From contig NZ_JACHMM010000001.1 of assembly GCF_014204975.1 (NCBI RefSeq), positions 4,650,001-4,714,000 on the forward strand: DNA of 64,000 nucleotides, written 5' to 3'. The stretch comes from Jiangella mangrovi. Its GTDB lineage: Bacteria > Actinomycetota > Actinomycetes > Jiangellales > Jiangellaceae. The notes beneath the pieces were generated by a model, which had not been told where the DNA came from, did not search any database, and was given only the letters and a program-made list of their open reading frames with translations. A program made the position numbers and the translations under genes. This document shows, piece by piece, positions 1-64,000 of this stretch. Every line of letters begins with the position of its first letter. The first letter of the stretch is position 1.

Positions 1-545
1 ACCACGGCGCCCGACACCGGTACGAACGGGATCATCAGGTGCTTCCACTGCGTCAGCAGCCGGCCCTTCATGGCGAAGACGCCGGCGCCCCAGATGATCA
101 GCGCCAGCTTGGCCGGCTCGGACGGCTGGATGAGGAACGGCCCGCCGAAGTCCAGCCAGTTCGTGTTGCCACCGCGGGTGACGCCGAGCCCGGGCACGAA
201 CGTCAGCGCCAGCAGCATGGCCGCCACCACGAGCATGGGCAGCCCGAAGCGCCGGAGCAGCCGGGCCGGCATCCGCGACGCCACCCAGGCCAGCGGCAGC
301 GCGACCACGACCCAGGCGACCTGCCGGGCGAAGAAGTAGTACGGGTAGCCGAACTGCAGCCGCGACGTCACGCTGGACGCCGAGAACACCATGATCAGGC
401 CGAGGACCAGCAGCAACCCGGCCGAGCCGAGCACGAGGTAGTACGACGCCAGCGGCCGCTGCAGCAGCCGGCGCAGCGACTCGGACGCCGCTGTCCGCAT
501 CGGCCGCTCGGAAGCGGCCGGCGCCTCCTGATCAACCGTGCTCAC
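1..545 (-). CDS. ftsW: FtsW, lipid II-polymerising septal glycosyltransferase (N-terminal part)
   Basis: Only the first 181 codons are in the window; the gene runs off the left edge. It is a SEDS-family membrane protein that polymerises lipid II at the septum with FtsI. The translation gives a short hydrophilic start, a first membrane segment near residues 36-56 (VLGSAGLLLVLGLIMVFSAS), the family signature FSASS, the RQxxW segment (FARQVAWVVV) and the NTNWLDFGGPFLIQPSEPAKL loop region typical of FtsW/RodA. The GTG start at 545 overlaps the end of murD by 14 bases; an ATG at codon 16 (position 500) is an alternative. It is the last visible gene of the division operon. Confidence 0.93.
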   Translation of the reverse strand, partial: MSTVDQEAPAASERPMRTAASESLRRLLQRPLASYYLVLGSAGLLLVLGLIMVFSASSVTSRLQFGYPYYFFARQVAWVVVALPLAWVASRMPARLLRRFGLPMLVVAAMLLALTFVPGLGVTRGGNTNWLDFGGPFLIQPSEPAKLALIIWGAGVFAMKGRLLTQWKHLMIPFVPVSGAV

Positions 546-1980
546 GGCGCCGCACGGCAGCGGCGAACGCGTCGCCACGGGCCGCGTAGTTGGCGAACAT
601 GTCCATGGACGCGCACGCCGGCGCCAGCAGCACGGTGTCGCCCGGGCGGGCGAGCCCGGCGGCGGCGGCCACGATGCGGTCCATGGCCTCATTGTCGGTG
701 TCCGGAACCTCGACAACCGGTACATCCGGTGCGTGTCGTGCGAGCGCTTCGGCGATGACGGCACGGTCGGCGCCCACTAGCACGACCCCCCGCAGCCGCT
801 CCCGCACCCCCTCGACCAGCTCGGAGAACGACGCCCCCTTCGCCAGCCCGCCCGCGATCCAGACCACCGAGTCGAACGCCGCGAGCGACGCCGCCGCCGC
901 GTGCGGGTTGGTCGCCTTGGAGTCGTCGACGTACGTGACATCGTCGACGGTCGCCACAGTCGCGATCCGGTGCGCGTCCGGCACGAACCCGCGCAGCCCG
1001 TCGCGCACGGCCACGGCCGGCACCCCGATGGACCGGGCCAGCGCCGCGGCGGCCAGGGCGTTCGCGATGTTGTGCGGCGCCGCCGGCTCGACGTCGCCGA
1101 CCGCGGCCAGCTCCGCCGCCGACGTCTGCCGCTCGGCGATGAACGCCCGGTCGACCAGGTACTCGTCGACCACGCCGACCATGCCGACCGCCGGGATGCC
1201 CAGCGTGAACCCGATGGCCCGGGCGCCCTCGCGGACGTCCGCGTCGCGCACCATCTGCTCGGTGACGGGGTCGGCGACGTTGTAGACGCACGCGGTCTCG
1301 ACGCCGGCGTAGATGCGCGCCTTGTCGGCGGCGTAGGCGTCCATGGAGCCGTGCCAGTCGACGTGGTCGGGCGCGACGTTCAGCACCGCCGCCGACCGCG
1401 CGGCCATCGAGTACGTCCAGTGCAGCTGGTAGCTCGACAGCTCGACGGCGATGACGTCGTGGCCGCCGGGGTCCATGACGGCGGACACGATCGGGTCGCC
1501 GACGTTCCCGGCCGCGACGGCGCGCAGCCCGGAGGCGCGCAGCATCGACGTCAGCATCCGCACCGTCGTCGTCTTGCCGTTCGTGCCGGTGAGGACCAGC
1601 CAGGGCGTTGCGGGGTCGCGGATGCGCCAGGCCAGCTCGACCTCGCCCCAGATCGGGATCCCGGCGGCGGCCGCCTGCGCCAGCAGCGGCGACGACGGCT
1701 TCCACCCCGGCGACGTCACGACCAGCTGCGTCCCCGCCGGCAGGACAGCCGTCGACCCGGGACCGAGTTCCACGCGAGCCTCGAGGATGCGCAGGATCGT
1801 CGCCCGCTCCTGCTCGGCCGGACCGTCGCGGTCCTCCAGCACCGTCACCCGCGCGCCCAGCTGGATCAGCGTGTCGGCGGCCGCGTACCCGGACACGCCG
1901 AACCCGGCGACCGTGACCTGCAGCGCCGACCACGGACTGTCGCGGCGAGCATCAGCCAGCCACGAGACCGCACCGCTCAC
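532..1980 (-). CDS. murD: MurD, UDP-MurNAc-L-alanine:D-glutamate ligase
   Basis: This cytoplasmic ATP-dependent ligase adds D-glutamate to UDP-MurNAc-L-Ala in peptidoglycan precursor synthesis. The 482-residue product has an N-terminal Rossmann-like glycine motif ([12 protein letters not shown], about residues 24-35), the Mur ligase P-loop TGTNGKTTT at about 131-139, and a C-terminal ligase domain. The GTG start at 1980 shares bases with the mraY stop codon (GTGA overlap), which implies translational coupling. Length is normal for the family. Confidence 0.95.
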
Positions 1981-3038
1981 GCCGTCGCCACCCATTCCGC
2001 GTAGAAGAGGCCCAGGCCGAGCACCACGAACATGCCGGCGATGATCCAGAACCGGATGACGATGGTGACCTCGCCCCAGCCCTTGAGCTCGAAGTGGTGC
2101 TGCAGCGGCGCCATGCGGAACAGCCGTTTCCCGCCGGAGATCTTGAACCAGCCGACCTGCAGGATCACCGACATCGTGATGAGCACGAACAGCCCGCCCA
2201 GGACGAGGAGCAGCAGCTCGGTCCGGGTGGTGATGGCGAGGCCCGCCAGCCCGCCGCCCAGCGCCAGCGACCCGGTGTCGCCCATGAAGATCTTCGCCGG
2301 CGCCGCGTTCCACCACAGGAACCCGAAGCACGCCCCCACCATCGCCGCCGCCACGACGGCGAGGTCGAGCGGGTCGCGCACCTCGTAGCAGCTCGGCCCG
2401 GGCGACACACCACACGACTGGTTCAGCTGCCAGACGCCGATCAGCGTGTACGCGCCGAACGCCATGACCGAGGCACCGGTGGCCAGGCCGTCCAGCCCGT
2501 CGGTGAGGTTCACCGCGTTGGAGAACCCCGAGATCAGGAACAGCGCCCACAGCACGAACACCACGGCCGGCAGCTCCCACGACGTCTCGCGCAGCACCGA
2601 CAGCGCCTGCGACGCCGGCGTGTAGCCCTGCTCGTCGGGGAAGTTGATGGCCAGGACCGCGAACACGACGGCGACTGCGATCTGCCCGGCCATCTTGGCG
2701 CGGCTGCGCAGGCCGAGGCTGCGCTGCTTGGAGATCTTGATCCAGTCGTCCAGGAACCCGACGACGCCGAGCCCGACGATCAGGAACAGCACCAGCAGCC
2801 CGGACGCGGTCGGCGGCGACGGCCGGACGAGGTGCGCCATGAAGTACGCGATGACCGCGGCGATGATGATGACGGCGCCGCCCATGGTGGGCGTGCCGCG
2901 CTTGGTGTGGTGGCTGGTCGGCCCGTCGTCGCGGATCAGCTGGCCGTAGCCGCGCTTGACCAGCCAGCGGATCGCCAGCGGGGTACCCAGGATCGACGCC
3001 ACGAGGCCGACGACGCCGGCCGTGAGGATCGAGATCAC
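1977..3038 (-). CDS. mraY: MraY, phospho-MurNAc-pentapeptide transferase
   Basis: This integral membrane enzyme transfers phospho-MurNAc-pentapeptide to undecaprenyl phosphate, making lipid I. The 353-residue product is built of about ten membrane segments. It carries the family motifs FLDDWIKI (Asp-Asp), [13 protein letters not shown] and the histidine-containing loop [10 protein letters not shown] near the C-terminus. The start is GTG, overlapping the murF stop by four bases. It sits in the conserved murF-mraY-murD order. Confidence 0.96.
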
Positions 3039-4432
3039 TTGTCCTCCACCAGCCGCTCGCCCAGGAAGCGCAGGCCGGAGTCACGCGACGACTTGACCAG
3101 GACGATGTCGCCGGGCTGGAGCTCGGAGCGCAGCAGCGCGAGCGCGGCGTCGACGTCGGGCACCCATGCGGACTCGCCGTCCCACGATCCCTCGAGCGTG
3201 GCGCCCTGGTGGATCGCGCGGGCGCCGTCGCCGACGGCCACCAGGCGCGACACGTTGAGCCGGACGGCGAGCCGCCCGATGGCGTCGTGCTCGGCCACCG
3301 ACGACTCCCCCAGCTCGCGCATCTCGCCGAGGACCGCCCACGTCCGTGCCTCGGCCGGGCGGCCCATCGACACCAGCGTCTTCAGCGCCGCGCGCATCGA
3401 CTCGGGGTTGGCGTTGTAGGCGTCGTTGACGACGGTGACGCCGTCGGGCCGCTCGGTGACCTCCATGCGCCACCGCGACCGCGGCAGCGCCTGGGACAGC
3501 CGCGAAGCGACGTCGGCGAGCGGCACGCCCAGCGCCAGCGCCGCCGCAGCGACGGCGAGCGCGTTCGACACCTGGTGCTCGCCGACCAGCCGCAGCGACA
3601 CGTCGGCCGAGTCGTCGGCCGTGACCAGCCGGAACGACGGCCTGCCGCCGTCGTCGAGCACGACGTCCTCGGCCCGGATGTCGGAGTGGACCGACTCGCC
3701 GACCATGACGACCTGCGCCTCGGTCTGCTCTGCCATGCGGCGCACGACGGGGTCGTCGGCGTTGAGCACGGCCACCCCGCCGGCGTCGGCAGCCGGCAGA
3801 GACGTCACCAGCTCCGCCTTCGTCCGCGCGATCGTCTCGCGGTCGCCGAACTCACCGAGGTGCGCGCTGCCGACGTTCAGCACGATCCCGATCCGGGGCG
3901 GCGCGATGCCGCACAGGTAGGCGATGTGCCCCGGCCCGCGCGCGCCCATCTCGACCACGAGCGTGCGGGTGTCGCCGTCGACCCGGGTCACCGTCAGCGG
4001 GACCCCGACCTCGCTGTTGTACGAGCCGGGCGGCGCGACCAGCGGCCCCAGCGGCTCGAGCACCTGCGCGAGCAGGTCCTTCGTGGTGGTCTTGCCGGAC
4101 GACCCGGTGACTCCGACGACGGTCAGCGACGGCAGCCGATCCATGACGGCGCGCGCCACCTGCCCGAACGCGACCTCGGTGTCGTCGACGACGATGGCCG
4201 GCACGCCGACCGGCCGCGAGGCCAGCACCGCGACCGCGCCGGCCGACACCGCGGCGGAGGCGAAGTCGTGCCCGTCCTGCGCCTCTCCCTGCCGCGCGAC
4301 GAAGAGGCCGCCCGCGACCACCTCACGCGAGTCGGTCACCACCGCGCCGGTCACCCGGGCGGTGGGGTCGGCGACGGCGTCCAGCCGGCCGCCGGTGGCC
4401 GAGGCGATCTCGGCCAAGGTGAGCGGAATCAA
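3035..4432 (-). CDS. murF: MurF, UDP-MurNAc-tripeptide:D-Ala-D-Ala ligase
   Basis: It adds the D-Ala-D-Ala dipeptide to the UDP-MurNAc-tripeptide. The P-loop [12 protein letters not shown] lies at about residues 108-119 of a 465-residue protein, followed by the central and C-terminal Mur ligase domains ([13 protein letters not shown] is the usual substrate-site motif). I chose the TTG at 4432 because it begins at the family-typical IPLTLAEIA, overlaps the murE stop as TTGA like the other junctions here, and has GGAGAAG upstream. A GTG at 4453 would add seven residues and cannot be excluded. Confidence 0.94.
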
Positions 4433-5943
4433 GCTGTCTTCTCCTCGCTCCACCGCACCAGCTCCTCGCGGAGCACGTCTCGATCGTCGAATGGATGCAC
4501 GACGCCTGCGATCTCCTGCCCTTGTTCATGCCCTTTGCCGAGCACGACGACGGTGTCGTCGGGCCCGCGCGCGCTCCCCAGCGCGGCGCGGATGGCCTCG
4601 CGGCGGCCGTCCACCACGAGGATCTCCCTCGCCCGCTCCGCGTCCGGCACCGCGTGGGCGCCGGCGGCGACGGCGGCCCTGATGGCGGCCGGGTCCTCGG
4701 AGCGGGGATTGTCGTCGGTGACGACGACGACGTCGGCGCCGCGCGCGGCGGCCGCCCCCATGAGCGGCCGCTTCTCGCGGTCGCGGTCGCCGCCCGCCCC
4801 CACGACGACGATCAGGCGGCCGCGCGGGTGCAGCGCCTGCAGGACGTTGTCGATGGCGTCCGGCGTATGCGCGAAGTCGACGACGGCGACAGGTGCGGCG
4901 ACCGCGGGGTCGCCGACGCGCTCCATGCGCCCGGGGACGCCGGGACTCGACGCGATGCCGTCGACCGCCGTTGCGGTGTCGACCCCCACCTCGAGCAGCA
5001 TGGTCACCGCCAGCGCCGCGTTGGTGACGTTGAACTCGCCCGGAATGGGGACCCGCAACTCCAGCTTGGCGCCGTCGGGCCCCGCCAGCGTCGCGCGGTC
5101 GCCGTGGCAGTCGACCTGCCAGTCGGCGTCGGCGTGCATGTGCGGCGGCGCGACGGTCACCACCGGCAACGACGTCGACGACGCCAGCCGGAGGCCGTAC
5201 TGGTCGCCGACCACGACGACCGCCCGGCGCGCGTGCGACGGCGTGAACAGCCGGGCCTTCGCGGCGAAGTAGTCCTCGAGGTCGGTGTGGAAGTCGAGGT
5301 GGTCCTGGGTGAGGTTGGTGAACCCGGCGACGTCGAACACCACGCCGTCGACCCGCCCGAACACCATGGCGTGGCTCGAAACCTCCATGGCGCAGGCCGT
5401 GACGCCGCGCTCGCGCATGACGGCGAGCAGCGCGTGCACGTCGGTGGCCTCGGGCGTGGTGCGGACGCTGGCCACGCGCTCGTCGCCCACCCGGGTCTCG
5501 ACGGTGCCGATGATGCCGGTCGTGTGCCCGGCGGCGCGCAGCCCGGCCTCGAGCAGGTAGGTCGTCGTGGTCTTGCCGTTGGTGCCGGTGACGCCGAGCA
5601 TCAGCAGGTCGCGCGCCGGGTGCCCGTACACCGTCGCGGCGATGTCGCCGACCTGGGACCGCGGGTCGACGACTCGGAGCACCGGAATCCGCAGGTCACC
5701 GGCCAGGCCGACGCCGTCGTCGTCGGTCATGATCGCGACCGCGCCGGACTCGGCGGCCGCCGCCGCGAACCGGGCGCCGTGCGTCACCGCGCCGGGCAGC
5801 GCCATGTAGAGGTCGCCGGGCCGGACCTGCCGGGAGTCGTGCGTGACCCCGGTCACGAGCACGTCGGCCGGCGCGTCGGCGTGGAGCACCGTCAGTGGGA
5901 GCGGCGTGACGTGATCGGGTCGCAGTCCTGGGCGGTCGGGCAC
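4429..5943 (-). CDS. murE: MurE, UDP-MurNAc-dipeptide:diaminopimelate ligase
   Basis: It adds the third stem-peptide residue. The 504-residue product has the P-loop [12 protein letters not shown] at about 117-128 and the motif TDDNPRSEDP in the C-terminal domain; DNPR is the signature of diaminopimelate-adding (not lysine-adding) MurE, so the wall contains DAP. That fits the dapF gene at 34280. The GTG at 5943 begins VPDRPGLRPD and is the first good start after an in-frame stop. About 20 bases separate it from the ftsI stop. Confidence 0.94.
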   Translation of the reverse strand: MPDRPGLRPDHVTPLPLTVLHADAPADVLVTGVTHDSRQVRPGDLYMALPGAVTHGARFAAAAAESGAVAIMTDDDGVGLAGDLRIPVLRVVDPRSQVGDIAATVYGHPARDLLMLGVTGTNGKTTTTYLLEAGLRAAGHTTGIIGTVETRVGDERVASVRTTPEATDVHALLAVMRERGVTACAMEVSSHAMVFGRVDGVVFDVAGFTNLTQDHLDFHTDLEDYFAAKARLFTPSHARRAVVVVGDQYGLRLASSTSLPVVTVAPPHMHADADWQVDCHGDRATLAGPDGAKLELRVPIPGEFNVTNAALAVTMLLEVGVDTATAVDGIASSPGVPGRMERVGDPAVAAPVAVVDFAHTPDAIDNVLQALHPRGRLIVVVGAGGDRDREKRPLMGAAAARGADVVVVTDDNPRSEDPAAIRAAVAAGAHAVPDAERAREILVVDGRREAIRAALGSARGPDDTVVVLGKGHEQGQEIAGVVHPFDDRDVLREELVRWSEEKTA

Positions 5944-5962
5944 GACAGAGCAATCTACTCGG

Positions 5963-8017
5963 TCAGTCGGCGAAGAGTGGCACCTGCGGCGGCTCCGTGC
6001 CCGTCGGCGCCACACCGCCCTGCTCGAGGGCGAACCGCATGATGTCCGCGAAGGCCGGACCGGCCAGCGCGCTGCCGGAGTTGCCGTTCTGCGGGTCGAA
6101 GAGCGAGACGGTGACGACGTACTGCGGGTCGTCGGCCGGCGCGAAGCCCATGAACGACGAGTTGTAGTCCGCGTAGCAGCCGCACTCGGGGTCGACGCGC
6201 TGCGCCGTGCCGGTCTTGCCGGCGATGCGGTAGCCGTCGACGAGGGCCGGCTTGCCGGTGCCGCCCTCGCCCATGACGGCCTCCATCATCGTGGTGACCT
6301 CGGCGGCCGTGGCCTCGCTGACGACCCGCTCCGGCGCCGACGGCTCGACCGGCGTCTCGCGCCCGTCCGGGCCGATGGTCGCCGCGATGAGTCGCGGGTC
6401 GACCCGCACGCCGCCGTTGGCGATGGTCGCGTACGCCGACGCCATCTGGACCGCGCTGACGGAGATGCCCTGCCCGAACGCGATGTTGTCGCGGGTGAGG
6501 TCGGTGAAGTCGTCGCCCGACGGCAGCCGGCCGCCGGTCTCGCCCGGCATGCCGAGGTCCGGCGCCGTGCCGAACCCGAAGCGCTGCAGGTAGTCGTGGT
6601 AGACGTCCTTGTCCAGCGTCTCGGCGGCCAGGACGGTGCCGACGTTGCTGGACTTCGCGACGATGCCGGCGAGGGTCATCTGGTCCTCGCCGTGGCTGTA
6701 GTAGTCGTGGATCGTCTCTCCGCTGCGCCGGATGCTGTCGGGCACCGAGAACGACGTGGTGTGGTCGGCCAGGCCCTGGTCGACGACCGCCGACATCGTG
6801 ATCGGCTTGAACACCGAGCCGGGCTCGTAGGCGTCCTCGACGGCGGCGCTGCCGCGGTCGGCCGCCTCGGTCTCGCTCGGGTCGGCGGGGTCGAAACCGG
6901 GCGTGGCGGCCAGCGCCACGATCTCCTGCGTGTCGACGTCCATGACGACGGCGACGCCGTCGGCCGCGCCGGCGTTGGCCACCGCCTCGGTCAGGACCTG
7001 CTCGGTGTGCCACTGCACGTCGCTGTCCAGCGTCAGCCGCAGCCCCGTCCCCGCCACCGGGTCGGTGACGTGGTTCGCGGAGCTGTTCGGGATGCGGATG
7101 CCGCCCGGGCTGAACTGATAGGTCGCCTCGCCGTCGGTGCCGGCCAGCGTCTGGTCCATGGACTGCTCGAGCCCGGTGAGCCCCAGGCCGTCGGCGCCGA
7201 GGAACCCGACGACGTTGCCGGCGACGGTGCCCGCCGGGTAGTCGCGGGCGGCCGCGGTCTCGGCGGTGAAGCCGGTCAGCCCGAGCCCGCGGATCTGCCG
7301 CCAGGTCGCCCCCGGCACGCCGCGCGCGATGACGACGTACTGGTCGTCGCCGCTGAGGTCGCGCTGCAGGTCGGCGGCCTTCGTGCCGAGGATGCCCTCG
7401 AGCTGCAGCGCGTACGCGGCCGGGTTCTTCACCTGCGTCTGGTCGACGACGACGTTGTAGGCCTCGACGGTGCTGGCCAGTGCCTCACCGTCGCGGTCGA
7501 GGATGGCGCCGCGCTCGGCCCGCACCGGGACGGTCTTGAGGCCGATCTTGTCGGCCACGGCGGCGTAGGTGGACGCGTCGACGCCCTGCAACTGGATCAG
7601 CCGGCCGCCGAACAGCGACAGGATGACGCAGACGCCGAACAGCGTGACCCGCAGGCGCTTGCGCGGGTCGGCCAGCCGGACGGTGCGCGGCTGCTTCGGC
7701 GGCTTGGGCGCCTTGGGTCGCTTCGGCGGCCTCGCGGCGGGCCGCGACGCCTTGGCCGGCGTCGGCTTGCGAGGAGAGCTCTTCTTGCCCGCCGGCTTGC
7801 GCGCCGCCGTGGCGGCGGCGCCCGCGCGGACCGGGGTCGCGGTCTTGCGGGCCGGTCGGGGCGCGGCGGCCTTGCGCGGCTGGGAGGCCTTCTTCGGCTG
7901 GGCAGCCTTACGGGGCTGGGCGACCTTCCGGGGCTGGGCGGCTTTGCGCGGCGCCGCAGGCTGACCCCGTCGGGCCCCCGCCGCTCCCCCGCGCCCGTCC
8001 GGGCGCTTCGGCGGCAT
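5963..8017 (-). CDS. ftsI: FtsI/PbpB, septal class B penicillin-binding protein
   Basis: This is the division transpeptidase that partners FtsW. In the 684-residue product the transpeptidase motifs are SVFK (S401, K404), SSN (456-458) and KTG (601-603), preceded by a dimerisation/pedestal domain and one membrane anchor at about 123-141. The first 115 residues are cytoplasmic and almost wholly Ala, Pro, Lys and Arg, with repeated QPRKAA-type units, much longer than the short tail of many FtsI proteins. The ATG overlaps the ftsL stop by one base (TGATG). Confidence 0.95.
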   Translation of the reverse strand: MPPKRPDGRGGAAGARRGQPAAPRKAAQPRKVAQPRKAAQPKKASQPRKAAAPRPARKTATPVRAGAAATAARKPAGKKSSPRKPTPAKASRPAARPPKRPKAPKPPKQPRTVRLADPRKRLRVTLFGVCVILSLFGGRLIQLQGVDASTYAAVADKIGLKTVPVRAERGAILDRDGEALASTVEAYNVVVDQTQVKNPAAYALQLEGILGTKAADLQRDLSGDDQYVVIARGVPGATWRQIRGLGLTGFTAETAAARDYPAGTVAGNVVGFLGADGLGLTGLEQSMDQTLAGTDGEATYQFSPGGIRIPNSSANHVTDPVAGTGLRLTLDSDVQWHTEQVLTEAVANAGAADGVAVVMDVDTQEIVALAATPGFDPADPSETEAADRGSAAVEDAYEPGSVFKPITMSAVVDQGLADHTTSFSVPDSIRRSGETIHDYYSHGEDQMTLAGIVAKSSNVGTVLAAETLDKDVYHDYLQRFGFGTAPDLGMPGETGGRLPSGDDFTDLTRDNIAFGQGISVSAVQMASAYATIANGGVRVDPRLIAATIGPDGRETPVEPSAPERVVSEATAAEVTTMMEAVMGEGGTGKPALVDGYRIAGKTGTAQRVDPECGCYADYNSSFMGFAPADDPQYVVTVSLFDPQNGNSGSALAGPAFADIMRFALEQGGVAPTGTEPPQVPLFAD

Positions 8018-8403
8018 CAGCCGTCCCCGCCGCCGGCGGCGGGCGTGCCGCCGGAGCCGGGCAGCTCGAGGAAGCGCGGCGCCTCGTCGGCCGGGACCAT
8101 GCCGAGGCGGTCGGCCTCGTCGGCCAGCGCGTCGGGGGCGCTGCGGGCGGCGACGCGGTCGGCGAGGTCGGTCTGCCGGTCGCGCAGCTCGTCGGTGGTC
8201 GACTGCATCTCGCCGAGCTCGAACGAGCCCTGCTGCAGGGCGGTGTTGAGGATCAGCAGCCCGATCAGGCCGATGCCGAGCACCAGCAGCACCAGCACGA
8301 CGAACGGTGCGCGCGGTGCGTGGGAGGCGCGGGAGGGGACGCTGCGCAGCGACGGCCGGCGCGGCGCGGCGACCGGGGCGTAGGCGGCGCGTTCGGCGCT
8401 CAT
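8017..8403 (-). CDS. ftsL: FtsL-like bitopic division protein
   Basis: This is a 128-residue single-pass membrane protein: a cytoplasmic N-terminus, a membrane segment at about 33-54 ([21 protein letters not shown]), then a predicted coiled coil ([24 protein letters not shown] region) and a Gly/Pro-rich end. Size, topology and its place between rsmH and ftsI match the FtsL/DivIC family, which links FtsW-FtsI to FtsB/FtsQ. Primary sequence is poorly conserved in this family, so the name rests mainly on position and topology. Confidence 0.85.
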
Positions 8404-9368
8404 GCGGCCTCCCTGATCCGCTCGACCGCGCGCAGCCTGGCCGACTGCGCGCGCGGGTTGGCGGCGATCTCCTCGTCCGTGGGCGGCTCGGAGCGGGTCA
8501 GCAGCCGCAGCTCGGGCCGGTGCTCGGGCAGCTCGACCGGGAGACCGTGCGGCGCGGTGCTGGTCGTCCTCGCCGCGAACAGCTGCTTGACGATGCGGTC
8601 CTCGAGCGAGTGGTACGACAGCACGACGATGCGGCCCCCGACGGCGAGCGCGTCGATGGCGGCCGGCAGCGCCCGCTCGAGCACCTCCAGCTCGCCGTTG
8701 ACCTCGATGCGCAGCGCCTGGAACGTGCGCTTGGCCGGGTTGCCGCCGGTGCGCCGGGCGGGTGCCGGGATGGTGTCGCGGATCAGCTCGACCAGCCGGG
8801 GGCTGGTGTCGAACGGCGCACGCTTGCGCTCCCGCACCACCGCGGCGGCGATGCGGGAGGCGAACCGCTCCTCGCCGTAGCGGCGCAGGATGCGGGTGAG
8901 GTCGGCGGCCGGGTAGGTGTTGAGCACCTCGGCCGCCGTGATGCCGGTGGACTGGTCCATGCGCATGTCCAGCGGCGCGTCCTGCGAGTACGCGAACCCG
9001 CGCTCGGCCTCGTCCAGCTGCAGCGACGAGACGCCGAGATCGAACAGGACACCATGCACGCGCCGGATGCCGAGGCCCGCCAAGACGTCGGCGATCCGGT
9101 CGTAGACCGCGTGGACGCCGGTGAACCGGTCGCCGAACGGCGCGAGCCGCTCGGTCGCCCGGGCCAGCGCCACGCGGTCGCGGTCGAGGCCCACCAGGTG
9201 GGCCGTGGAGCTGCGGCGCAACAGGGCTTCGGCGTGCCCGCCGAGACCCAGCGTGGCGTCGACGACCACGCGCCGGTCCTCCGACGGCGCGGACGCGTCG
9301 AGTGCCGGGGCCAAGAGCTCGACGACACGGTCGAGCAGCACCGGGACGTGCGCCCCCTGCTCAGTCAT
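8400..9368 (-). CDS. rsmH: RsmH (MraW), 16S rRNA m4C1402 methyltransferase
   Basis: This SAM-dependent enzyme N4-methylates C1402 of 16S rRNA. The 322-residue product begins [19 protein letters not shown] and has the SAM-binding [14 protein letters not shown], the family motifs [20 protein letters not shown] and DMRMD, and the C-terminal motif [14 protein letters not shown] use the ATG at 9368, which starts just before HVPVLL as in homologues; the frame is open farther upstream but looks non-coding. It overlaps ftsL by four bases. Confidence 0.95.
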
Positions 9369-9539
9369 CGACACCCCCGCGTCTCTTCGTCGTTGCCTCG
9401 TTGCGTTGCCACCTGCGGCTCGTACGACCAGGTCCCCGCCCGCTCGGGCTTGGCTGCCGGCTCTGGCCCCTTGGCACCGGGGAAGTGGTGTCAAGAGGTG
9501 GAGCGGCCGGAGACCTCGTCGTGCGTTTCCGTTCGGTGG

Positions 9540-9971
9540 TCAGAAGATGCCCGGGAGCACCTCCTCGGAGATGTCGGCGAACATCGGCTCCTTCTCGGCC
9601 TGGTACGTCTCCCAGGCCTGCTCGGACCAGATCTCCACCCGCGTCATGGCACCGACGACGGTGCACTCGCGCTCCAGGGCCGCGTACGTACGCAGACCCG
9701 GGGGGATGGTGATGCGGCCCTGCTTGTCCGGGACCTCGTCGCTGGCCCCCGCTGCCAGCATGCGAGCGAAGTCGCGCGTGCCCTTGTGCGTGATGGGCGC
9801 GGCGCGCAGCTGCTCGGTGAACCGGAGGAACTCGGCGCGCGGCCACACGTAGAGACAGCGTTCCTGCCCTCGTGTGATCACGACGCCCTCCGCCAGCTCG
9901 TCCCGGAACTTCGCCGGAAGGATGAGCCGCCCTTTCTCGTCCAGCCGGGGCGTGTGGGTACCGAGGAACAC
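9540..9971 (-). CDS. mraZ: MraZ, transcriptional regulator of the division cluster
   Basis: The 143-residue product consists of two SpoVT-AbrB-type domains, the first starting [25 protein letters not shown] and the second [25 protein letters not shown]. MraZ forms rings that bind spaced TGGG-type boxes in front of its own operon and represses dcw genes in E. coli. The GTG at 9971 has AGGTGG a few bases upstream. About 170 bases of unassigned sequence separate it from rsmH. It is the first gene of the operon, facing the box array at 10003-10089. Confidence 0.96.
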
Positions 9972-10002
9972 GGCCCACCTCCCCGCCGTCCGAGCTTCCG
10001 GA

Positions 10003-10089
10003 CCACTCTTCCTCCACTGCCCGCCACTCTACTCCACTCCTCCCCACTTGCAACCACATTCAGCCCCACTGCGCCCCACCACGCCCCAC
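10003..10089 (-). promoter_or_regulatory. MraZ box array (nine phased GTGG repeats)
   Basis: Read on the minus strand, GTGG occurs at 10086, 10076, 10066, 10054, 10044, 10034, 10024, 10014 and 10003 (lowest coordinate of each). Spacings are 10, 10, 12, 10, 10, 10, 10 and 11 bases. The three units farthest from mraZ are GTGGGG; nearer units are GTGGTT, GTGGGG, GTGGAG, GTGGCG, GTGGAG and GTGGTC. E. coli MraZ binds three TGGG units at the same period, so this is read as an extended MraZ operator. It ends 32 bases before the mraZ start. Confidence 0.8.
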
Positions 10090-10184
10090 TCGCGGGTTCG
10101 GTGCGGGACGGCGCCAGGACGGGTTCGCACGGCGTATCCGCAGGTCAGAGAGGTGTCGACGACGGCGTCAGCCTGCGGCGGGCA

Positions 10185-10306
10185 GTGGTGGGGCGCGGTG
10201 GGGCGCCGCGGCGGCGCGGAGGGCACTCCGGGCTCGACGGCGCCGGAGTCGCACCTGCTCAGCGAGGTGCGCCCTCCGGGTGGAGGGCTGTGGTGGAGGA
10301 GAGTGG
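10185..10306 (+). promoter_or_regulatory. Two smaller GTGG clusters facing the MoxR operon
   Basis: On the plus strand GTGG occurs at 10185, 10188 and 10198, and again at 10280, 10290, 10293 and 10303. Several pairs keep the 10-base period (10188/10198, 10280/10290, 10293/10303) and the sequence GTGGGG/GTGGAG. They lie between mraZ and the divergent moxR-like gene and point toward the latter. MraZ binding here is inferred only from similarity to the neighbouring array; G-rich sequence could produce some of this by chance. The rest of 10090-10561 shows no gene, only a 7-bp inverted repeat (ATGTCCA at 10375 and TGGACAT at 10410) that may be an operator. Confidence 0.4.
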
Positions 10307-10561
10307 GGAATCGGCGCCGCGCGCCCGCCCCGACACCGTCGACTGGCGACTTCCGCCGGACATGTCAGGTGCGAATGTCCAGTTCGTATGGATGCGCCTG
10401 CATAGCGAGTGGACATAGGCTCTGCGGGTAGGGGTCAAGCCGGGGCCGATCGGAACCTCTGCGACCACTCACACGTCGCACACTGCAACACTGGAAAGCG
10501 GGAGTTCCGCGATCGGCCGAGGCACGTCACGCCGACGAGGTCGGGGATCGAAGGAGGAAAC

Positions 10562-11569
10562 GTGCCTGAGCCGTTCAACCCGGGCCGTCAGCCACGGCCG
10601 AGCGAACAGGTGTCGGAGCTGGCGCTGTCCGACCTCGCCGACACCGCGGCGCGCATCCAGTCGGCCATCGGCTCGGTGGTCGAGGGCAAGCCCGAGGTCA
10701 TCAAGCTGGCGCTGACGGTGCTGCTGGCCGAGGGCCACATCCTCATCGAAGACGTTCCCGGTGTCGGCAAGACCATGCTGGCCAAGTCGGTCGCCCGGGC
10801 CATCGACTGCTCGGTGCGGCGCATCCAATTCACCCCCGACCTCATGCCCAGCGACGTCACCGGCGTCTCGGTGTTCAACCAGTCGACCCGCGAGTTCGAG
10901 TTCAAGCCCGGCGGCGTGTTCGCGAACATCGTCGTCGGCGACGAGATCAACCGCGCCTCGCCGAAGACGCAGTCGGCGCTGCTCGAGTGCATGGAGGAGC
11001 GGCAGGTCACCGTCGACGGCACCACCTACCAGCTCGAGGCGCCGTTCATGGTGGTCGCCACCCAGAACCCCATCGAGATGGAGGGCACCTACCCCCTCCC
11101 CGAGGCGCAGCGCGACCGGTTCATGATGCGGCTGTCCATGGGCTACCCGTCGCCGCAGGCCGAGATCGAGATGATCGACACGCACGGCTCCACCAGCGCG
11201 CTCGACCCGCTCGAGCCGGTCACCGACGCCGCGCACGTGCACAAGCTGGTCCGGCTGGTCCGCGGCGTGTACGTCGCCGACCCCATCAAGGAGTACGCGG
11301 TCGCCCTCACCAGCGCCACCCGCACGTCGCCCGACCTCCGGCTGGGCGCGTCGCCGCGGGCCACGCTGCACCTCATCCGCGCGGCCAAGGCGTGGGCCGG
11401 TCTCGAGGGCCGCGAGTACGTGCTGCCCGACGACATCCAGGCGCTGGCCGCGCCCGTGCTCGGCCACCGGCTGCTGCCCACGGCCGAGGCGCAGATCGGC
11501 CGCCGCGACGCCGCGGGCATCGTCGCCGACCTCGTGCAGCGCGTCCCGCAGCCCGAACCGGCGCGGTAG
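10562..11569 (+). CDS. MoxR-family AAA+ ATPase
   Basis: This is a cytoplasmic AAA+ ATPase of the MoxR group, usually acting as a chaperone together with DUF58/VWA proteins. The 335-residue product has Walker A GVGKT at 67-71 (EDVPGVGKTMLAKS), Walker B-like VVGDEINRA at about 124-132 and the sensor region ATQNPIEMEGTYPLPEAQRDRF. The GTG at 10562 has a strong AAGGAGG upstream; an ATG at 10409 in frame is not supported by coding sequence. It heads a three-gene operon with the DUF58 and transglutaminase genes. Confidence 0.92.
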   Translation: MPEPFNPGRQPRPSEQVSELALSDLADTAARIQSAIGSVVEGKPEVIKLALTVLLAEGHILIEDVPGVGKTMLAKSVARAIDCSVRRIQFTPDLMPSDVTGVSVFNQSTREFEFKPGGVFANIVVGDEINRASPKTQSALLECMEERQVTVDGTTYQLEAPFMVVATQNPIEMEGTYPLPEAQRDRFMMRLSMGYPSPQAEIEMIDTHGSTSALDPLEPVTDAAHVHKLVRLVRGVYVADPIKEYAVALTSATRTSPDLRLGASPRATLHLIRAAKAWAGLEGREYVLPDDIQALAAPVLGHRLLPTAEAQIGRRDAAGIVADLVQRVPQPEPAR

Positions 11570-11575
11570 CCGCCC

Positions 11576-12913
11576 ATGAACGACGCGCTGTCCGGACTGA
11601 CGCGGCGCGGCTGGGCCTTCCTGGCCGTGGGCGGCGGCGCCATCGTGGCCGCCGTCCTGGCCGGTCAGCGCGACGTGCTGCGGGTCGGCCTGCTGCTCGC
11701 CGTCATCCCCGCCATCAGCCTCGTCGTGGCGTTGCGCAGCCGGGTCCGGCTCGCGGCGTCGCGCTCCGTCGAGCCGCCACGGGTCTCCGTCGGCGAGCGG
11801 GCGACAGTGCACCTGCGGCTGGCCAACTCCGCCCGCATCCCCACCGGCGTCCTGCTGGTCGAGGACAGCATCCCGTTCACCCTGGGCGCGCGGCCGCGGT
11901 TCGTCCTCGACCACGTGTGGTCCCGGTTCCGCCGCGACGTCACGTACGCCATCGACCCCGTCGTGCGCGGGCGGTACAAGGTCGGCCCGCTGACGGTCCG
12001 GGTCACCGACCCGTTCGGCATGGTCGAGCTCAAGCGCGCGTTCAGCGACGTCGGCACGCTCATCGTCACGCCGACGGTGCACAAGCTGCCGCCCGTCCGG
12101 CTGGTCGGCGAGTGGAGCGGCAGCGGCGAGAGCCGGCCGCGGGCCATCGCCGCCGCGGGTGAAGAGGACGCCACCATCCGGGCCTACCGCATCGGCGACG
12201 ACATGCGCCGCGTGCACTGGCGGGCCACCGCGCACCACGGCGAGCTCATGGTCCGGCGCGAGGAACAGCCCTGGCAGAGCCGCGCCACCATCCTGCTCGA
12301 CACCCGCACCGCCGGGCACACCGGCGAGGGCATCGACTCCTCGCTCGAGTGGAGCGTCACGGCCGCCGCCTCCATGGGCGTCCACCTGGCCGAGCGCGGC
12401 TACGCCGTCCGGCTCGCCACCGACCACGGCAGCTCCGTCTCCACGAACTGGCACGACCCCGCCAGCGGACCCGGCGACGCCAAGGTCTCGCTGCTCGACG
12501 CGCTCGCCGTCGTCCAGCCGCAGCGCGACGCCTCCGTCGGGCGCTGGCCCGACCTCCTCAGCGGCGCCGACGCCGCCACCGGCCTGCTGGTCGGCGTGTT
12601 CGGCCGGCTCAGCGAGCAGGAGGCGCGGGTCGTCGCGAGCCTGCGACAGGGCTCCACGGCGGCCCTCGCCGTCGTCCTCGACGTCATGACCTGGACCTCG
12701 CTGGGCGAGAACACCCGCGAGCAGGTCCGGCTCACCGGCGCCGTCCAGGTGCTGCGCAGCGCCGGCTGGAACGTCATCGTCGCCAAGCGCGGCGAGCACC
12801 TGACCACGCTCTGGGAGCGTCTCGGCCTGCAGCGTCCCGCCGTCACGGCCCCCGTCGTCGAGCCCGCCGGCGCCACCGCGGCCACCGCCCCCAGCGGACG
12901 AGAGGTGCGTTGA
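11576..12913 (+). CDS. DUF58 domain membrane protein
   Basis: The 445-residue product has two N-terminal membrane segments (about 12-50), a beta-rich middle, and the DUF58 signature DDMRRVHWRATAHHGELMVRREE. DUF58 proteins resemble von Willebrand factor A folds and are nearly always encoded between a MoxR ATPase and a transglutaminase, as here. The exact reaction is unknown. The gene starts six bases after the moxR stop, and its TGA overlaps the next ATG (TGATG). Confidence 0.9.
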   Translation: MNDALSGLTRRGWAFLAVGGGAIVAAVLAGQRDVLRVGLLLAVIPAISLVVALRSRVRLAASRSVEPPRVSVGERATVHLRLANSARIPTGVLLVEDSIPFTLGARPRFVLDHVWSRFRRDVTYAIDPVVRGRYKVGPLTVRVTDPFGMVELKRAFSDVGTLIVTPTVHKLPPVRLVGEWSGSGESRPRAIAAAGEEDATIRAYRIGDDMRRVHWRATAHHGELMVRREEQPWQSRATILLDTRTAGHTGEGIDSSLEWSVTAAASMGVHLAERGYAVRLATDHGSSVSTNWHDPASGPGDAKVSLLDALAVVQPQRDASVGRWPDLLSGADAATGLLVGVFGRLSEQEARVVASLRQGSTAALAVVLDVMTWTSLGENTREQVRLTGAVQVLRSAGWNVIVAKRGEHLTTLWERLGLQRPAVTAPVVEPAGATAATAPSGREVR

Positions 12914-15279
12914 TGTCGTCGCTGAGTGCGCACGGCCGCCTGACCATCGTCGCGGCACTGGCCGCCTGGTTGTCGGTGCTGCCGCTGTTCGCCATCACGC
13001 TCACCGACGACTGGATCGTGCCCGCCGGCATCGCCGTCGCGCTGGTCGCCGGCACCGGCTACGTGCTGCGCAAGCTCGGCGTGCCGTCGCTGCTGGTGCC
13101 GGTCGCGCAGCTCGCCGTCGTGGTGCTGTGGCTCGGCGTGCTGGTGGCCAACGACGTCGCGCTGCTCGGCTTCATCCCCACCACCGACTGGGCCACCCGC
13201 CTCATCGACGTGTTCCAAGAGGGCACCGACGTCACGACGACGTACATCGCCCCGGTCCCGGTCCCCCGCGGCATCCTCATGCTCGTGGTCGGCGGCGCCG
13301 GCGTGGTGGCGGTGCTGGTCGACGCCGTGGCGGTCTGGTTGCGCAAGGTCCCGCTGGCCGGCATCCCGCTGGCGGCCTGCTACACCATCTCCGCGTCGGT
13401 GCTGGCCACGGGCCTCGACTGGTGGTGGTTCCTGCCGCCGGCGGTCGGGTTCCTGGCGCTGCTGGTGTCCGAGGGACGCACGCGGGTCGCGTCGTGGGGA
13501 CGCTCGGCCAGCCCGTCGGCGCGGCGCAGCGGCATCCCCGAGACCGACTCCCTGGCCCGCAACGGCCGCCGGGTCGGCGCGGTGGCGCTCATCGTGGCGG
13601 TGGCGGTGCCCGGCATGGCGCCGGTCCTGACCGAGGGCATGCTCGGCCCGGGACGTGGCGGGGGCGGGGGTGGCGGGCAGACCATCCGCACCGACAATCC
13701 CATCGTCGATCTCCAGCGCAACCTGCAGCGCCGCGAGAACGTCGAGGTCATGCAGTACACCTCGTCCGACGACGAGCCCGCCTACATCCGCATCGTCACC
13801 CTCGACGTGTTCGACGGCGAGGAGTGGAAGACCTCCGACCGGCCGGTGCCCAACTCCGTCGACAGCGGGATGCCCTGGCCGCAGGGCCTCGACAACGGCG
13901 AGTACCCGGTCGTCGAGTACGACATCCGGGTCACCGACGACTTCAGCTCCAGCTGGCTGCCGCTCCCCTACCCGACCCAGCGCATCGTCATCGACGGCGA
14001 CTGGCGCTTCCACGCCGAGACCCTCGACGTGGTGGCCGACGGCGACGACGTGCGGGCGCGCAGCTACACCGCCGACGCCCTCGCCCTGAACCCCAGCATC
14101 GAGCAGCTGCGCGGCGCCGGTTCCCCCAGCGACGACGTCGACGCCATGCTCGAGCTGCCCGACGACCTCCCGCCCGTGGTCACCGAGCTCGCCGACCAGA
14201 TCGTCGCCGACGCCGGGGCCACCGACTCCTTCACCGAGGCCGCCGCCCTCCAAGAGTGGTTCCGCGGCCCGAGCGGCGGGTTCACCTACGACATCCAGTC
14301 GCAGCCCGGGCACTCGTCCACGGCGCTCGAGGACTTCCTCGACGAACGCCGCGGCTACTGCGAGCAGTTCGCCGCCACCATGGCGATCATGGCCCGCTAC
14401 CTCGGCATCCCGGCCCGCGTCGCCGTCGGCTTCACCCCCGGCGACTCCCAGGGCAACGGGACCTGGCTGGTCCGCTCGCACGACTCCCACGCCTGGCCCG
14501 AGCTGTACTTCCAGGGCACCGGCTGGATCCGGTTCGAGCCCACCCCGGCGTCGGTCACCGGGCAGGCGCCCGACTGGACGCTCGTCCCCAACGCCAACCC
14601 CGAGACCCCTGAGACCAACCCGAACGCGCCGGCGCCGACGTCGTCGGCCACGGCGCCGGCCGTCCCGCGCGACGACCAGCTCGGTGGCGGCGGCGCGGCG
14701 GGCGCTCAGGGCTCCTCGTCGCAGTGGCCGCTGATCGTCATCGGTGCGCTGGCGCTGGTGGCGTTCTTCCTGACGCCGACGGTGGCTGCCCGGGTCGGCC
14801 GCGAGCTGCGCTGGCGGCGCGCCGGCGACGACCCCGCCCTGTCCGCCGAGGCCGCCTGGGCCGACCTGCGCGAAGTCTCGCGCGACGCGGGCATCGCCTG
14901 GGATCCCGCCGCGACCCCGCGCGTCACCGGCCGCCGGGTCGCCGAGGCGGCGTCCCTCGACGCCGACGAGCGCGAGGTGCTCAACCACCTGGTCGGCGCC
15001 GTCGAACGGGCCCGCTACGCCCGGCAGCCCGGCGCCGTCGAGGCGCTGCGCTCCGACACCGACCTCGTCCTGCGGCCCATCGCCCGGTCCGCCTCGCTGA
15101 GCCGGCGCGTCCAGGCGTTCCTGCTGCCGACCCGGCTGCGCGACTCCGCCGAAGAGGCCAACCGCCGGCTCATCGACGCCTTCGACTGGATCGACGTCAC
15201 CGGCGAGAAGATGCGGGCCGCCACCTCGTCGGCGGCCATCCGCCGTCGCGTCTCGTCGCCCCGCCGCACCGGCGGCTGA
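12913..15279 (+). CDS. Membrane transglutaminase-like protein (TgpA type)
   Basis: The 788-residue product has about six N-terminal membrane segments (to about 235), an extracytoplasmic transglutaminase-core domain, another membrane segment at about 604-624, and a cytoplasmic C-terminal DUF4129-like region. The catalytic Cys is C483 in ERRGYCEQFAATMA and the His is H526 in RSHDSHAWPELYF, with ARVAVGFTPG between, as in this family. A glycine run occurs at about 249-256. With MoxR and DUF58 it forms a conserved envelope-associated triad of unknown substrate. ATG overlaps the DUF58 stop. Confidence 0.9.
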   Translation: MSSLSAHGRLTIVAALAAWLSVLPLFAITLTDDWIVPAGIAVALVAGTGYVLRKLGVPSLLVPVAQLAVVVLWLGVLVANDVALLGFIPTTDWATRLIDVFQEGTDVTTTYIAPVPVPRGILMLVVGGAGVVAVLVDAVAVWLRKVPLAGIPLAACYTISASVLATGLDWWWFLPPAVGFLALLVSEGRTRVASWGRSASPSARRSGIPETDSLARNGRRVGAVALIVAVAVPGMAPVLTEGMLGPGRGGGGGGGQTIRTDNPIVDLQRNLQRRENVEVMQYTSSDDEPAYIRIVTLDVFDGEEWKTSDRPVPNSVDSGMPWPQGLDNGEYPVVEYDIRVTDDFSSSWLPLPYPTQRIVIDGDWRFHAETLDVVADGDDVRARSYTADALALNPSIEQLRGAGSPSDDVDAMLELPDDLPPVVTELADQIVADAGATDSFTEAAALQEWFRGPSGGFTYDIQSQPGHSSTALEDFLDERRGYCEQFAATMAIMARYLGIPARVAVGFTPGDSQGNGTWLVRSHDSHAWPELYFQGTGWIRFEPTPASVTGQAPDWTLVPNANPETPETNPNAPAPTSSATAPAVPRDDQLGGGGAAGAQGSSSQWPLIVIGALALVAFFLTPTVAARVGRELRWRRAGDDPALSAEAAWADLREVSRDAGIAWDPAATPRVTGRRVAEAASLDADEREVLNHLVGAVERARYARQPGAVEALRSDTDLVLRPIARSASLSRRVQAFLLPTRLRDSAEEANRRLIDAFDWIDVTGEKMRAATSSAAIRRRVSSPRRTGG

Positions 15280-15370
15280 CGGGCGTGTTTCGACGGACAT
15301 TCGGCGGTGCGGATCGACTGCTCGGCACTGGGGAGCGCCTGACGGATCAGCGAAACCGCGACCGGCCGAC

Positions 15371-15422
15371 GTGATCATCAAGGATTGGTGGGGTCATGGC
15401 CCCACCGATCCTTGATGATCAC
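15371..15422. repeat. Palindromic hairpin element A
   Basis: Two 23-base arms (15371-15393 and 15400-15422) pair at 22 of 23 positions, the exception being a G-T wobble, around the 6-base loop TCATGG. The outer end is GTGATCATCAAGG. It lies 91 bases beyond the transglutaminase gene, between it and the convergent DUF3040 gene. It may act as a terminator but is longer than needed, and its outer end matches hairpin B at 25364. Confidence 0.8.
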
Positions 15423-15509
15423 AGAGAGGTGCGGTGGCAGCGATACCAGACCGGGCACGAACAGAGGTCGCCTGCGGCATCACTCGCGTGGGGATCACCT
15501 CACTCGATC

Positions 15510-15530
15510 CAGGGCCGCTCCGCGGCCCTG
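15510..15530. terminator. Small GC hairpin between convergent genes
   Basis: CAGGGCCGC (15510-15518) pairs perfectly with GCGGCCCTG (15522-15530) around loop TCC. It is in the 455-base intergenic stretch after the transglutaminase gene. No T-run follows, so a terminator role is only plausible. The remainder of 15423-15683 shows no gene. Confidence 0.4.
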
Positions 15531-15683
15531 TGGGACGGCTGAATGCAGCCTCCGGCGGATGAGGTACGCGCGCACGTGAGGGATCTCTCATGCCGCTAGG
15601 TCCGGACCACCGGGCCTGGCGGGCGTCTCTGACGACGTCAGTGGCTACTCGGAGTCGGCATCTGCAGGTCGCGGACACGACGA

Positions 15684-15716
15684 AGCGCCGCCCCCGACGA
15701 TGACCGGGGCGGCGCT
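15684..15716 (-). terminator. Terminator hairpin after the DUF3040 gene
   Basis: AGCGCCGCCCC (15684-15694) pairs perfectly with GGGGCGGCGCT (15706-15716) across an 11-base loop, about 19 bases beyond the DUF3040 stop codon. GC-rich stem without U-tract, as is usual in actinomycetes. Confidence 0.65.
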
Positions 15717-15734
15717 CACGCGTGGATCAGAGGG

Positions 15735-16163
15735 CTACTGGCCGTAGCCGCGCTCGCGGCGGTTGCGCCACCGCTGCTCCATGCGCTCCATGAACGAGCC
15801 GCTGTTGCGCGGGCCCTTGGGGCGGCGCTGACGGCGGGGCGAACCGGGGCTGATGTCCGGGACGTCGCCCGCCGCGGCCGTGCCGTCGGTGGGCGGGACG
15901 CGCCGCCACGAGGTGACTGCGTAGAACGCCGAGCCGAGCATGACGACGAAACCCGCCACACCCAGCGCGATCACCTGCGTCACCGCGCCGGTCATGAGCA
16001 TCACGACGCCGACGAGGAAGACCAGGCCGGCGAGTACCGCACGCCGCCGGTACCGCCGCCGAAGATCCGCGCCACGCATCGCGGTGGCGAACTTCGGATC
16101 CTCGGCGAGCAGCGCCTGCTCCATCTGCTCGAGCAGCCGCTGCTCATGATCGGAGAGTGGCAC
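15735..16163 (-). CDS. DUF3040 small membrane protein
   Basis: The 142-residue product begins PLSDHEQRLLEQMEQALLAEDPKFAT, the signature of DUF3040, then has two adjacent membrane segments (about 47-90: AVLAGLVFLVGVVMLMTGAV and IALGVAGFVVMLGSAFYAV) and a basic, disordered C-terminus ending RRERGYGQ. The GTG at 16163 follows GGAGG at a good distance, whereas a longer open frame upstream is not family-like. Genes of this family commonly sit close to mraZ in actinomycetes, but the function is unknown. Confidence 0.88.
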   Translation of the reverse strand: MPLSDHEQRLLEQMEQALLAEDPKFATAMRGADLRRRYRRRAVLAGLVFLVGVVMLMTGAVTQVIALGVAGFVVMLGSAFYAVTSWRRVPPTDGTAAAGDVPDISPGSPRRQRRPKGPRNSGSFMERMEQRWRNRRERGYGQ

Positions 16164-16340
16164 CGTTCCCCTCCAATGAACACGGAAACCTATGGGCACC
16201 TGCTGTAAGGACCAGCATATGCGGCCGACGCCACGCAGGAAAGCCAGCCGCTCGGCCGAAGCCGGTGGATCTGCCGGACCGTCATGCCAGTACAGCACAC
16301 GTCATGGCGCGACGGGCGAGATCACCCGATTCGGGCGAGA

Positions 16341-17087
16341 TCAGCCGCCGGGCCGCACCGCCAGCACGTGCAGCGCCCCCGCGACGGGCCGGAACGCCGG
16401 ATGGGCGACGACGGCCGCCTCGAGCTCGGCCAGGGCGGCCACCTCGGCCGGGTCGTCGACGGCGCTGCCGGGGACGAGGTCGGTGAGGACCCGGACGCCG
16501 TGCACCCCGGTGACCTCGAGCCCGGCCTCCTCCAGCAGCGCCCTGACGCCGTCCTCGTCGAATCGGCGCGGCAGCGGGTCGGACCCGCCCCACCGCCCGT
16601 CGGGGTCGTCGAGCAGCCGGCGCGCGTCGGCCAGGTGGCCGGCCAGCGCCTTGGCCAGCACGGCCGCGTAGCGCTGGGCGACGAGGACGCTGGCGACGCC
16701 GCCCGGGCGCAGGCAGGCCGCGAGCCCGGCCACCGCCCCGGGGACGTCGTCGACGACCTCGAGCACCCCGTGGCACACGACGACGTCGACATCGTCAGCG
16801 ACCGCCGCCAGTCCCGCCGCATCGCCCTGGACGGCCGTGACCCGCTCGGCGACGCCCGCCTCGGCGGCCCGGCGCGCCAGCGTGGCCAGCGCGTTCGGGC
16901 TCGGGTCGACGACGGTGACGCGGTGGCCGATGCGGGCCAGCGGCACGGCGAACACGCCACTCCCGCCGCCGAGGTCGACGATGTCGAGCACCCGGCGGCC
17001 GGTGGACGTGGTCAGCGCGGCCAGTGCCTCGTACAGCTGGGCCCAGACGGCCTCGGTGCGCGGGTTGCGCCGGACACGCTCGTTCAT
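16341..17087 (-). CDS. Class I SAM-dependent methyltransferase
   Basis: The 248-residue product has the SAM motif I VDLGGGSGVFAVPLA (about 37-51), the acidic end of strand 2 VTVVDPSPNALA, and the post-motif VVVCHGVLEVVDDVPGAV, followed by LRPGG. The fold is a cytoplasmic Rossmann methyltransferase of the Methyltransf_11/25 type. The substrate cannot be read from the sequence. Four bases separate it from the aldo/keto reductase gene upstream, so the two are probably cotranscribed. The upstream side toward DUF3040 (16164-16340) shows no gene. Confidence 0.85.
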   Translation of the reverse strand: MNERVRRNPRTEAVWAQLYEALAALTTSTGRRVLDIVDLGGGSGVFAVPLARIGHRVTVVDPSPNALATLARRAAEAGVAERVTAVQGDAAGLAAVADDVDVVVCHGVLEVVDDVPGAVAGLAACLRPGGVASVLVAQRYAAVLAKALAGHLADARRLLDDPDGRWGGSDPLPRRFDEDGVRALLEEAGLEVTGVHGVRVLTDLVPGSAVDDPAEVAALAELEAAVVAHPAFRPVAGALHVLAVRPGG

Positions 17088-17091
17088 CGGG

Positions 17092-18153
17092 TCACGCGTC
17101 GCTCGACCGGGCCCAGATGTTCAGGCCGGACTCGACCGCGTGCTTGTCGATCTCGTTCAGCTCGTCGTCGCTGAAGTCGAGCCGGTCGAGGGCGCCCAGG
17201 CTGTCGTCGAGCTGCGCCACCGTCCGGGCGCCGATGAGCACCGACGTCACCCGCTCGTCGCGCAGTGCCCACGACAGCGCCAGCTGCGCGAGCGTCTGGT
17301 CGCGCGACTCCGCGATGCCGTTCAGGGCCCGCAGCCGCGCGACGACGTCGTCGGTGACGAGCGACGGCGAGAACGAGCCGCCCCGGGCCGCTCGCGAGTC
17401 CTCGGGGACGCCGCCGAGGTACTTGTTCGTCAGCAGCCCCTGCGCCAGCGGCGAGAAGGCGATGATGCCGAGGCCCTCGTCGCCGCACGCCTCGGTCAGG
17501 CCGGCCTCGATCCAGCGGTTGAACATCGAGTAGGACGGCTGGTGGATGGCCAGCGGCGTGCCCAGCTCGCGCATGATGGCCGCCGCCTCGCGCGTCCGCT
17601 CCGGCGAGTAGGACGAGATGCCGGCGTACAGCGCCCGCCCGGACCGCACCGCGGTGTCGAGGGCGCCCATGGTCTCCTCGAGCGGCGTGTCGGGATCGAA
17701 CCGGTGCGAGTAGAAGATGTCGACGTAGTCCAGCCCCATGCGGTCCAGCGACGCGTCGAGGCTGGCCAGCAGGTACTTCCGCGAGCCCCACTCGCCGTAC
17801 GGGCCGGGCCACATGTCGTAGCCGGCCTTCGTCGAGATGATCAGCTCGTCGCGGTACGGGCGGAAGTCCTCGGCGAAGATGCGGCCGAAGTTCTTCTCCG
17901 CCGACCCCGGCGGCGGGCCGTAGTTGTTGGCCAGGTCGAAGTGCGTGACGCCGCGGTCGAACGCGGTACGCAGGATGGCCCGCTGCGTGGCCAGCGGCGA
18001 CTCGTCGCCGAAGTTCTGCCACAGGCCCAGCGAGACGGCGGGCAGCTTCAGGCCGGTGCGGCCGCTGCGGCGGTAGGGGGTGTCGATGTAGCGCGCCTCG
18101 TCGGCCCGGTACGGCGCGCCTACGTGGAGGTTCTTTTGCGGACGGTCAGCCAT
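17092..18153 (-). CDS. mgrA: Aldo/keto reductase, MgrA/YghZ type
   Basis: This NADPH-dependent cytoplasmic reductase resembles E. coli YghZ (L-glyceraldehyde 3-phosphate reductase, methylglyoxal detoxification). The 353-residue product shows the tetrad in FDLANNYGPPPGSAE (Asp, Tyr), STKAGYDMWPGPYGEWGSRKYL (Lys) and DIFYSHRFDP (His). The motif MWPGPYG is typical of this subgroup. Its ATG is only 18 bases from the start of the divergent gene at 18172. Confidence 0.88.
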   Translation of the reverse strand: MADRPQKNLHVGAPYRADEARYIDTPYRRSGRTGLKLPAVSLGLWQNFGDESPLATQRAILRTAFDRGVTHFDLANNYGPPPGSAEKNFGRIFAEDFRPYRDELIISTKAGYDMWPGPYGEWGSRKYLLASLDASLDRMGLDYVDIFYSHRFDPDTPLEETMGALDTAVRSGRALYAGISSYSPERTREAAAIMRELGTPLAIHQPSYSMFNRWIEAGLTEACGDEGLGIIAFSPLAQGLLTNKYLGGVPEDSRAARGGSFSPSLVTDDVVARLRALNGIAESRDQTLAQLALSWALRDERVTSVLIGARTVAQLDDSLGALDRLDFSDDELNEIDKHAVESGLNIWARSSDA

Positions 18154-18171
18154 GCTGCGAACCTATCGCTC

Positions 18172-19011
18172 GTGCCCCCGTCCCGTGGCAGCGACCGCCC
18201 CCGTCCCGACCGGTTCGCCGGAGCGCACGACATCGAGTCCGGGACGGCGGAGCTGATCGCCGACCGTTCCGACCCCGGCGGCTGGTCGATCATGGTCAAC
18301 GGCGTGCCCAGCTCCTACGTCCACCTCGGCGACCCGACCCGGCTGGACTTCGAGTACATGCAGTGGATGGGGCACGTCCTGGACGCCGCGGGACCGCCGG
18401 GCGCGGCGCCCGACGCGCCGCTGCCCACCGTGCACATCGGCGGGGCCGGCTGCACGCTCGCGCTGTACGTGGCGGCGACGCGGCCCGGCTCGCCGCAGAC
18501 GGTGTTCGAGATCGACGCCGCGCTGGTCACGCTGATGCGCCAGGCGTTCGGGCTGCGGTCGGTGCGCGGGCTGCGGCTGAAGGCGGCTGACGGGCTGGTG
18601 GGGCTGGCGTCGTTGCCCGACGCGCATTCCGCGGTCGTCGTCCGCGACGCGTTCGACGGCGCCCGAGTGCCGCCGCACCTGGTGACGACGGAGTTCTACG
18701 CCGAGGTCGCGCGGGTGCTGACGCCCGGCGGGCTCTACGCCGGCAACGTCGCCGACACCGCGCAGGTGCGCGAGTCGCGGGTCGAGGCGGCGACGGCGCT
18801 CGAGGTGTTCGCGCACGTGGCCCTGATCGCGGAGCCCGGGCAGCTGCGCGGACGCCGGTACGGCAACGTGGTGCTGCTGGCGTCGCAGCAGCCGCTGCCG
18901 TCGGACGTGCTGGTCCGCAAGCTCGCCGGCGGCGCCGTCCGGGCCCGCTACGTCGAGCCGTCGCGGGTGAAGGAGCTGGTGGCCGGAGTGAAGCCGCGGA
19001 GGTCGTCGTGA
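18172..19011 (+). CDS. Spermidine synthase-like (SpeE-fold) protein
   Basis: The 279-residue product resembles actinobacterial spermidine synthase-like methyltransferases: GGWSIMVNGVPSSYVHLGDPT, DFEYMQWMGHVLD, a nucleotide loop HIGGAGCTLALYV and FEIDAALVTLMRQAFGL. The usual GGGDG loop of true spermidine synthases is replaced by GGAGC, so aminopropyl transfer is doubtful. The GTG at 18172 is used because conserved residues begin soon after it; it would give a very short or absent leader. Its stop overlaps the oxidase start as GTGA. Confidence 0.75.
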   Translation: MPPSRGSDRPRPDRFAGAHDIESGTAELIADRSDPGGWSIMVNGVPSSYVHLGDPTRLDFEYMQWMGHVLDAAGPPGAAPDAPLPTVHIGGAGCTLALYVAATRPGSPQTVFEIDAALVTLMRQAFGLRSVRGLRLKAADGLVGLASLPDAHSAVVVRDAFDGARVPPHLVTTEFYAEVARVLTPGGLYAGNVADTAQVRESRVEAATALEVFAHVALIAEPGQLRGRRYGNVVLLASQQPLPSDVLVRKLAGGAVRARYVEPSRVKELVAGVKPRRSS

Positions 19012-20207
19012 AACGCACCTACGAACACGTCGTCATCGGGGCCGGGGCGCTGGGCGCCGCCGCGGCGTACCGGCTGGCGGCGGCCGGCCACCGCGACGTG
19101 CTGGTGCTCGAGCAGTACGAGCTCGGGCACGGGCGCGGCGCCTCGGAGGACCACTCGCGCATCATCCGGCACGCCTACCACTCCCCCGCCTACACCGCGC
19201 TGACGCCGTCGGCGTACGAGTGCTGGACCGAGATCGAGTCGCTGACCGGGCTGCAGGTGGTGTTCCGGACCGGCGGGCTCGACCTGGCCGTGGCGGGGAC
19301 GCCCGGCGCGGTCGAGCTGGACGCGTACGAGGCGTCGCTCGCGCCACTGGCGGCGTCCGGGGTGACGTGGTCGCGGCTGTCGGGCGCCGAGGTGCGGGCG
19401 CGGTGGCCGCAGTGGCGGGTGGGCGACGACGTCGTGGGCCTGTACCAGCCCGACGGCGGCATCCTCGACATCCGCCGGGCGACGGCGGCGCACATCGCCC
19501 TCGCCCGCGGCCTCGGCGTCGAGTTCGCGCCGTCGACCCCCGTGACCGCGCTGTCGTCGTCGGCCGACGGCGTCACCGTCACTCTCGGGTCGGGCTCGGT
19601 GGTCTCGGCCGGCTCGGTCGTGCTGTGCGCCGCGTCGTGGACGCCGTCCTTGCTGGCCTCGCTGGGCGTGGACCTGCGGATCCGGCTCAGCCAGGAACAG
19701 GTCAGCTACTTCGCGACGCCGCACCTGCGGGCGTTCGCGCCGGACCGGTTCCCGATGTGGATCTGGCACGGTGAGGAGTTCTTCTACGGCTTCCCCGTCT
19801 ACGGCGAGGTCGCGGTCAAGGCTGCGCGCGACCTCACCGGCCGCTACGTCACACAGGCGACCCGGTCGACGGCGCCGGACCCCGCGGAGACGTCGCTGGT
19901 GCTGGACTTCCTGCGCGAGCGGCTGCCGGACGCCGTCGGCCCCGAGCTGCTCACGAAGACCTGCGTGTACGACCTGCCGCCGGACCGCGAGTTCATCATC
20001 GACCACGTCCCAGGCCACCCCCGCATCGTCACCGCGGTCGGCGGCGGGCACGCCGGCAAGTTCGCCTCGCTCATCGGCCGGATCCTCGCCGACCTCGCGA
20101 CCTCCGGCTCGACGCCCTACCCGATCGACGCCTTCCGCGCCGACCGGCCCGCGATCACCGACCCGTCGTTCGTCGCGACGCACCGGCTGCGTGGGGTGAC
20201 GTCGTAA
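19008..20207 (+). CDS. solA: Sarcosine / N-methyl-L-tryptophan oxidase family flavoprotein
   Basis: A 399-residue FAD oxidase of the DAO fold that would demethylate an N-methyl amino acid, releasing formaldehyde and hydrogen peroxide. The dinucleotide motif is VIGAGALGAAAAYRLA (about 9-24), followed by VLEQYELGHGRGASEDHSRIIRHAYH, characteristic of the MSOX/MTOX group. The Cys in LLTKTCVYDLPPDREFIID matches the residue that binds FAD covalently. The C-terminal HAGKFASLIGRILADL motif is also typical. Which N-methyl substrate is used is not visible. It is translationally coupled to the SpeE-like gene. Confidence 0.85.
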   Translation: MKRTYEHVVIGAGALGAAAAYRLAAAGHRDVLVLEQYELGHGRGASEDHSRIIRHAYHSPAYTALTPSAYECWTEIESLTGLQVVFRTGGLDLAVAGTPGAVELDAYEASLAPLAASGVTWSRLSGAEVRARWPQWRVGDDVVGLYQPDGGILDIRRATAAHIALARGLGVEFAPSTPVTALSSSADGVTVTLGSGSVVSAGSVVLCAASWTPSLLASLGVDLRIRLSQEQVSYFATPHLRAFAPDRFPMWIWHGEEFFYGFPVYGEVAVKAARDLTGRYVTQATRSTAPDPAETSLVLDFLRERLPDAVGPELLTKTCVYDLPPDREFIIDHVPGHPRIVTAVGGGHAGKFASLIGRILADLATSGSTPYPIDAFRADRPAITDPSFVATHRLRGVTS

Positions 20208-20209
20208 CC

Positions 20210-20232
20210 GACAACTTTCTTTGTCCTTGACA
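20210..20232 (+). promoter_or_regulatory. Operator-like inverted repeat and -35 box before the DUF998 gene
   Basis: GACAA at 20210 and TTGTC at 20221 form an inverted repeat over 16 bases in unusually AT-rich sequence, directly followed by TTGACA at 20227-20232. A clear -10 is lacking (GAGCGT is the best at 17 bases). The position, about 70 bases before the start, suits a repressor site. Confidence 0.4.
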
Positions 20233-20298
20233 GATTTTCTTTTCGGTGGGAGCGTGGGCGCAACCGGGCACCCACGACCCTCCGAAAGGACCGGGACC

Positions 20299-20952
20299 AT
20301 GACCGCCATCGCCGCCACTCCCACCGCCGCTTCCGCCGTCACCCGCCGCTCGTCCCGCCTCCTCGCCGCGGGCGTCGTCGCCGGCCCGCTCTACGTGGCG
20401 ACGGTGGTGGCGCAGTACTTCTTCCGCGACGGCTACGACCCGACCCGGCACGCGGCGAGCGTGCTGGCCAATGGCGACTTCGGCTGGGTGCAGATCACCA
20501 ACTTCGCGGTGGCGGCCGTCCTGACGGTGTCCGCCGCGGCCGGGCTGCGACGATCGGGCGTCGCGGGGACGTGGACGCCCCGGCTCGTGGGCGTCTACGG
20601 CCTCTCTCTGCTGGGCGCCGCCGTCTTCGTCGCCGACCCGGTCGAGGGGTTCCCCGCGGGCACGACGGCCGCGGAGGCGACCGTGACGTGGCACGGGTCG
20701 GCGCACCTGGCGGCCGGCGCGGTGGGCTTCACCTGCCTGGCGGTGGCATGCTTCGTGCTCGGTCGCCGGCTGCGCCGGGCCGGGCGCATCGGCGCCTGGC
20801 GCTACTCCGCCGGCACCGGCATCGCGATCCTCGCCGGGTTCGTCGCGATCGCGGGCAGCGCGGGCGCCACCTGGGGTGTGCTCGCCTTCACGGCCGGCAT
20901 CCTCGCCGGCTGGGTCTGGCTGTCGGTCACCTGCGCCAAGCTGGCCCGCTGA
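20299..20952 (+). CDS. DUF998 integral membrane protein
   Basis: The 217-residue product has about six membrane segments and the DUF998 hallmarks GPLYVATVVAQYFFRDGYDPTRHAASVLANGDFGWVQ near residues 34-70 and a mid-protein FVADPVEGFPAG. The function of the family is unknown. The ATG at 20299 follows GAAAGGA; a longer frame starting at 20221 lies in promoter-like sequence and was not used. It ends just before a strong two-way terminator. Confidence 0.82.
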   Translation: MTAIAATPTAASAVTRRSSRLLAAGVVAGPLYVATVVAQYFFRDGYDPTRHAASVLANGDFGWVQITNFAVAAVLTVSAAAGLRRSGVAGTWTPRLVGVYGLSLLGAAVFVADPVEGFPAGTTAAEATVTWHGSAHLAAGAVGFTCLAVACFVLGRRLRRAGRIGAWRYSAGTGIAILAGFVAIAGSAGATWGVLAFTAGILAGWVWLSVTCAKLAR

Positions 20953-20962
20953 CCCCCGAACG

Positions 20963-21004
20963 CACGAGACGGCCGCGGGGACGAATCCCCGCGGCCGTCT
21001 CGTG
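20963..21004. terminator. Bidirectional terminator between DUF998 and nrdJ
   Basis: A perfect 19-base stem (20963-20981 with 20986-21004) closes on the tetraloop CGAA. It lies 11 bases after the DUF998 stop and 9 bases after the convergent nrdJ stop, so it probably serves both. Confidence 0.88.
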
Positions 21005-21012
21005 TGCGTGCG

Positions 21013-23886
21013 TCAGCTGCAGCCGCTGGTGGAGCCGCAGCCCTCGCAGACGTAGCAGCTGCCGGCCGGGCGCATCTTCGTGCCGCAGGTGAAGCAGAGC
21101 GGTGCGTCGGTGCTGGTGCCCTGGATGACCTCGAGCAGCTCGGCGGAGGTGTGCGCCTCGACCGGGGCCGGGCGGGCGGCCGCGACCTCGGGCGCCGGAG
21201 TCGGCTTGGCCTCGGCCTGCGGCGTCACCGGAGCCGACTGCCGGAACGTGTCGACCTCGACCTCGACGTCGGAGGTGTCGGGGGTGTACTCGCCCGTGTC
21301 GAGCTGGCGGGACCGCTCCGACGCCGTGTAGATGCCGAGCGCGGCGCGCGACTCGAACGGCAGGTGGTCCAGGGCGAGGCGACGGAAGATGTAGTCGACC
21401 ACGCTCTGCGCCATGCGCACGTCCGGGTCGTCGGTCATGCCCGACGGCTCGAAGCGCATGTTGGTGAACTTCTCGACGTAGGTCTCGAGCGGCACGCCGT
21501 ACTGCAGCGCGATCGAGATCGCGATCGAGAAGGCGTCCATGATGCCGGCCAGCGTCGAGCCCTGCTTGCCGAGCTTCAGGAAGACCTCGCCGAGGCCGTC
21601 GTCGGGGTAGGAGCCGGCGGTCATGTAGCCCTCGGCGCCACCGACGGTGAACGACGTGGTCCGGCTCGGCCGGGTCTTCGGCAACCGCTGGCGGGTCGGC
21701 CGGTACTCGACGACGACGTCCTTGGCGGGCGTGGCGTCGGCGGTCTTCGCCTTGGCGTCGGACAGCGGCTGGCCGACCTTGCAGTTGTCGCGGTAGACGG
21801 CCAGCGCCTTGAGGCCGAGCTTCCAGCCCTGCAGGTAGACGTCCTCGATCTCCTCGACCGTCGCCGACTCCGGCATGTTGACCGTCTTGGAGATGGCGCC
21901 GGACAGGAATGGCTGGACGGCGGCCATCATGCGCACGTGGCCCATGGGCTCGATGGCCCGCGGCTGCCCGGCGGCGCAGTCGAACACCTCGTAGTGCTCC
22001 GGCTTGAGGCCCGGGGCGTCGACGACGTTGCCGTGCTCGGCGATGAACTCGACGATCGCCTCGATGGTCTCGTCGGTGTAGCCGAGCTTCTTCAGCGCCT
22101 TCGGCACCGTCAGGTTGACGATCTGCATGGAGCCGCCGCCGACCAGCTTCTTGAACTTGACCAGCGAGAAGTCCGGCTCGATGCCGGTGGTGTCGCAGTC
22201 CATCATGAAGCCGATGGTGCCGGTGGGGGCGAGCAGCGAGGCCTGCGCGTTGCGCCAGCCGTTCTTCTCGCCGATCTTGTTGCCCTCGGCCCAGACCTTC
22301 GTGGCGAGGCTGCGCACGTCGGCGTCGAGGCTGGCGACCGAGCGGAGGTCGTCGTTGGCGGCGGCGTGCTTGCGCATGACCCGGGCGTGCGCCTCGGCGT
22401 TGCGGGCGAAGCCGTCGTACGGGCCGACGACGCCGGCGAGCTCTGCCGAGCGCTTGTAGGCGGCGCCGGTCATGAGCGACGTGATGGCCGCGGCCAGCGC
22501 CCGGCCGCCCTCGGAGTCGTAGGCCAGGCCCGACGCCATGAGCAGCGCGCCGAGGTTGGCGTAGCCGATGCCCAACTGGCGGTAGGCGCGGGTGGTCTCG
22601 GTGATCGACTCGGTCGGGAAGTCGGCGAAGGTGATGGAGATGTCCATCGCCGTGATGATCAGCTCGACCGCCTTGGCGAAGGTGGCGCTGTCGAAGCTCC
22701 CGTCGGCCTGCAGGAACTTCATCAGGTTGAGGCTGGCGAGGTTGCAGCTGGAGTTGTCGAGGCTCATGTACTCCGAGCACGGGTTGGACGCGGTGATGCG
22801 GCCGGTCTCGGGGTTGGTGTGCCAGTCGTTGATGGTGCCGTCGTACTGGATGCCGGGGTCGGCGCACTCCCATGCCGCCTGCGCCATGTCGCGGAACAGC
22901 TTCTTGGCGTCGACAGTGGAGATGACCTCGCCCGTCATGCGGGCGCGCAGGCCGAACTCGTCGCCGGCCTCGACCGCGCGCATGAACTCGTCGTTGACGC
23001 GGACGGAGTTGTTGGCGTTCTGGTACTGGACGGAGACGATGTCGGCGCCGCCGAGGTCCATGTCGAAGCCGGCGTCGCGCAGCGCGCGGATCTTGTCCTC
23101 TTCGCGCGCCTTCGTCTGGATGAACTCCTCGACGTCCGGGTGGTCGACGTCGAGGACGACCATCTTGGCGGCACGCCGGGTGGCGCCGCCGGACTTGATG
23201 GTCCCCGCCGACGCGTCGGCGCCGCGCATGAAGCTGACCGGGCCGGACGCCGTCCCGCCGGAGGACAGCAGCTCCTTGCTGGAGCGGATGCGCGAGAGGT
23301 TGAGGCCGGCGCCGGAGCCGCCCTTGAAGATCATGCCCTCTTCGCGGTACCAGTTGAGGATCGAGTCCATGGAGTCGTCGACCGACAGGATGAAGCACGC
23401 CGACACCTGCTGCGGCGACTTCGTGCCCACGTTGAACCAGACCGGCGAGTTGAAGCTGAACACCTGGTGCAGCAGCATCCAGGTCAGCTCGTGCTCGAAC
23501 ACCTCGGCGTCGTCGGGTGTGGCGAAGTAGCCCTCGGCCTCACCGGAGTTGCGGTACATCTTGACCACACGGTCGATGAGCTGCCGCAGGCTCCACTCGC
23601 GCACGTCGGTGCCGACGGCGCCGCGGAAGTATTTGGTGGTGACGATGGTCGACGCGTTCAGCGACCAGAAGTCGGGGAACTCGACGCCCTTCTGCTCGAA
23701 GACGGTCTCGCCGGTCTTCCAGTTCTGCTGGAGGACGTCGCGGCGCTCCCACGTCACCTCGTCGTACGGGTGCACACCGGCGGTGGTGTAGATGCGCCCG
23801 ATGCTCAAGCCCCGAGCCTTCTTCGTCCGCGCCGCCGCCTTGCCGCCCGCACTGCCCCGGCTCGGCCCGCTCACCGTCTCCGTCAT
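21013..23886 (-). CDS. nrdJ: NrdJ, vitamin B12-dependent class II ribonucleotide reductase
   Basis: It reduces ribonucleotides to deoxyribonucleotides using adenosylcobalamin, independently of oxygen. The 957-residue product has FNSPVWFNVG, the catalytic loop NPCSEY (Cys370), and DCDTTGIEPDFSLVKFKKLVGGG. Near the C-terminus is a zinc-ribbon-like CFTCG plus CYVCEGCG segment ending in cysteines, as in actinomycete NrdJ. A basic Ala/Lys stretch opens the protein. It lies 54 bases after nrdR and is probably cotranscribed. Length matches Streptomyces NrdJ. Confidence 0.95.
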   Translation of the reverse strand: MTETVSGPSRGSAGGKAAARTKKARGLSIGRIYTTAGVHPYDEVTWERRDVLQQNWKTGETVFEQKGVEFPDFWSLNASTIVTTKYFRGAVGTDVREWSLRQLIDRVVKMYRNSGEAEGYFATPDDAEVFEHELTWMLLHQVFSFNSPVWFNVGTKSPQQVSACFILSVDDSMDSILNWYREEGMIFKGGSGAGLNLSRIRSSKELLSSGGTASGPVSFMRGADASAGTIKSGGATRRAAKMVVLDVDHPDVEEFIQTKAREEDKIRALRDAGFDMDLGGADIVSVQYQNANNSVRVNDEFMRAVEAGDEFGLRARMTGEVISTVDAKKLFRDMAQAAWECADPGIQYDGTINDWHTNPETGRITASNPCSEYMSLDNSSCNLASLNLMKFLQADGSFDSATFAKAVELIITAMDISITFADFPTESITETTRAYRQLGIGYANLGALLMASGLAYDSEGGRALAAAITSLMTGAAYKRSAELAGVVGPYDGFARNAEAHARVMRKHAAANDDLRSVASLDADVRSLATKVWAEGNKIGEKNGWRNAQASLLAPTGTIGFMMDCDTTGIEPDFSLVKFKKLVGGGSMQIVNLTVPKALKKLGYTDETIEAIVEFIAEHGNVVDAPGLKPEHYEVFDCAAGQPRAIEPMGHVRMMAAVQPFLSGAISKTVNMPESATVEEIEDVYLQGWKLGLKALAVYRDNCKVGQPLSDAKAKTADATPAKDVVVEYRPTRQRLPKTRPSRTTSFTVGGAEGYMTAGSYPDDGLGEVFLKLGKQGSTLAGIMDAFSIAISIALQYGVPLETYVEKFTNMRFEPSGMTDDPDVRMAQSVVDYIFRRLALDHLPFESRAALGIYTASERSRQLDTGEYTPDTSDVEVEVDTFRQSAPVTPQAEAKPTPAPEVAAARPAPVEAHTSAELLEVIQGTSTDAPLCFTCGTKMRPAGSCYVCEGCGSTSGCS

Positions 23887-23940
23887 GGACCTTCCTCACT
23901 TCCCCCGGCTTGAACCCGAATGTCGTACTCGACGTGCTGC

Positions 23941-24462
23941 TTACGGTTCCGCGACGGTGAGGGTGGAGTCGCGCTCCTGCCCCTCGGTCCCCTCGTCGCG
24001 GCGACGCTGCGCCAGCTCGCGGTCGGCCCGCAGCGTCGCGATCTCGTTCTCGAAGTCGTCCAGGCTGTCGAAGTCGCGGTACACGCTGGCGAACCGCAGG
24101 TACGCGACCTCGTCCAGCTCGCGCAGCGGGACCAGGATGGCCAAGCCCACCTCGCGGCTGGGGATCTCCGCACTCCCCTGGGCGCGGAACTGCTCCTCGA
24201 CCCGCTGGGCCAGCCTGGCGAGGTCGTCCTCGCTGACGCCCCGGCCCTGACACGCCCGGCGGACCCCGGCGACGACCTTCTCGCGGCTGAACGGCTCGGT
24301 GGCGCCCGAGCGCTTCACCACGGCCAGCGTCAGCTGCTCGACGGTGGTGAACCGGCGCTCGCAGGCCAGGCACTGCCGCCGGCGCCGGATGACGGTGCCC
24401 TCGTCGGCGGTGCGGCTGTCGACCACCCGGCTGTCGGCGTGACGGCAGAACGGACAGTGCAT
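23941..24462 (-). CDS. nrdR: NrdR, transcriptional repressor of ribonucleotide reductase genes
   Basis: The 173-residue product opens [17 protein letters not shown], with the zinc-ribbon pair completed by CLACERRF, followed by an ATP-cone domain ([24 protein letters not shown]). NrdR senses ATP/dATP and binds paired 16-base boxes. The ATG at 24462 sets the Cys pair at the N-terminus as in all homologues; longer upstream frames are not coding. The C-terminal 25 residues are acidic and variable. Confidence 0.96.
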
Positions 24463-24498
24463 CGCGCACCTCCTTCGCTGGGGACCTGTGTCTGGAGC

Positions 24499-24578
24499 TG
24501 TGGACGAGATGGGGACAACCTGTGCACTCTCGACCACAATCTGTGGACAGCTTACACCCGTGTAACTACTACATGTAG
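24499..24578 (-). promoter_or_regulatory. nrdRJ control region: NrdR-like box and three DnaA-like boxes
   Basis: CTACATGTAG at 24569-24578 is a perfect 10-base palindrome resembling the core of actinobacterial NrdR boxes; TTACACC-CGTGTAA at 24552-24565 is a second imperfect one. On the minus strand CTGTCCACA (24542-24550), TTGTCCCCA (24510-24518) and TCGTCCACA (24499-24507) each differ by one base from the DnaA box TTGTCCACA. All lie within 120 bases of the nrdR start. NrdR and DnaA binding are inferred from the motifs. Confidence 0.5.
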
Positions 24579-24990
24579 GGGTACCGTACGTCGCGCGGAG
24601 GGGCGTCTGCAACCGACATGGCCGGACTCGCGGGACCTGTTTCAAAGCCGCTGGTCACGGATGAGTCGATCATCGGTGACGGCGAGTCGCGGCGGTTGTG
24701 AGCGACCTGCGGGTTCGCGTAGGTGGTACGGGGTGGGCGGTGGCGTCTTCGCAGGTGAGCGAGCGTTTGCCGGCCTTCTCTGGGGGTGCGACGGGGTCAG
24801 CTGGCGGTGGACTGTGGGGTTGTGGAAACCGCAGCCAGGGCGCGCCTGTGGACACAAGATGTTGTGGTGAGGTCCGCCGGGCGTCCGTACGCCGGGTTCG
24901 CCGAGTTGGCCGGCCCCCTGCTGCTCTCCATTGTCGGGAGCGCGGGAGACCGCCTCAAGCGGACCAATGGGCGCTTCGCGCATCGGGGAC

Positions 24991-25120
24991 CGCTTGACCC
25001 GGACTCCCGCGCCCCCGCTCACAGCACCACCAGGGACCCCTCCCCCAGAATGACCCCGGCCCTTAGCGGCGCCGCGCTCCTGTTCCGCTGGCCGCTGACG
25101 GTCGCGCCGTGGGATCGGCA
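24991..25120 (+). repeat. Inverted repeat copy 1 (about 130 bp)
   Basis: This stretch is homologous, by eye, to the reverse complement of 25581-25710. A 22-base core is identical (25076-25097 here, 25606-25627 in the other copy), and the flanks align with scattered changes from CTTGACCCG through CACAGCACCA and CCCCGGCCCT to CGGCAG. Read in matching frames both copies encode a peptide with PAL..A.LLFRWPL, but neither forms a plausible gene. Confidence 0.65.
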
Positions 25121-25363
25121 GCCAGTCCCGCCGTGGGTGGCGGCCGCGCCGGCCTCGAAATGACCACGTACAGCACCCAATTCCCTGCTCCACCAGGCCT
25201 GCAGACCTCGTGAAGCAGGAGAACACCTCGTGACGCCGCCAGGCAACCGCTTACCAGGCCGCCTGGCGGGCCATCACCACGATTACCCGACCCTCAACAC
25301 GCCTACAGGCCTAGTACGACACGAGAACTCGTGCCGAACGTGATCATCTCGAGCACCCAGCCG

Positions 25364-25415
25364 ATGATCATCAACCTTTGGTGTCGCCAGAGCAGCCCAA
25401 AAGGTTGATGATCAT
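25364..25415. repeat. Palindromic hairpin element B
   Basis: ATGATCATCAACCTTT (25364-25379) pairs perfectly with 25400-25415 across a 20-base loop. The outer TGATCATCAA is shared with hairpin A at 15371. It lies midway between the two inverted repeat copies. No adjacent gene end requires a terminator here. Confidence 0.75.
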
Positions 25416-25431
25416 GGAATCAGGGCGGCGC

Positions 25432-25469
25432 GACGCCTCGGAAACCGGCGGACGCCTCGGAAACCGGCG
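25432..25469. repeat. Tandem 19-base repeat
   Basis: GACGCCTCGGAAACCGGCG occurs twice back to back (25432-25450 and 25451-25469). An inverted near-copy (one mismatch over about 17 bases) follows near 25497-25513, so the trio could also fold into a hairpin. Confidence 0.7.
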
Positions 25470-25580
25470 GTTGGCAGCGGAATCCAGGCCGCAAGCGCCG
25501 GATTCCGAGGCGTGAGCCGGTTTGCCGGGCGTCACCACCACCGCCAGCGGCCGGCGCGACCCCACCCCAGCAGAACCACC

Positions 25581-25710
25581 TGCCGAACACCCCCAGCGGA
25601 ACCGCCAGCGGCCAGCGGAACAGGAGCACGGCGGGTCTGAGGGCCGGGTCCATTCCGGGGAGGGGGCCCTGGTGCTGTGAAAGGCGAGGGCGCGTCGGCG
25701 CGGGTCAAGT
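25581..25710 (-). repeat. Inverted repeat copy 2 (about 130 bp)
   Basis: This is the reverse-oriented partner of 24991-25120, with the identical 22-base core at 25606-25627. The intervening 460 bases carry hairpin B and the tandem repeat. Terminal target-site duplications were not found, so a mobile-element origin is unproven. Confidence 0.65.
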
Positions 25711-25896
25711 CCAGCGCCCCCACCACAGCGGCGACCCAACCCCCACGCGCGCAGACTTGAGGCGCGCCGCCGCGCCCTCGACAATGAAGAACAGCAGGGG
25801 CCCGACCAACTCAGCAAACATCCCCGCAGAACTAGGCACCGATCATCAACGCAGCACGGAGGCAGTGCCCGCCGACAACCGAGCGCCAGGTGAACG

Positions 25897-26358
25897 TCAG
25901 CGAGAAGCAGGAAGCTTCAGCAGATCGCCCGGCTGGATGTCGCCGGCGGACGAGAGGCCGTTCAGCTCCATGATGGCGGCGACCGTCTCGCGCGGGTCTG
26001 CGGTGGGCGCGACGTCGGTGGCGAGTTCCCAGAGCGTGTCGCCGCCCCGCACCTCGACCGTGGTGACGACCGCCGAGCCGGCGCCCGCGCCCTCGCCACC
26101 CTCCCAGGGCCGGACGAACGCCAGCACGCCGGCCACGAGGAGCAGCAGCCAGGCGAACGCGACCACGACACGCCCGCGCCGGGTGAGCCGGGCGCCGTGC
26201 AGCGTGGGCTCGGCCGAGCCCGCGCACGCGACCGGAGCGGGGAGGCCCGAGGGGCGCCGCCGGGCCACGTGCCGGCGCGGCAGCTCGTCGGTGCGCTCGG
26301 GCTCGATGACCACGCGCGTGCGGGTCTCGAACGGCGGGATGTAGGTCGTCGTCGCCAT
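25897..26358 (-). CDS. LysM-domain membrane protein, candidate SOS division inhibitor (ChiZ/DivS/YneA-like)
   Basis: The 153-residue product has a basic cytoplasmic N-terminus, one membrane segment at about 79-98 (VVVAFAWLLLLVAGVLAFV) and a C-terminal LysM domain (VEVRGGDTLWELATDV through IQPGDLLKLP). A small LysM membrane protein divergent from lexA is the arrangement of B. subtilis yneA, C. glutamicum divS and M. tuberculosis Rv2719c, which inhibit division after DNA damage; function is inferred from that. The ATG at 26358 has GGAGG upstream. A PafBC-type promoter at 26412-26434 points at it. Confidence 0.85.
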   Translation of the reverse strand: MATTTYIPPFETRTRVVIEPERTDELPRRHVARRRPSGLPAPVACAGSAEPTLHGARLTRRGRVVVAFAWLLLLVAGVLAFVRPWEGGEGAGAGSAVVTTVEVRGGDTLWELATDVAPTADPRETVAAIMELNGLSSAGDIQPGDLLKLPASR

Positions 26359-26411
26359 GTCAGCCTCCGGTCCATGTCGCACAACCGTTCGATAGAACGA
26401 CTGTACGAAAA

Positions 26412-26434
26412 GTTGTACACGGTGCCACTGACAA
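26412..26434 (-). promoter_or_regulatory. PafBC/RecA-NDp type promoter of the LysM gene
   Basis: On the minus strand TTGTCAGTG (26426-26434) is followed after exactly 8 bases by TACAAC (26412-26417). The LexA-independent DNA-damage promoter of mycobacteria has consensus TTGTCRGTG-N8-TAnnnT, so only the last base of the -10 deviates. It is 54 bases from the LysM start. A 5-bp inverted repeat TGTAC...GTACA overlaps its -10. Confidence 0.65.
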
Positions 26435-26447
26435 AGTCGAGACACGT

Positions 26448-26463
26448 TCGAACAGATGTTTGA
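26448..26463. promoter_or_regulatory. LexA box (SOS operator)
   Basis: TCGAACAGATGTTTGA matches the actinobacterial SOS box TCGAACNNNNGTTCGA at all fixed positions but one. It overlaps the proposed -35 of lexA and lies directly upstream of the divergent LysM promoter, so it could repress both. Confidence 0.8.
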
Positions 26464-26488
26464 TCGTGTCGTGCATTCGGGCTACTGT
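26460..26488 (+). promoter_or_regulatory. Predicted lexA promoter
   Basis: TTGATC (26460-26465) and TACTGT (26483-26488) are spaced by 17 bases. The -35 overlaps the right half of the LexA box, the usual layout for autorepression. It leaves about 80 bases of leader before the lexA start. Confidence 0.5.
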
Positions 26489-26574
26489 GAGGCCATCATT
26501 CGACCGTGCGACGCGTTTTCGAACGGATGCTGCGAAGCGCCGTCGCACCGAACGGAATATCTACCGGAGGTGGC

Positions 26575-27303
26575 GTGGTGGCCAACAACGACGACGAGGA
26601 GCGCGGCGAGGCAGCCGTCGCCTCGGTGCACAACTTCCCGGAGACGCATCAGCACCCGGCCGACCTCACGGTGCGGCAGCGCAAGGTGCTCGAGGTCATC
26701 CGCGAGTCGGTCGGCCGTCGTGGATACCCGCCCAGCATGCGCGAGATCGGCCAGGCCGCCGGCCTGTCCAGCCCGTCCAGCGTCGCCCACCAGCTCGGCG
26801 TGCTCGAGAACAAGGGCTACATCCGCCGCGACCCGCACCGCCCGCGCGCGCTCGAGGTGCTGCCGCCCGGCACCGCGCCCGGCGACTTCACCCGCGAGGC
26901 CCTGCTCGACGAGGAGAGCAGCCTGCCGACACCGTCGTACGTGCCCATGGTCGGGCGCATCGCCGCCGGTGGACCGGTGCTGGCCGAGCAGGCGGTCGAG
27001 GACGTCTTCCCGCTCCCCCGCGAGCTCGTCGGCGAGGGCACGCTGTTCATGCTGCGCGTCGTCGGCGAGTCCATGGTCGACGCCGCCATCTGCGACGGCG
27101 ACTGGGTGGTCGTCCGGCAGCAGCCGGTGGCCGAGAACGGAGAGATCGTCGCGGCCATGATCGACGGCGAGGCGACGGTCAAGACGTTCAAGAAGCGCGA
27201 CGGCCACATCTGGCTGCTGCCGCACAACGCCGACTACGAGCCCATCCCCGGCGACGACGCCACCATCCTCGGCCGCGTCGTCGCCGTCATGCGGCGTATC
27301 TGA
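26575..27303 (+). CDS. lexA: LexA, SOS repressor
   Basis: The 242-residue product has the N-terminal winged-helix domain ([43 protein letters not shown]) and the C-terminal S24 self-cleavage domain. The scissile bond is Ala131-Gly132 in GRIAAGGP; the catalytic pair is Ser166 (VGESMVDA) and Lys203 (ATVKTFKK), 37 residues apart as in E. coli LexA. GTG at 26575 or 26578 both suit the GGAGG at 26566; the former is given. It ends one base before the convergent dinG stop. Confidence 0.96.
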
Positions 27304-27304
27304 G

Positions 27305-29257
27305 CTAGGCCGACGTCGCGAGCCGCCGGAGCGCTCCCACCACCACGGACTGGTCGGTGGTGAACCACATCGGCGGCAGCGACGCCCGCAGGTAGCTGCC
27401 GTACCGGGCGGTCACCAGCCGCGGGTCGAGCACGGCCACCACGCCACGGTCGCTCGACCTGCGGATCAGCCGCCCGGCACCCTGCGCCAGCAGCAGCGCG
27501 GCATGCGTGGCGGCAACGGACATGAAGCCGTTGCCGCCCGCCTTCTCGACCGCCCGCTGCCGCGCCGACGCCAGCGGCTCGTCGGGCCGCGGGAACGGGA
27601 TGCGGTCGATGACCACCAGCTGGCAGGCCCCGCCCGGCACATCGACACCCTGCCAGAGCGACAGCGTCCCGAACAGCGAGGTCTTCTCGTCGGCCGCGAA
27701 CGTGCGCAGCAGCGTCGCCACCACGTCGTCGCCCTGGCACAGCAGCGGGATGTCGGGCAGCCGCTTGCGCACCGCCTCGGCCGCCTCCTGGGCCGCCCGC
27801 CGCGACGAGAACAGCCCCAGCGTGCGCCCGCCGGCCGCCGCCATCAGCTCGACCAGCATGTCGACCACCTCGGGGCGCAGGCCGTCGCGTCCGGGCAGCG
27901 GGAGGTCGCGGGCGACGTACAGGATGCCCTGCTTGCCGTAGTCGAACGGCGACCCGACGTCGAGCGACGTCCACGCCGGAGCGCCCTCGCCCTGCAGCCC
28001 GAACGCGCCCGCCGCGGCGTCGAACGAGCCGCCCAGCTCGAGCGTCGCCGACGTCGCCACGACGGTGTTCTGGCCGAACAGCCGCTCGCGCAGCAGCCCC
28101 GCGACCGACAGCGGCGCCACCCGCAGAGACCGGCCGACCCGCTCGCGGTCCTCGACCCACAGGACGTCGTGCTCGGTGTTCGCCACCAGCCGCTCGGCCG
28201 TGCCGAACACGTCGTCGACCATGGTCTTGGCCGCCCGCCGGGATGCCTCGACGTCGGCGGCACGCTCCTCGCGCGCGGACTTCGTGAACCCGGACTGCAC
28301 GGCGCGCGCGGCGTCGCGCAGCTCGACCAGCGCCGTCAGCAGGCGTTCGGGCACGGCGTCGAGCCGGCCCACCGGCGCGTCGAGCAGCGCCTGGCGCAGG
28401 TGCTCGCCCGCCGCCCGCAGCTCCTCGGCATCGCCGTCGTCGACGTGCACCCGCGAGCGGACCGCCGCGCGGTCGATGACGCCCGGCCACAGGTCGGCCG
28501 TGGCCACGCTGGTGACCCGGGCGGCCAGCTCGTGCGCCTCGTCGACCACCACGACGTCGTGGTCGGGCAGCACCGGCAGTCCCTCGAGCGCGTCGATGGC
28601 GAGCAGCGCATGGTTGGTGACGACGACGTCGGCGCCGTCGGAGCGGGCCCGGGCCACCTCGGCGAAGCACTCGCTGCCGTAGGGGCAGCGGGTGGCGCCC
28701 AGGCACTCGCGCGACGACACCGACACCTGCGCCCACGCGCGGTCGCTGACGCCCGGCTCGAGCTTGTCGCGGTCGCCGGTGCCGGCGGACGCCGCCTGCT
28801 CCTCGGCCCACTCGCGGGCGCGCAGCACCTCGGCACCGAGCTTGCCGGCCGACAGCTCCTCGACGGGGACCAGCTCGCCCTGGTCGTCGGGGGCGCCGTC
28901 GCGGACGCGGTGCAGGCACGCGTAATTGGCCCGCCCCTTGAGGGTGGCCCACTTGGGCAGCCGGCCCAGCAGCGGCTCGGCCGCCTTGGCCAGCGCCGGC
29001 AGGTCGCGGTCGACGAGCTGCGCCTGCAGCGCGAGGGTCGCCGTCGCGACGATGACCGGGCCGTCGGAGGCGTCGGCGTGCAGCAGCGACGGCACGAGGT
29101 AGGCCAGCGACTTGCCCGTGCCGGTGCCGGCCTGGACCAGCAGGTGCTTGCCCTCGGTGACGGCCTCGCCGACCGCCTCGGCCATCTCGACCTGACCAGG
29201 GCGTTCGGCGCCACCGACGGCACCGACGGCCGCCGTCAAGAGCTTCTCGACCGTCAC
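27305..29257 (-). CDS. dinG: DinG/XPD-like ATP-dependent DNA helicase
   Basis: The 650-residue superfamily 2 helicase has Walker A QAGTGTGKS (Lys49), the DEAH box at 239-242, and four cysteines spaced for an iron-sulfur cluster (C114, C185, C191, C197 in YACLHR and ECLGATRCPYGSECF). C-terminal motifs include LWQGVDVPGG and QGAGRLIRRSSDRG. XPD-family helicases act 5' to 3' in repair. GTG at 29257 with a purine-rich site is preferred; GTG at 29272 is possible. A perfect DnaA-box-like TTGTCCACA is upstream near 29311. Confidence 0.92.
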   Translation of the reverse strand: MTVEKLLTAAVGAVGGAERPGQVEMAEAVGEAVTEGKHLLVQAGTGTGKSLAYLVPSLLHADASDGPVIVATATLALQAQLVDRDLPALAKAAEPLLGRLPKWATLKGRANYACLHRVRDGAPDDQGELVPVEELSAGKLGAEVLRAREWAEEQAASAGTGDRDKLEPGVSDRAWAQVSVSSRECLGATRCPYGSECFAEVARARSDGADVVVTNHALLAIDALEGLPVLPDHDVVVVDEAHELAARVTSVATADLWPGVIDRAAVRSRVHVDDGDAEELRAAGEHLRQALLDAPVGRLDAVPERLLTALVELRDAARAVQSGFTKSAREERAADVEASRRAAKTMVDDVFGTAERLVANTEHDVLWVEDRERVGRSLRVAPLSVAGLLRERLFGQNTVVATSATLELGGSFDAAAGAFGLQGEGAPAWTSLDVGSPFDYGKQGILYVARDLPLPGRDGLRPEVVDMLVELMAAAGGRTLGLFSSRRAAQEAAEAVRKRLPDIPLLCQGDDVVATLLRTFAADEKTSLFGTLSLWQGVDVPGGACQLVVIDRIPFPRPDEPLASARQRAVEKAGGNGFMSVAATHAALLLAQGAGRLIRRSSDRGVVAVLDPRLVTARYGSYLRASLPPMWFTTDQSVVVGALRRLATSA

Positions 29258-29373
29258 ATCGCCCTCTTTCACCGGCCCGACATTACCCGACCCGCCACCC
29301 CGGAAAGCGGTTGTCCACAGGCCGGCCTCCGGCCTGTCTCGACCCTGTCCGAGGGCCATGATGGAATGCCTGA

Positions 29374-31218
29374 ATGACGTATGACGCGGTGCCGCTGATC
29401 CCCCGTGACGTCCTGTTCGGCAACCCCGAGCGGGCAGCCCCCACGCTGTCGCCCGACGGTTCCCGGCTCGGCTTCGTCGCTCCCGACGAGGGCGTGCTCA
29501 ACGTGTGGGTCGGTCCCGCCGACGACCCCGCCGCCGCCCGCCCGGTCACGCACGACCGCGACCGCGGCATCCGCACGTTCATGTTCTGCCACGACGACCG
29601 CACGCTGGTGTACCTGCAGGACACCGACGGCGACGAGGACTGGCGGCTCTACGCGCTCGACCTCGAGACCGGCGAGGCCACGCTGGCCACGCCGCAGAAC
29701 AAGGTCACGGCGTACATCCTCGAGCACAACCGCTGGCACCCCACGTCCATGCTCATCGGCCTCAACGCCGACAACCCCGAGCTGCACGACGTCTACTCCC
29801 TCGACCTCGGCACCCGCGAGCTGACGAAGATCGCCGCCAACCCCGGCTATGCCGGCTGGATGGTCGACTCCGACCTGCGCGTCCGCGGCGGCATGGCCAT
29901 GACCGAGGAGGGCGGCGCCGTCGTCTACCGCCGGGGCGACGACGGCACCGACGAGCCCTGGTTCGAGATCGGCCCCGACGACATCCTGACCACGGGCGTC
30001 GCCGGCTACAGCCGCGACGGCTCGGTCGCCTACCTGCTGTCCAGCGTGGGGGTCAACGCCGCCCGGGTGCTCCGCGTCGACCTCGCCACGGGCGAGCAGA
30101 CCGTCCTCGCCGAGGACGCCGAGTACGACGCCGGCGGCATCGCCCAGCACCCCGAGACGCTGGAGCCGCAGGCCGTCACGTTCCTCAAGGACCGCAAGAC
30201 CTGGACGTACCTCGACCCCGAGTTCGGCGCCGAGGTCGACAGCCTGCTCGGCCGGCTGCGCGGCGAGGTCGGCATCTCCCGCGCGGTCCGCGACGACCGC
30301 ACCTGGCTGATCCACGACCAGCTGTCCGACGGCCCGGTGCGCTTCCACACCTACGACCGCGACTCCGGCGCGCTGACGTTCCTGTTCTCGCACCGGCCCG
30401 AGCTCGACGAGTACGAGCTGGCCGAGATGGAGCCGTTCACCTACACCGCCCGCGACGGCCTCACCGTCCACGGCTACCTCACCTACCCGCGCGGCGTCGA
30501 CCGCACCGCTCTGCCGGCGGTGCTCAACGTGCATGGCGGGCCCTGGCACCGCGACACCTGGGGCTACAACCCCGAGGCGCAGTGGTTCGCCAACCGCGGC
30601 TACGTGTGCGTCCAGGTGAACTTCCGCGGCTCCACCGGCTACGGCAAGGCCTTCGGCAACGCCGGCAACAAGCAGTGGGGCCGGGCCATGCACACCGACC
30701 TCCTCGACGCCGTCGACCACCTGGTCGGCCAGGGCCTCATCGACCGCGACCGGGTCGGCATCTACGGCGGTTCGTACGGCGGCTACGCCGCGCTGGCCGG
30801 CGCCGCCTTCACGCCCGACGTGTTCCGCTGCGCCGTCGACATGGTCGGCCCGTCCAACCTGCTCACGCTGCTGGCGTCGGTCCCGGAGTACTGGAAGCCG
30901 CAGATCGCCATCATGCACACCCGCGTCGGCAACCCCGAGACCGAGCGAGACATGCTCTGGGACCGCTCGCCGCTGTCGAAGGTCGACCAGATCGCCATCC
31001 CGGTGCTGGTCGCGCAGGGCAAGAACGACCCTCGCGTCAAAGTCGCCGAGGCCGAGCAGATCGTCGCCGCGCTCGAGGAGAAGGGCCTCGACCACGAGTA
31101 CCTGCTGTTCGAGGACGAGGGTCACGGCCTGGCCAAGCCCGAGAACCGCGAGCGGTTCTACGCCGCGGCCGAGCGGTTCCTCGCCACCCACCTGGGCGGC
31201 CGGGTCCAGCAGGACTGA
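29374..31218 (+). CDS. S9 family prolyl oligopeptidase / acylaminoacyl peptidase
   Basis: This cytoplasmic serine peptidase (614 residues, no signal peptide) has an N-terminal beta-propeller (SPDGSRLGFV type repeats) that filters peptide substrates and a C-terminal alpha/beta hydrolase. The triad is Ser467 (YGGSYGGYAAL), Asp552 (QGKNDPRV) and His584 (DEGHGLAKPENR). The oxyanion motif VHGGPWHRD is at about 387-394. It is transcribed away from dinG with about 115 bases between starts. Confidence 0.92.
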   Translation: MTYDAVPLIPRDVLFGNPERAAPTLSPDGSRLGFVAPDEGVLNVWVGPADDPAAARPVTHDRDRGIRTFMFCHDDRTLVYLQDTDGDEDWRLYALDLETGEATLATPQNKVTAYILEHNRWHPTSMLIGLNADNPELHDVYSLDLGTRELTKIAANPGYAGWMVDSDLRVRGGMAMTEEGGAVVYRRGDDGTDEPWFEIGPDDILTTGVAGYSRDGSVAYLLSSVGVNAARVLRVDLATGEQTVLAEDAEYDAGGIAQHPETLEPQAVTFLKDRKTWTYLDPEFGAEVDSLLGRLRGEVGISRAVRDDRTWLIHDQLSDGPVRFHTYDRDSGALTFLFSHRPELDEYELAEMEPFTYTARDGLTVHGYLTYPRGVDRTALPAVLNVHGGPWHRDTWGYNPEAQWFANRGYVCVQVNFRGSTGYGKAFGNAGNKQWGRAMHTDLLDAVDHLVGQGLIDRDRVGIYGGSYGGYAALAGAAFTPDVFRCAVDMVGPSNLLTLLASVPEYWKPQIAIMHTRVGNPETERDMLWDRSPLSKVDQIAIPVLVAQGKNDPRVKVAEAEQIVAALEEKGLDHEYLLFEDEGHGLAKPENRERFYAAAERFLATHLGGRVQQD

Positions 31219-31273
31219 CATCTGGACAGACACGACAACTGGGTGACATCTGGACAGAAAGTCATCTAATGAC
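31216..31273 (+). promoter_or_regulatory. Direct repeat and palindrome before the DUF4185 gene
   Basis: TGACATCTGGACAGA occurs at 31216-31230 (overlapping the S9 peptidase stop) and again at 31244-31258, a 28-base interval, followed by the palindrome GTCAT-CTA-ATGAC at 31261-31273. All lie within 70 bases of the next start, so a regulator acting on the secreted protein gene is likely. Confidence 0.5.
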
Positions 31274-31285
31274 TAGAACACTGAC

Positions 31286-32431
31286 ATGGCATTTCGTTCC
31301 CGTTACCCCGTTGTCATGTCCAGTGCCCTCGTCCTCACCCTCGGCGGCGCCGCCACCGCGACCGCCGCCCAGGTGCCGTGCGCCGAGGTGCCCGGACTCC
31401 TCAGCGCCACCCCCGACGCCGAGCTGACCAGCACGTTCACCACGTACGGCAACGACAACACCGCGCTGGACGACTGGACCGGAGCCGACGGCACCTACTC
31501 CGTCCCGCTGCCCGACGGCCGCGTCTTCTGGGTCTTCTCCGACACCTTCCTCGGCCGGGTCGACGCCGACGGCGGGCGCTCCCCGGTCACCGACGAGGGC
31601 GGCGACACCCCGTTCATCAACAACTCCTTCGTCGTCCAGGACGGCGACGAGCTGAGCACCGTCTACCGGGGCAGCGCCGACGACCCCGAGCCGCTGCTGC
31701 CGCCCGCCGACGACTCGCACTGGTTCTGGGCCGGCGACGCGCACGCGAGCCTCGGCGTCATCGAGGGCACGTACCAGGAGTACGAGCGGTTCGGCCCCGG
31801 CGCCTGGGACTGGCGCTGGAACCGCAACGTCCTGGCCCGGTTCTCGCCGGCGGACCCGGACGAACCGCTCAGCGTGCACCCGCTGCCGTCCGGCGCCGGC
31901 ATCTCGTGGGCGTCGGCGATCCGCCGCGCCGGCGCGTTCACCTACGTCTACGGCGTCGAGGACCTCGGCTCGGAGAAGTACCTGCACGTCGCCCGGGTGT
32001 TCGGCACCAGCCTGCTCGGCGCCTGGCAGTACCGCACCGCCACCGGCTGGTCGGCGAACGAGGCGGACTCCGTGCGGGTCATGCCGGGCGTGGGCAACGA
32101 GTACAGCGTGTCATGGCACGACGGCCGGTACCTGCTGGTCACCCACGACACGACCGTCCCGCTGAGCGCCGAGATCGTCGCCTACGCCTCGTGCACCCCG
32201 TACGGGCCGTTCACCGACAAGACGGTGCTGTACACCACGCCGGAGACCGGCGCGGGCGGCAGCTACGGCGACGCGAACGTGTTCACGTACAACGCCCACG
32301 CCCACCCGCACCTCGACCGCGACGGCGGGCTGGTCGTCTCGTACAACGTGAACACGTTCGTCAACACCGACCACTACGAGGACGTCACCATCTACCGCCC
32401 GCGCTTCATCACCGTGCGCTTCGAGGACTGA
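31286..32431 (+). CDS. Secreted DUF4185 domain protein
   Basis: The 381-residue product has a Sec signal peptide (about 1-28, ending ATATAAQ) and a five-bladed propeller-like DUF4185 region with repeats such as DGRVFWVFSDTFLGRVDADG and YVYGVEDLGSEKYLHVARV. The family resembles glycoside-hydrolase propellers and is thought to act on carbohydrates outside the cell, but no reaction is established. N-terminal Cys31 and Cys in YASCTPYGPF are the main cysteines. Convergent with hflX, 12 bases apart. Confidence 0.85.
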   Translation: MAFRSRYPVVMSSALVLTLGGAATATAAQVPCAEVPGLLSATPDAELTSTFTTYGNDNTALDDWTGADGTYSVPLPDGRVFWVFSDTFLGRVDADGGRSPVTDEGGDTPFINNSFVVQDGDELSTVYRGSADDPEPLLPPADDSHWFWAGDAHASLGVIEGTYQEYERFGPGAWDWRWNRNVLARFSPADPDEPLSVHPLPSGAGISWASAIRRAGAFTYVYGVEDLGSEKYLHVARVFGTSLLGAWQYRTATGWSANEADSVRVMPGVGNEYSVSWHDGRYLLVTHDTTVPLSAEIVAYASCTPYGPFTDKTVLYTTPETGAGGSYGDANVFTYNAHAHPHLDRDGGLVVSYNVNTFVNTDHYEDVTIYRPRFITVRFED

Positions 32432-32443
32432 CGGGCGACGGGC

Positions 32444-33916
32444 TCAGCGGGCGGCGACGGCGTACGGCTCGAGCGCCGCGGCCAGCGCCTCGGGCACGCG
32501 GGCCCGCACGCGGGTGCCCTCGGCCTCGTGGTCGACCGACAGCACCTCGCCGACGGTGTGCACCCGCGCCACCAGCTCGCCGTGGTCGTACGGCACCAGC
32601 GCGTCGACCTCGACCGGCGGCTGCGGCAGCTCGCTCTCGATGAGCGCGCGCAGCGTATCGAGGCCGGCCCCGGTGCGGGCCGAGACGGCGACCGCGTGCG
32701 GCTCGTTGCGCAGCAGCCGGGCGACGACCATGGGGTCGGCCGCGTCGGACTTGTTGACGGCGACGACCTCGCGGACCCCGCCCGCGCCGATGTCGGCGAG
32801 GACGCCACGGACCGCCGTCAGCTGCCCCTCGGGGTCGGGGTGCGAGCCGTCGACCACGTGGACGAGGAGGTCGGCGTCGCCGGCCTCCTCGAGCGTGGAA
32901 CGGAACGACTCGACCAGCTCGTGCGGCAGGTGCCGGACGAACCCGACCGTGTCGGCCAGCGTGTAGACGCGGCCCTCTTGCGTCTGCGCCTTGCGGACGG
33001 TGGGGTCGAGGGTGGCGAACAACGCGTCCTCGACCAGCACGCCCGCGCCGGTGAGGCGGTTGAGCAGCGACGACTTGCCGGCGTTGGTGTAGCCGACGAT
33101 GGAGACGGCGGGCACCGCGTGCCGGCGGCGGTCGGCCCGCTTGGTGTCGCGGGCGACGCGCATGTCGGCGAGCTCGCGGCGCAGCTTGGTGACCCGGGTG
33201 CGGATGCGCCGGCGGTCGGTCTCGAGCTTCGTCTCACCGGGACCACGGGTGCCGACGCCGCCCCCGGCGCCGCCGGCCCGGCCACCGGCCTGCCGGGAGA
33301 GGCTCGCGCCCCAGCCGCGCAGCCGCTGGGAGAGGTACTCGAGCTGGGCCAGCTCGACCTGCGCCTTGCCCTCGCGGCTCTTCGCGTGCTGGGCGAAGAT
33401 GTCGAGGATCAGCATGGTGCGGTCGACGACCTTGACGTCGACCTTGTCCTCCAGGTTGCGCAGCTGCGACGCCGTCAGCTCGCCGTCGACGATGACGGTG
33501 TCGGCGCCGTGCGCGTGCACGACCTCGCGAAGCTCCTGGACCTTGCCGGAGCCGATGTAGGTGGCGTTGTCGGGGTGCTGACGACGCTGCACGAGCCCCT
33601 CGAGCACCTGCGAACCGGCCGTCTCGGCCAGCGCCGCCAGCTCGGAGAGGGAGTTCTCGGCATCGGTGAAGGACCCGCCGGGCCAGACCGCGACGAGCAC
33701 GACCCGCTCGAGTCGCAGCCGCCGGTACTCGACCTCGGTGACGTCCTCGAGCTCGGTCGACAGGCCCGCCACACGACGCAGCGCGTGGCGCTCGTCCAGG
33801 TCGTAGTCCCCGGTGGTGTCGCCGTCGAGGTCCTCGAGGAGGTCGAACTCCTCGGCCTCCGGCGCCTCGGCGGAGTCGTCATAGGGGTTGTATGCGTGGC
33901 CTGGACTATTGCTCAA
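32444..33916 (-). CDS. hflX: HflX, ribosome-associated GTPase
   Basis: The 490-residue product has the HflX N-terminal domain (ALAETAGSQVLEGLVQRRQHPDNATYIGSGK region), a Gly-rich linker (GRAGGAGGGVGTRGPGETKLETDRRRI) and a GTPase domain with G1 GYTNAGKSSLLN and DTVGFVRHLPHELVESF. HflX binds 50S subunits and splits stalled ribosomes. The start is a TTG at 33916 with AGGAG very close upstream, so the exact start is uncertain. The acidic N-terminal 50 residues are an actinobacterial extension. Confidence 0.93.
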   Translation of the reverse strand: MSNSPGHAYNPYDDSAEAPEAEEFDLLEDLDGDTTGDYDLDERHALRRVAGLSTELEDVTEVEYRRLRLERVVLVAVWPGGSFTDAENSLSELAALAETAGSQVLEGLVQRRQHPDNATYIGSGKVQELREVVHAHGADTVIVDGELTASQLRNLEDKVDVKVVDRTMLILDIFAQHAKSREGKAQVELAQLEYLSQRLRGWGASLSRQAGGRAGGAGGGVGTRGPGETKLETDRRRIRTRVTKLRRELADMRVARDTKRADRRRHAVPAVSIVGYTNAGKSSLLNRLTGAGVLVEDALFATLDPTVRKAQTQEGRVYTLADTVGFVRHLPHELVESFRSTLEEAGDADLLVHVVDGSHPDPEGQLTAVRGVLADIGAGGVREVVAVNKSDAADPMVVARLLRNEPHAVAVSARTGAGLDTLRALIESELPQPPVEVDALVPYDHGELVARVHTVGEVLSVDHEAEGTRVRARVPEALAAALEPYAVAAR

Positions 33917-33943
33917 TTCTCCTGCTTTCGCCGAACGACGTCT

Positions 33944-34108
33944 TCAGGAGCGACCATAGCTCGACCCGGTGGACGCCGCCCACCGTAATTTCGCCGCCGC
34001 CCGCAGTGTGGCGGCCCGCCGCTCGGCCTTGCCCGTGGACTTCTCCTGGGCTCGGCGGGCCACTTCCAGCAGCACGGCCTCGCGTCGCTGCTTCTCCGTA
34101 GCACCCAT
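33944..34108 (-). CDS. Small basic alpha-helical protein, unknown function
   Basis: This 54-residue frame reads MGATEKQRREAVLLEVARR and continues as a highly charged, Ala/Arg/Lys-rich helix ending STGSSYGRS. The ATG at 34108 has GGAGG eight bases upstream, which is the main support. It lies in the 360-base gap between dapF and hflX, in the same direction, 27 bases before hflX. No family is recognised; it could be a chance frame. A CRP/GlxR-type site lies upstream at 34257. Confidence 0.45.
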   Translation of the reverse strand: MGATEKQRREAVLLEVARRAQEKSTGKAERRAATLRAAAKLRWAASTGSSYGRS

Positions 34109-34213
34109 GGCACCGCCTCCCGTCAGGCGCGCGGCCGGCCTCGTCGCCGGCCACATACACCACGTTAGGCCCGCTCGCGCCTGGTGCGCATCGATCGCGA
34201 GTCTGACGTCGTG

Positions 34214-34231
34214 CTCCTTCTACTGAAGGAG
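34214..34231. repeat. Perfect 7-bp hairpin
   Basis: CTCCTTC (34214-34220) and GAAGGAG (34225-34231) flank the loop TACT. It is between dapF and the small ORF and could be an operator or weak terminator for dapF transcripts. Confidence 0.4.
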
Positions 34232-34256
34232 ACGTCCTCGGGGTTTCCCAGGATGC

Positions 34257-34272
34257 TGTGATCTAGGTCACA
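34257..34272. promoter_or_regulatory. CRP/GlxR-type binding site
   Basis: TGTGATCTAGGTCACA is a perfect match to TGTGANNTANNTCACA, the consensus of corynebacterial GlxR and mycobacterial CRP. It lies eight bases beyond the dapF stop and about 150 bases upstream of the small ORF and about 340 upstream of hflX, so it more likely controls those than dapF. Confidence 0.65.
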
Positions 34273-34279
34273 ACACGTT

Positions 34280-35119
34280 TCAGAGATCGACCGTTCCGCG
34301 AATCCCCAGCACAGCCGGCCCGGTGAGCAGCAGCTCCCCGTCCGGACGCTCGGTGACGACGAGCTGGCCGCCGGGCACGTCGACGGTGTAGCGCGCACCG
34401 GCGCCGGCCCCGTCGCGCCGCATGGCCGCCCACGCCGCGGCGCAGACGCCGGTGCCGCAGGAGCGGGTCTCGCCGACGCCGCGCTCCCACACCCGCAGCG
34501 CGATGTGCTTGTGCCCCCGCGCGGCGACGAACTCGACGTTCGCGGAGTCCGGGAAGACCGCTGCCGGGCGCAGGTCGGGCGCCGACGTGAGCGCGCCGGC
34601 CTCGTCGAGGTCGTCGACGAACACGACGGCGTGCGGGTTGGGCACCCGCACGGGGACCGCCTCCCAGGTGCGTCCGCCGGTGGCGACGAACGCCAGCTGG
34701 CGGGTGGCGGCCGGCTTGGCCCGGCCCATCTCGACGGTCAGCCGGCCGTCCGGCTCGGCGTGCACCGTCCGGACGCCGCCGCGCGTGGCCAGCGTCAGCA
34801 CCGGCCCATCGACCAGGCCGTTCTCCCACAGGTAGCGGGCCATGACGCGCACGCCGTTGCCGCACATCTCGGCGATGGAGCCGTCGGCGTTGCGGTAGTC
34901 CATGAACCACTCGCCCTCGTCGGCCTGCTTGCGGACCTCTTCGGAGGTCTCGGTGCGCGTGACGCGGATGACGCCGTCGGCGCCGATGCCGGAGTACCGG
35001 TCCGCCAGGCGCCGCACCGCCTTCTCGTCGAGCCGCTCGGCCAGGGCGCCGTCGGCGTCCGGCAGCAGCACGAAGTCGTTCTGGGTGCCGTGACCCTTGA
35101 CGAAGGAGATGCCGTTCAC
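34280..35119 (-). CDS. dapF: DapF, diaminopimelate epimerase
   Basis: It converts LL- to meso-diaminopimelate for lysine and peptidoglycan synthesis. The 279-residue product has the two catalytic cysteines Cys86 (AEMCGNGVR) and Cys221 (RSCGTGVCAAA) and the conserved start KGHGTQNDFVLL. The GTG start overlaps the miaA stop by four bases. Supplies the residue used by MurE (4429-5943). Confidence 0.95.
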   Translation of the reverse strand: MNGISFVKGHGTQNDFVLLPDADGALAERLDEKAVRRLADRYSGIGADGVIRVTRTETSEEVRKQADEGEWFMDYRNADGSIAEMCGNGVRVMARYLWENGLVDGPVLTLATRGGVRTVHAEPDGRLTVEMGRAKPAATRQLAFVATGGRTWEAVPVRVPNPHAVVFVDDLDEAGALTSAPDLRPAAVFPDSANVEFVAARGHKHIALRVWERGVGETRSCGTGVCAAAWAAMRRDGAGAGARYTVDVPGGQLVVTERPDGELLLTGPAVLGIRGTVDL

Positions 35120-36030
35120 GACCGACGATGGTAGGTCAGAGCGCGCTCCAACCGGTCATCGGCGTCGAACGGGATCCAGCCGATGCGGTCGTCCTTGCCG
35201 AACCAGGCGTGCTGACGGCGGGCGAAACGCCGCGTGAGCAGCACCGTCTCGTCGCGGGCGGCCGGCTCCGTCGAGTCGCCGGCCAGGAACGCCAGCACCT
35301 GTGCGTAGCCCAGCGCCCGGCTCGCCGTCGGGCCCTCGCGCAGCCCCAGCGCCTCCAGCCGCCGGACCTCGTCGACCAGGCCCTGCTCCCACATGCGGTC
35401 GACGCGCAGCTCGATGCGCTCGTCGAGGACGTCGCGCGGCACGTCGAGCCCGATCTGGACGACGTCGTCGTAGCGGTACCGCCGCGGCGGCAGCGTGGCG
35501 GTGAACGGGCGGCCGGTCAGCTCGATGACCTCGAGCGCCCTGACCACGCGGCGGCCGTTGCTGGGCAGGATGGCGGCCGCGGCGGCGGGATCGCGCCCGG
35601 CCAGCCGGCTGTGCAGGACGGCGGCGCCGACCTCGGCCAGCTCGCCCTCGAGGCGCGCCCGGACCTCGGGGTCGGTGCCGGGGAACTCGAACCGGTCGAG
35701 CACAGCGCGTACATAGAGCGCGCTGCCGCCCACCAGCACCGGCGTGACGCCACGGGCCCGGCAGTCGTCGATGGCGTCGCGCGCGAGCTGCTGGAACTCC
35801 GCCACGGTGGCCGGGCGGGTGACGTCGTAGAGGTCGAGCAGGTGGTGCGGGACGCCCCTGCGCTCGTCCTCGGTGAGCTTCGCCGTCCCGATGTCCATGC
35901 CCCGGTAGAGCTGCATGGAGTCGGCGTTGACGACCTCGCCGCCCAGCCGCAGGGCGACGTCGACGGCCAGGTCGCTCTTGCCTGCGGCGGTGGCTCCGAC
36001 GACGGCGACGACGGTGACGGGCTCGCTCAC
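35116..36030 (-). CDS. miaA: MiaA, tRNA dimethylallyltransferase
   Basis: It isopentenylates A37 of tRNAs reading UNN codons, giving the substrate for MiaB (50071-51567). The 304-residue product has P-loop VGATAAGKSDLAVD, the conserved NADSMQLYRGMDIGTAKL and the PHHLLD motif. GTG at 36030 (VSEPVTVVAVVG) is preferred over the longer open frame, whose extra 39 codons are not conserved-looking. Confidence 0.95.
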   Translation of the reverse strand: MSEPVTVVAVVGATAAGKSDLAVDVALRLGGEVVNADSMQLYRGMDIGTAKLTEDERRGVPHHLLDLYDVTRPATVAEFQQLARDAIDDCRARGVTPVLVGGSALYVRAVLDRFEFPGTDPEVRARLEGELAEVGAAVLHSRLAGRDPAAAAAILPSNGRRVVRALEVIELTGRPFTATLPPRRYRYDDVVQIGLDVPRDVLDERIELRVDRMWEQGLVDEVRRLEALGLREGPTASRALGYAQVLAFLAGDSTEPAARDETVLLTRRFARRQHAWFGKDDRIGWIPFDADDRLERALTYHRRS

Positions 36031-36170
36031 CAGCCGAGTGTGCCACGACGGCGGAATGCCCCGAACGCGTTGCGGGCCGTTCTGCCTGGGGGTATGAACG
36101 ACGATGGGGGTACGGGTCGGGCCGCATGGGGCGGCTCGACGGCCCACGTCAACGAGGGGAAGTGCCGATC

Positions 36171-36380
36171 ATGGGCTTCGACGAGATCAAGAACAAGGTC
36201 ACCGACCTGATTTCCGACAACGCCGACAAGGTCAGCGACGGCGTCGACAAGGCCACCGACTTCATCGACGACAAGACCGGCGGCAAGTACAGCGAGCACC
36301 TCGAGGGCGTCGACGACAAGGCCCGCGACTTCATCGACGGCCTCGACGGCGAGAAGGGCGAGGACGACAAGCCGGCCTGA
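36171..36380 (+). CDS. MT0933/Rv0909-type antitoxin-like small protein
   Basis: The 69-residue acidic, Lys/Asp-rich protein starts MGFDEIKNKVTDLISDNADK and contains two similar units (DKATDFIDDKTGGKYSEHLEG and DDKARDFIDGL). This matches the short MT0933_antitox family named after the Rv0909-Rv0910 pair of M. tuberculosis. No partner toxin gene is adjacent; both neighbours are on the other strand. Antitoxin activity is thus unproven and a structural or stress role is possible. RBS GAGGGGA precedes the ATG. Confidence 0.75.
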   Translation: MGFDEIKNKVTDLISDNADKVSDGVDKATDFIDDKTGGKYSEHLEGVDDKARDFIDGLDGEKGEDDKPA

Positions 36381-36425
36381 CGCCGTCGCCCTGGGGGCGG
36401 TACGGGTGCTCTGGCCGTCGTGCCG

Positions 36426-37136
36426 TCAGCCGTGCCGCTCCCAGACGCCGACCAGGTAGCCGACGCCGTACGGGGCGTCCTCGTAGAGCACCTCGGCGTC
36501 GAACAGCTCGTCGTCGGCGGCGCCGGCCAGCACGCGCAGCGCCTTGCGCCCCGGCGACCCGACCTCCGCGGCCAGCGCCGCGTCGAGGTCCAGCAGCCGC
36601 TGCGGATCGCCGTCGCGCAGCGCCGCCGCCAACGCGGCGTCGTAGGCCCGGGCGCGGGCACGAAGGGCCTGTGGGGTGGTGTCGGCCCGCAGCGGTGACC
36701 CGTCGGCCATGACCAGCAGCGCCACGCGGTCGGCCCGGCTGGCGAGCCGCTGACCCAGGTCGACGCAGTCGCCGTCGGCCGCGTCCGTGGCCACCGTCGC
36801 CGCCACCACATCGCCGTCCCAGCCGTCGCGCTCGAGCAGCCAGGCACCGACGGCGACGGAAAGCGGCGCGGTACCGCTCGCGCCGTCGTCGCCCGGTCCC
36901 GGGAGCCCCACCGTCAGGTCGACGCCGTACGGGGCGAAACTGCCCGCCCGCGGGGCGTCGTCGGCGGTCGACTCCCCCGGCCCCACGACCACGAGAAGGT
37001 CCGGGCTGGCGGAGCGCAGATCGTCCAACGCGGACCAGCAGGCCGCGCGGACATCGTCGAGCCTCACGTCGCCGGGCCGGCCGATGCCGGTCACCATCAG
37101 CGGCGGATACGGGCAGACGGCCGCGGAGATGAGCAC
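36426..37136 (-). CDS. Class III extradiol dioxygenase (LigB)-like protein
   Basis: The 236-residue product starts MLISAAVCPYPPLMV and contains LLVVVGPGESTADDAPRAGSF, VALLVMADGSPLR and APYGVGYLVGVWE, as in the actinobacterial LigB-like proteins encoded beside miaA/dapF (M. tuberculosis Rv2728c position). Several metal-binding histidines of true dioxygenases are not evident at the N-terminus, so catalysis is doubtful. It lies upstream of miaA in the same direction with the antitoxin-like gene between them on the other strand. Confidence 0.8.
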   Translation of the reverse strand: MLISAAVCPYPPLMVTGIGRPGDVRLDDVRAACWSALDDLRSASPDLLVVVGPGESTADDAPRAGSFAPYGVDLTVGLPGPGDDGASGTAPLSVAVGAWLLERDGWDGDVVAATVATDAADGDCVDLGQRLASRADRVALLVMADGSPLRADTTPQALRARARAYDAALAAALRDGDPQRLLDLDAALAAEVGSPGRKALRVLAGAADDELFDAEVLYEDAPYGVGYLVGVWERHG

Positions 37137-37193
37137 ATCCGAAGACTAGACGCGGAGCGTCCGGGCTGCGCCGCGGACCTTCTTCATGGTCGA

Positions 37194-39455
37194 ATGTCGG
37201 ATATGTTCGACGCCGACCACAGCACCCGCCTCGCCATCGCCGGCGTGGTCCTGCTGATCGGTCTCGGCTGCATCATCGCCTGGCTACCGGCGCGCCGCCG
37301 CGACCGCGCAGGACTGCCGTCGCGCCTGCTCGTGACGGCGGGCCTCATCATGGGCATGGCCGACCTCGGCGGACTGGGCAGCGTACTCGGGTTCGCGCTG
37401 GCCGCCATGGGCGCGCTGATCCTGTGGGAGGCGCAGCCCGCGCCCGAGGTGCCGCGGCCGCACCGCGGCGGCATCGTGGTCGCCGCCGCACTGTCGGGCG
37501 TGGCCGCGCTGGCGACGTTCGAGGGCTGGTGGTCACTGGCCCGGGTCCCGGCCGAGCTCCGCGCCGTCGCCACCCTGGTCGTCGGGGTGACGGGCGCACT
37601 GGCGACGCTCGCGATCGCCGACCGCGCGCGGGTCCGGCTGCGGGTCGCCGTCAAGCGGCGGTTCGCACCCGTGCGGCCGCCGAAACCGAGGGCCGAGGCA
37701 CCTGCTGTGGACGCGGCTGCGCCGCCGGTCCTGGCTCCGGCCGAGCCGGTGGCGCCGGTGGCGCCGGTTCCGGTGCGCGAGCCGGTGGCGCCGGTTCCGG
37801 TGGCGGCGATCGAGGAGGCGCCCGCGCAGCCGGAAGTGCCGGCCCAGCCGGAGCCGCAGCCCCGGTCGAGCAATGTGGCGGCGCAGTCGCCGAGCCGCCC
37901 GTCCGCCGTCACCCGGCGCCGCTTCGCCGCCCCGCCGGGGTCCGCCCGCACGGGCAAGCCGGAGCAGCGGGCGCAGGCGGCGCAGAACGAGATCACCGTC
38001 GCCGGCCGCTCCCGGGCTCAGCTCCGCGACGCGCTCAACCGGCGGCTCGCGTCCGGCTCCACGGGGACGACGGCACCGGCTGTCCAGCCGCCGCCGGCCA
38101 CCCAGCCCCGGCCGCCCGTACCGAAGGCCGCGGAGTCGAAGGCTGCCGCCCGCCAGGATCTGCGCAGCCGCCTCGCCGCCGCGAGGCCGCAGCCCTCCCC
38201 CACCCCGGCCGCCGCGCGCGACGCGACTCCCGCTGAGACCGTCGACGACCCGGGTCCGTCGTGGGCGGCTCGCTCCCGGGCCGCACTCGTGCGGCTGTGG
38301 ACCGCCGGCACCGAGGAGCCGCGCGAGAAGTCGGCTCAGGTGACGGCCTTCCGCGGCGTCTCCAGCCGCGCCGGACTCGGCGTGCCGAGCGACGCCGAGG
38401 AGCCACCGCGGTCCGAGCCCGCCGCCCGGAAGGAACCAGCGACCACGACGACCCGCGAGTCAGGAACGGCTCGTGCCAGGGCCGCACTCGTGCGGCTGTG
38501 GGCCGCCGGCGCCGAGGAGCCGCGCGAGGAGTCGGCCCAGGTGACGGCCTTCCGCGACGTCTCCAGCCGCGCCGGGACCGGCCTGCCGACGCCGGCCGAA
38601 CCGGCGCCGGAGGTCGTGGCGCCGGCCACCGAGCCGGCCGCGGACGATCGCGGCGCGCCGGCCTGGGTCCGGGCCCGCGACACGCTGAGCCGGCTCACGG
38701 CGACGCGGATCGAGGAGACGAAGGGGCAGCCACCCGAAGCGCAGCCGGACCGCACACCGGATCGCGAGGGCGAGGATCGCGGCGCGCCGGCCTGGGTCCG
38801 GGCCCGCGACGCGCTGCGCCGGGTGACGGCGTCCCGGCTCGAGCAACTCGACGAGAAGGAGCCGGGCCGAGCCACGGGAGGCGGCAGCGGTCCGGCCACG
38901 CCGCTCGATGCGCAGGAGGTCGTCCCGTGGGCACGCCGCGACGCGCTGCGGCGGCTCACGGTGATTCGGGTCGAGCGGCTGGACGAGTCCGCCGATGTCG
39001 CCGAGAACGGGGCCGGCGCGCCGACTCCGCCGGAGCGCGCCGCGAGCAGGCAGGACCCCGGCGGCAAGGGCGGGCGGCCACGGTGGGCAGCACCGTCGGC
39101 GCGCGAGAGCAGGACCGCGGACCCCGGCCCACCGGCCGCCTCGAAGCCGATCGAGAAGCCGGCCGGGGAACCGCCCGCGAAACCGGTCGAGAAGCCGCCC
39201 ACGCGACCGGCCGAGCGGCCGGCCGAAGAGTCTGCGCCGTCGTGGCGTAGCCAGCTGCGCGACACGATCCGCGGCCGCCGCTCCCGGCCTGCCGCACCCA
39301 CGCCCGCCCCCGCACCGCAGCGCACCGCCGTCGGCGTCCCTCCGGGCACCCCGCCCCCGCCACCGCCGCCCCAGAAGGCGCCCGAGCGCGCCCCGCTTCG
39401 GGTCGTCGGCGTCCCGCCGGGTACTCCGCCCCCGCCACCGCCACCCCGCCCGTAG
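37194..39455 (+). CDS. Membrane protein with long repetitive Pro/Ala-rich tail, unknown function
   Basis: The 753-residue product has about five membrane segments in the first 145 residues, then a disordered cytoplasmic-type tail. In the tail a 35-residue unit (ARAALVRLW.AG.EEPRE.SAQVTAF) occurs at 360-394 and 426-461. A shorter unit (DRGAPAWVRARD.L.R.TA.R.E) occurs at 485-511 and 527-555 with a weaker copy at 577-600, and similar short Arg-rich helices at 276-288 and 683-697. The end has VGVPPGTPPPPPPP twice. No family is recognised. Two ATGs (37194, 37203) are possible. Confidence 0.8.
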   Translation: MSDMFDADHSTRLAIAGVVLLIGLGCIIAWLPARRRDRAGLPSRLLVTAGLIMGMADLGGLGSVLGFALAAMGALILWEAQPAPEVPRPHRGGIVVAAALSGVAALATFEGWWSLARVPAELRAVATLVVGVTGALATLAIADRARVRLRVAVKRRFAPVRPPKPRAEAPAVDAAAPPVLAPAEPVAPVAPVPVREPVAPVPVAAIEEAPAQPEVPAQPEPQPRSSNVAAQSPSRPSAVTRRRFAAPPGSARTGKPEQRAQAAQNEITVAGRSRAQLRDALNRRLASGSTGTTAPAVQPPPATQPRPPVPKAAESKAAARQDLRSRLAAARPQPSPTPAAARDATPAETVDDPGPSWAARSRAALVRLWTAGTEEPREKSAQVTAFRGVSSRAGLGVPSDAEEPPRSEPAARKEPATTTTRESGTARARAALVRLWAAGAEEPREESAQVTAFRDVSSRAGTGLPTPAEPAPEVVAPATEPAADDRGAPAWVRARDTLSRLTATRIEETKGQPPEAQPDRTPDREGEDRGAPAWVRARDALRRVTASRLEQLDEKEPGRATGGGSGPATPLDAQEVVPWARRDALRRLTVIRVERLDESADVAENGAGAPTPPERAASRQDPGGKGGRPRWAAPSARESRTADPGPPAASKPIEKPAGEPPAKPVEKPPTRPAERPAEESAPSWRSQLRDTIRGRRSRPAAPTPAPAPQRTAVGVPPGTPPPPPPPQKAPERAPLRVVGVPPGTPPPPPPPRP

Positions 39456-39476
39456 GGTCCGCCGCCGCGGACCCTT

Positions 39477-39537
39477 GTTGATCATGGAGAAGGTCGGGCT
39501 CCGGAGCGCCGGAGACCCGACCTTCTCCATGATCAAC
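39477..39537. repeat. Palindromic hairpin element C
   Basis: Perfect 22-base arms (39477-39498 and 39516-39537) begin and end with GTTGATCATGGAG / CTCCATGATCAAC, and an inner CTCCGG/CCGGAG extends the stem. It starts 21 bases after the repetitive-tail gene and can serve as its terminator. The outer end resembles that of hairpin D at 49580. Confidence 0.85.
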
Positions 39538-39599
39538 GGGCCCCAGGGGCAAGAACTCTTGACCGCCTCCGCAACACCCCGGTAACGTCGGCCGACACA

Positions 39600-39613
39600 G
39601 GAAAGCGTTTTCC
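39600..39613. promoter_or_regulatory. LacI-type operator before the cupin/ABC operon
   Basis: GGAAAGCGTTTTCC is a centre-CG palindrome of the LacI/GalR kind, 29 bases before the cupin start. The same element recurs at 43961 (GGAAAGCGCTTACC). In both cases a GGTAACGT/GTTAGCGT sequence lies about 20 bases upstream and may be the -10. Confidence 0.6.
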
Positions 39614-39642
39614 GCCGACGTACTTCCGCCAGGGAGGCGCGA

Positions 39643-39984
39643 ATGGCAGCACCCGCGACGGCCAGGCTCGAGGAGATCGAGCCGAAGGCGTGTTCGTGCG
39701 GGCAGACCCGCCGGGCGTTCGTGGACGTGGAACCGGGGACGGCGAGCGTCCACCTGCTCGACGTCGAGGCCGCGACCAGCCATTACCACCGGAAGGCGAC
39801 CGAGATCTACGTCGTCCTCGAGGGTGAGGGGCAGGTCGAGCTCGACGGCGTCGCGCATCCGGCCGGGCCGCTGAGCGCGTTCCTGATCCCGCCGGGCACC
39901 CGGCACCGGGCGATCGGCGAGCTCCGCGCGCTGGTCGTCGCCATCCCCGCCGCCGACGACGAGGACGAGTATTTCGATGCCTGA
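39643..39984 (+). CDS. Small cupin protein
   Basis: The 113-residue single-domain cupin has motif 1 HYHRKATEIYVVLEGEGQVEL (two His and Glu for a metal) and motif 2 PPGTRHRAIGEL. Cys-X-Cys (CSCG) near residue 18 is unusual. It opens a five-gene operon and overlaps the permease start by eight bases. It may bind or modify the imported compound; no specific activity can be named. Confidence 0.85.
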   Translation: MAAPATARLEEIEPKACSCGQTRRAFVDVEPGTASVHLLDVEAATSHYHRKATEIYVVLEGEGQVELDGVAHPAGPLSAFLIPPGTRHRAIGELRALVVAIPAADDEDEYFDA

Positions 39985-40846
39985 GGTGATTTCCAGGGCC
40001 GCGCCTCCTTCCGCCACGCCCGACGACGACGCCGCACCGCCCCGCACGGGAGCCGCCCAGCGCGCCACCCAGATCCTGTCCGCCGCCTGGCGCCCCGCGC
40101 TGCTGCTGGTGCTGCTGGGCTTCGGCTGGTGGGCGATCACGGCTGCCGAGGTGTTCCCCGCCTACCTGGTCCCCACGCCCGGCGACGTCGCGAACGAGCT
40201 GGTCACCGAGCGCGAGATGCTGGCCCGGCACACGTGGGTGACGACGTACGAGACGGTGGTCGGCTTCCTGCTCGCCGCGGTCATCGGCATGCTGGCCGCC
40301 GTCGTCATCGTGTACTCCCCCACGCTCGAGAAGGCGCTCTACCCGCTGATCCTGTTCGCGCAGGTCATCCCCAAGATCGCCATCGCGCCGATCCTCGTCG
40401 TCTGGTTCGGGTTCGGGCCGATGCCGAAGGTGATCCTGGCGGTGCTGATCGCGTTCTTCCCGATCGTGGTCTCCGGGGTCGCCGGCCTGCGCTCGACCGA
40501 TCCGGAGCTGCTGGACCTGTCGGCGACCATGGGCGCGAGCCGGTGGAAGACGTTCCGGAAGATCCGGTTCCCGAACGCGCTGCCGCACCTGCTGTCGGGC
40601 CTCAAGGTCGCCGTGACGCTGGCGGTCGTCGGCGCGGTGGTCGGCGAGTTCGTCGGCGCCGACGAAGGGCTCGGCTACGTGTTGCTGCTGGCCAGCGGCA
40701 ACCTCAACTCGTCGCTGCTGTTCGCCGACCTGATCCTGATGTCCGCCCTCGGCGTCGTCCTGTTCGTCCTGGTCGAGGCCGCGGAGGCACTGCTCATCCC
40801 CTGGCACGCCAGCCGCCGCCAGGGCATCCCCCTCACCACGTCCTGA
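39977..40846 (+). CDS. ABC transporter permease (SsuC/TauC/ThiX type)
   Basis: The 289-residue product has six membrane segments and the binding-protein-dependent permease signature (STDPELLDLSATMGASRWKTFRKIRFPNALPHLLSG). Family members import alkanesulfonates, taurine, riboflavin or thiamin pyrimidine precursors. Together with the binding protein and ATPase downstream it forms a complete importer. ATG at 39977 overlaps the cupin gene. Confidence 0.92.
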   Translation: MPEVISRAAPPSATPDDDAAPPRTGAAQRATQILSAAWRPALLLVLLGFGWWAITAAEVFPAYLVPTPGDVANELVTEREMLARHTWVTTYETVVGFLLAAVIGMLAAVVIVYSPTLEKALYPLILFAQVIPKIAIAPILVVWFGFGPMPKVILAVLIAFFPIVVSGVAGLRSTDPELLDLSATMGASRWKTFRKIRFPNALPHLLSGLKVAVTLAVVGAVVGEFVGADEGLGYVLLLASGNLNSSLLFADLILMSALGVVLFVLVEAAEALLIPWHASRRQGIPLTTS

Positions 40847-40885
40847 ACCACCTCATGAACCCCCTCGTGAACCACGTCCTGAAAG
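40832..40885 (+). repeat. 12-base tandem repeat at the permease / binding-protein junction
   Basis: TGAACCACCTCA (40844), TGAACCCCCTCG (40856) and TGAACCACGTCC (40868) follow a related CTCACCACGTCC (40832) and precede TGAAAG. The first TGA is the permease stop codon, so every unit begins with TGA in the same frame. The binding-protein ATG is 14 bases beyond the repeat. Confidence 0.7.
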
Positions 40886-40893
40886 GGCCGACC

Positions 40894-41907
40894 ATGCGAC
40901 GCAGCCTGCTGGCCACCTCCGCCGTGGCACTCCTCGCCCTGTCCGCCTGCGGAGGCGACGACGAACCCACCGCCGCGGGCGAGGGCGACGGCGGTGACCT
41001 CGCCGCGGTGACGCTGACCCTCAACTGGGTCCCCTACGGCGAGCACGCGCCGTTCTACTACGGCGTCGCCGAGGGGATCTACGAGGAGGAGGGCATCGAC
41101 CTAGAAATCCGGCCGGGCAGCGGCTCCGGCACGACGGTGCAACAGGTCGCGCAGTCGCAGACCGACTTCGGCTGGGCCGACACGCCGCCGCTGCTCAACG
41201 GCATCACCGAGGGCATGCCGGTCAAGAGCCTCGGCGTCTTCCTGCAGAGCGGCCCGGCGTCGGTCGAGTTCTTCACCGACCAGGGCATCAGCGAGCCCAC
41301 GGACCTCGTCGGCAAGGTCGTGGCCGGCACGCCGGGCGACGCCATGTACGCGACGTTCCCCGCCTGGCTGGAGCTCAACGGCGTCGACCCCGACGACGTC
41401 GAGGTCGTCAACGTCGACCCCGCCGGCAAGATCGCCGCCCTGGTCGAGGGCCGCGCCGACGCGATCATGGGCTTCTTCCACGACCAGGGCCCGACCATCG
41501 AGGACATCAGCGGCAAGGACGTCGACGCGCTGCTGTACTCCGAGTGGGGCATGAACCTGCTGGGCACGGGCCTGATCGCGCATCAGAACACCATCGACGA
41601 CGACCCCGAGCTGGTCGAGGCGTTCGTGCGGGCGACGGCGCGGTCGTGGGAGGCCGCCGCCGAGGATCCGGACGGCGCCGCGGCCGCCATGGAGGAGGGC
41701 GCCGACGAGACCCCGCCGGCCGAGGTGCTGCGCGCCCAGCTCGAGCAGAGCATCGGCCTGCTGAGCCTCGCCGACGCGGGCACGCCCGGCGCCAACACCG
41801 AGGACCAGTGGCAGGAGACCATCGACCTGCTGTCGCAGAACGGCGCCCTGGAGGAACCGGCCAACCCGGCCACCTACTGGGAGTCGTCCTTCAGCGAGGC
41901 CGGGTGA
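40894..41907 (+). CDS. ABC substrate-binding lipoprotein, NMT1/THI5-like
   Basis: The 337-residue product has a lipoprotein signal with lipobox LSAC (mature Cys near residue 18). The binding domain opens VTLTLNWVPYGEHAPFYYGVAEGIYEEEGIDLEI and continues GSGTTVQQVAQSQTDFGWADTP, typical of THI5/NMT1-like proteins that bind pyrimidine or similar heterocycles. ATG at 40894 follows GAAAGGG; an upstream ATG at 40855 in the repeat is less likely. Confidence 0.92.
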   Translation: MRRSLLATSAVALLALSACGGDDEPTAAGEGDGGDLAAVTLTLNWVPYGEHAPFYYGVAEGIYEEEGIDLEIRPGSGSGTTVQQVAQSQTDFGWADTPPLLNGITEGMPVKSLGVFLQSGPASVEFFTDQGISEPTDLVGKVVAGTPGDAMYATFPAWLELNGVDPDDVEVVNVDPAGKIAALVEGRADAIMGFFHDQGPTIEDISGKDVDALLYSEWGMNLLGTGLIAHQNTIDDDPELVEAFVRATARSWEAAAEDPDGAAAAMEEGADETPPAEVLRAQLEQSIGLLSLADAGTPGANTEDQWQETIDLLSQNGALEEPANPATYWESSFSEAG

Positions 41908-41915
41908 GGACGGAG

Positions 41916-42752
41916 ATGCCGGAGACCGTGACGACCGAGCCGACGGCACCCGCCGCCACCACCAACGCGCAGCAGACACCCGGCACCACCATCGACATCA
42001 CCGACCTCACCTGCAGGTTCACCAGCAAGCGGAAGCGGACGACGGCGTTGACGGACGTCTCGCTGTCGGTGCGGGCGGGCGAGTTCGTGAGCATCGTCGG
42101 CCCGTCGGGCTGCGGGAAGTCGACGCTGCTGAAGATCGTCGCCGGGCTGGTGCCGCCGAGCAGCGGGCAGGTGAAGCTCCTGGGCAACGACGTCAAGGGA
42201 CCGCAGCGCGAGATCGGCTTCGCCTTCCAGCGGGCCGCGCTGCTCGAGTGGCGCGGCGTCCGGGCCAACATCCTGCTGCAGGCCGAGATGCGCAACATGG
42301 ACAAGCGCCAGGCCGCCGCCAAAGCCGACCAGCTGATCGAGCTGACCGGCCTGACGGGGTTCGAGTCCGCCCTGCCGCACGAGCTGTCCGGCGGCATGCA
42401 GCAGCGCGTCGCCCTGTGCCGCGCGCTGCTGCACGAGCCGCCGGTGCTGCTCATGGACGAGCCGTTCGGCGCCCTCGACGCGCTGACCCGCGAGCACATG
42501 AACGTCGAGCTGCACCGCATCTGGCGCGAGACCGGCACCACCGTCGTGCTGGTCACGCACTCGATCGCGGAGGCGGTCTACCTGGGCCAGCGCGTCGTCG
42601 TCATGACACCGCGGCCGGGCCGGATCGAGCGGGTCTACGACGTCGACCTGCCGGCCGTTCGCGACTACGGTGCCACCATGTCGAGTCCGACGTTCGAGGA
42701 ACTGGCGCGCGAGATCCGGGTGCTGCTGGGGGCCAGCGGCCACCACGGATGA
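41916..42752 (+). CDS. ABC transporter ATPase (SsuB/TauB/ThiZ type)
   Basis: The 278-residue product has Walker A GPSGCGKST, a Q-loop region (FAFQRAALLEW), signature LSGGMQQRVAL, Walker B LLMDEPFGALDAL and the H-loop VLVTHSIAEAVYL. The FGALD after Walker B is standard in this importer class. ATG at 41916 with GAGGA upstream is chosen; a GTG at 41904 overlapping the previous stop is possible. Confidence 0.93.
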   Translation: MPETVTTEPTAPAATTNAQQTPGTTIDITDLTCRFTSKRKRTTALTDVSLSVRAGEFVSIVGPSGCGKSTLLKIVAGLVPPSSGQVKLLGNDVKGPQREIGFAFQRAALLEWRGVRANILLQAEMRNMDKRQAAAKADQLIELTGLTGFESALPHELSGGMQQRVALCRALLHEPPVLLMDEPFGALDALTREHMNVELHRIWRETGTTVVLVTHSIAEAVYLGQRVVVMTPRPGRIERVYDVDLPAVRDYGATMSSPTFEELAREIRVLLGASGHHG

Positions 42753-43921
42753 CGGGCGAGCGCCGCTGGTGGAACACCGCCGGCGCGTGGCTCGCCATCG
42801 GCACCGGCCCGGCGGCGCTGGTGCTCGGAGCAGGACTCGCCGACCGGCACGACGGCCCCGTGCCGGTCGGTGCCCTGCTCCTGGGCGGCGTCGCCATGAC
42901 GGTGCTGCTGCTCGTGCCCGGACGGCTGGGGCTGCGCCCGCCCGGCGGCGAGGGCCGCCCGCTGGCGGCGGTGCTCGAGGCGTACCTCCCGCGCGGCGAC
43001 CGCACGCTGGTCGGCGTGCTCATGACGCTGGCCATGGCCGGCTGGCTGGGGTTCAACGCGGCCCTGGGCGGGTCGGCGCTCGCCTCGCTGCTCGGCAGCC
43101 CGAAGTGGGTCGGCGTCGTCGTGCTGGGGCTGCCGCTGCTGGTGCTCGCGGCCGGCGGGCTGCACCGCTGGAACGCGATCGCCCTGGTCACGACGGCGGC
43201 GGCGCTCGCACTGATCGTCGTGATCGCGACCCACGGTGCCCCCGCCGGTGAGCCGCTGGACCTGGGCTTCGGCGACGGCGGCACCAGCGCGCTGCTCACC
43301 GACATCGCCGTCTTCGTCGGGTACGTCGCGGTGTTCGCGGTGCGGGCGCCGGACTTCACCGCGGGCCTGCGCGGGCGCGGCGACCTGTGGGCGTGCGCCG
43401 CGATCCTGGTGCTGCCGACGCTCGTGGCCGCCACCGCCGGGACGACGATCGCCCTCCGCAGCGACTCCGCCGACCTGGTGGGTCACCTGCGCACCTCGGA
43501 GCTGGGCACGGCGCTGGTGGTGGTCGCCGTCGCGGCACCCTGCCTGACGGCGTTCCACTCCGGCGGGCTGGCGCTGCGGTCGGTGACCCGGTTGCGCGAC
43601 CCGGCGGCGACGGCGGTCCTCGGCGTGGCGGGGCTGGCGCTGGCGCTCACCGGGTTCGAGAAGGCCCTTCTCCCCTGGCTGACGGTCCTCGCCGCGGTCC
43701 TGCCGCCGCTGGTCGTCCCGCTCGGCTGGGAGGCCCGGGCCCGGCGGCGGCAGCGGCGGCCGCCGCGCCCCGTCCACGCCGCCATGTGGCTGCCCGCCGC
43801 CGCCCTCGGCGTCGCTCTGACGATCGCCGGCGTGCCGGGCGCGCCGCTGGCCGGACTCGCCGCCGCGGTCGCCTGCACGGCCGCGATGAACGGATTCATC
43901 CGGATTCGATCCAGGCGTTGA
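42749..43921 (+). CDS. Multi-pass permease, probably NCS1 (cytosine/purine/HMP) type
   Basis: The 390-residue product has about ten to eleven hydrophobic segments and begins WWNTAGAWLAIGTGPAALVLGAGL, like the first segment of CodB/CytX-type nucleobase permeases. The ATG overlaps the ATPase stop (ATGA), so it is the last gene of the operon. CytX members are predicted hydroxymethylpyrimidine carriers, which would agree with the THI5-like binding protein. The family assignment is by topology and weak motifs only. Confidence 0.65.
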   Translation: MTGERRWWNTAGAWLAIGTGPAALVLGAGLADRHDGPVPVGALLLGGVAMTVLLLVPGRLGLRPPGGEGRPLAAVLEAYLPRGDRTLVGVLMTLAMAGWLGFNAALGGSALASLLGSPKWVGVVVLGLPLLVLAAGGLHRWNAIALVTTAAALALIVVIATHGAPAGEPLDLGFGDGGTSALLTDIAVFVGYVAVFAVRAPDFTAGLRGRGDLWACAAILVLPTLVAATAGTTIALRSDSADLVGHLRTSELGTALVVVAVAAPCLTAFHSGGLALRSVTRLRDPAATAVLGVAGLALALTGFEKALLPWLTVLAAVLPPLVVPLGWEARARRRQRRPPRPVHAAMWLPAAALGVALTIAGVPGAPLAGLAAAVACTAAMNGFIRIRSRR

Positions 43922-43960
43922 CTCCGTCCGTGTCCCGCCGTTAGCGTACGCATCACATTC

Positions 43961-43974
43961 GGAAAGCGCTTACC
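43961..43974. promoter_or_regulatory. LacI-type operator before the sugar isomerase-like gene
   Basis: GGAAAGCGCTTACC, near-identical to the element at 39600-39613, lies 46 bases before the ATG at 44020. An upstream GTTAGCGT at 43940 parallels GGTAACGT at the other site. Confidence 0.6.
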
Positions 43975-44019
43975 ACCGCGAGAAGTTCACCGTCGAACAA
44001 CGAAAGGTGGAGCTCCCCC

Positions 44020-44895
44020 ATGCCCCGACGCCTGCTGGACCGCCGTTCCTTCCTCCGTACGACGGCGGCAGCCGCCGCTCTCGCCGCCGGAACCGCGGCG
44101 ACCGCCGTCGGCGCCCTCCCCGCCGCCGCGGCCGGAAGCGGTAACCGCCTGATCCCCCGTCCGGCCATCGGCATGCACCTGTACACGATGCGCCGCTCGC
44201 TCGCCGTCGACTTCGCCGGCACCGTCCAGGCCCTCGCCGACATCGGCTACGCCACCGTCGGCGTCAGCGGCCGGCACGGCCACAGCGCCGCCGCGATCCG
44301 CACCATGCTCGACGACGCGGGCCTCGACGCCGTCCTCGAGCACGTCGGCTACGACCGGCTCACCAACAACCTCGAGGGCGCCTGCGAGGACGTCCTGACG
44401 CTCGGCGGCCACTGGGTCGTCACTTCCAGCCTGCCCGGCTCGCTGTACACGCTCGACGGCATCCGCCAGGCCGCCGCGAACTTCAACCGGGCCGGCGAGG
44501 TCGCCGCGAGCTACGGCCTGAAGGTCCTGCACCACAACCACGACGCCGAGTTCCGCACCGACAGCGGCCGCGTGCTCTACGACGTGCTGCTCGAGGAGAC
44601 CGACCCGGACCTCGTCGGTTACGAGCTCGACGTCTACTGGGCGGCCCGCGGCGGCTACGACGCCGGCGACTACTTCGTCGAGCACCCGGCCCGGTTCCCG
44701 GCGCTGCACGTCAAGGACATGGCGCCGAGCGGCGGGTTCGCCGACGTCGGCTCCGGAATCCTCGACTTCGCGGCGATGTTCGAGCACGCCCACCGCGGCG
44801 GCGTCCGGCAGTTCCTCGTCGAGCACGACAACCCGGCCGACGAGCTCGCCACGGCCCGCAACAGCTTCCGCCACCTGCGCGATCTGCGCTTCTGA
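44020..44895 (+). CDS. Exported sugar phosphate isomerase/epimerase-like protein
   Basis: The 291-residue product has a twin-arginine signal (RRSFLRT, then a long Ala-rich hydrophobic stretch to about residue 38). It then forms a xylose-isomerase-type TIM barrel with metal-site motifs YGLKVLHHNHDAEF, LVGYELDVYWAARGG, ALHVKDM and FLVEHDNP. Export through Tat suggests a folded, metal-loaded enzyme acting on sugars or their oxidised forms outside the membrane. It precedes the ThuA/PQQ gene by 15 bases and is probably cotranscribed. Confidence 0.88.
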   Translation: MPRRLLDRRSFLRTTAAAAALAAGTAATAVGALPAAAAGSGNRLIPRPAIGMHLYTMRRSLAVDFAGTVQALADIGYATVGVSGRHGHSAAAIRTMLDDAGLDAVLEHVGYDRLTNNLEGACEDVLTLGGHWVVTSSLPGSLYTLDGIRQAAANFNRAGEVAASYGLKVLHHNHDAEFRTDSGRVLYDVLLEETDPDLVGYELDVYWAARGGYDAGDYFVEHPARFPALHVKDMAPSGGFADVGSGILDFAAMFEHAHRGGVRQFLVEHDNPADELATARNSFRHLRDLRF

Positions 44896-44910
44896 GCGGC
44901 GGGCCGAGCG

Positions 44911-47900
44911 ATGCTGAGAATCGGACTCGCCGCCGCCCTGGCGGCCACGGCACTGACCGGCGGCGCGCTGGCGTCCGCCGTCGAGGAACCCACCGCCGAG
45001 AGCTTCGACGCGCTGGTCTTCTCGCGCGTCACGAACTTCTACCACGACTCCATCCCCGCTGGTCAGGCCGCCATCGAGGCGCTCGGCGAGGAGCACGGGT
45101 TCAATGTCACGATCTCCGACGACCCCGCGAACTTCACCGACGAGACGCTCGCCCAGTACGAGGTCGTGATCTTCAACAACACCAACTCCACTCCCCAGGC
45201 CGGCGACCTGCTGAACGCGGACCAGCGCGCGGCGTTCGAGCGCTACATCCAGGCCGGCGGCGGCTACGTCGGCATCCACTCCGCGTCGGGCACCGAGCGC
45301 GACTGGGAGTGGTACGGCGAGCTGGTCGGCGCGTTCTTCCTCAGCCACCCGCCGGTGCAGGAGCTCGAGGTCGAGGTGGACGACACCGTGCACCCGTCGA
45401 CCAGCCACCTTCCGCAGGAGTGGACCCGCACCGAGGAGCCGTACGACTTCGTCACCAACCCGCGTGGCGACGTGCACGTGCTGGCCAGCTTCGACTCGAA
45501 GTCCTACACCGGGCACCGGATGGGGTCGGACCACCCGATCAGCTGGTGCCAGAACTTCGACGGCGGCCGCTCCTGGTACACCGGCATGGGGCACGCGCCG
45601 TCCGCCTTCACCGACGAGCCGCTGTTCCTGCAGCACCTGCTCGGCGGTATCCAGTGGGCGGCCGGCGTGGCCGACGGCGACTGCGGCGCGACGTCGAACC
45701 ACAACTTCGAGAAGATCCAGCTCGACGGGAACACCGACGACCCGCTGGCCATGGACATCGACGACACCGGCCGGGTCTTCTTCGTGCAGCGCGGCGGCGA
45801 CGTCAAGGTGTACGACCCGGCGACGGCGCGGACGGAGCTCGCGGTGCGGTTCGACGTGCTGGTCGAGCACACGCACGGCATGCACGGCATCGTGCTGGAC
45901 CCGGACTTCGCCACCAACCACTGGCTCTACCTGTACTACTCCCCCGCGGACGAACCGAACACCGTCATCGCGCGGTTCACCTACGACGAGGCGACCGGCA
46001 CCGTCGACCCGGAGTCGCGCGAGACGATCTTCGAGCTGCCGTCGCAGCGCGAGGTCAACGCGCACGAGGGCGGCGGCATGGACTTCGACGCCGCCGGCAA
46101 CCTCTACGTCGCGACGGGCGACAACTCCTCGCCCTGCTGCGGCGGCTACGGCGCCACCGACGAGCGGCCCGGGTTCGAGTACAACGACGCACAGCGGTCG
46201 TCGGCGAACACCAACGACCTGCGCGGCAAGATCCTGCGCATCCACCCCGAGGACGACGGGACCTACACGATCCCCGAGGGCAACCTCTTCGCGCCCGGCA
46301 CCGAGGGCACGCGCCCGGAGATCTACGTCATGGGGCTGCGCAACCCGTACCGCATCCACGTCGACTCCGAGACCGGCTGGCTCTACTGGGGCGACGTCGG
46401 CCCGGACGCCCGCGTGGACAGCCCCGAGCGCGGCAGCCGCGGCTACGACGAGTGGAACCAGGCGCGAACGGCGGGCAACTTCGGCTGGCCGCACTGCATC
46501 GGCGCCAACAAGGCCTACAACGACCACGACTACGCCACCGGCGAGTCCGGCCCGCTGTACGACTGCGCCGGCGGCCCGGTCAACGACTCGCCGAACAACA
46601 CCGGCCTGACGCAGCTGCCGCCGGCCCAGCCGGCCTGGCTGCCGTACCAGTACGAGGTCACGCCGGAGTACCCGGAGCTGGGCAGTGGCGGGCGGCTGGC
46701 CATCGGCGGCCCGACGTACCACTTCGACGGCGAGAACCCGTCGGAGGCGAAGTTCCCCGCCTACTACGACGACACCGTCTTCATCGCCGAGTGGACCCGC
46801 AACGCGATCTTCGAGGTCCAGCTCGACGAGGCCGGCGAGCCGGCGATCATCAACCCGTTCATGCCCGGCGTGGAGTTCCTGCGCCCGATCGACCTGCAGT
46901 TCGGCCCGGACGGCTCGATGTACGTCATCGAGTGGGGCTCGAACTACGGCGGCTCGGGCCGCGGCGACCCGAACACCGACTCCGGCATCTACAAGATCAA
47001 CTATGCGAAGCCGGGCGAGCGCTCCCCCGTCGCCCGCGCGTCGGCCGACCCGAACACCGGGCAGCCGCCGCTCGCCGTCCAGTTCTCCAGCGAGGGCTCC
47101 GGCGACCCGGACGAGCACGAGATCACCTACGCGTGGGACTTCGACTCCGACGGCTCCGTCGACTCGACCGAGGCGAATCCGTCGCACACCTACACGTCGA
47201 ACGGCGACTACACGGCCCAGCTGGTGGTCACCGACCCGACCGGTCGCACCGGCGTGGCCAACGTGCCGGTCAGCGTCGGCAACACCCGGCCGGAGGTCGA
47301 GCTGGTCGAGCCGCTGGACGGGCAGATCTTCGACTTCGGCGAGCCGGTGCCCTTCGAGGTGCGCGTCGACGACGCCGAGGACGGCGTGAGCGGTGCGGGT
47401 GTCGACTGCGACGCCGTCGTCACCCAGCCGGCGCTCGGGCACGACCAGCACGGTCACCCGCTGGAGCAGTACACCGGCTGCACGGGCGAGATCCAGACCA
47501 TCGTCGACGACGGGCACAGCCACATCGACAACATCTTCTACATCGTCGACTCCACCTACACCGACAGCGGCGGCGACGGCGTCTCCCCGCTGACCGGCGG
47601 CGACTCGGCGATCCTTCAGCCGCGGCACAAGCAGGCCGAGCACTGGACGTCGGCCAGTGACGTCATCCTCTACGACACGCAGGAGGGCACCGGGAACCGC
47701 ATGGTCGGCCAGATCGGCCACGGCGACTACCTCTCCTACGAGCCGGTCAACCTGCGCGGCGTGAACCAGCTGACCTTCCGGTACGCGTCGTCCGGCACCG
47801 GCGGGACGGTGTCCGTGCGGCTGGACGCCGTCGACGGCCCCGTCATCGGCAGCGGCCGGCTCGAACCGACCGGCGACTCGTACGCGTTCGAATCGGTGTC

Positions 47901-49449
47901 GGTGCCGGTGGAGGATCCGGGCGGCAGCCACGAGCTGTTCCTGGTCTTCACGAACAACCCCGGCGACGACTACCTGTTCAACCTCGACGCGTTCCACTTC
48001 GGGCACACGCTGCTCGACGGCGTCCGCGCGGCCCGGGCGGCGGTGCGGTCGCTGTCGGCGGCGGCATCGGAGCACGCGGACGAGCTGTCGGACGAGCAGG
48101 CCGAGTACCTGGAGAGCGCGGCCGGCCGGATCGACGGCGAGCTGGCCGCGGCCATGGACACCGCGACCGACGACCCGGACTTCGCACGGTCACTGGACCG
48201 CGCGCTGATCTTCGTCAACCAGTCCCGGCAGTGGGTCGGTGACCAGGGTCTGCCCGCGGAGGTCGCCTCGGCGCTGGTGGCACCGCTGGACGATGCGGCG
48301 GCCGCGCTCGAGGGAGTCATCGGCCTGGTCGACGGCGTCAGTGCCGCGTTGGCGGCCGACGGCGGCGAGGTCACGGCGGGCGAGACGGTCCGGGTGACGG
48401 CGACGCTCACCAACGACGGTTCCGCTGCGGTCCGGGCGCCGGCGGTCGAGCTGGCCGTGCCCGACGGCTGGCAGGCGCAGGCCGTCGGCCCGACGTCGGC
48501 GGCGTCGTTGGCGGTGGGCGCTTCCTTGACCGGTTCGTGGGACGTGACGGTGCCGGCCGACGCGACGCCCGGCGAGATCGCGCTGACCGGGTCGGCCGGG
48601 TACGCCCACGTGGGCCGCGACCGGGTCACGGTGCCCTTGTCGGCGCCCGTGGTCGTGCGGCCGGCGGTGTCGGCGGACGGCGTCACGGTCGGCGCGCCGC
48701 TGTTCACCGGTCGGTCGTCGGTGGCCGCGGTGACGGTGACCAACCACCGGTCGGCGGCCGCGGCGGACGTGACAGCGACGGTCACCGTCCCGTCCGGTTG
48801 GACCGCCGGGACCGCGACGGCGACTCTCGGCGCCGGTGAGTCGGCGACGCTGGAGGTGCCGGTGACGGCGCCGGCCGGCGGGATCGTGGCCGGTCCGGTC
48901 GCCGAGGCCGTGCTGACGGCGTCCGTGACGGTGCCCGGTGTGGTGGTGGCCGGGACGCCGTCGGCCCGCACCTACGCCGTCCCGCACGGTTCCGAGCTCG
49001 TGTACGCGCTGGACGGCGGTTCGGACACCAGCCCGGTACTGGAGTCCTACGCCCGGCTGGCGCCGTCGCACGCCTGGGACGCCGCCCGCGGGTACGGCTG
49101 GGTGACGGGCGCGCCGCTGTCGCGCGACCGTGGGCACCCGGACGCCCTGCGGCGCGACTTCGTGCTGGACAACCGGGGTCCGGGTGTCCTGCGGGTGACG
49201 CTGCCGCCGGGACCGCACACCGTGTCGCTGCTGACCGGCGACCCGGACTTCTCGACGAGTGGCTTCGTCGTCGAGGCCGACGGCGCCGTGGTGGTCCCGG
49301 CGCGGGCGACACTGCCGACCGGGTCGTACGCCTGGGAGCAGTTCACGCTCGACGGCGGCGCCGAGGGCCGGACGGTGGACCTGCGGTTGTCCAGCCCGAC
49401 CGGCAACTACTGGCGGATCCTGGCGCTGCTGGTCGACGACGCGGCGTAG
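44911..49449 (+). CDS. Giant secreted ThuA / sorbosone-dehydrogenase-type multidomain protein
   Basis: The 1512-residue product has a Sec signal (1-24). It has a ThuA domain at about 30-252 (VFSRVTNFYHDSIPAGQAAIEAL, GGYVGIHSASGTE), a glucose/sorbosone dehydrogenase beta-propeller at about 265-700 (MHGIVLDPDF, YVMGLRNPYRIHVD, FGWPHCIG) and a PKD domain at about 708-795. A CBM6-like domain follows at about 905-1015, then a helical linker, two NEW3-like beta domains (about 1140-1330), and a C-terminal sugar-binding-type domain ending WRILALLVDD. It probably binds and oxidises a polysaccharide-derived sugar outside the cell. Domain limits are by eye. Confidence 0.88.
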   Translation: MLRIGLAAALAATALTGGALASAVEEPTAESFDALVFSRVTNFYHDSIPAGQAAIEALGEEHGFNVTISDDPANFTDETLAQYEVVIFNNTNSTPQAGDLLNADQRAAFERYIQAGGGYVGIHSASGTERDWEWYGELVGAFFLSHPPVQELEVEVDDTVHPSTSHLPQEWTRTEEPYDFVTNPRGDVHVLASFDSKSYTGHRMGSDHPISWCQNFDGGRSWYTGMGHAPSAFTDEPLFLQHLLGGIQWAAGVADGDCGATSNHNFEKIQLDGNTDDPLAMDIDDTGRVFFVQRGGDVKVYDPATARTELAVRFDVLVEHTHGMHGIVLDPDFATNHWLYLYYSPADEPNTVIARFTYDEATGTVDPESRETIFELPSQREVNAHEGGGMDFDAAGNLYVATGDNSSPCCGGYGATDERPGFEYNDAQRSSANTNDLRGKILRIHPEDDGTYTIPEGNLFAPGTEGTRPEIYVMGLRNPYRIHVDSETGWLYWGDVGPDARVDSPERGSRGYDEWNQARTAGNFGWPHCIGANKAYNDHDYATGESGPLYDCAGGPVNDSPNNTGLTQLPPAQPAWLPYQYEVTPEYPELGSGGRLAIGGPTYHFDGENPSEAKFPAYYDDTVFIAEWTRNAIFEVQLDEAGEPAIINPFMPGVEFLRPIDLQFGPDGSMYVIEWGSNYGGSGRGDPNTDSGIYKINYAKPGERSPVARASADPNTGQPPLAVQFSSEGSGDPDEHEITYAWDFDSDGSVDSTEANPSHTYTSNGDYTAQLVVTDPTGRTGVANVPVSVGNTRPEVELVEPLDGQIFDFGEPVPFEVRVDDAEDGVSGAGVDCDAVVTQPALGHDQHGHPLEQYTGCTGEIQTIVDDGHSHIDNIFYIVDSTYTDSGGDGVSPLTGGDSAILQPRHKQAEHWTSASDVILYDTQEGTGNRMVGQIGHGDYLSYEPVNLRGVNQLTFRYASSGTGGTVSVRLDAVDGPVIGSGRLEPTGDSYAFESVSVPVEDPGGSHELFLVFTNNPGDDYLFNLDAFHFGHTLLDGVRAARAAVRSLSAAASEHADELSDEQAEYLESAAGRIDGELAAAMDTATDDPDFARSLDRALIFVNQSRQWVGDQGLPAEVASALVAPLDDAAAALEGVIGLVDGVSAALAADGGEVTAGETVRVTATLTNDGSAAVRAPAVELAVPDGWQAQAVGPTSAASLAVGASLTGSWDVTVPADATPGEIALTGSAGYAHVGRDRVTVPLSAPVVVRPAVSADGVTVGAPLFTGRSSVAAVTVTNHRSAAAADVTATVTVPSGWTAGTATATLGAGESATLEVPVTAPAGGIVAGPVAEAVLTASVTVPGVVVAGTPSARTYAVPHGSELVYALDGGSDTSPVLESYARLAPSHAWDAARGYGWVTGAPLSRDRGHPDALRRDFVLDNRGPGVLRVTLPPGPHTVSLLTGDPDFSTSGFVVEADGAVVVPARATLPTGSYAWEQFTLDGGAEGRTVDLRLSSPTGNYWRILALLVDDAA

Positions 49450-49522
49450 CGATCAGGGCTCGGCCGGCGGCGGGACGATCCGCAGCGTCCCGTCGCCGGC
49501 CGGCGAGTCCGCCCGCGGCGTC

Positions 49523-49564
49523 AGGAGGGAGTTCTCCCCGCTATAGCGAGGAAAAGTCCCTCCT
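49523..49564. terminator. Hairpin after the ThuA/PQQ gene
   Basis: AGGAGGGA (49523-49530) pairs with TCCCTCCT (49557-49564); the loop holds the 10-base palindrome CGCTATAGCG (49539-49548). It is about 75 bases after the stop codon and may terminate that long transcript. Confidence 0.45.
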
Positions 49565-49579
49565 CACACTGCCCACCGC

Positions 49580-49677
49580 GACCCCGCCCGAGTTGATCTT
49601 GGAGCAACCGCGGAGTTGCGGCCCGATTTATCCGATGAATACCGCCGGAACTCCAAGATCAACTCGGGGGCGGGGTC
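49580..49677. repeat. Palindromic hairpin element D
   Basis: The 25-base left arm (49580-49604) pairs with the 27-base right arm (49651-49677), apart from a two-base bulge, across a 46-base loop. The shared inner end is GAGTTGATCTTGGAG. The right arm covers the last codons of the glyoxalase-fold gene, which stops at 49659. It resembles hairpin C (GTTGATCWTGGAG). Confidence 0.8.
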
Positions 49678-50078
49678 AGTCCGGTGACGCGGCCGGCGGC
49701 GTCGGTGGTGTAGCGGCCGCGGGAGAGGTCGATCAGCACCAGCGGGTTGCCGAACGGGTCCTCGACGACGGCGACCCGGCCCACCGGGACGTCGGCCGGC
49801 GGCGAGACCACCCGCCCGCCGGCCGCCACGAACCGCTCGGCCGCGGGCTCCACCGCGTCGACCAGCCAGGCGGGACCGGGCGGGACGTCGGTCGCCAGCA
49901 CGAGCTCGCTCTCGGCGTCGGGCAGCCGCGGCCCGGCCTGGCCGATGGCGTCGTGCCGCCAGAGCAACTCGTGTCCCAGCTCGTCGCGGTAGAACGCGAG
50001 CCCGGCGTCGAGGTCGGGCACCCGGACGACCACCGCGTCGACGGCGCGGAGCGCCGGCTCGGGCAGCCGGTCAGGCAT
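49659..50078 (-). CDS. Glyoxalase / bleomycin resistance-fold protein
   Basis: The 139-residue VOC-superfamily protein has [34 protein letters not shown] and the end [22 protein letters not shown]. The first metal-binding position of glyoxalases appears as Val (VVVRV), so it may not be a glyoxalase I. ATG at 50078 lies inside the last codons of miaB, an eight-base overlap, so it is coupled to miaB. The C-terminal codons overlap hairpin D. Confidence 0.82.
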
Positions 50079-51567
50079 GCCCGCAGGCGGGAGCGGCGTC
50101 GGCGACCGGCAGCGGAGCCGGGGCTCCCACCGTCGGCATGCCCAGCAGCACGCCGGGCGCGACCGCAGCCGGCGCCGTCGTCGTCGCTCGCTCGTAGGCG
50201 TCGCCGGCACGGGTGCGCCGCAGCGCCCAGGTGGGTCCGTCGGCGACCAAGTGGTGCGGGGCGGCGTAGCTGACTTGCACCGTCACCATGTCGCCCGGCC
50301 GCGGCGCCTCGGCCCCGGACGGCACCGTGAAGTGGACCAGGCGGTTGTCGCGGGCCCGGCCGGACAGCCGGTGCGTCGCGCCGTCCTTGCGGCCCTCGCC
50401 GTCGGCGACCAGGACCTCGACGTCGCGGCCGACGAAGGCGCGGGACTCGTCCCAGGCCACCTCCTCGACCAGCGAGGCGAGGCGCTGGTAGCGCTCGCGC
50501 ACCACCTCGGGCGGCACCTGGTCGTCCATGGTGGCGGCCGGCGTGCCGGGGCGCTTGGAGTACTGGAAGGTGAACGCCGACGCGAACCGCGCCTCGCGCA
50601 CGACCGACAGCGTCTCTTCGAAGTCGGCCTCGGTCTCGCCCGGGAAGCCGACGATGATGTCGGTGGTGATGGCGGCCTCCGGCATGGCCTCGCGCACCTT
50701 CGACACGATGCCGAGGTAGCGCTCCTGCCGGTACGAGCGGCGCATGGCGCGCAGCACACGGTCGGACCCGGACTGCAGCGGCATGTGCAGCTGGGGCATC
50801 ACCGCGGGAGTCTCGGCCATGGCCGCGATGACGTCGTCGGTGAAGTCGCGCGGGTGCGGGCTGGTGAACCGGACCCGCTCGAGCCCGTCGACGGCGCCGA
50901 CGGTGCGCAGCAGCTTGCCGAACGCGAAGCGGTCGCCGAACTCGACGCCGTACGCGTTGACGTTCTGGCCCAGCAGCGTGACCTCGATGACGCCCTCGGC
51001 GACCAGCGCCTGCACCTCGGCCAGGACGTCGCCCGGACGGCGGTCGCGCTCGCGCCCGCGCAGCGCCGGCACGATGCAGAACGTGCAGGTGTTGTTGCAG
51101 CCCACACTGACGGCGACCCACGCTGCGTAGGGGCTCTCGCGTCGCGACGGGAGGTCGGACGGGAACGTCTCGAGCGCCTCGACGATCTCGACCTGCGCCT
51201 CCTGCTCAACCCGCGCACGGTCGAGGAGGGCGGGCAGCGACCCGACGTTGTGGGTGCCGAAGACGACGTCGACCCAGGGCGCCCGGCGGGTGATCTCGGA
51301 GCGGTCCTTCTGCGCCAGGCAGCCGCCGACGGCGATCTGCATGCCGTCGCGGCCGGCCTTGACCGACGCGAGGTGACCGAGGTTGCCGTACAGCTTGTTG
51401 TCGGCGTTCTCGCGGACGGCGCAGGTGTTGAGCACGACGACGTCGGCCGCCGCCCCGTCGCCCGCGCGCGTGTAGCCCGCGTCCTCCAGCAGCCCGGACA
51501 GCCGCTCGGAGTCGTGGACGTTCATCTGGCACCCGTAAGTGCGGACCTCGTATGTGCGCGCGTTCAT
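50071..51567 (-). CDS. miaB: MiaB, tRNA-2-methylthio-N6-dimethylallyladenosine synthase
   Basis: This radical SAM methylthiotransferase acts on the i6A37 made by MiaA. The 498-residue product has the N-terminal cluster cysteines C13, C49 and C83, the radical [11 protein letters not shown] motif (C157, C161, C164), and a C-terminal TRAM domain near [14 protein letters not shown]. About 50 residues after the TRAM domain (to PACGHA) are an Ala/Pro/Val-rich extension. It overlaps the glyoxalase-fold gene. Confidence 0.95.
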
Positions 51568-51584
51568 GTCGCTACACAGGATAA

Positions 51585-51618
51585 GCGCTCGCCCCGACAG
51601 GACTGCCGGGGCGAGCGC
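51585..51618 (-). terminator. Terminator hairpin after the first M14 peptidase gene
   Basis: GCGCTCGCCCCG (51585-51596) pairs perfectly with CGGGGCGAGCGC (51607-51618) over a 10-base loop, eight bases past the peptidase stop and upstream of miaB in the same direction. Confidence 0.8.
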
Positions 51619-51625
51619 CCACGCC

Positions 51626-53977
51626 TCAGCGCACGCGGACGGTGAACCGCTTCGCGTTCTCGAGCTGGCCCTTCACGTCGACGGAGATCCAGCGGAACGT
51701 CGTCGTCGCGGAGACCTCGATGACCTCGCCCGGCTCGCGCATCGCCGGCGCCTCGTAGACCGGCGAGTCCGTCGTGGGCGTGCTGCCGTCGGTCGTGTAG
51801 TGGATCGACGCCGGCTCGCTGGGATCGAACGTCACGTGCACCGTGCCGTCGGCCTGGCGCTCCTGCACCAGCCGCGTCGTCGCCGGACGCTGGTCCTGCC
51901 CGTACGCCATGGCGATCTCGAACATCTCGATCACGCCGCTGGCGTACTCCTGGTACTGCAGGTTCGCCTCGTCCCACTCGGGGATGAAGCCGCCGCCGGA
52001 ATCGAACTCACCGGTCTCCGGGTTCCACTGGACGCCGCCGATCTCCCAGCCGAACGCGTAGATGCCGTAGTTGAAGTACAGGTCCTCGCGGACGTTGCCG
52101 GCCGACGAGTACAGGACGTCGGACGAGCCGCCGACGTTGCCCGGTTGGACGACGGTGTCGCGCAGCCCCTTGACGTTGGAGAGGATCTCCTCGGCCATCT
52201 CCCAGTAGTAGGTCTCGTCGCGCAGCGGCGGGCGCGGCGTGGTGATGCGGCCGTCGGCGATGTAGGCGCCCGGCTGCCAGAACAGCTGCCCGCCGGAGCT
52301 GTGCACCGTCATGAAGAACTTGAGGTTGTCGTAGGTGTCGGCGAGCCAGACGATGTTGCGCGCCTCGGGCTCGGACAGCTTGTCCGGGCCCATGTAGGTG
52401 TCGCTGGTGCACGAGAACGAGGCGCCGTCGTAGCCGTCCAGCGCGGAGCCGACCCGGTAGTTGCGGTTGAGGTCCACACCCCAGTTGCCGCGAGCCAGGA
52501 CGTCCGCCGAACCGGTGATCGGGCAGTGGTTGGTCATGTTGCGCCGCTGGCCGGTGCGGTCGAAGAAGTTGTAGTGACCGCCGTCGGGGTTGTTGGACGG
52601 GACGATGAGGATGTCGACGTTCTCGAGGATCCGCCGGGTGGTGCGGTCGTTGTCGCGGTTGGCCAGCAGCCGCTCGGCCGCCTCCAGCGCCACCAGCGGC
52701 GTCACCCGCTCGCGGGCGTGGTCCTGGGCGATGATCAGCACGCCTGGCCGGGAGCCGTCGCGGTGGTTGCCGATGCGCAGCGCCCGGATCGGGAACGGGT
52801 CGCGCGAGATCGACGGCGGCGCGGCCAGGTTGTCGCTGAGCAGCGTGGGCGCGGCCGCCGCGACCACGCCGGCGCCGGCGTTGCCGCGGTACGTGTACGC
52901 CCGGACCAGCGAGCCGGCCTCGGCGTTCAGCGCGGCCACGACCTGCGCGGCGGTGCTGGTGACGGCGCCGGCCGCGTCGGTCGCCAGGTGGACGGTCACC
53001 GCGTCGCCGTCGACGGTGACGTCCAGCGCGCTGCTCGCGACGCCGGGGGCACGCAGCTCGACGGAGACCTCGTTGCCGCCCTCGTGGCCCCAGGCCCGCG
53101 AGTCGACCCCGACCCGGCTGTCGTTCGCCGTCCCGAAGAGCGCCTGGGACAGCCGGCGGTAGCCGTTGGTCCGGTTCGGCAGCTCGACGATCTCGGTGAC
53201 GCCGGGGTGCGCCTCGTGCAGCGCCTCCAGCCGCTCGTAGACCTGCGTCGGGTTGAGGTAGCCGTCGATGAACCCGTACTCGTACCCCGGCCGGTCGATG
53301 TCGGAGTCGGTCGCGTGCAGCCAGTCGGTAACCTCCGCCGTCGCGGTGCCGCCCAGCGAGCTGGTGACGGTGATCGTGTCCGGCCGCGGGCCGTCGACGC
53401 GCGTCAGCACGCGGTGGTAGAGGTACTCGCCGGAGTCGATGTACGGCTCGATCTCGACGGAGCCGCCGTCCCAGTCCAGCGTCAGCGCCGCCTCCTGCAG
53501 CGCGTCGGACTTCACCTCGACGGACAGGAAGCCCTGGCCCTTGGTGGTGAACCAGTCGACCCGCCCGATGACGACGGTGTCCGCGTCGGCCGCCGCGGTG
53601 GGTGCGACGCTGCGCGCCGCGGGGGCCGACGGTGTCGCCGTCAGCGCCGCGGGGGCCGACTCGCCGGCGACGGCGGCGCCGAAGCCGGCCAGGCCGGCCA
53701 GTTGCTCCTCGGTGACCAGGGCGTCGACCAGGATGCCGTCGGGCAGGCGCTGGAAGTCGCCGGTGAAGTCGTAGCCGGCGTCCTGCATGGCGTACAGGGC
53801 CTCGCTGCCGGGGACGTACAGGCGCAGTACGCGCTCGGCCGGCAGCGGCAGTTCCTGGCGGACCGGGTCGGCGGCCGGCGCCGGATCGTTGGCCTGGGCG
53901 GACAGCCCGGCCGCGGCCAGGCCGGCCGTCGCGGTCGCGACGATCACCGCCCGCGCCGCTCGTCGAGTGATGTTCAT
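51626..53977 (-). CDS. Secreted M14 zinc carboxypeptidase, multidomain
   Basis: The 783-residue product has a signal peptide (1-30), a pro-region, a beta domain around 140-220, then an M14 catalytic domain. Zinc ligands are His420 and Glu423 (DHARERVT) and His559 (MTVHSSGG), with substrate motifs [12 protein letters not shown] and GVDLNRNY and the late GWEIGG. About 100 residues (290-392) are inserted between the pro-region and the zinc site. The C-terminus has a chitobiase-like beta domain ([17 protein letters not shown]). ATG at 53977 follows GGAGG. Confidence 0.9.
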
Positions 53978-54035
53978 GGTGGCGACCTCCTCGGGCACAG
54001 GCCCGGAGTTGGGGGGAAAGCACCACGCAAGCAGC

Positions 54036-54052
54036 CCGGCCGCGACGGCCGG
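54036..54052 (-). terminator. Small hairpin between TAXI and M14 genes
   Basis: CCGGCCG (54036-54042) and CGGCCGG (54046-54052) flank CGA, 32 bases beyond the TAXI stop codon. It may be a partial terminator or attenuator ahead of the M14 gene. Confidence 0.35.
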
Positions 54053-54083
54053 AACCCACTTGAGCAGCTCTTGAGCTAGCTGG

Positions 54084-55046
54084 TCAGGGCTTCCTTTCTC
54101 GGTAGTGACGCAGCGCTCCCGGATGCAGCTCGACCGGCCCTGTGTAGATCGCCCGGCGGCCGTTCAGCTGGGCAGCGGCCGCCACCCCCTCGGCGATCGC
54201 GGCCCGCCGGTCGAACAGGATCCCGGTGACCTCCGCGATGACGGCCTCGTCCGCCTCCGCGCTGGTCACCAGGAAGTTGGGGACGGCCATGGTCACGACG
54301 GGCTCGGCCAGGCCGTACGCGCCGGCGGGCACGACGGCCTGCCGGTAGACGCCGCCGTGGGCGCGGCTGACCTCGTCGATCACCGGTCGCAGCTCCACCA
54401 GCCGGATCGGCACCGCCGCGGCCAGCTCCGCCACGCCCGGTGTCGGCAGGCCGCCGGACCAGAAGAACGCGTCGAGCCGGCCCTCGCGCAGGGCGGCGAT
54501 GGACGCGTCGATGCCCAGCGGGTCGAGCAGCAGCTCGCCCTCGGCGACGCCGGCCGCGGCGAGCAGCCGCCGGGCGATGACCTCGGTGCCGGAGCCGACC
54601 GCGCCGAGCGACACCCGGCGGCCGCGCAGGTCGCCCAGCTCGGTGACGTCGGACGCGGCCGGGACGACCACGTGGACGAGGTCGTCGTAGAGGCGCGCGA
54701 CCGACCGGATCGGCAGCGGCCCGTCGAACGGCGCCCGGCCGGCGACGGCGTCGGCCGCGGCATCGGCGGCGGTGAAGCCGAGCAGCGCCTCGCCGGTGGC
54801 CACCAGCCCGAGGTTCTCGACCGACCCTGCGGTCTCGGCGACGCTCGCGCCGACGCCGAGCCGCTCGGCCAGCTCGCCGGCCAGCCGGTCGCCGTAGCTG
54901 TAGTAGACGCCGGTGGTGCCGCCGCCGGCCACCACGATCGGCGCGGCCGCCGCCGCGGGCTCCGGCCCGCCGCCCACACAGCCGCCGGTGGTCGCGACCA
55001 CCGCCGTCAAGGCCGCGGCAGCCAGCACGGCCCGCACGCGTCTCAT
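54084..55046 (-). CDS. TAXI-family solute-binding protein
   Basis: The 320-residue product has a lipoprotein-like signal (TTGGC near residue 23; the lipobox is weak) and the TAXI (TRAP-associated extracytoplasmic immunogenic) fold: VAGGGTTGVYYSYGDRLAGEL, TAGSVENLGLVATGEALLGFTAAD, LGAVGSGTEVIARRLL. TAXI proteins usually feed TRAP transporters for glutamate/oxoglutarate-like acids, but no TRAP membrane subunit is present here. The ATG overlaps the histidine kinase stop (ATGA), so it more likely serves as the kinase's ligand-binding partner. Confidence 0.88.
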   Translation of the reverse strand: MRRVRAVLAAAALTAVVATTGGCVGGGPEPAAAAAPIVVAGGGTTGVYYSYGDRLAGELAERLGVGASVAETAGSVENLGLVATGEALLGFTAADAAADAVAGRAPFDGPLPIRSVARLYDDLVHVVVPAASDVTELGDLRGRRVSLGAVGSGTEVIARRLLAAAGVAEGELLLDPLGIDASIAALREGRLDAFFWSGGLPTPGVAELAAAVPIRLVELRPVIDEVSRAHGGVYRQAVVPAGAYGLAEPVVTMAVPNFLVTSAEADEAVIAEVTGILFDRRAAIAEGVAAAAQLNGRRAIYTGPVELHPGALRHYRERKP

Positions 55047-56419
55047 GCGCCCGGCGCCTCTCGCGGGACCCACAGCGTGACTGCGAGCCCGCCGCCGTCG
55101 GCCGCGGCCACCTCGAGGCGCCCGCCGCAGGAGCCGAGGAACTCGGTGGCGATGGCCAGCCCGAGTCCGGCACCGCGGACGTTCTGGTGCCGTGGGCTGC
55201 GCCAGAACCGGTCGGCCACGTGCTCGATCTCCTCCGGGTCGAGGCCGGGCCCGCGGTCGCGGACGGTGACGCGGGCGTGGTCGCCGGCCGGCTCCACCCG
55301 CACGTCGACGGCGCTGCCGGCGGGGGCGAACTTCAGGGCGTTGTCGACGACGGCGTCCAGCGCGCTCTCGACGACGATGTCGTCGACCTCGCACCAGACC
55401 TCACCGCGCACGTCCAGGACGACGGCGACGCCGGTCTCGCGGGCGACCGGCTGCCAGGCGTCCAGCCGGCCCCGGACCAGCGCTCCGAGCTCGGCCGGGG
55501 CCGCGCCCGCCGCCGCCTGGTCGCGGGCGAGCATCAGCAGGGCGTCCAGGATCCGGGCCAGGCGCCGGCCCTCCTCGCGGACGTGCTCGATCTCCGAGCC
55601 CGCGTCGTCGCCGAGCGAGAAGTGCAGGTCCTCGATGCGCAGCAGCAGCGCGTTCAGCGGGTTGCGCAGCTCGTGCGAGGCGTTGGAGACGAACTCCTGC
55701 TGCTTGTAGATGAGCTGCTCGACCTTCTCGGACATGCCGTTGAACGCCGTCACGACGCGGCGAAGCTCCGGCGGGCCCGAGGCGCCGGCGATGCGCGCGC
55801 CGACGTGGCCGTGCCAGATCTCCGTCATGGCGGCGTCGACCATGCGCACCGGCCGCAGCACCCAGTGCGCGAGCCGGCTGGCCAGCAGGACGCACGCGGC
55901 GACGGCCGCGACCCCGCCGAGCAGCACCACGATCAGCTGCCGCCGGTGCTGCTCGGCCAGCTGCCGGCTGCTGGACGACGTGACGACGGCGCCCAGCAGG
56001 TCGCCGCTGTCGAAGACCGGCTCGGCGACCAGCAGCTCCCCCGCCGACCACGGCGACATCTCGTCCAGCGTGCTGTCGGACCGGCCGGAGAGCGCGGCGT
56101 CGACCACCCGCTGCCGCGGCGCCGCGAGGTCGTCGACGCGCAGCCCGTTGGTCGCCCAGATGCCGCCGCTGTTGTCGAGCACCGCCGCCTCGATGCCGTA
56201 GACGTCGCGGTAGCGGTCCAGCTCGCGGTCGACCAGCTGCGGGTCGCCGGCCGCGAACGCCTGCCGGGCCGTCGCGACGAACAGGTTCGCGTCGGCCAGC
56301 CGGTCGAGGTACAGGTCCTGGTGGCCCGCGTGCGACAGGCTTCGGGCGTAGGCGACGCCCAGCACCACCAGCAGCGCGGCCAGGGGGATGGTGAGCACCG
56401 CGATCAGACGGGCGCGCAC
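55043..56419 (-). CDS. Membrane sensor histidine kinase
   Basis: The 458-residue product has membrane segments at about 5-25 and 161-183 with an extracytoplasmic domain of about 135 residues between. Then follow HAMP (about 186-238), the phosphoacceptor His249 (SNASHELRNPLN) and an ATPase domain with N-box DNALKF, G1 DRGPGLDPEEI and G2 GAGLGLAIA. GTG at 56419 begins six bases after the response regulator stop. It is the partner of the regulator upstream. Confidence 0.92.
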   Translation of the reverse strand: MRARLIAVLTIPLAALLVVLGVAYARSLSHAGHQDLYLDRLADANLFVATARQAFAAGDPQLVDRELDRYRDVYGIEAAVLDNSGGIWATNGLRVDDLAAPRQRVVDAALSGRSDSTLDEMSPWSAGELLVAEPVFDSGDLLGAVVTSSSSRQLAEQHRRQLIVVLLGGVAAVAACVLLASRLAHWVLRPVRMVDAAMTEIWHGHVGARIAGASGPPELRRVVTAFNGMSEKVEQLIYKQQEFVSNASHELRNPLNALLLRIEDLHFSLGDDAGSEIEHVREEGRRLARILDALLMLARDQAAAGAAPAELGALVRGRLDAWQPVARETGVAVVLDVRGEVWCEVDDIVVESALDAVVDNALKFAPAGSAVDVRVEPAGDHARVTVRDRGPGLDPEEIEHVADRFWRSPRHQNVRGAGLGLAIATEFLGSCGGRLEVAAADGGGLAVTLWVPREAPGA

Positions 56420-56424
56420 CCGGC

Positions 56425-57090
56425 CTACCGCGAGGCCAGGCGGTAGCCGACGCCGCGGACGGTCTCGATGACGTCGTCGGGCCCGAGCTTGCGCCGGATG
56501 GAGGCCACGTGCACCTCGAGGCTGCGGCCGAGCCCGCGCCAGCTGGTCTGCCACACCTCGCGCAGGATCCGCTCGCGCGGCAGCACGACGCCGGGGTGGC
56601 GGGCCAGCAGCGCCACGACGTCGAACTCCTTCTTCGTCAGCACCACCGTCCGCGACCCCGCCTCGACCCGGCGCGCCGCGAGGTCGATGACGACGTCGCC
56701 CACCCGCACCAGCTCGCCGCCGGCGCTCACCCGCGAGCGGCCGCGGCGGTCGACGGCGCCCATGCGGGCGAGCAGCTCGCGGACGTCGTACGGCTTGACC
56801 AGGTAGTCGTCGGCGCCCACTTCGAGGCCCTTGACCCGGGCGTTGACCTGCGAACGCGCCGTCACCATGATGACCGGGACGTCGGAGACCCTGCGGATGC
56901 GCCGGCACAGGTCGATCCCGTCCATGTCGGGCAGCCCCAGGTCGAGCAGCACCATGTCGGTGCCGGCATCGACGGCACGCAGCGCGGCCGCCCCGTCCTC
57001 GGCCCGCACGGTGTCGTAGCCCTGCCGGGTGAGCACCGCCGCCAGGGCGCCGGCCACATGGTTGTCGTCCTCGACCAGCACCACGCGCAT
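56425..57090 (-). CDS. OmpR/PhoB-family response regulator
   Basis: The 221-residue product has a receiver domain (acidic pair EDD 7-9, phosphoacceptor Asp50 in LLDLGLPDMDG, Lys99 in DYLVKPYD) and a C-terminal winged helix (LTKKEFDVVALLARHPG, LEVHVASIRRKLG, VRGVGYRLA). ATG at 57090; GTG at 57099 is a possible longer start. It is the first gene of the regulator-kinase-TAXI operon. Confidence 0.93.
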   Translation of the reverse strand: MRVVLVEDDNHVAGALAAVLTRQGYDTVRAEDGAAALRAVDAGTDMVLLDLGLPDMDGIDLCRRIRRVSDVPVIMVTARSQVNARVKGLEVGADDYLVKPYDVRELLARMGAVDRRGRSRVSAGGELVRVGDVVIDLAARRVEAGSRTVVLTKKEFDVVALLARHPGVVLPRERILREVWQTSWRGLGRSLEVHVASIRRKLGPDDVIETVRGVGYRLASR

Positions 57091-57170
57091 GGGGATCACG
57101 CTCCGGGGATCGGGATGATGTGCGCCAAATGATGCCATATCACACGGCACTTGACAGCGGCCGTGACAGA

Positions 57171-57209
57171 GCTGGACGCCGCCGAGCTGCGGTCTCGGCG
57201 GCGTCCAGC
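57171..57209 (-). terminator. Terminator hairpin between second M14 gene and response regulator
   Basis: A perfect 16-base stem (57171-57186 with 57194-57209) with a 7-base loop begins 24 bases beyond the M14 stop and separates the peptidase gene from the two-component operon. Confidence 0.85.
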
Positions 57210-57232
57210 GACTTTCGGGGTGACTTCCGGCG

Positions 57233-58705
57233 TCAGCGGCCCACGCCGGACCGCGCCGCCGCCCGGACGATCGCGCCGCCCTCACGCGTGGTGAGGACGC
57301 CGTCGGCGCGCAGCTCGTTCACCACCGCGGTGACGTGCCGGACGAACGCACCGTGGCCGGCCCACTCCGCGTCCTCCTGCACCCGGTTGTTCACGGTGCA
57401 GCCGTCGGCGAGCGTCGTGTTGGGCACCCCGCTGTCCACACCGCCGACGACGACGGTGCCGCGCAGGTCCGGGTACTCGCGCCGGGCCTCGACGATCGGG
57501 TAGCGCGCGTCGCCGTCGAACAACAGCGGCACGATCGGCCGCGCCTCCTGCGCCATCGGCACGAACCCGCGGCCGGAGGCGTAGGACTCGACCCGGAACA
57601 GGTCGCGGTGCAACTCGGTCGCGGCGAGCTGGTCGTCGGTGAGCACGTACGCGCAGGCGGCCGGCGACAGGACCTCCTCAGGTGTCGGCGGGAGGTTGTC
57701 CTGGCCACCCCAGAAGACCGGCGCACCCGAGGCGCCCTTGACCAGCTCGTTCGCGCGGGCCTCGGCGATGGCCTGCTGCACCTCGTCGCCGTTCTCGATG
57801 GCGAAGTCGAGCGTGGAGTAGAAGCCGAGCTCCTGCATACGAACCCGCTCCAGGGGCGGGTTGGCCGTGCTGCTCTCGGTCAGCAGGCCGACGCCGCCGC
57901 GCAGGCCCGCGACGTTGCGGAAGATGCGCTCGTCGCCCTCGGTGCTCGACGTGTACCAGTCGACCACGTAGTCCTCGTCCTCGAGGACGTCGCGCATGCT
58001 CTGCGCCAGCTCGCCGGAGAGCGCCCGCAACGGATCGTCCACGTTGAGGTTGCGCGGCCACAGCATCGCGAAGTCCAGCGTCCGCGAACCCATCTCGTGC
58101 GCGTCCCAGGAGATCGTGGGCCGCACGTCGCGCATGACGCGCCCGATGGCCTGCGATTCCAGCTCCTCCAGATAGTGGTGGTCGCGGTTGATGTCGGTGC
58201 GGTTGGCGTTGCCGCGGGTGTTCGCCTCGCGGCCGTCCGGGTTCGCCGTCGGCACCACCAGGACGGTGGTCGTCCGCAGGAACTCCAGGAGCGCCGGGTC
58301 CTCGGTGAAGGCGAGGTCGCGGATCTCCTGCAGGCACATCTCCCGCGGCGCCGGCTCGTTCCCGTGCTGGCTGCAGACGATGAACACGGTCTTGGTGCCG
58401 TCCAGCTCCTCCACCGGCGGCGGTGCCGGGTTGCCGATGCGGGCCAAGTGCATCGGCCGGCCCTGCAGCGTGGTGCCGAACTGCTCGATGTCGAGCCTCT
58501 CGGTCAGCGCGTCGATGTCCTCCAGGTAGGCCTGCTCCTCGGCGAACGTGGTCCAGTCGCCGCCCTCGCGCAGCTCGAATCCGGTCTTCGGCAGGTCCTC
58601 GGCGGCTGTCGCCGTCGTCGCCGCCGCGGCCAGCACGGCCGCCGTCGTCGCCGTCGTCGCCAGCACCGCCAGGACCGCTCGCAGTCGGGCACGTCCCATC
58701 GTCAT
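57233..58705 (-). CDS. Secreted M14-family metallopeptidase
   Basis: The 490-residue product has a signal peptide (about 1-35, Ala/Thr-rich) and an M14 catalytic core with zinc motif His114/Glu117 (SQHGNEP), NPDGREANTRGN, TDINRDHHYLEE and WDAHEMGS carrying the third ligand. The layout suits a peptidoglycan- or protein-directed carboxypeptidase of the succinylglutamate desuccinylase-like branch; the substrate is not visible. It is unlike the other M14 protein at 51626 in length and motifs, so the two are not recent duplicates. Confidence 0.9.
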   Translation of the reverse strand: MTMGRARLRAVLAVLATTATTAAVLAAAATTATAAEDLPKTGFELREGGDWTTFAEEQAYLEDIDALTERLDIEQFGTTLQGRPMHLARIGNPAPPPVEELDGTKTVFIVCSQHGNEPAPREMCLQEIRDLAFTEDPALLEFLRTTTVLVVPTANPDGREANTRGNANRTDINRDHHYLEELESQAIGRVMRDVRPTISWDAHEMGSRTLDFAMLWPRNLNVDDPLRALSGELAQSMRDVLEDEDYVVDWYTSSTEGDERIFRNVAGLRGGVGLLTESSTANPPLERVRMQELGFYSTLDFAIENGDEVQQAIAEARANELVKGASGAPVFWGGQDNLPPTPEEVLSPAACAYVLTDDQLAATELHRDLFRVESYASGRGFVPMAQEARPIVPLLFDGDARYPIVEARREYPDLRGTVVVGGVDSGVPNTTLADGCTVNNRVQEDAEWAGHGAFVRHVTAVVNELRADGVLTTREGGAIVRAAARSGVGR

Positions 58706-59034
58706 GAAACCTCCTCGTCGGGGCCGGGCCGGCCGCCCTGCCGCTTCGTGGCTCCTGCCCCCGCACCCGCATGCAAGCAGCGCCCGGCCCCGGGGTGAAC
58801 CCGTGTTGAGCAGGTGCTGAGGTTTCGGCCCGGCCGCGGGCGATCCGTGACCGGAACGGCTGCGTCAGGTCACGCTCCGAGTTCCCAGTTCGTTACCAAG
58901 AGGTGACCTCAACCGCAGCTCAAAGGGCATGACAGGCGGTCGTCTCCCCCATACGGTTGACGCTTGTCCCGGGTTTCGTCGTGAAGGTGGTGGTGTGAGT
59001 CCATGAGCCGGAACCGCAGCCGAGGCGTCTCCCG
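58706..59034. promoter_or_regulatory. Divergent control region, M14 gene / gluABCD
   Basis: This 329-base stretch carries no gene. AGGTCAC near 58873 and GTGACCT near 58902 form a 7-bp inverted repeat about 30 bases apart. TTGACG near 58961 could be a -35 for gluA. No strong -10 was found. Confidence 0.35.
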
Positions 59035-59790
59035 ATGAGCGTCGAGACGCCCGCAGGCCCGCTCGTCGAGCTGCGCGACGTCAACAAGCACTTCGGGAGC
59101 CTGCACGTCCTGCGCGACATCAACCTGAGCGTCGACCGCGGCGAGGTCGTCGTCGTCATCGGGCCGTCCGGGTCGGGCAAGTCCACGCTCTGCCGCACCA
59201 TCAACCGCCTCGAGACCATCGACTCCGGCACCATCGCGGTCGACGGCCGGCCGCTGCCCGAGGAGGGCAAGGCGCTGGCCCGGCTCCGCGCCGACGTCGG
59301 CATGGTCTTCCAGGCGTTCAACCTGTTCGCGCACAAGACGGTGCTGCAGAACGTCACGCTCGGCCCGATCAAGGCCAAGGGGGTGAAGAAGTCCGAGGCG
59401 GAGAAGTCGGCCATGGAGCTGCTCGACCGCGTCGGTGTCGCCGACCAGGCCGCGAAGCTGCCGGCCCAGCTGTCCGGCGGCCAGCAGCAGCGGGTGGCCA
59501 TCGCCCGCGCGCTGGCCATGAAGCCCAAGGTCATGCTGTTCGACGAGCCCACGTCGGCACTCGACCCCGAGATGATCAACGAGGTGCTGGACGTCATGAT
59601 CACCCTCGCCCACGAGGGCATGACGATGGTCGTCGTCACCCACGAGATGGGGTTCGCGCGCCGGGCGGCGAACCGCGTCGTCTTCATGGACGCCGGCAGC
59701 ATCGTCGAAGAGGCCACGCCTGAGGAGTTCTTCACCAACGCGCAGAGCGACCGGGCCAGAGATTTCCTCAGCAAGATCCTGACTCACTGA
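59035..59790 (+). CDS. gluA: GluA, glutamate/polar amino acid ABC transporter ATPase
   Basis: The 251-residue ATPase has Walker [11 protein letters not shown]-loop [10 protein letters not shown], signature [15 protein letters not shown], Walker [16 protein letters not shown] and H-loop VVTHEMGFA. The motif set and operon order gluA-B-C-D match the corynebacterial glutamate importer. ATG at 59035; no strong ribosome site is seen. Confidence 0.94.
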
Positions 59791-59824
59791 GAACGACGAA
59801 AGTCATCGTTAAGGAGTGCACACG

Positions 59825-60724
59825 ATGCGTACCCGATCGACCCTGCGGCGCTACAGCGCCCTGGCTGCGACGGCGCTGACCGCGACCCTCGTCCTGGCCG
59901 CGTGCGGCGACGACGACGGTGGCGACGACGGCGGCGACAGCGGCTCCGAGCCCACCGCCGAGGCCGGTGACTTCCCCGAGGGCAGCACCATGGCCGAGCT
60001 GGCCGAGGCCGGCAGCATCACCGTCGGCACCAAGTTCGACCAGCCGCTGTTCGGCCTGGTCGGCCCCGACGGCACGCCCGTCGGCTTCGACGTCGAGATC
60101 GCCAAGATCATCGCCGGCGAGCTGGGCATCAGCGAGGACAACATCGAGTGGGTCGAGACCGTGTCGGCCAACCGCGAGCCGTTCATCGAGGACGGCCAGG
60201 TCGACATCGTCGTCGCCACCTACACCATCAACGACGAGCGCAAGCAGCTCGTCGACTTCGCCGGCCCGTACTTCATCGCCGGCCAGACGATCATGGTGCT
60301 CGAGGACAACAGCGACATCAACGGCCCCGACGACCTCGCCGGCCGCCGGGTCTGCTCGGTCGAGGGCTCGACGCCCGCCGAGAACATCCGCACCAACTAC
60401 CCCGAGGCGGAGCTCTTCCCGACCGGCGCGTACTCCGACTGCCTCGAGCCGCTGCGCAACGGCCAGGTCGACGCCGTCACCACCGACAACGTCATCCTGT
60501 CCGGCTTCGTCGACCAGAACCCGGGCGAGTTCAAGCTCGTCGGCGACCCGTTCACCGAGGAGCCCTACGGCATCGGCCTCACCCACGGTGACACCGAGTT
60601 CCGCAACTGGATCAACGACGTCCTCGAGGAGTCCTTCGAGGACGGCCGCTGGGCCGAGGCGTGGGAAGAGACCGCGGGCGCGGTCCTCGAGACGCCGGAG
60701 CCGCCGCAGGTCGACCGCTACTGA
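59825..60724 (+). CDS. gluB: GluB, glutamate-type binding lipoprotein
   Basis: The 299-residue product has a lipoprotein signal with LAAC (VLAACGDDDGG) and an acidic linker, then a type 3 periplasmic-binding fold (ITVGTKFDQPLFGLVGPDGTPVGFDVEIAKIIAG, VDIVVATYTINDERKQLVDFAGPYF). It captures the amino acid for GluCD. AAGGAG stands eight bases before the ATG at 59825. A hairpin follows the stop. Confidence 0.94.
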   Translation: MRTRSTLRRYSALAATALTATLVLAACGDDDGGDDGGDSGSEPTAEAGDFPEGSTMAELAEAGSITVGTKFDQPLFGLVGPDGTPVGFDVEIAKIIAGELGISEDNIEWVETVSANREPFIEDGQVDIVVATYTINDERKQLVDFAGPYFIAGQTIMVLEDNSDINGPDDLAGRRVCSVEGSTPAENIRTNYPEAELFPTGAYSDCLEPLRNGQVDAVTTDNVILSGFVDQNPGEFKLVGDPFTEEPYGIGLTHGDTEFRNWINDVLEESFEDGRWAEAWEETAGAVLETPEPPQVDRY

Positions 60725-60741
60725 GCCTGCGCTCACCTCGC

Positions 60742-60776
60742 CGGATGGACCGCCGCCTCGCGCGGCGGTCCATCCG
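60742..60776 (+). terminator. Hairpin between gluB and gluC
   Basis: A perfect 15-base stem (60742-60756 with 60762-60776) around CTCGC follows the gluB stop by 18 bases. In importer operons such partial terminators raise binding protein over permease. Confidence 0.75.
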
Positions 60777-60816
60777 TTCTGAGTTCTGACGTTCCCGCCG
60801 CCGGAAGGGCCGCCTG

Positions 60817-61467
60817 ATGGACACCGTGATCGACGAGCTCCCGTTGTACTGGGAGGGGTTCACCACGACCCTCGCGCTCACCCTGCTGTCCGCCGTCATC
60901 GCGCTGGTGGTGGGGACGATCCTCGGTGCCTTCCGGGTGTCGCCGGTGCCGACGCTGCGCTGGTTCGGCACCGCGTACGTCGAACTGGTGCGCAACACGC
61001 CGCTCACGCTGGTCTTCATCTTCTTCGTCTTCGTGGCGCCGCAGCTGGGCTGGACCCCGGACGACTTCTTCATCCCGGCGGTCGTCGCGCTGTCGGTCTA
61101 CACCGCGGCGTTCGTGTGCGAGGCGGTCCGCTCGGGCATCAACAGCGTCGGCCTGGGCCAGGCCGAGGCGTCGCGGGCCATCGGGCTGACGTTCCCGCAG
61201 ACGCTGCGGCTGGTCGTGCTGCCGCAGGCGTTCCGGACGGTCGTGCCACCGTTGATCAACATCTTCATCGCGCTGACGAAGAACAGCTCCGTCGCCGGCG
61301 GGTTCTTCGTGGCCGAGCTGTTCGGCGTCGCCCGGCAGCTCACCAACGCGCACCCGGCCGACATCATCCCCGTCCTGATCGGCATCGCGGCCTTCTACCT
61401 GGTCATCACGATTCCGGCCGGAATCCTCGCCGGCTACGTCGAGCGGAAGGTGGCGTTCGCCCGATGA
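60817..61467 (+). CDS. gluC: GluC, amino acid ABC transporter permease
   Basis: The 216-residue permease has the HisM/GlnP signature (VELVRNTPLTLVFIFFVF, AVRSGINSVGLGQAEASRAIGLTFPQTLRLVVLPQAFR) and about five membrane segments. It follows gluB by 92 bases and overlaps gluD by four (ATGA). Confidence 0.93.
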   Translation: MDTVIDELPLYWEGFTTTLALTLLSAVIALVVGTILGAFRVSPVPTLRWFGTAYVELVRNTPLTLVFIFFVFVAPQLGWTPDDFFIPAVVALSVYTAAFVCEAVRSGINSVGLGQAEASRAIGLTFPQTLRLVVLPQAFRTVVPPLINIFIALTKNSSVAGGFFVAELFGVARQLTNAHPADIIPVLIGIAAFYLVITIPAGILAGYVERKVAFAR

Positions 61468-62342
61468 GCTCCATCCTGTACGACGCCCCCGGTCCCCGGA
61501 CCCGCCGCCGGACCATGTTGTGGTCGGTCCTCGGCGCCGTGTTCGTCCTGGGCCTGCTGTACCTCGCCTACCGTCAGCTCGACTCGCGCGACCAGTGGGA
61601 CCCCGAGCGCTGGCAGATCTTCACCGACCCGCCGCAGGGCCAGACCGCGGGCGACGTCTGGAGCTCGCTGCTCATCGACGGGCTAGGCGCGACCCTGCGG
61701 GCCGCTGGCATCGCCGCCGTCCTCGCGCTGGCGCTGGGCGTGATCCTGGCGGTGCTGCGCATGTCGGTCGTGGGTGCGGTGCGCTGGCCGACGACGGTCG
61801 TCATCGAGTTCTTCCGCGGCCTGCCGGTCGTGCTGCTGATGTTCTTCGGCGTCATCGCCATCGGGCTGCCGATCTTCTGGGGCGTCGTCTTCGGCCTGGT
61901 TGTCTACAACTGCGCGATCTTCGCCGAGATCCTGCGGGCCGGCATCGTGTCGCTGCCGCGCGGGCAGTCGGAGGCCGCGTACGCCATGGGGCTGTCACGG
62001 CGGCAGACGCTGTTCACCGTCCTGCTCCCCCAGGCCGTCCGCCGCATGCTGCCGTCGCTGGTGAGCCAGCTGGTCGTGCTGCTGAAGGACACCTCGCTGG
62101 GCTTCATCATCGGCTACGCCGAACTGCTGCGACGGCTGCAGCTGAACACCCAGTTCTTCGGGCAGCGCTACTGGTTCCAGTTCTTCGTCGTGGGTGCGGC
62201 CATCTACATCACCGTCAACTTCACGCTGTCGCGGCTCGCGGTCTATCTGGAGCGGCGCGGCACGAAGAAGGCGGCCGGTGGCGTGGCCAAGGCCGACGAC
62301 GCGGCCATCGGCGGGACCAGCGCCACCGGCGTCTCGGTCTAG
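61464..62342 (+). CDS. gluD: GluD, amino acid ABC transporter permease
   Basis: The 292-residue partner permease has an extra N-terminal membrane segment (TMLWSVLGAVFVLGLLYLAY), then the HisM-type core (EFFRGLPVVLLMFFGV, AEILRAGIVSLPRGQSEAAYAMGLSRRQTLFTVLLPQAVR). ATG overlaps the gluC stop. It ends nine bases from the convergent rny stop. Confidence 0.93.
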   Translation: MSSILYDAPGPRTRRRTMLWSVLGAVFVLGLLYLAYRQLDSRDQWDPERWQIFTDPPQGQTAGDVWSSLLIDGLGATLRAAGIAAVLALALGVILAVLRMSVVGAVRWPTTVVIEFFRGLPVVLLMFFGVIAIGLPIFWGVVFGLVVYNCAIFAEILRAGIVSLPRGQSEAAYAMGLSRRQTLFTVLLPQAVRRMLPSLVSQLVVLLKDTSLGFIIGYAELLRRLQLNTQFFGQRYWFQFFVVGAAIYITVNFTLSRLAVYLERRGTKKAAGGVAKADDAAIGGTSATGVSV

Positions 62343-62351
62343 CGGTGTGAT

Positions 62352-63986
62352 CTAGCGGGCGAACTCGGTCGAGCGGGACTCGCGGACGACGGTGATGCGG
62401 ATCTGGCCGGGGTAGGTCAGCTCCTCCTCGACCTGCTTGGCGATGTCGCGGGCCAGCACCTGCGCCTGGATGTCGTCGACGACGTCGGGCAGCACCATGA
62501 CCCGGACCTCGCGGCCGGCCTGCATGGCGAAGACCTTCTCGACGCCGTCGTGGCTCATCGAGATCTCTTCCAGCCGCTCGAGCCGGCGCACGTACGCCTC
62601 GAGGGACTCGCGGCGGGCGCCCGGCCGGCCGCCGGAGATGGCGTCGGCAGCCTGGGTGAGGACGGCCTCGACGGTGCGCAGCTCGACCTCGTTGTGGTGG
62701 GCCTCGATGGCGTGGACGACGTCGTCGTTCTCGCCGTAGCGGCGGGCGATCTCGGCGCCGATGAGCGCGTGGCTGCCGTCGACCTCGTGGGTGAGCGCCT
62801 TGCCGATGTCGTGCAGCAGCGCGCACCGCTTGTTCAGCTTGACGTCGAGGCCGAGCTCGCCGGCCATCATGCCGGCCAGGTGCGCCGACTCGATGAGGTG
62901 CTTGAGCACGTTCTGCCCGTACGACGTGCGATAGCGCAGCCGGCCGAGCAGCGCGACGAGGTCGGGGTGCATGTCGGTGATGCCCATCTCGACGAGGGCG
63001 TCCTCGCCGGCGCGCACGCACAGGGCCTCGACCTCGGCCTTGCTCTTCTCGTACTGCTCCTCGATGCGGTGCGGGTGGATGCGCCCGTCGAGCACCAGCT
63101 CTTCGAGCGTCAGCCTGGCCACCTCGCGGCGAACCGGGTCGAAGCAGGACAGCAGCACCGCCTCGGGGGTGTCGTCGATGATGAGGTTGACGCCCGTGAC
63201 CTGCTCGAAGGCGCGGATGTTGCGGCCCTCGCGGCCGATGATGCGACCCTTCATCTCATCGCCCGGCAGGTGCAGCACCGACACCACCGACTCGGCCGTC
63301 TGCTCGCTGGCGAGGCGCTGGATGGCCAGCGTGATGATCTCTCGCGCGCGCGCCTGCCCGTTCTCGTTGGCTTCCTTCTCGATGTCGCGCACCCGCATGA
63401 CGGCGGCGCGCTTCGCCTCGTCCTCGACGGTGGCGACGAGCTCGGCCTTCGCCTGCTCGGCGGTCAGCTGCGCGGTCCGCTCGAGCACGGCGCGCCGCTC
63501 GGCCTCGAGGGCGTCGAGCTCAGCGGTGCGGGCGGTGAGCTCCGCGGTCTGCGCCTCGACCTGCTGCAGCCGCTCTTCCAACGCCTCGGTGTCGGCCGTG
63601 ACGCGCTCTTCACGCTCGGTGAGCTTCTGCTCGCGGCGGTCGAGGTCGGTGCGCTGCTCGCGGAGGCCGGCGCTGGCCTCGTCGGCGCGCTCGCGGGCCT
63701 TGTCGGCCTCGGCGGCGGCGCGTGCCTTCAGCTCCGACGCCTCGGTGGCGGCTTTGGTCCGCAGCTCCTCGGCCTCGCGGCGGGCAGCGGTCCGGACCTC
63801 GTCGGCCTCGGACTGGGCGGCCGAGCGCAGCCGCACGGAGTCGGCCTCGATCTGGGCGAACAGCTCAGCGGAGTTGGCTCGGGCGCCCTCGACGCCACGC
63901 AGCCGGCTGAACAGAACGAACAGCGCTACTGCCAGCAGCGCCACGACAACCAGTCCGACCAGCAGAATTGCCGTTCCGGTGTCCAT
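62352..63986 (-). CDS. rny: Ribonuclease Y
   Basis: A 544-residue membrane-anchored endoribonuclease that starts mRNA decay. It has one N-terminal membrane segment (about 7-27), a long coiled coil rich in Glu/Ala/Arg (about 30-225), a KH domain (GDEMKGRIIGREGRNIRAFEQVTG) and an HD domain with HDIGKALTHE and the second His region HAIEAHHNEVE. All domains are present. Many actinomycetes keep rny near miaB and gluABCD, as here. Confidence 0.95.
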   Translation of the reverse strand: MDTGTAILLVGLVVVALLAVALFVLFSRLRGVEGARANSAELFAQIEADSVRLRSAAQSEADEVRTAARREAEELRTKAATEASELKARAAAEADKARERADEASAGLREQRTDLDRREQKLTEREERVTADTEALEERLQQVEAQTAELTARTAELDALEAERRAVLERTAQLTAEQAKAELVATVEDEAKRAAVMRVRDIEKEANENGQARAREIITLAIQRLASEQTAESVVSVLHLPGDEMKGRIIGREGRNIRAFEQVTGVNLIIDDTPEAVLLSCFDPVRREVARLTLEELVLDGRIHPHRIEEQYEKSKAEVEALCVRAGEDALVEMGITDMHPDLVALLGRLRYRTSYGQNVLKHLIESAHLAGMMAGELGLDVKLNKRCALLHDIGKALTHEVDGSHALIGAEIARRYGENDDVVHAIEAHHNEVELRTVEAVLTQAADAISGGRPGARRESLEAYVRRLERLEEISMSHDGVEKVFAMQAGREVRVMVLPDVVDDIQAQVLARDIAKQVEEELTYPGQIRITVVRESRSTEFAR

Positions 63987-64000
63987 CGGCGGGCTCCCTC

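Follow-up and report, generated by a model that had tools for sequence, protein, structure and literature searches.

A GluR-GluK-type locus of Jiangella mangrovi with a TAXI-family binding protein as candidate third component

Closest described systems

GluR-GluK of Streptomyces coelicolor (SCO5778/5779) is described as having two components, and its regulator is reported in reviews, as far as their available text goes, to bind the gluABCD promoter. The Jiangella mangrovi locus analysed here likewise places a response regulator-histidine kinase pair beside gluABCD. It differs in that a gene for a TAXI-family binding protein is added to the pair and in that the predicted operator seems also to serve M14 peptidase genes, and the comparison was made via Streptomyces other than S. 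coelicolor.

Binding proteins working with kinases are described elsewhere, according to the accessible parts of the papers cited. In arsenic sensing by AioXSR and ArrXSR the binding protein, kinase and regulator are encoded together, and the binding protein serves signalling and not transport (PMC5908839), the binding-protein family and the ligand being different from those considered here. For BctC-BctDE of Bordetella pertussis, signalling from a tripartite-transporter binding protein to a kinase has been demonstrated (review PMC5812351), but BctC is of the TctC family and also transports citrate. AatJ of Pseudomonas syringae, a glutamate/aspartate binding protein, acts with the AauSR two-component system (PMC7386598), but is part of an importer that AauSR regulates. 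A glutamate-binding TAXI outside a TRAP transporter is found in TAXI-GltS (BP0403) of B. pertussis, which in contrast is dimeric, has an extra domain and is paired with a transporter (PMC12344293); neither "histidine kinase" nor "two-component" occurs in the available text of that paper. Among the literature matches listed, judged by title and the opening of the abstract, none is about a TAXI working together with a histidine kinase.

The trio and its neighbourhood

The window, meaning the whole stretch of 64,000 nucleotides that was analysed (C1:4650001-4714000), contains the following genes at the locus.

56425..57090, minus strand: OmpR-family response regulator (GluR-type), 221 aa; Response_reg and Trans_reg_C (Pfam)
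55043..56419, minus strand: sensor histidine kinase (GluK-type), 458 aa, GTG start; HAMP, HisKA and HATPase_c (Pfam)
55940..56338 (boundaries approximate), minus strand: the kinase's extracytoplasmic sensor region (about residues 28-160), with a helix-strand fold in the predicted model
54084..55046, minus strand: TAXI-family binding protein of 320 aa (sensor TAXI), putative lipoprotein; NMT1_3 (Pfam), TIGR02122
57233..58705, minus strand: upstream M14 zinc carboxypeptidase, probably secreted; Peptidase_M14, 9.3e-20
51626..53998, minus strand: downstream M14 zinc carboxypeptidase, probably secreted; Peptidase_M14, 1.6e-30
59035..59790, plus strand: gluA-type ABC ATPase, 73-81% identical to 59 Streptomyces matches
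59816..60724, plus strand: gluB-type solute-binding protein (SBP_bac_3, Pfam)
60817..61467, plus strand: gluC-type permease, by family and gene order
61464..62342, plus strand: gluD-type permease, by family and gene order
50071-51567: putative miaB, an open reading frame read as such and carrying no family assignment

The names gluA to gluD were assigned from family and gene order. The coordinates of the trio (54084-57090), with all three genes on the minus strand, are exactly those of an earlier sequence-only reading, whose four-base overlap of kinase and TAXI genes is seen as ATGA and whose estimate of about 135 residues for the extracytoplasmic domain agrees with the region modelled; the gap between regulator and kinase is 5 bases (gccgg ahead of the GTG) and not the six it had given.

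As in GluR-GluK, an OmpR-type regulator and a kinase lie adjacent to gluABCD, here with one M14 gene between regulator and gluA, and the same pairing is found in Streptomycetaceae (L151, L152, L154, L156, L189); the regulator is 54-56% identical to those adjoining gluABCD in the first four of these loci. In L151, L154 and L152+L189 miaB, TAXI, kinase, regulator and gluABCD are grouped, and the window has the same order with the M14 genes inserted. The trio and the same flanking genes are kept in 5 of 12 Jiangella genomes, its own counted, and regulator-kinase-TAXI groups recur across other actinomycetes.

We judge it likely that the trio is a GluR-GluK-type glutamate system with a third part, a dedicated sensor TAXI, wired to gluABCD and the M14 genes. 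In such a system the TAXI, tethered outside the membrane, would bind glutamate or a similar amino acid, and in its ligand-bound form would act on the extracytoplasmic region of the kinase, by a docking that we infer. The kinase would then phosphorylate the regulator, and the regulator would bind CTCA-N7-CTCA direct repeats (11-nt period) and so control, in a presumed direction, gluABCD together with the pair of M14 carboxypeptidase genes on either side of the trio. One circuit would thereby join the release of a peptide-derived amino acid to its sensing and uptake.

The TAXI protein and its probable ligand

The window TAXI scores 252.2 bits against NCBIfam TIGR02122 (cut-off 84.35), and its model (mean pLDDT 92.8) matches in Foldseek two TAXI structures with glutamate bound, 1us4 (TM 0.82/0.88, rmsd 2.1) and 8s4j (TM 0.81/0.86). 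A Cys at residue 23, the putative lipoprotein anchor, follows a hydrophobic stretch and is invariant in an alignment of 17 sensor TAXIs. Its ligand is probably glutamate or a similar amino acid. In VcGluP, going by the accessible text, E125 contacts the amino group of the ligand, and a severe loss of binding was seen only with the Y45A and Q93A mutants (PMC11574862), which makes E125 a weak ligand marker. At the E125 position Glu or Asp is found in 35/35 sensor TAXIs beside gluABCD (many of them from Microbacterium) and in all 16 miaB-adjacent Streptomycetaceae TAXIs, as well as in 9 of the 43 sensor TAXIs whose visible surroundings contain no gluABCD; in an independent-pairs test of the acid residue against gluABCD linkage the tree yields only 2 independent comparisons. 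The Q93 position is Ala in the window TAXI.

Separation from TRAP transport

The absence of a TRAP membrane subunit from the window, on which the sequence-only reading had leaned, is real: the sole DctM of the genome is at C1:5337597. As a sole argument it is weak, because the genome holds one TAXI-TRAP elsewhere. This DctM, 0.6 Mb from the trio, is fused as DctQM and directly adjoined by a different TAXI gene. No DctQM partner is encoded with the window TAXI, as it would be for a TAXI-TRAP transporter; like AioXSR, the trio has a binding protein encoded with kinase and regulator and without a transporter of its own.

In a tree of 100 actinomycete TAXIs a branch with SH-aLRT 100 separates all 54 kinase-linked proteins from all 37 TRAP-linked ones; one state change suffices. 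Kinase-linked TAXIs stay on their side even with DctQM next door, and in 10/10 loci with both trio and DctQM the latter has its own TAXI from the opposite side. In a second tree 33 Streptomycetaceae TAXIs group with the kinase-linked side (1 state change if scored as kinase-linked, 6 if scored as TRAP-linked), and the window falls with 25 of these 33 in a 43-row set (SH-aLRT 97). Support for the key branch is 99-100 across the TAXI trees, by a quick method. The kinase tree places the window kinase and the Streptomyces glu-locus kinases in one 36-row group with a support of only 82, and a glu-linked Pseudonocardia trio groups elsewhere in both TAXI and kinase trees, on long branches. Several long branches meet in all three trees. 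L063, L064, L065, L093 and L107 were left out as duplicates before a table of 120 TAXIs, and 20 Microbacterium rows before the 100-row tree; further rows were left out of the independent-pairs test, the kinase tree, the mirror-tree test and the second TAXI tree.

We hold it to be improbable that the TAXI is instead a transport protein, feeding gluABCD, the distant DctQM or some other permease and placed in the operon just to be co-regulated. Such a role would be in line with the TAXIs of the cited papers, which in the text available serve transporters, TRAP or B. pertussis GltS, and with DctM being present in all 5 Jiangella genomes carrying the trio. Against it, the DctQM has its adjoining TAXI, gluABCD has its own binding protein and the genome yields no match to the GltS family PF03616. 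Further, some trios, L098, L110 and L122 among them, have neither gluABCD nor DctQM within the region retrieved, and 45 of 61 Streptomyces genomes with a matching TAXI have no DctM match (E 1e-3). The earlier suggestion that the TAXI is a candidate ligand-sensing partner of the kinase thus gains support from the DctQM having its own TAXI, from the kinase-linked branch and from the Streptomyces data. That reading made no mention of the neighbouring glutamate importer, the kinship with GluR-GluK, the repeats or the M14 genes.

Streptomyces and the sensing step

A matching TAXI is found in 61/61 sampled Streptomyces genomes, in a search that by itself cannot separate sensor TAXI from TRAP TAXI; of the 30 loci it returned, 27 lie within 1.5 kb of a kinase, of miaB or of both, and DctQM is seen at none. 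The TAXI of S. coelicolor is presumably SCO5786, a name without a match in our literature search. Among 32 of the 61 genomes, a hand-chosen and non-random set, TAXI and gluA lie within 13 kb in 29 and within 5 kb in 26.

It is very improbable that TAXI and kinase share no more than a conserved neighbourhood and are functionally unlinked. The Streptomyces TAXI is often on the opposite strand and sometimes several kb from GluK, and in two genomes (G037, G085) it is far from every gluA match, as such a reading would allow. On the other side the kinase-TAXI linkage persists down to about 35% identity, and second copies elsewhere in some genomes (L005; L159-L166) also keep the two genes adjacent. 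The link between TAXI and kinase is drawn from gene linkage and phylogeny.

Another possibility, which we consider unlikely, is that the GluK-type kinase senses glutamate directly and the TAXI is an accessory, be it a ligand-released inhibitor, a buffer or a protein that tunes sensitivity. According to the accessible part of a review (PMC9739842), biolayer interferometry showed GluK itself to bind glutamate, glutamine not being recognised. Across 39 aligned kinases the sensor region shows conservation, and the model gives it as a folded domain (whole-kinase mean pLDDT 83.9). It has no Pfam match, and whole-kinase fold searches gave none identifying its fold, because the kinase core (mainly residues 208-456) filled the matches. 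In a mirror-tree test of 52 loci the TAXI correlates at 0.71 with the sensor region and at 0.87 with the kinase core; for the sensor region the partial correlation is 0.00, a value that 250 of 500 permutations equalled or surpassed, so that there is no specific TAXI-sensor docking signal and no covariation beyond the kinase core. This result and the reported binding of glutamate to GluK speak for direct sensing and against the reading that we prefer. However, a matching TAXI in every Streptomyces genome sampled is more what one would expect of a required part than of an optional one.

Direct repeats as predicted operators

A broader reading, towards which we lean, is that the whole actinomycete TAXI branch left transport to become the dedicated ligand-binding subunit of GluR-GluK-like systems, that GluR-GluK has three components in perhaps every Streptomyces, and that one conserved 11-nt direct-repeat operator ties the module to the adjacent importer, whether a glutamate ABC system or a TAXI-TRAP, as well as to peptidases or amidohydrolases. 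If so, a component is missing from one of the few S. coelicolor two-component systems for which a signal has been reported, and it becomes testable whether GluK, the TAXI or both read glutamate. It would also show a transport-protein lineage turning into a signalling one, and CTCA-N7-CTCA would be a sequence rule for a regulon, peptidases included, in many soil actinobacteria.

The repeat, which we infer to be the site of the regulator, precedes gluA and both flanking M14 genes in the window.

58908..58923, plus strand: CTCAACCGCAGCTCAA, predicted operator of the regulator, lying 111 nt before gluA, in 5/5 Jiangella loci
58806..58821, minus strand: CTCAGCACCTGCTCAA, predicted operator, lying 100 nt before the upstream M14 gene, in 5/5 Jiangella loci
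54060..54075, minus strand: CTCAAGAGCTGCTCAA, predicted operator, lying 61 nt before the downstream M14 gene, the site having CTCA-N7-CTCA in 4/5 Jiangella loci

The window has the form CTCAR-N6-CTCAA 3 times, each time at the trio locus, against a mean of 0.04 in shuffled sequence; in 7.16 Mb there are 8 occurrences, against 4 for the pattern read backwards. The window count alone is post hoc, since the pattern was first read from Jiangella loci, and it is the Streptomyces, Microbacterium and Phytoactinopolyspora loci that make up the independent test. Over all scanned loci, near-duplicates included, there are 60 cases of a period-11 repeat lying no more than 350 nt upstream of a known gene on its strand, and at most 8 for any other period from 7 to 19. 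The exact form was not found before the Pseudonocardia gluA (L100) or before the TRAP genes of Kribbella (L125, L132) and Spongiactinospora (L116); CTCA-N7-CTCA does precede TRAP genes in Phytoactinopolyspora. Upstream of gluA the repeat is present in 20/20 GluRK-linked Streptomyces loci (sampled from 29) and in 0/20 unlinked gluA paralogues (sampled from 30 other gluA matches), one of these 20 unlinked regions having it on the reverse strand.

The trio and its genomic neighbours

The three genes, which form a single tight operon in the window sequence, are:

57090-56425, minus strand: OmpR-type response regulator
56419-55043, minus strand: HAMP-HisKA-HATPase histidine kinase
55046-54084, minus strand: TAXI protein

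The sequence-only reading had described a four-base overlap from kinase into TAXI gene and six bases between regulator and kinase; the overlap is there as ATGA (kinase stop, TAXI start) and the gap counts 5 bases. M14 carboxypeptidase genes lie on either side of the trio, and divergent from it runs a full gluABCD-type importer, which has a binding protein of its own. The ORF at 50071-51567 reads as a putative miaB. At 57171-57209, in the gap from the upstream M14 gene to the regulator, lies a GC-rich inverted repeat (GCTGGACGCCGCCGAG...CTCGGCGGCGTCCAGC), possibly a terminator, that is shared by five loci of the genus.

The same reading saw no TRAP membrane subunit in the window and proposed a search of the rest of the genome; there a single DctM was found, a fused DctQM of 688 aa with its own TAXI directly beside it. 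The third of the genome's three TAXI matches has another regulator-kinase pair about 1.2 kb away.

Kinase-linked and TRAP-linked TAXI proteins

Across the order 17/22 genomes have a TAXI match, and every TAXI in 28 fetched stretches has a regulator-kinase pair or DctQM in view. Relatives were gathered by scanning genome contigs with an alignment of 17 kinase-linked TAXIs and keeping the best 80 of 147, a scan biased towards relatives resembling the query. With five duplicate loci removed there were 120 TAXI proteins, of which 73 were linked to a kinase, 37 to TRAP genes and 10 to neither. In a tree of 100 TAXIs, built by a quick method and carrying a long-branch warning, one branch (SH-aLRT 100) parts 54/54 kinase-linked from 37/37 TRAP-linked proteins, with 2 unlabelled rows falling on the kinase-linked side and 7 on the TRAP-linked side; the tree is unrooted and so leaves the change between the two kinds undirected. 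Groups in the kinase tree are broadly the same. The trio adjoins DctQM in Phytoactinopolyspora, Kribbella, Spongiactinospora and Kineosphaera, and at loci having both, a second TAXI from the other side of the branch goes with DctQM in 10/10.

In one genome (G014, L060 6625-8552) the TAXI-TRAP genes look shortened, with a TAXI of 255 aa and a DctM match spanning positions 108-404 only, and are possibly decaying while the trio of that genome is intact. Four Micromonospora loci (L106, L108, L111, L118) have a second TAXI about 4 kb past the DctQM-TAXI pair, with no kinase link seen within the stretch.

Linkage to the gluABCD-type importer

The gluABCD genes adjoin the trio in Microbacterium, Leucobacter, Pseudonocardia, Pseudofrankia and the window's genus, with a kinase detected at just one of the two Pseudofrankia loci. 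Streptomycetaceae have the order miaB, TAXI, kinase, regulator, gluABCD (L151, L154, L189), in some cases with further genes separating TAXI from kinase. This setting is that of GluR-GluK of S. coelicolor, which reviews describe as responding to glutamate and acting on gluABCD (PMC9739842).

All five trio-carrying genomes of the window's genus have DctM, so any argument from the absence of DctM depends on Streptomyces. The sensor alignment matched a TAXI in 61/61 sampled genomes of the genus to which Streptomyces sp. CG 926 (L115) belongs, a search that by itself mixes sensor and TRAP TAXIs, since in G032 the DctQM-adjacent TAXI also matched. At E 1e-3 no DctM was found in 45/61; 13 exceed the curated cut-off. 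A single one of these is strong (6e-60, in G032); it sits between two of that genome's TAXI genes. Among 30 loci returned by the Streptomyces TAXI search, kinase and/or miaB lies within 1.5 kb in 27 (neither does in L172, L175 and L178) and DctQM was found in 0/30; Streptomycetaceae TAXIs placed in a second tree group with the kinase-linked side in 33/33. For 32 genomes chosen non-randomly from the 61, gluA lies within 13 kb of a TAXI in 29 and within 5 kb in 26, at 24 kb in G072, and far away or on a separate contig in G037 and G085.

Split or partial TAXI matches, due to gene breakage or to assembly error, occur in three Streptomyces genomes. G030 and G064 each have a pair of short adjoining pieces, and G064 a full-length TAXI as well; G033 has a partial match on each of two contigs, one of these matches carrying an internal TGA.

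A predicted operator

Aligned intergenic sequences from five loci of the genus revealed conserved direct repeats of 11-nt period. The window has CTCAR-N6-CTCAA three times, ahead of gluA and of both M14 genes (expected 0.04), a post hoc count, the pattern being derived from the loci of the genus, so that those of Streptomyces, Microbacterium and Phytoactinopolyspora are the independent test; genome-wide there are eight copies versus four of the reversed pattern. The looser CTCA-N7-CTCA precedes gluA in Microbacteriaceae, Pseudofrankia and Streptomycetaceae, and, in Kineosphaera and four Phytoactinopolyspora loci (L043-L046), TAXI-DctQM. It lies upstream of an M14 gene in both L041 and L042, and in these also about 3 kb ahead of TAXI-DctQM, where in L041 it stands directly upstream of an amidohydrolase gene. 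Neither Pseudonocardia gluA nor the TRAP genes of Kribbella and Spongiactinospora are preceded by the exact repeat. Up to 350 nt upstream of a same-strand known gene there are 60 period-11 repeats and at most 8 for each other period from 7 to 19, near-duplicate loci included. On the forward strand of Streptomyces gluA promoters the repeat is present in 20/20 GluRK-linked regions and 0/20 unlinked paralogues, with one reverse-strand copy among the latter 20.

The amidohydrolase-family gene of L041 (7324-9990, minus strand; Phytoactinopolyspora) heads the TAXI-DctQM genes and its product has a twin-arginine-like start.

Likely ligand and proposed mechanism

The predicted structure of the window TAXI matches glutamate-bound TAXI structures. 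Contacts published for VcGluP include Y45, S75, Q93 and E125, of which Y45 and Q93, rather than E125, mattered most (PMC11574862); the window protein keeps the tyrosine and serine and has Ala for Q93 and Asp for E125. In rows that are non-independent, the E125 position is acidic in 35/35 sensor TAXIs beside gluABCD, in 16/16 miaB-adjacent Streptomycetaceae TAXIs and in 9/43 sensor TAXIs with no gluABCD in view, and is Asn in 8/8 second-copy Streptomyces sensors; in 10/10 loci with both kinds of TAXI the two share an acid (3) or Asn (7), across about five lineages. Given this non-independence, the acid in 9/43 and the dominance of Y45 and Q93, an amino acid is put as the likely ligand and no higher, with glutamate the best guess.

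Most likely the TAXI protein, tethered outside the membrane, would close on its ligand and act on the kinase, after which the regulator would work at the CTCA repeats, so that peptide breakdown and uptake would follow supply. The TAXI-to-kinase step is one we infer: TAXI distances follow the kinase core at least as well as the kinase sensor region, and GluK itself is reported in a review to bind glutamate (PMC9739842). Both points favour the main rival, that TAXI is an accessory to the kinase. In function the trio is similar to AioXSR (PMC5908839), BctC-BctDE (PMC5812351) and AatJ-AauSR (PMC7386598); among the papers listed, in coverage that takes in few subscription journals, none was found on a TAXI protein as kinase partner.

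The second regulator-kinase pair of the window's genome and its more distant TAXI (L005 4948-9347, own genome C1:3748947-3753346) adjoin genes that read as a liv-type ABC operon. In this group of TAXIs the E125 position is Ser in 15/15, and several members have RRxxL, Tat-like N-termini.
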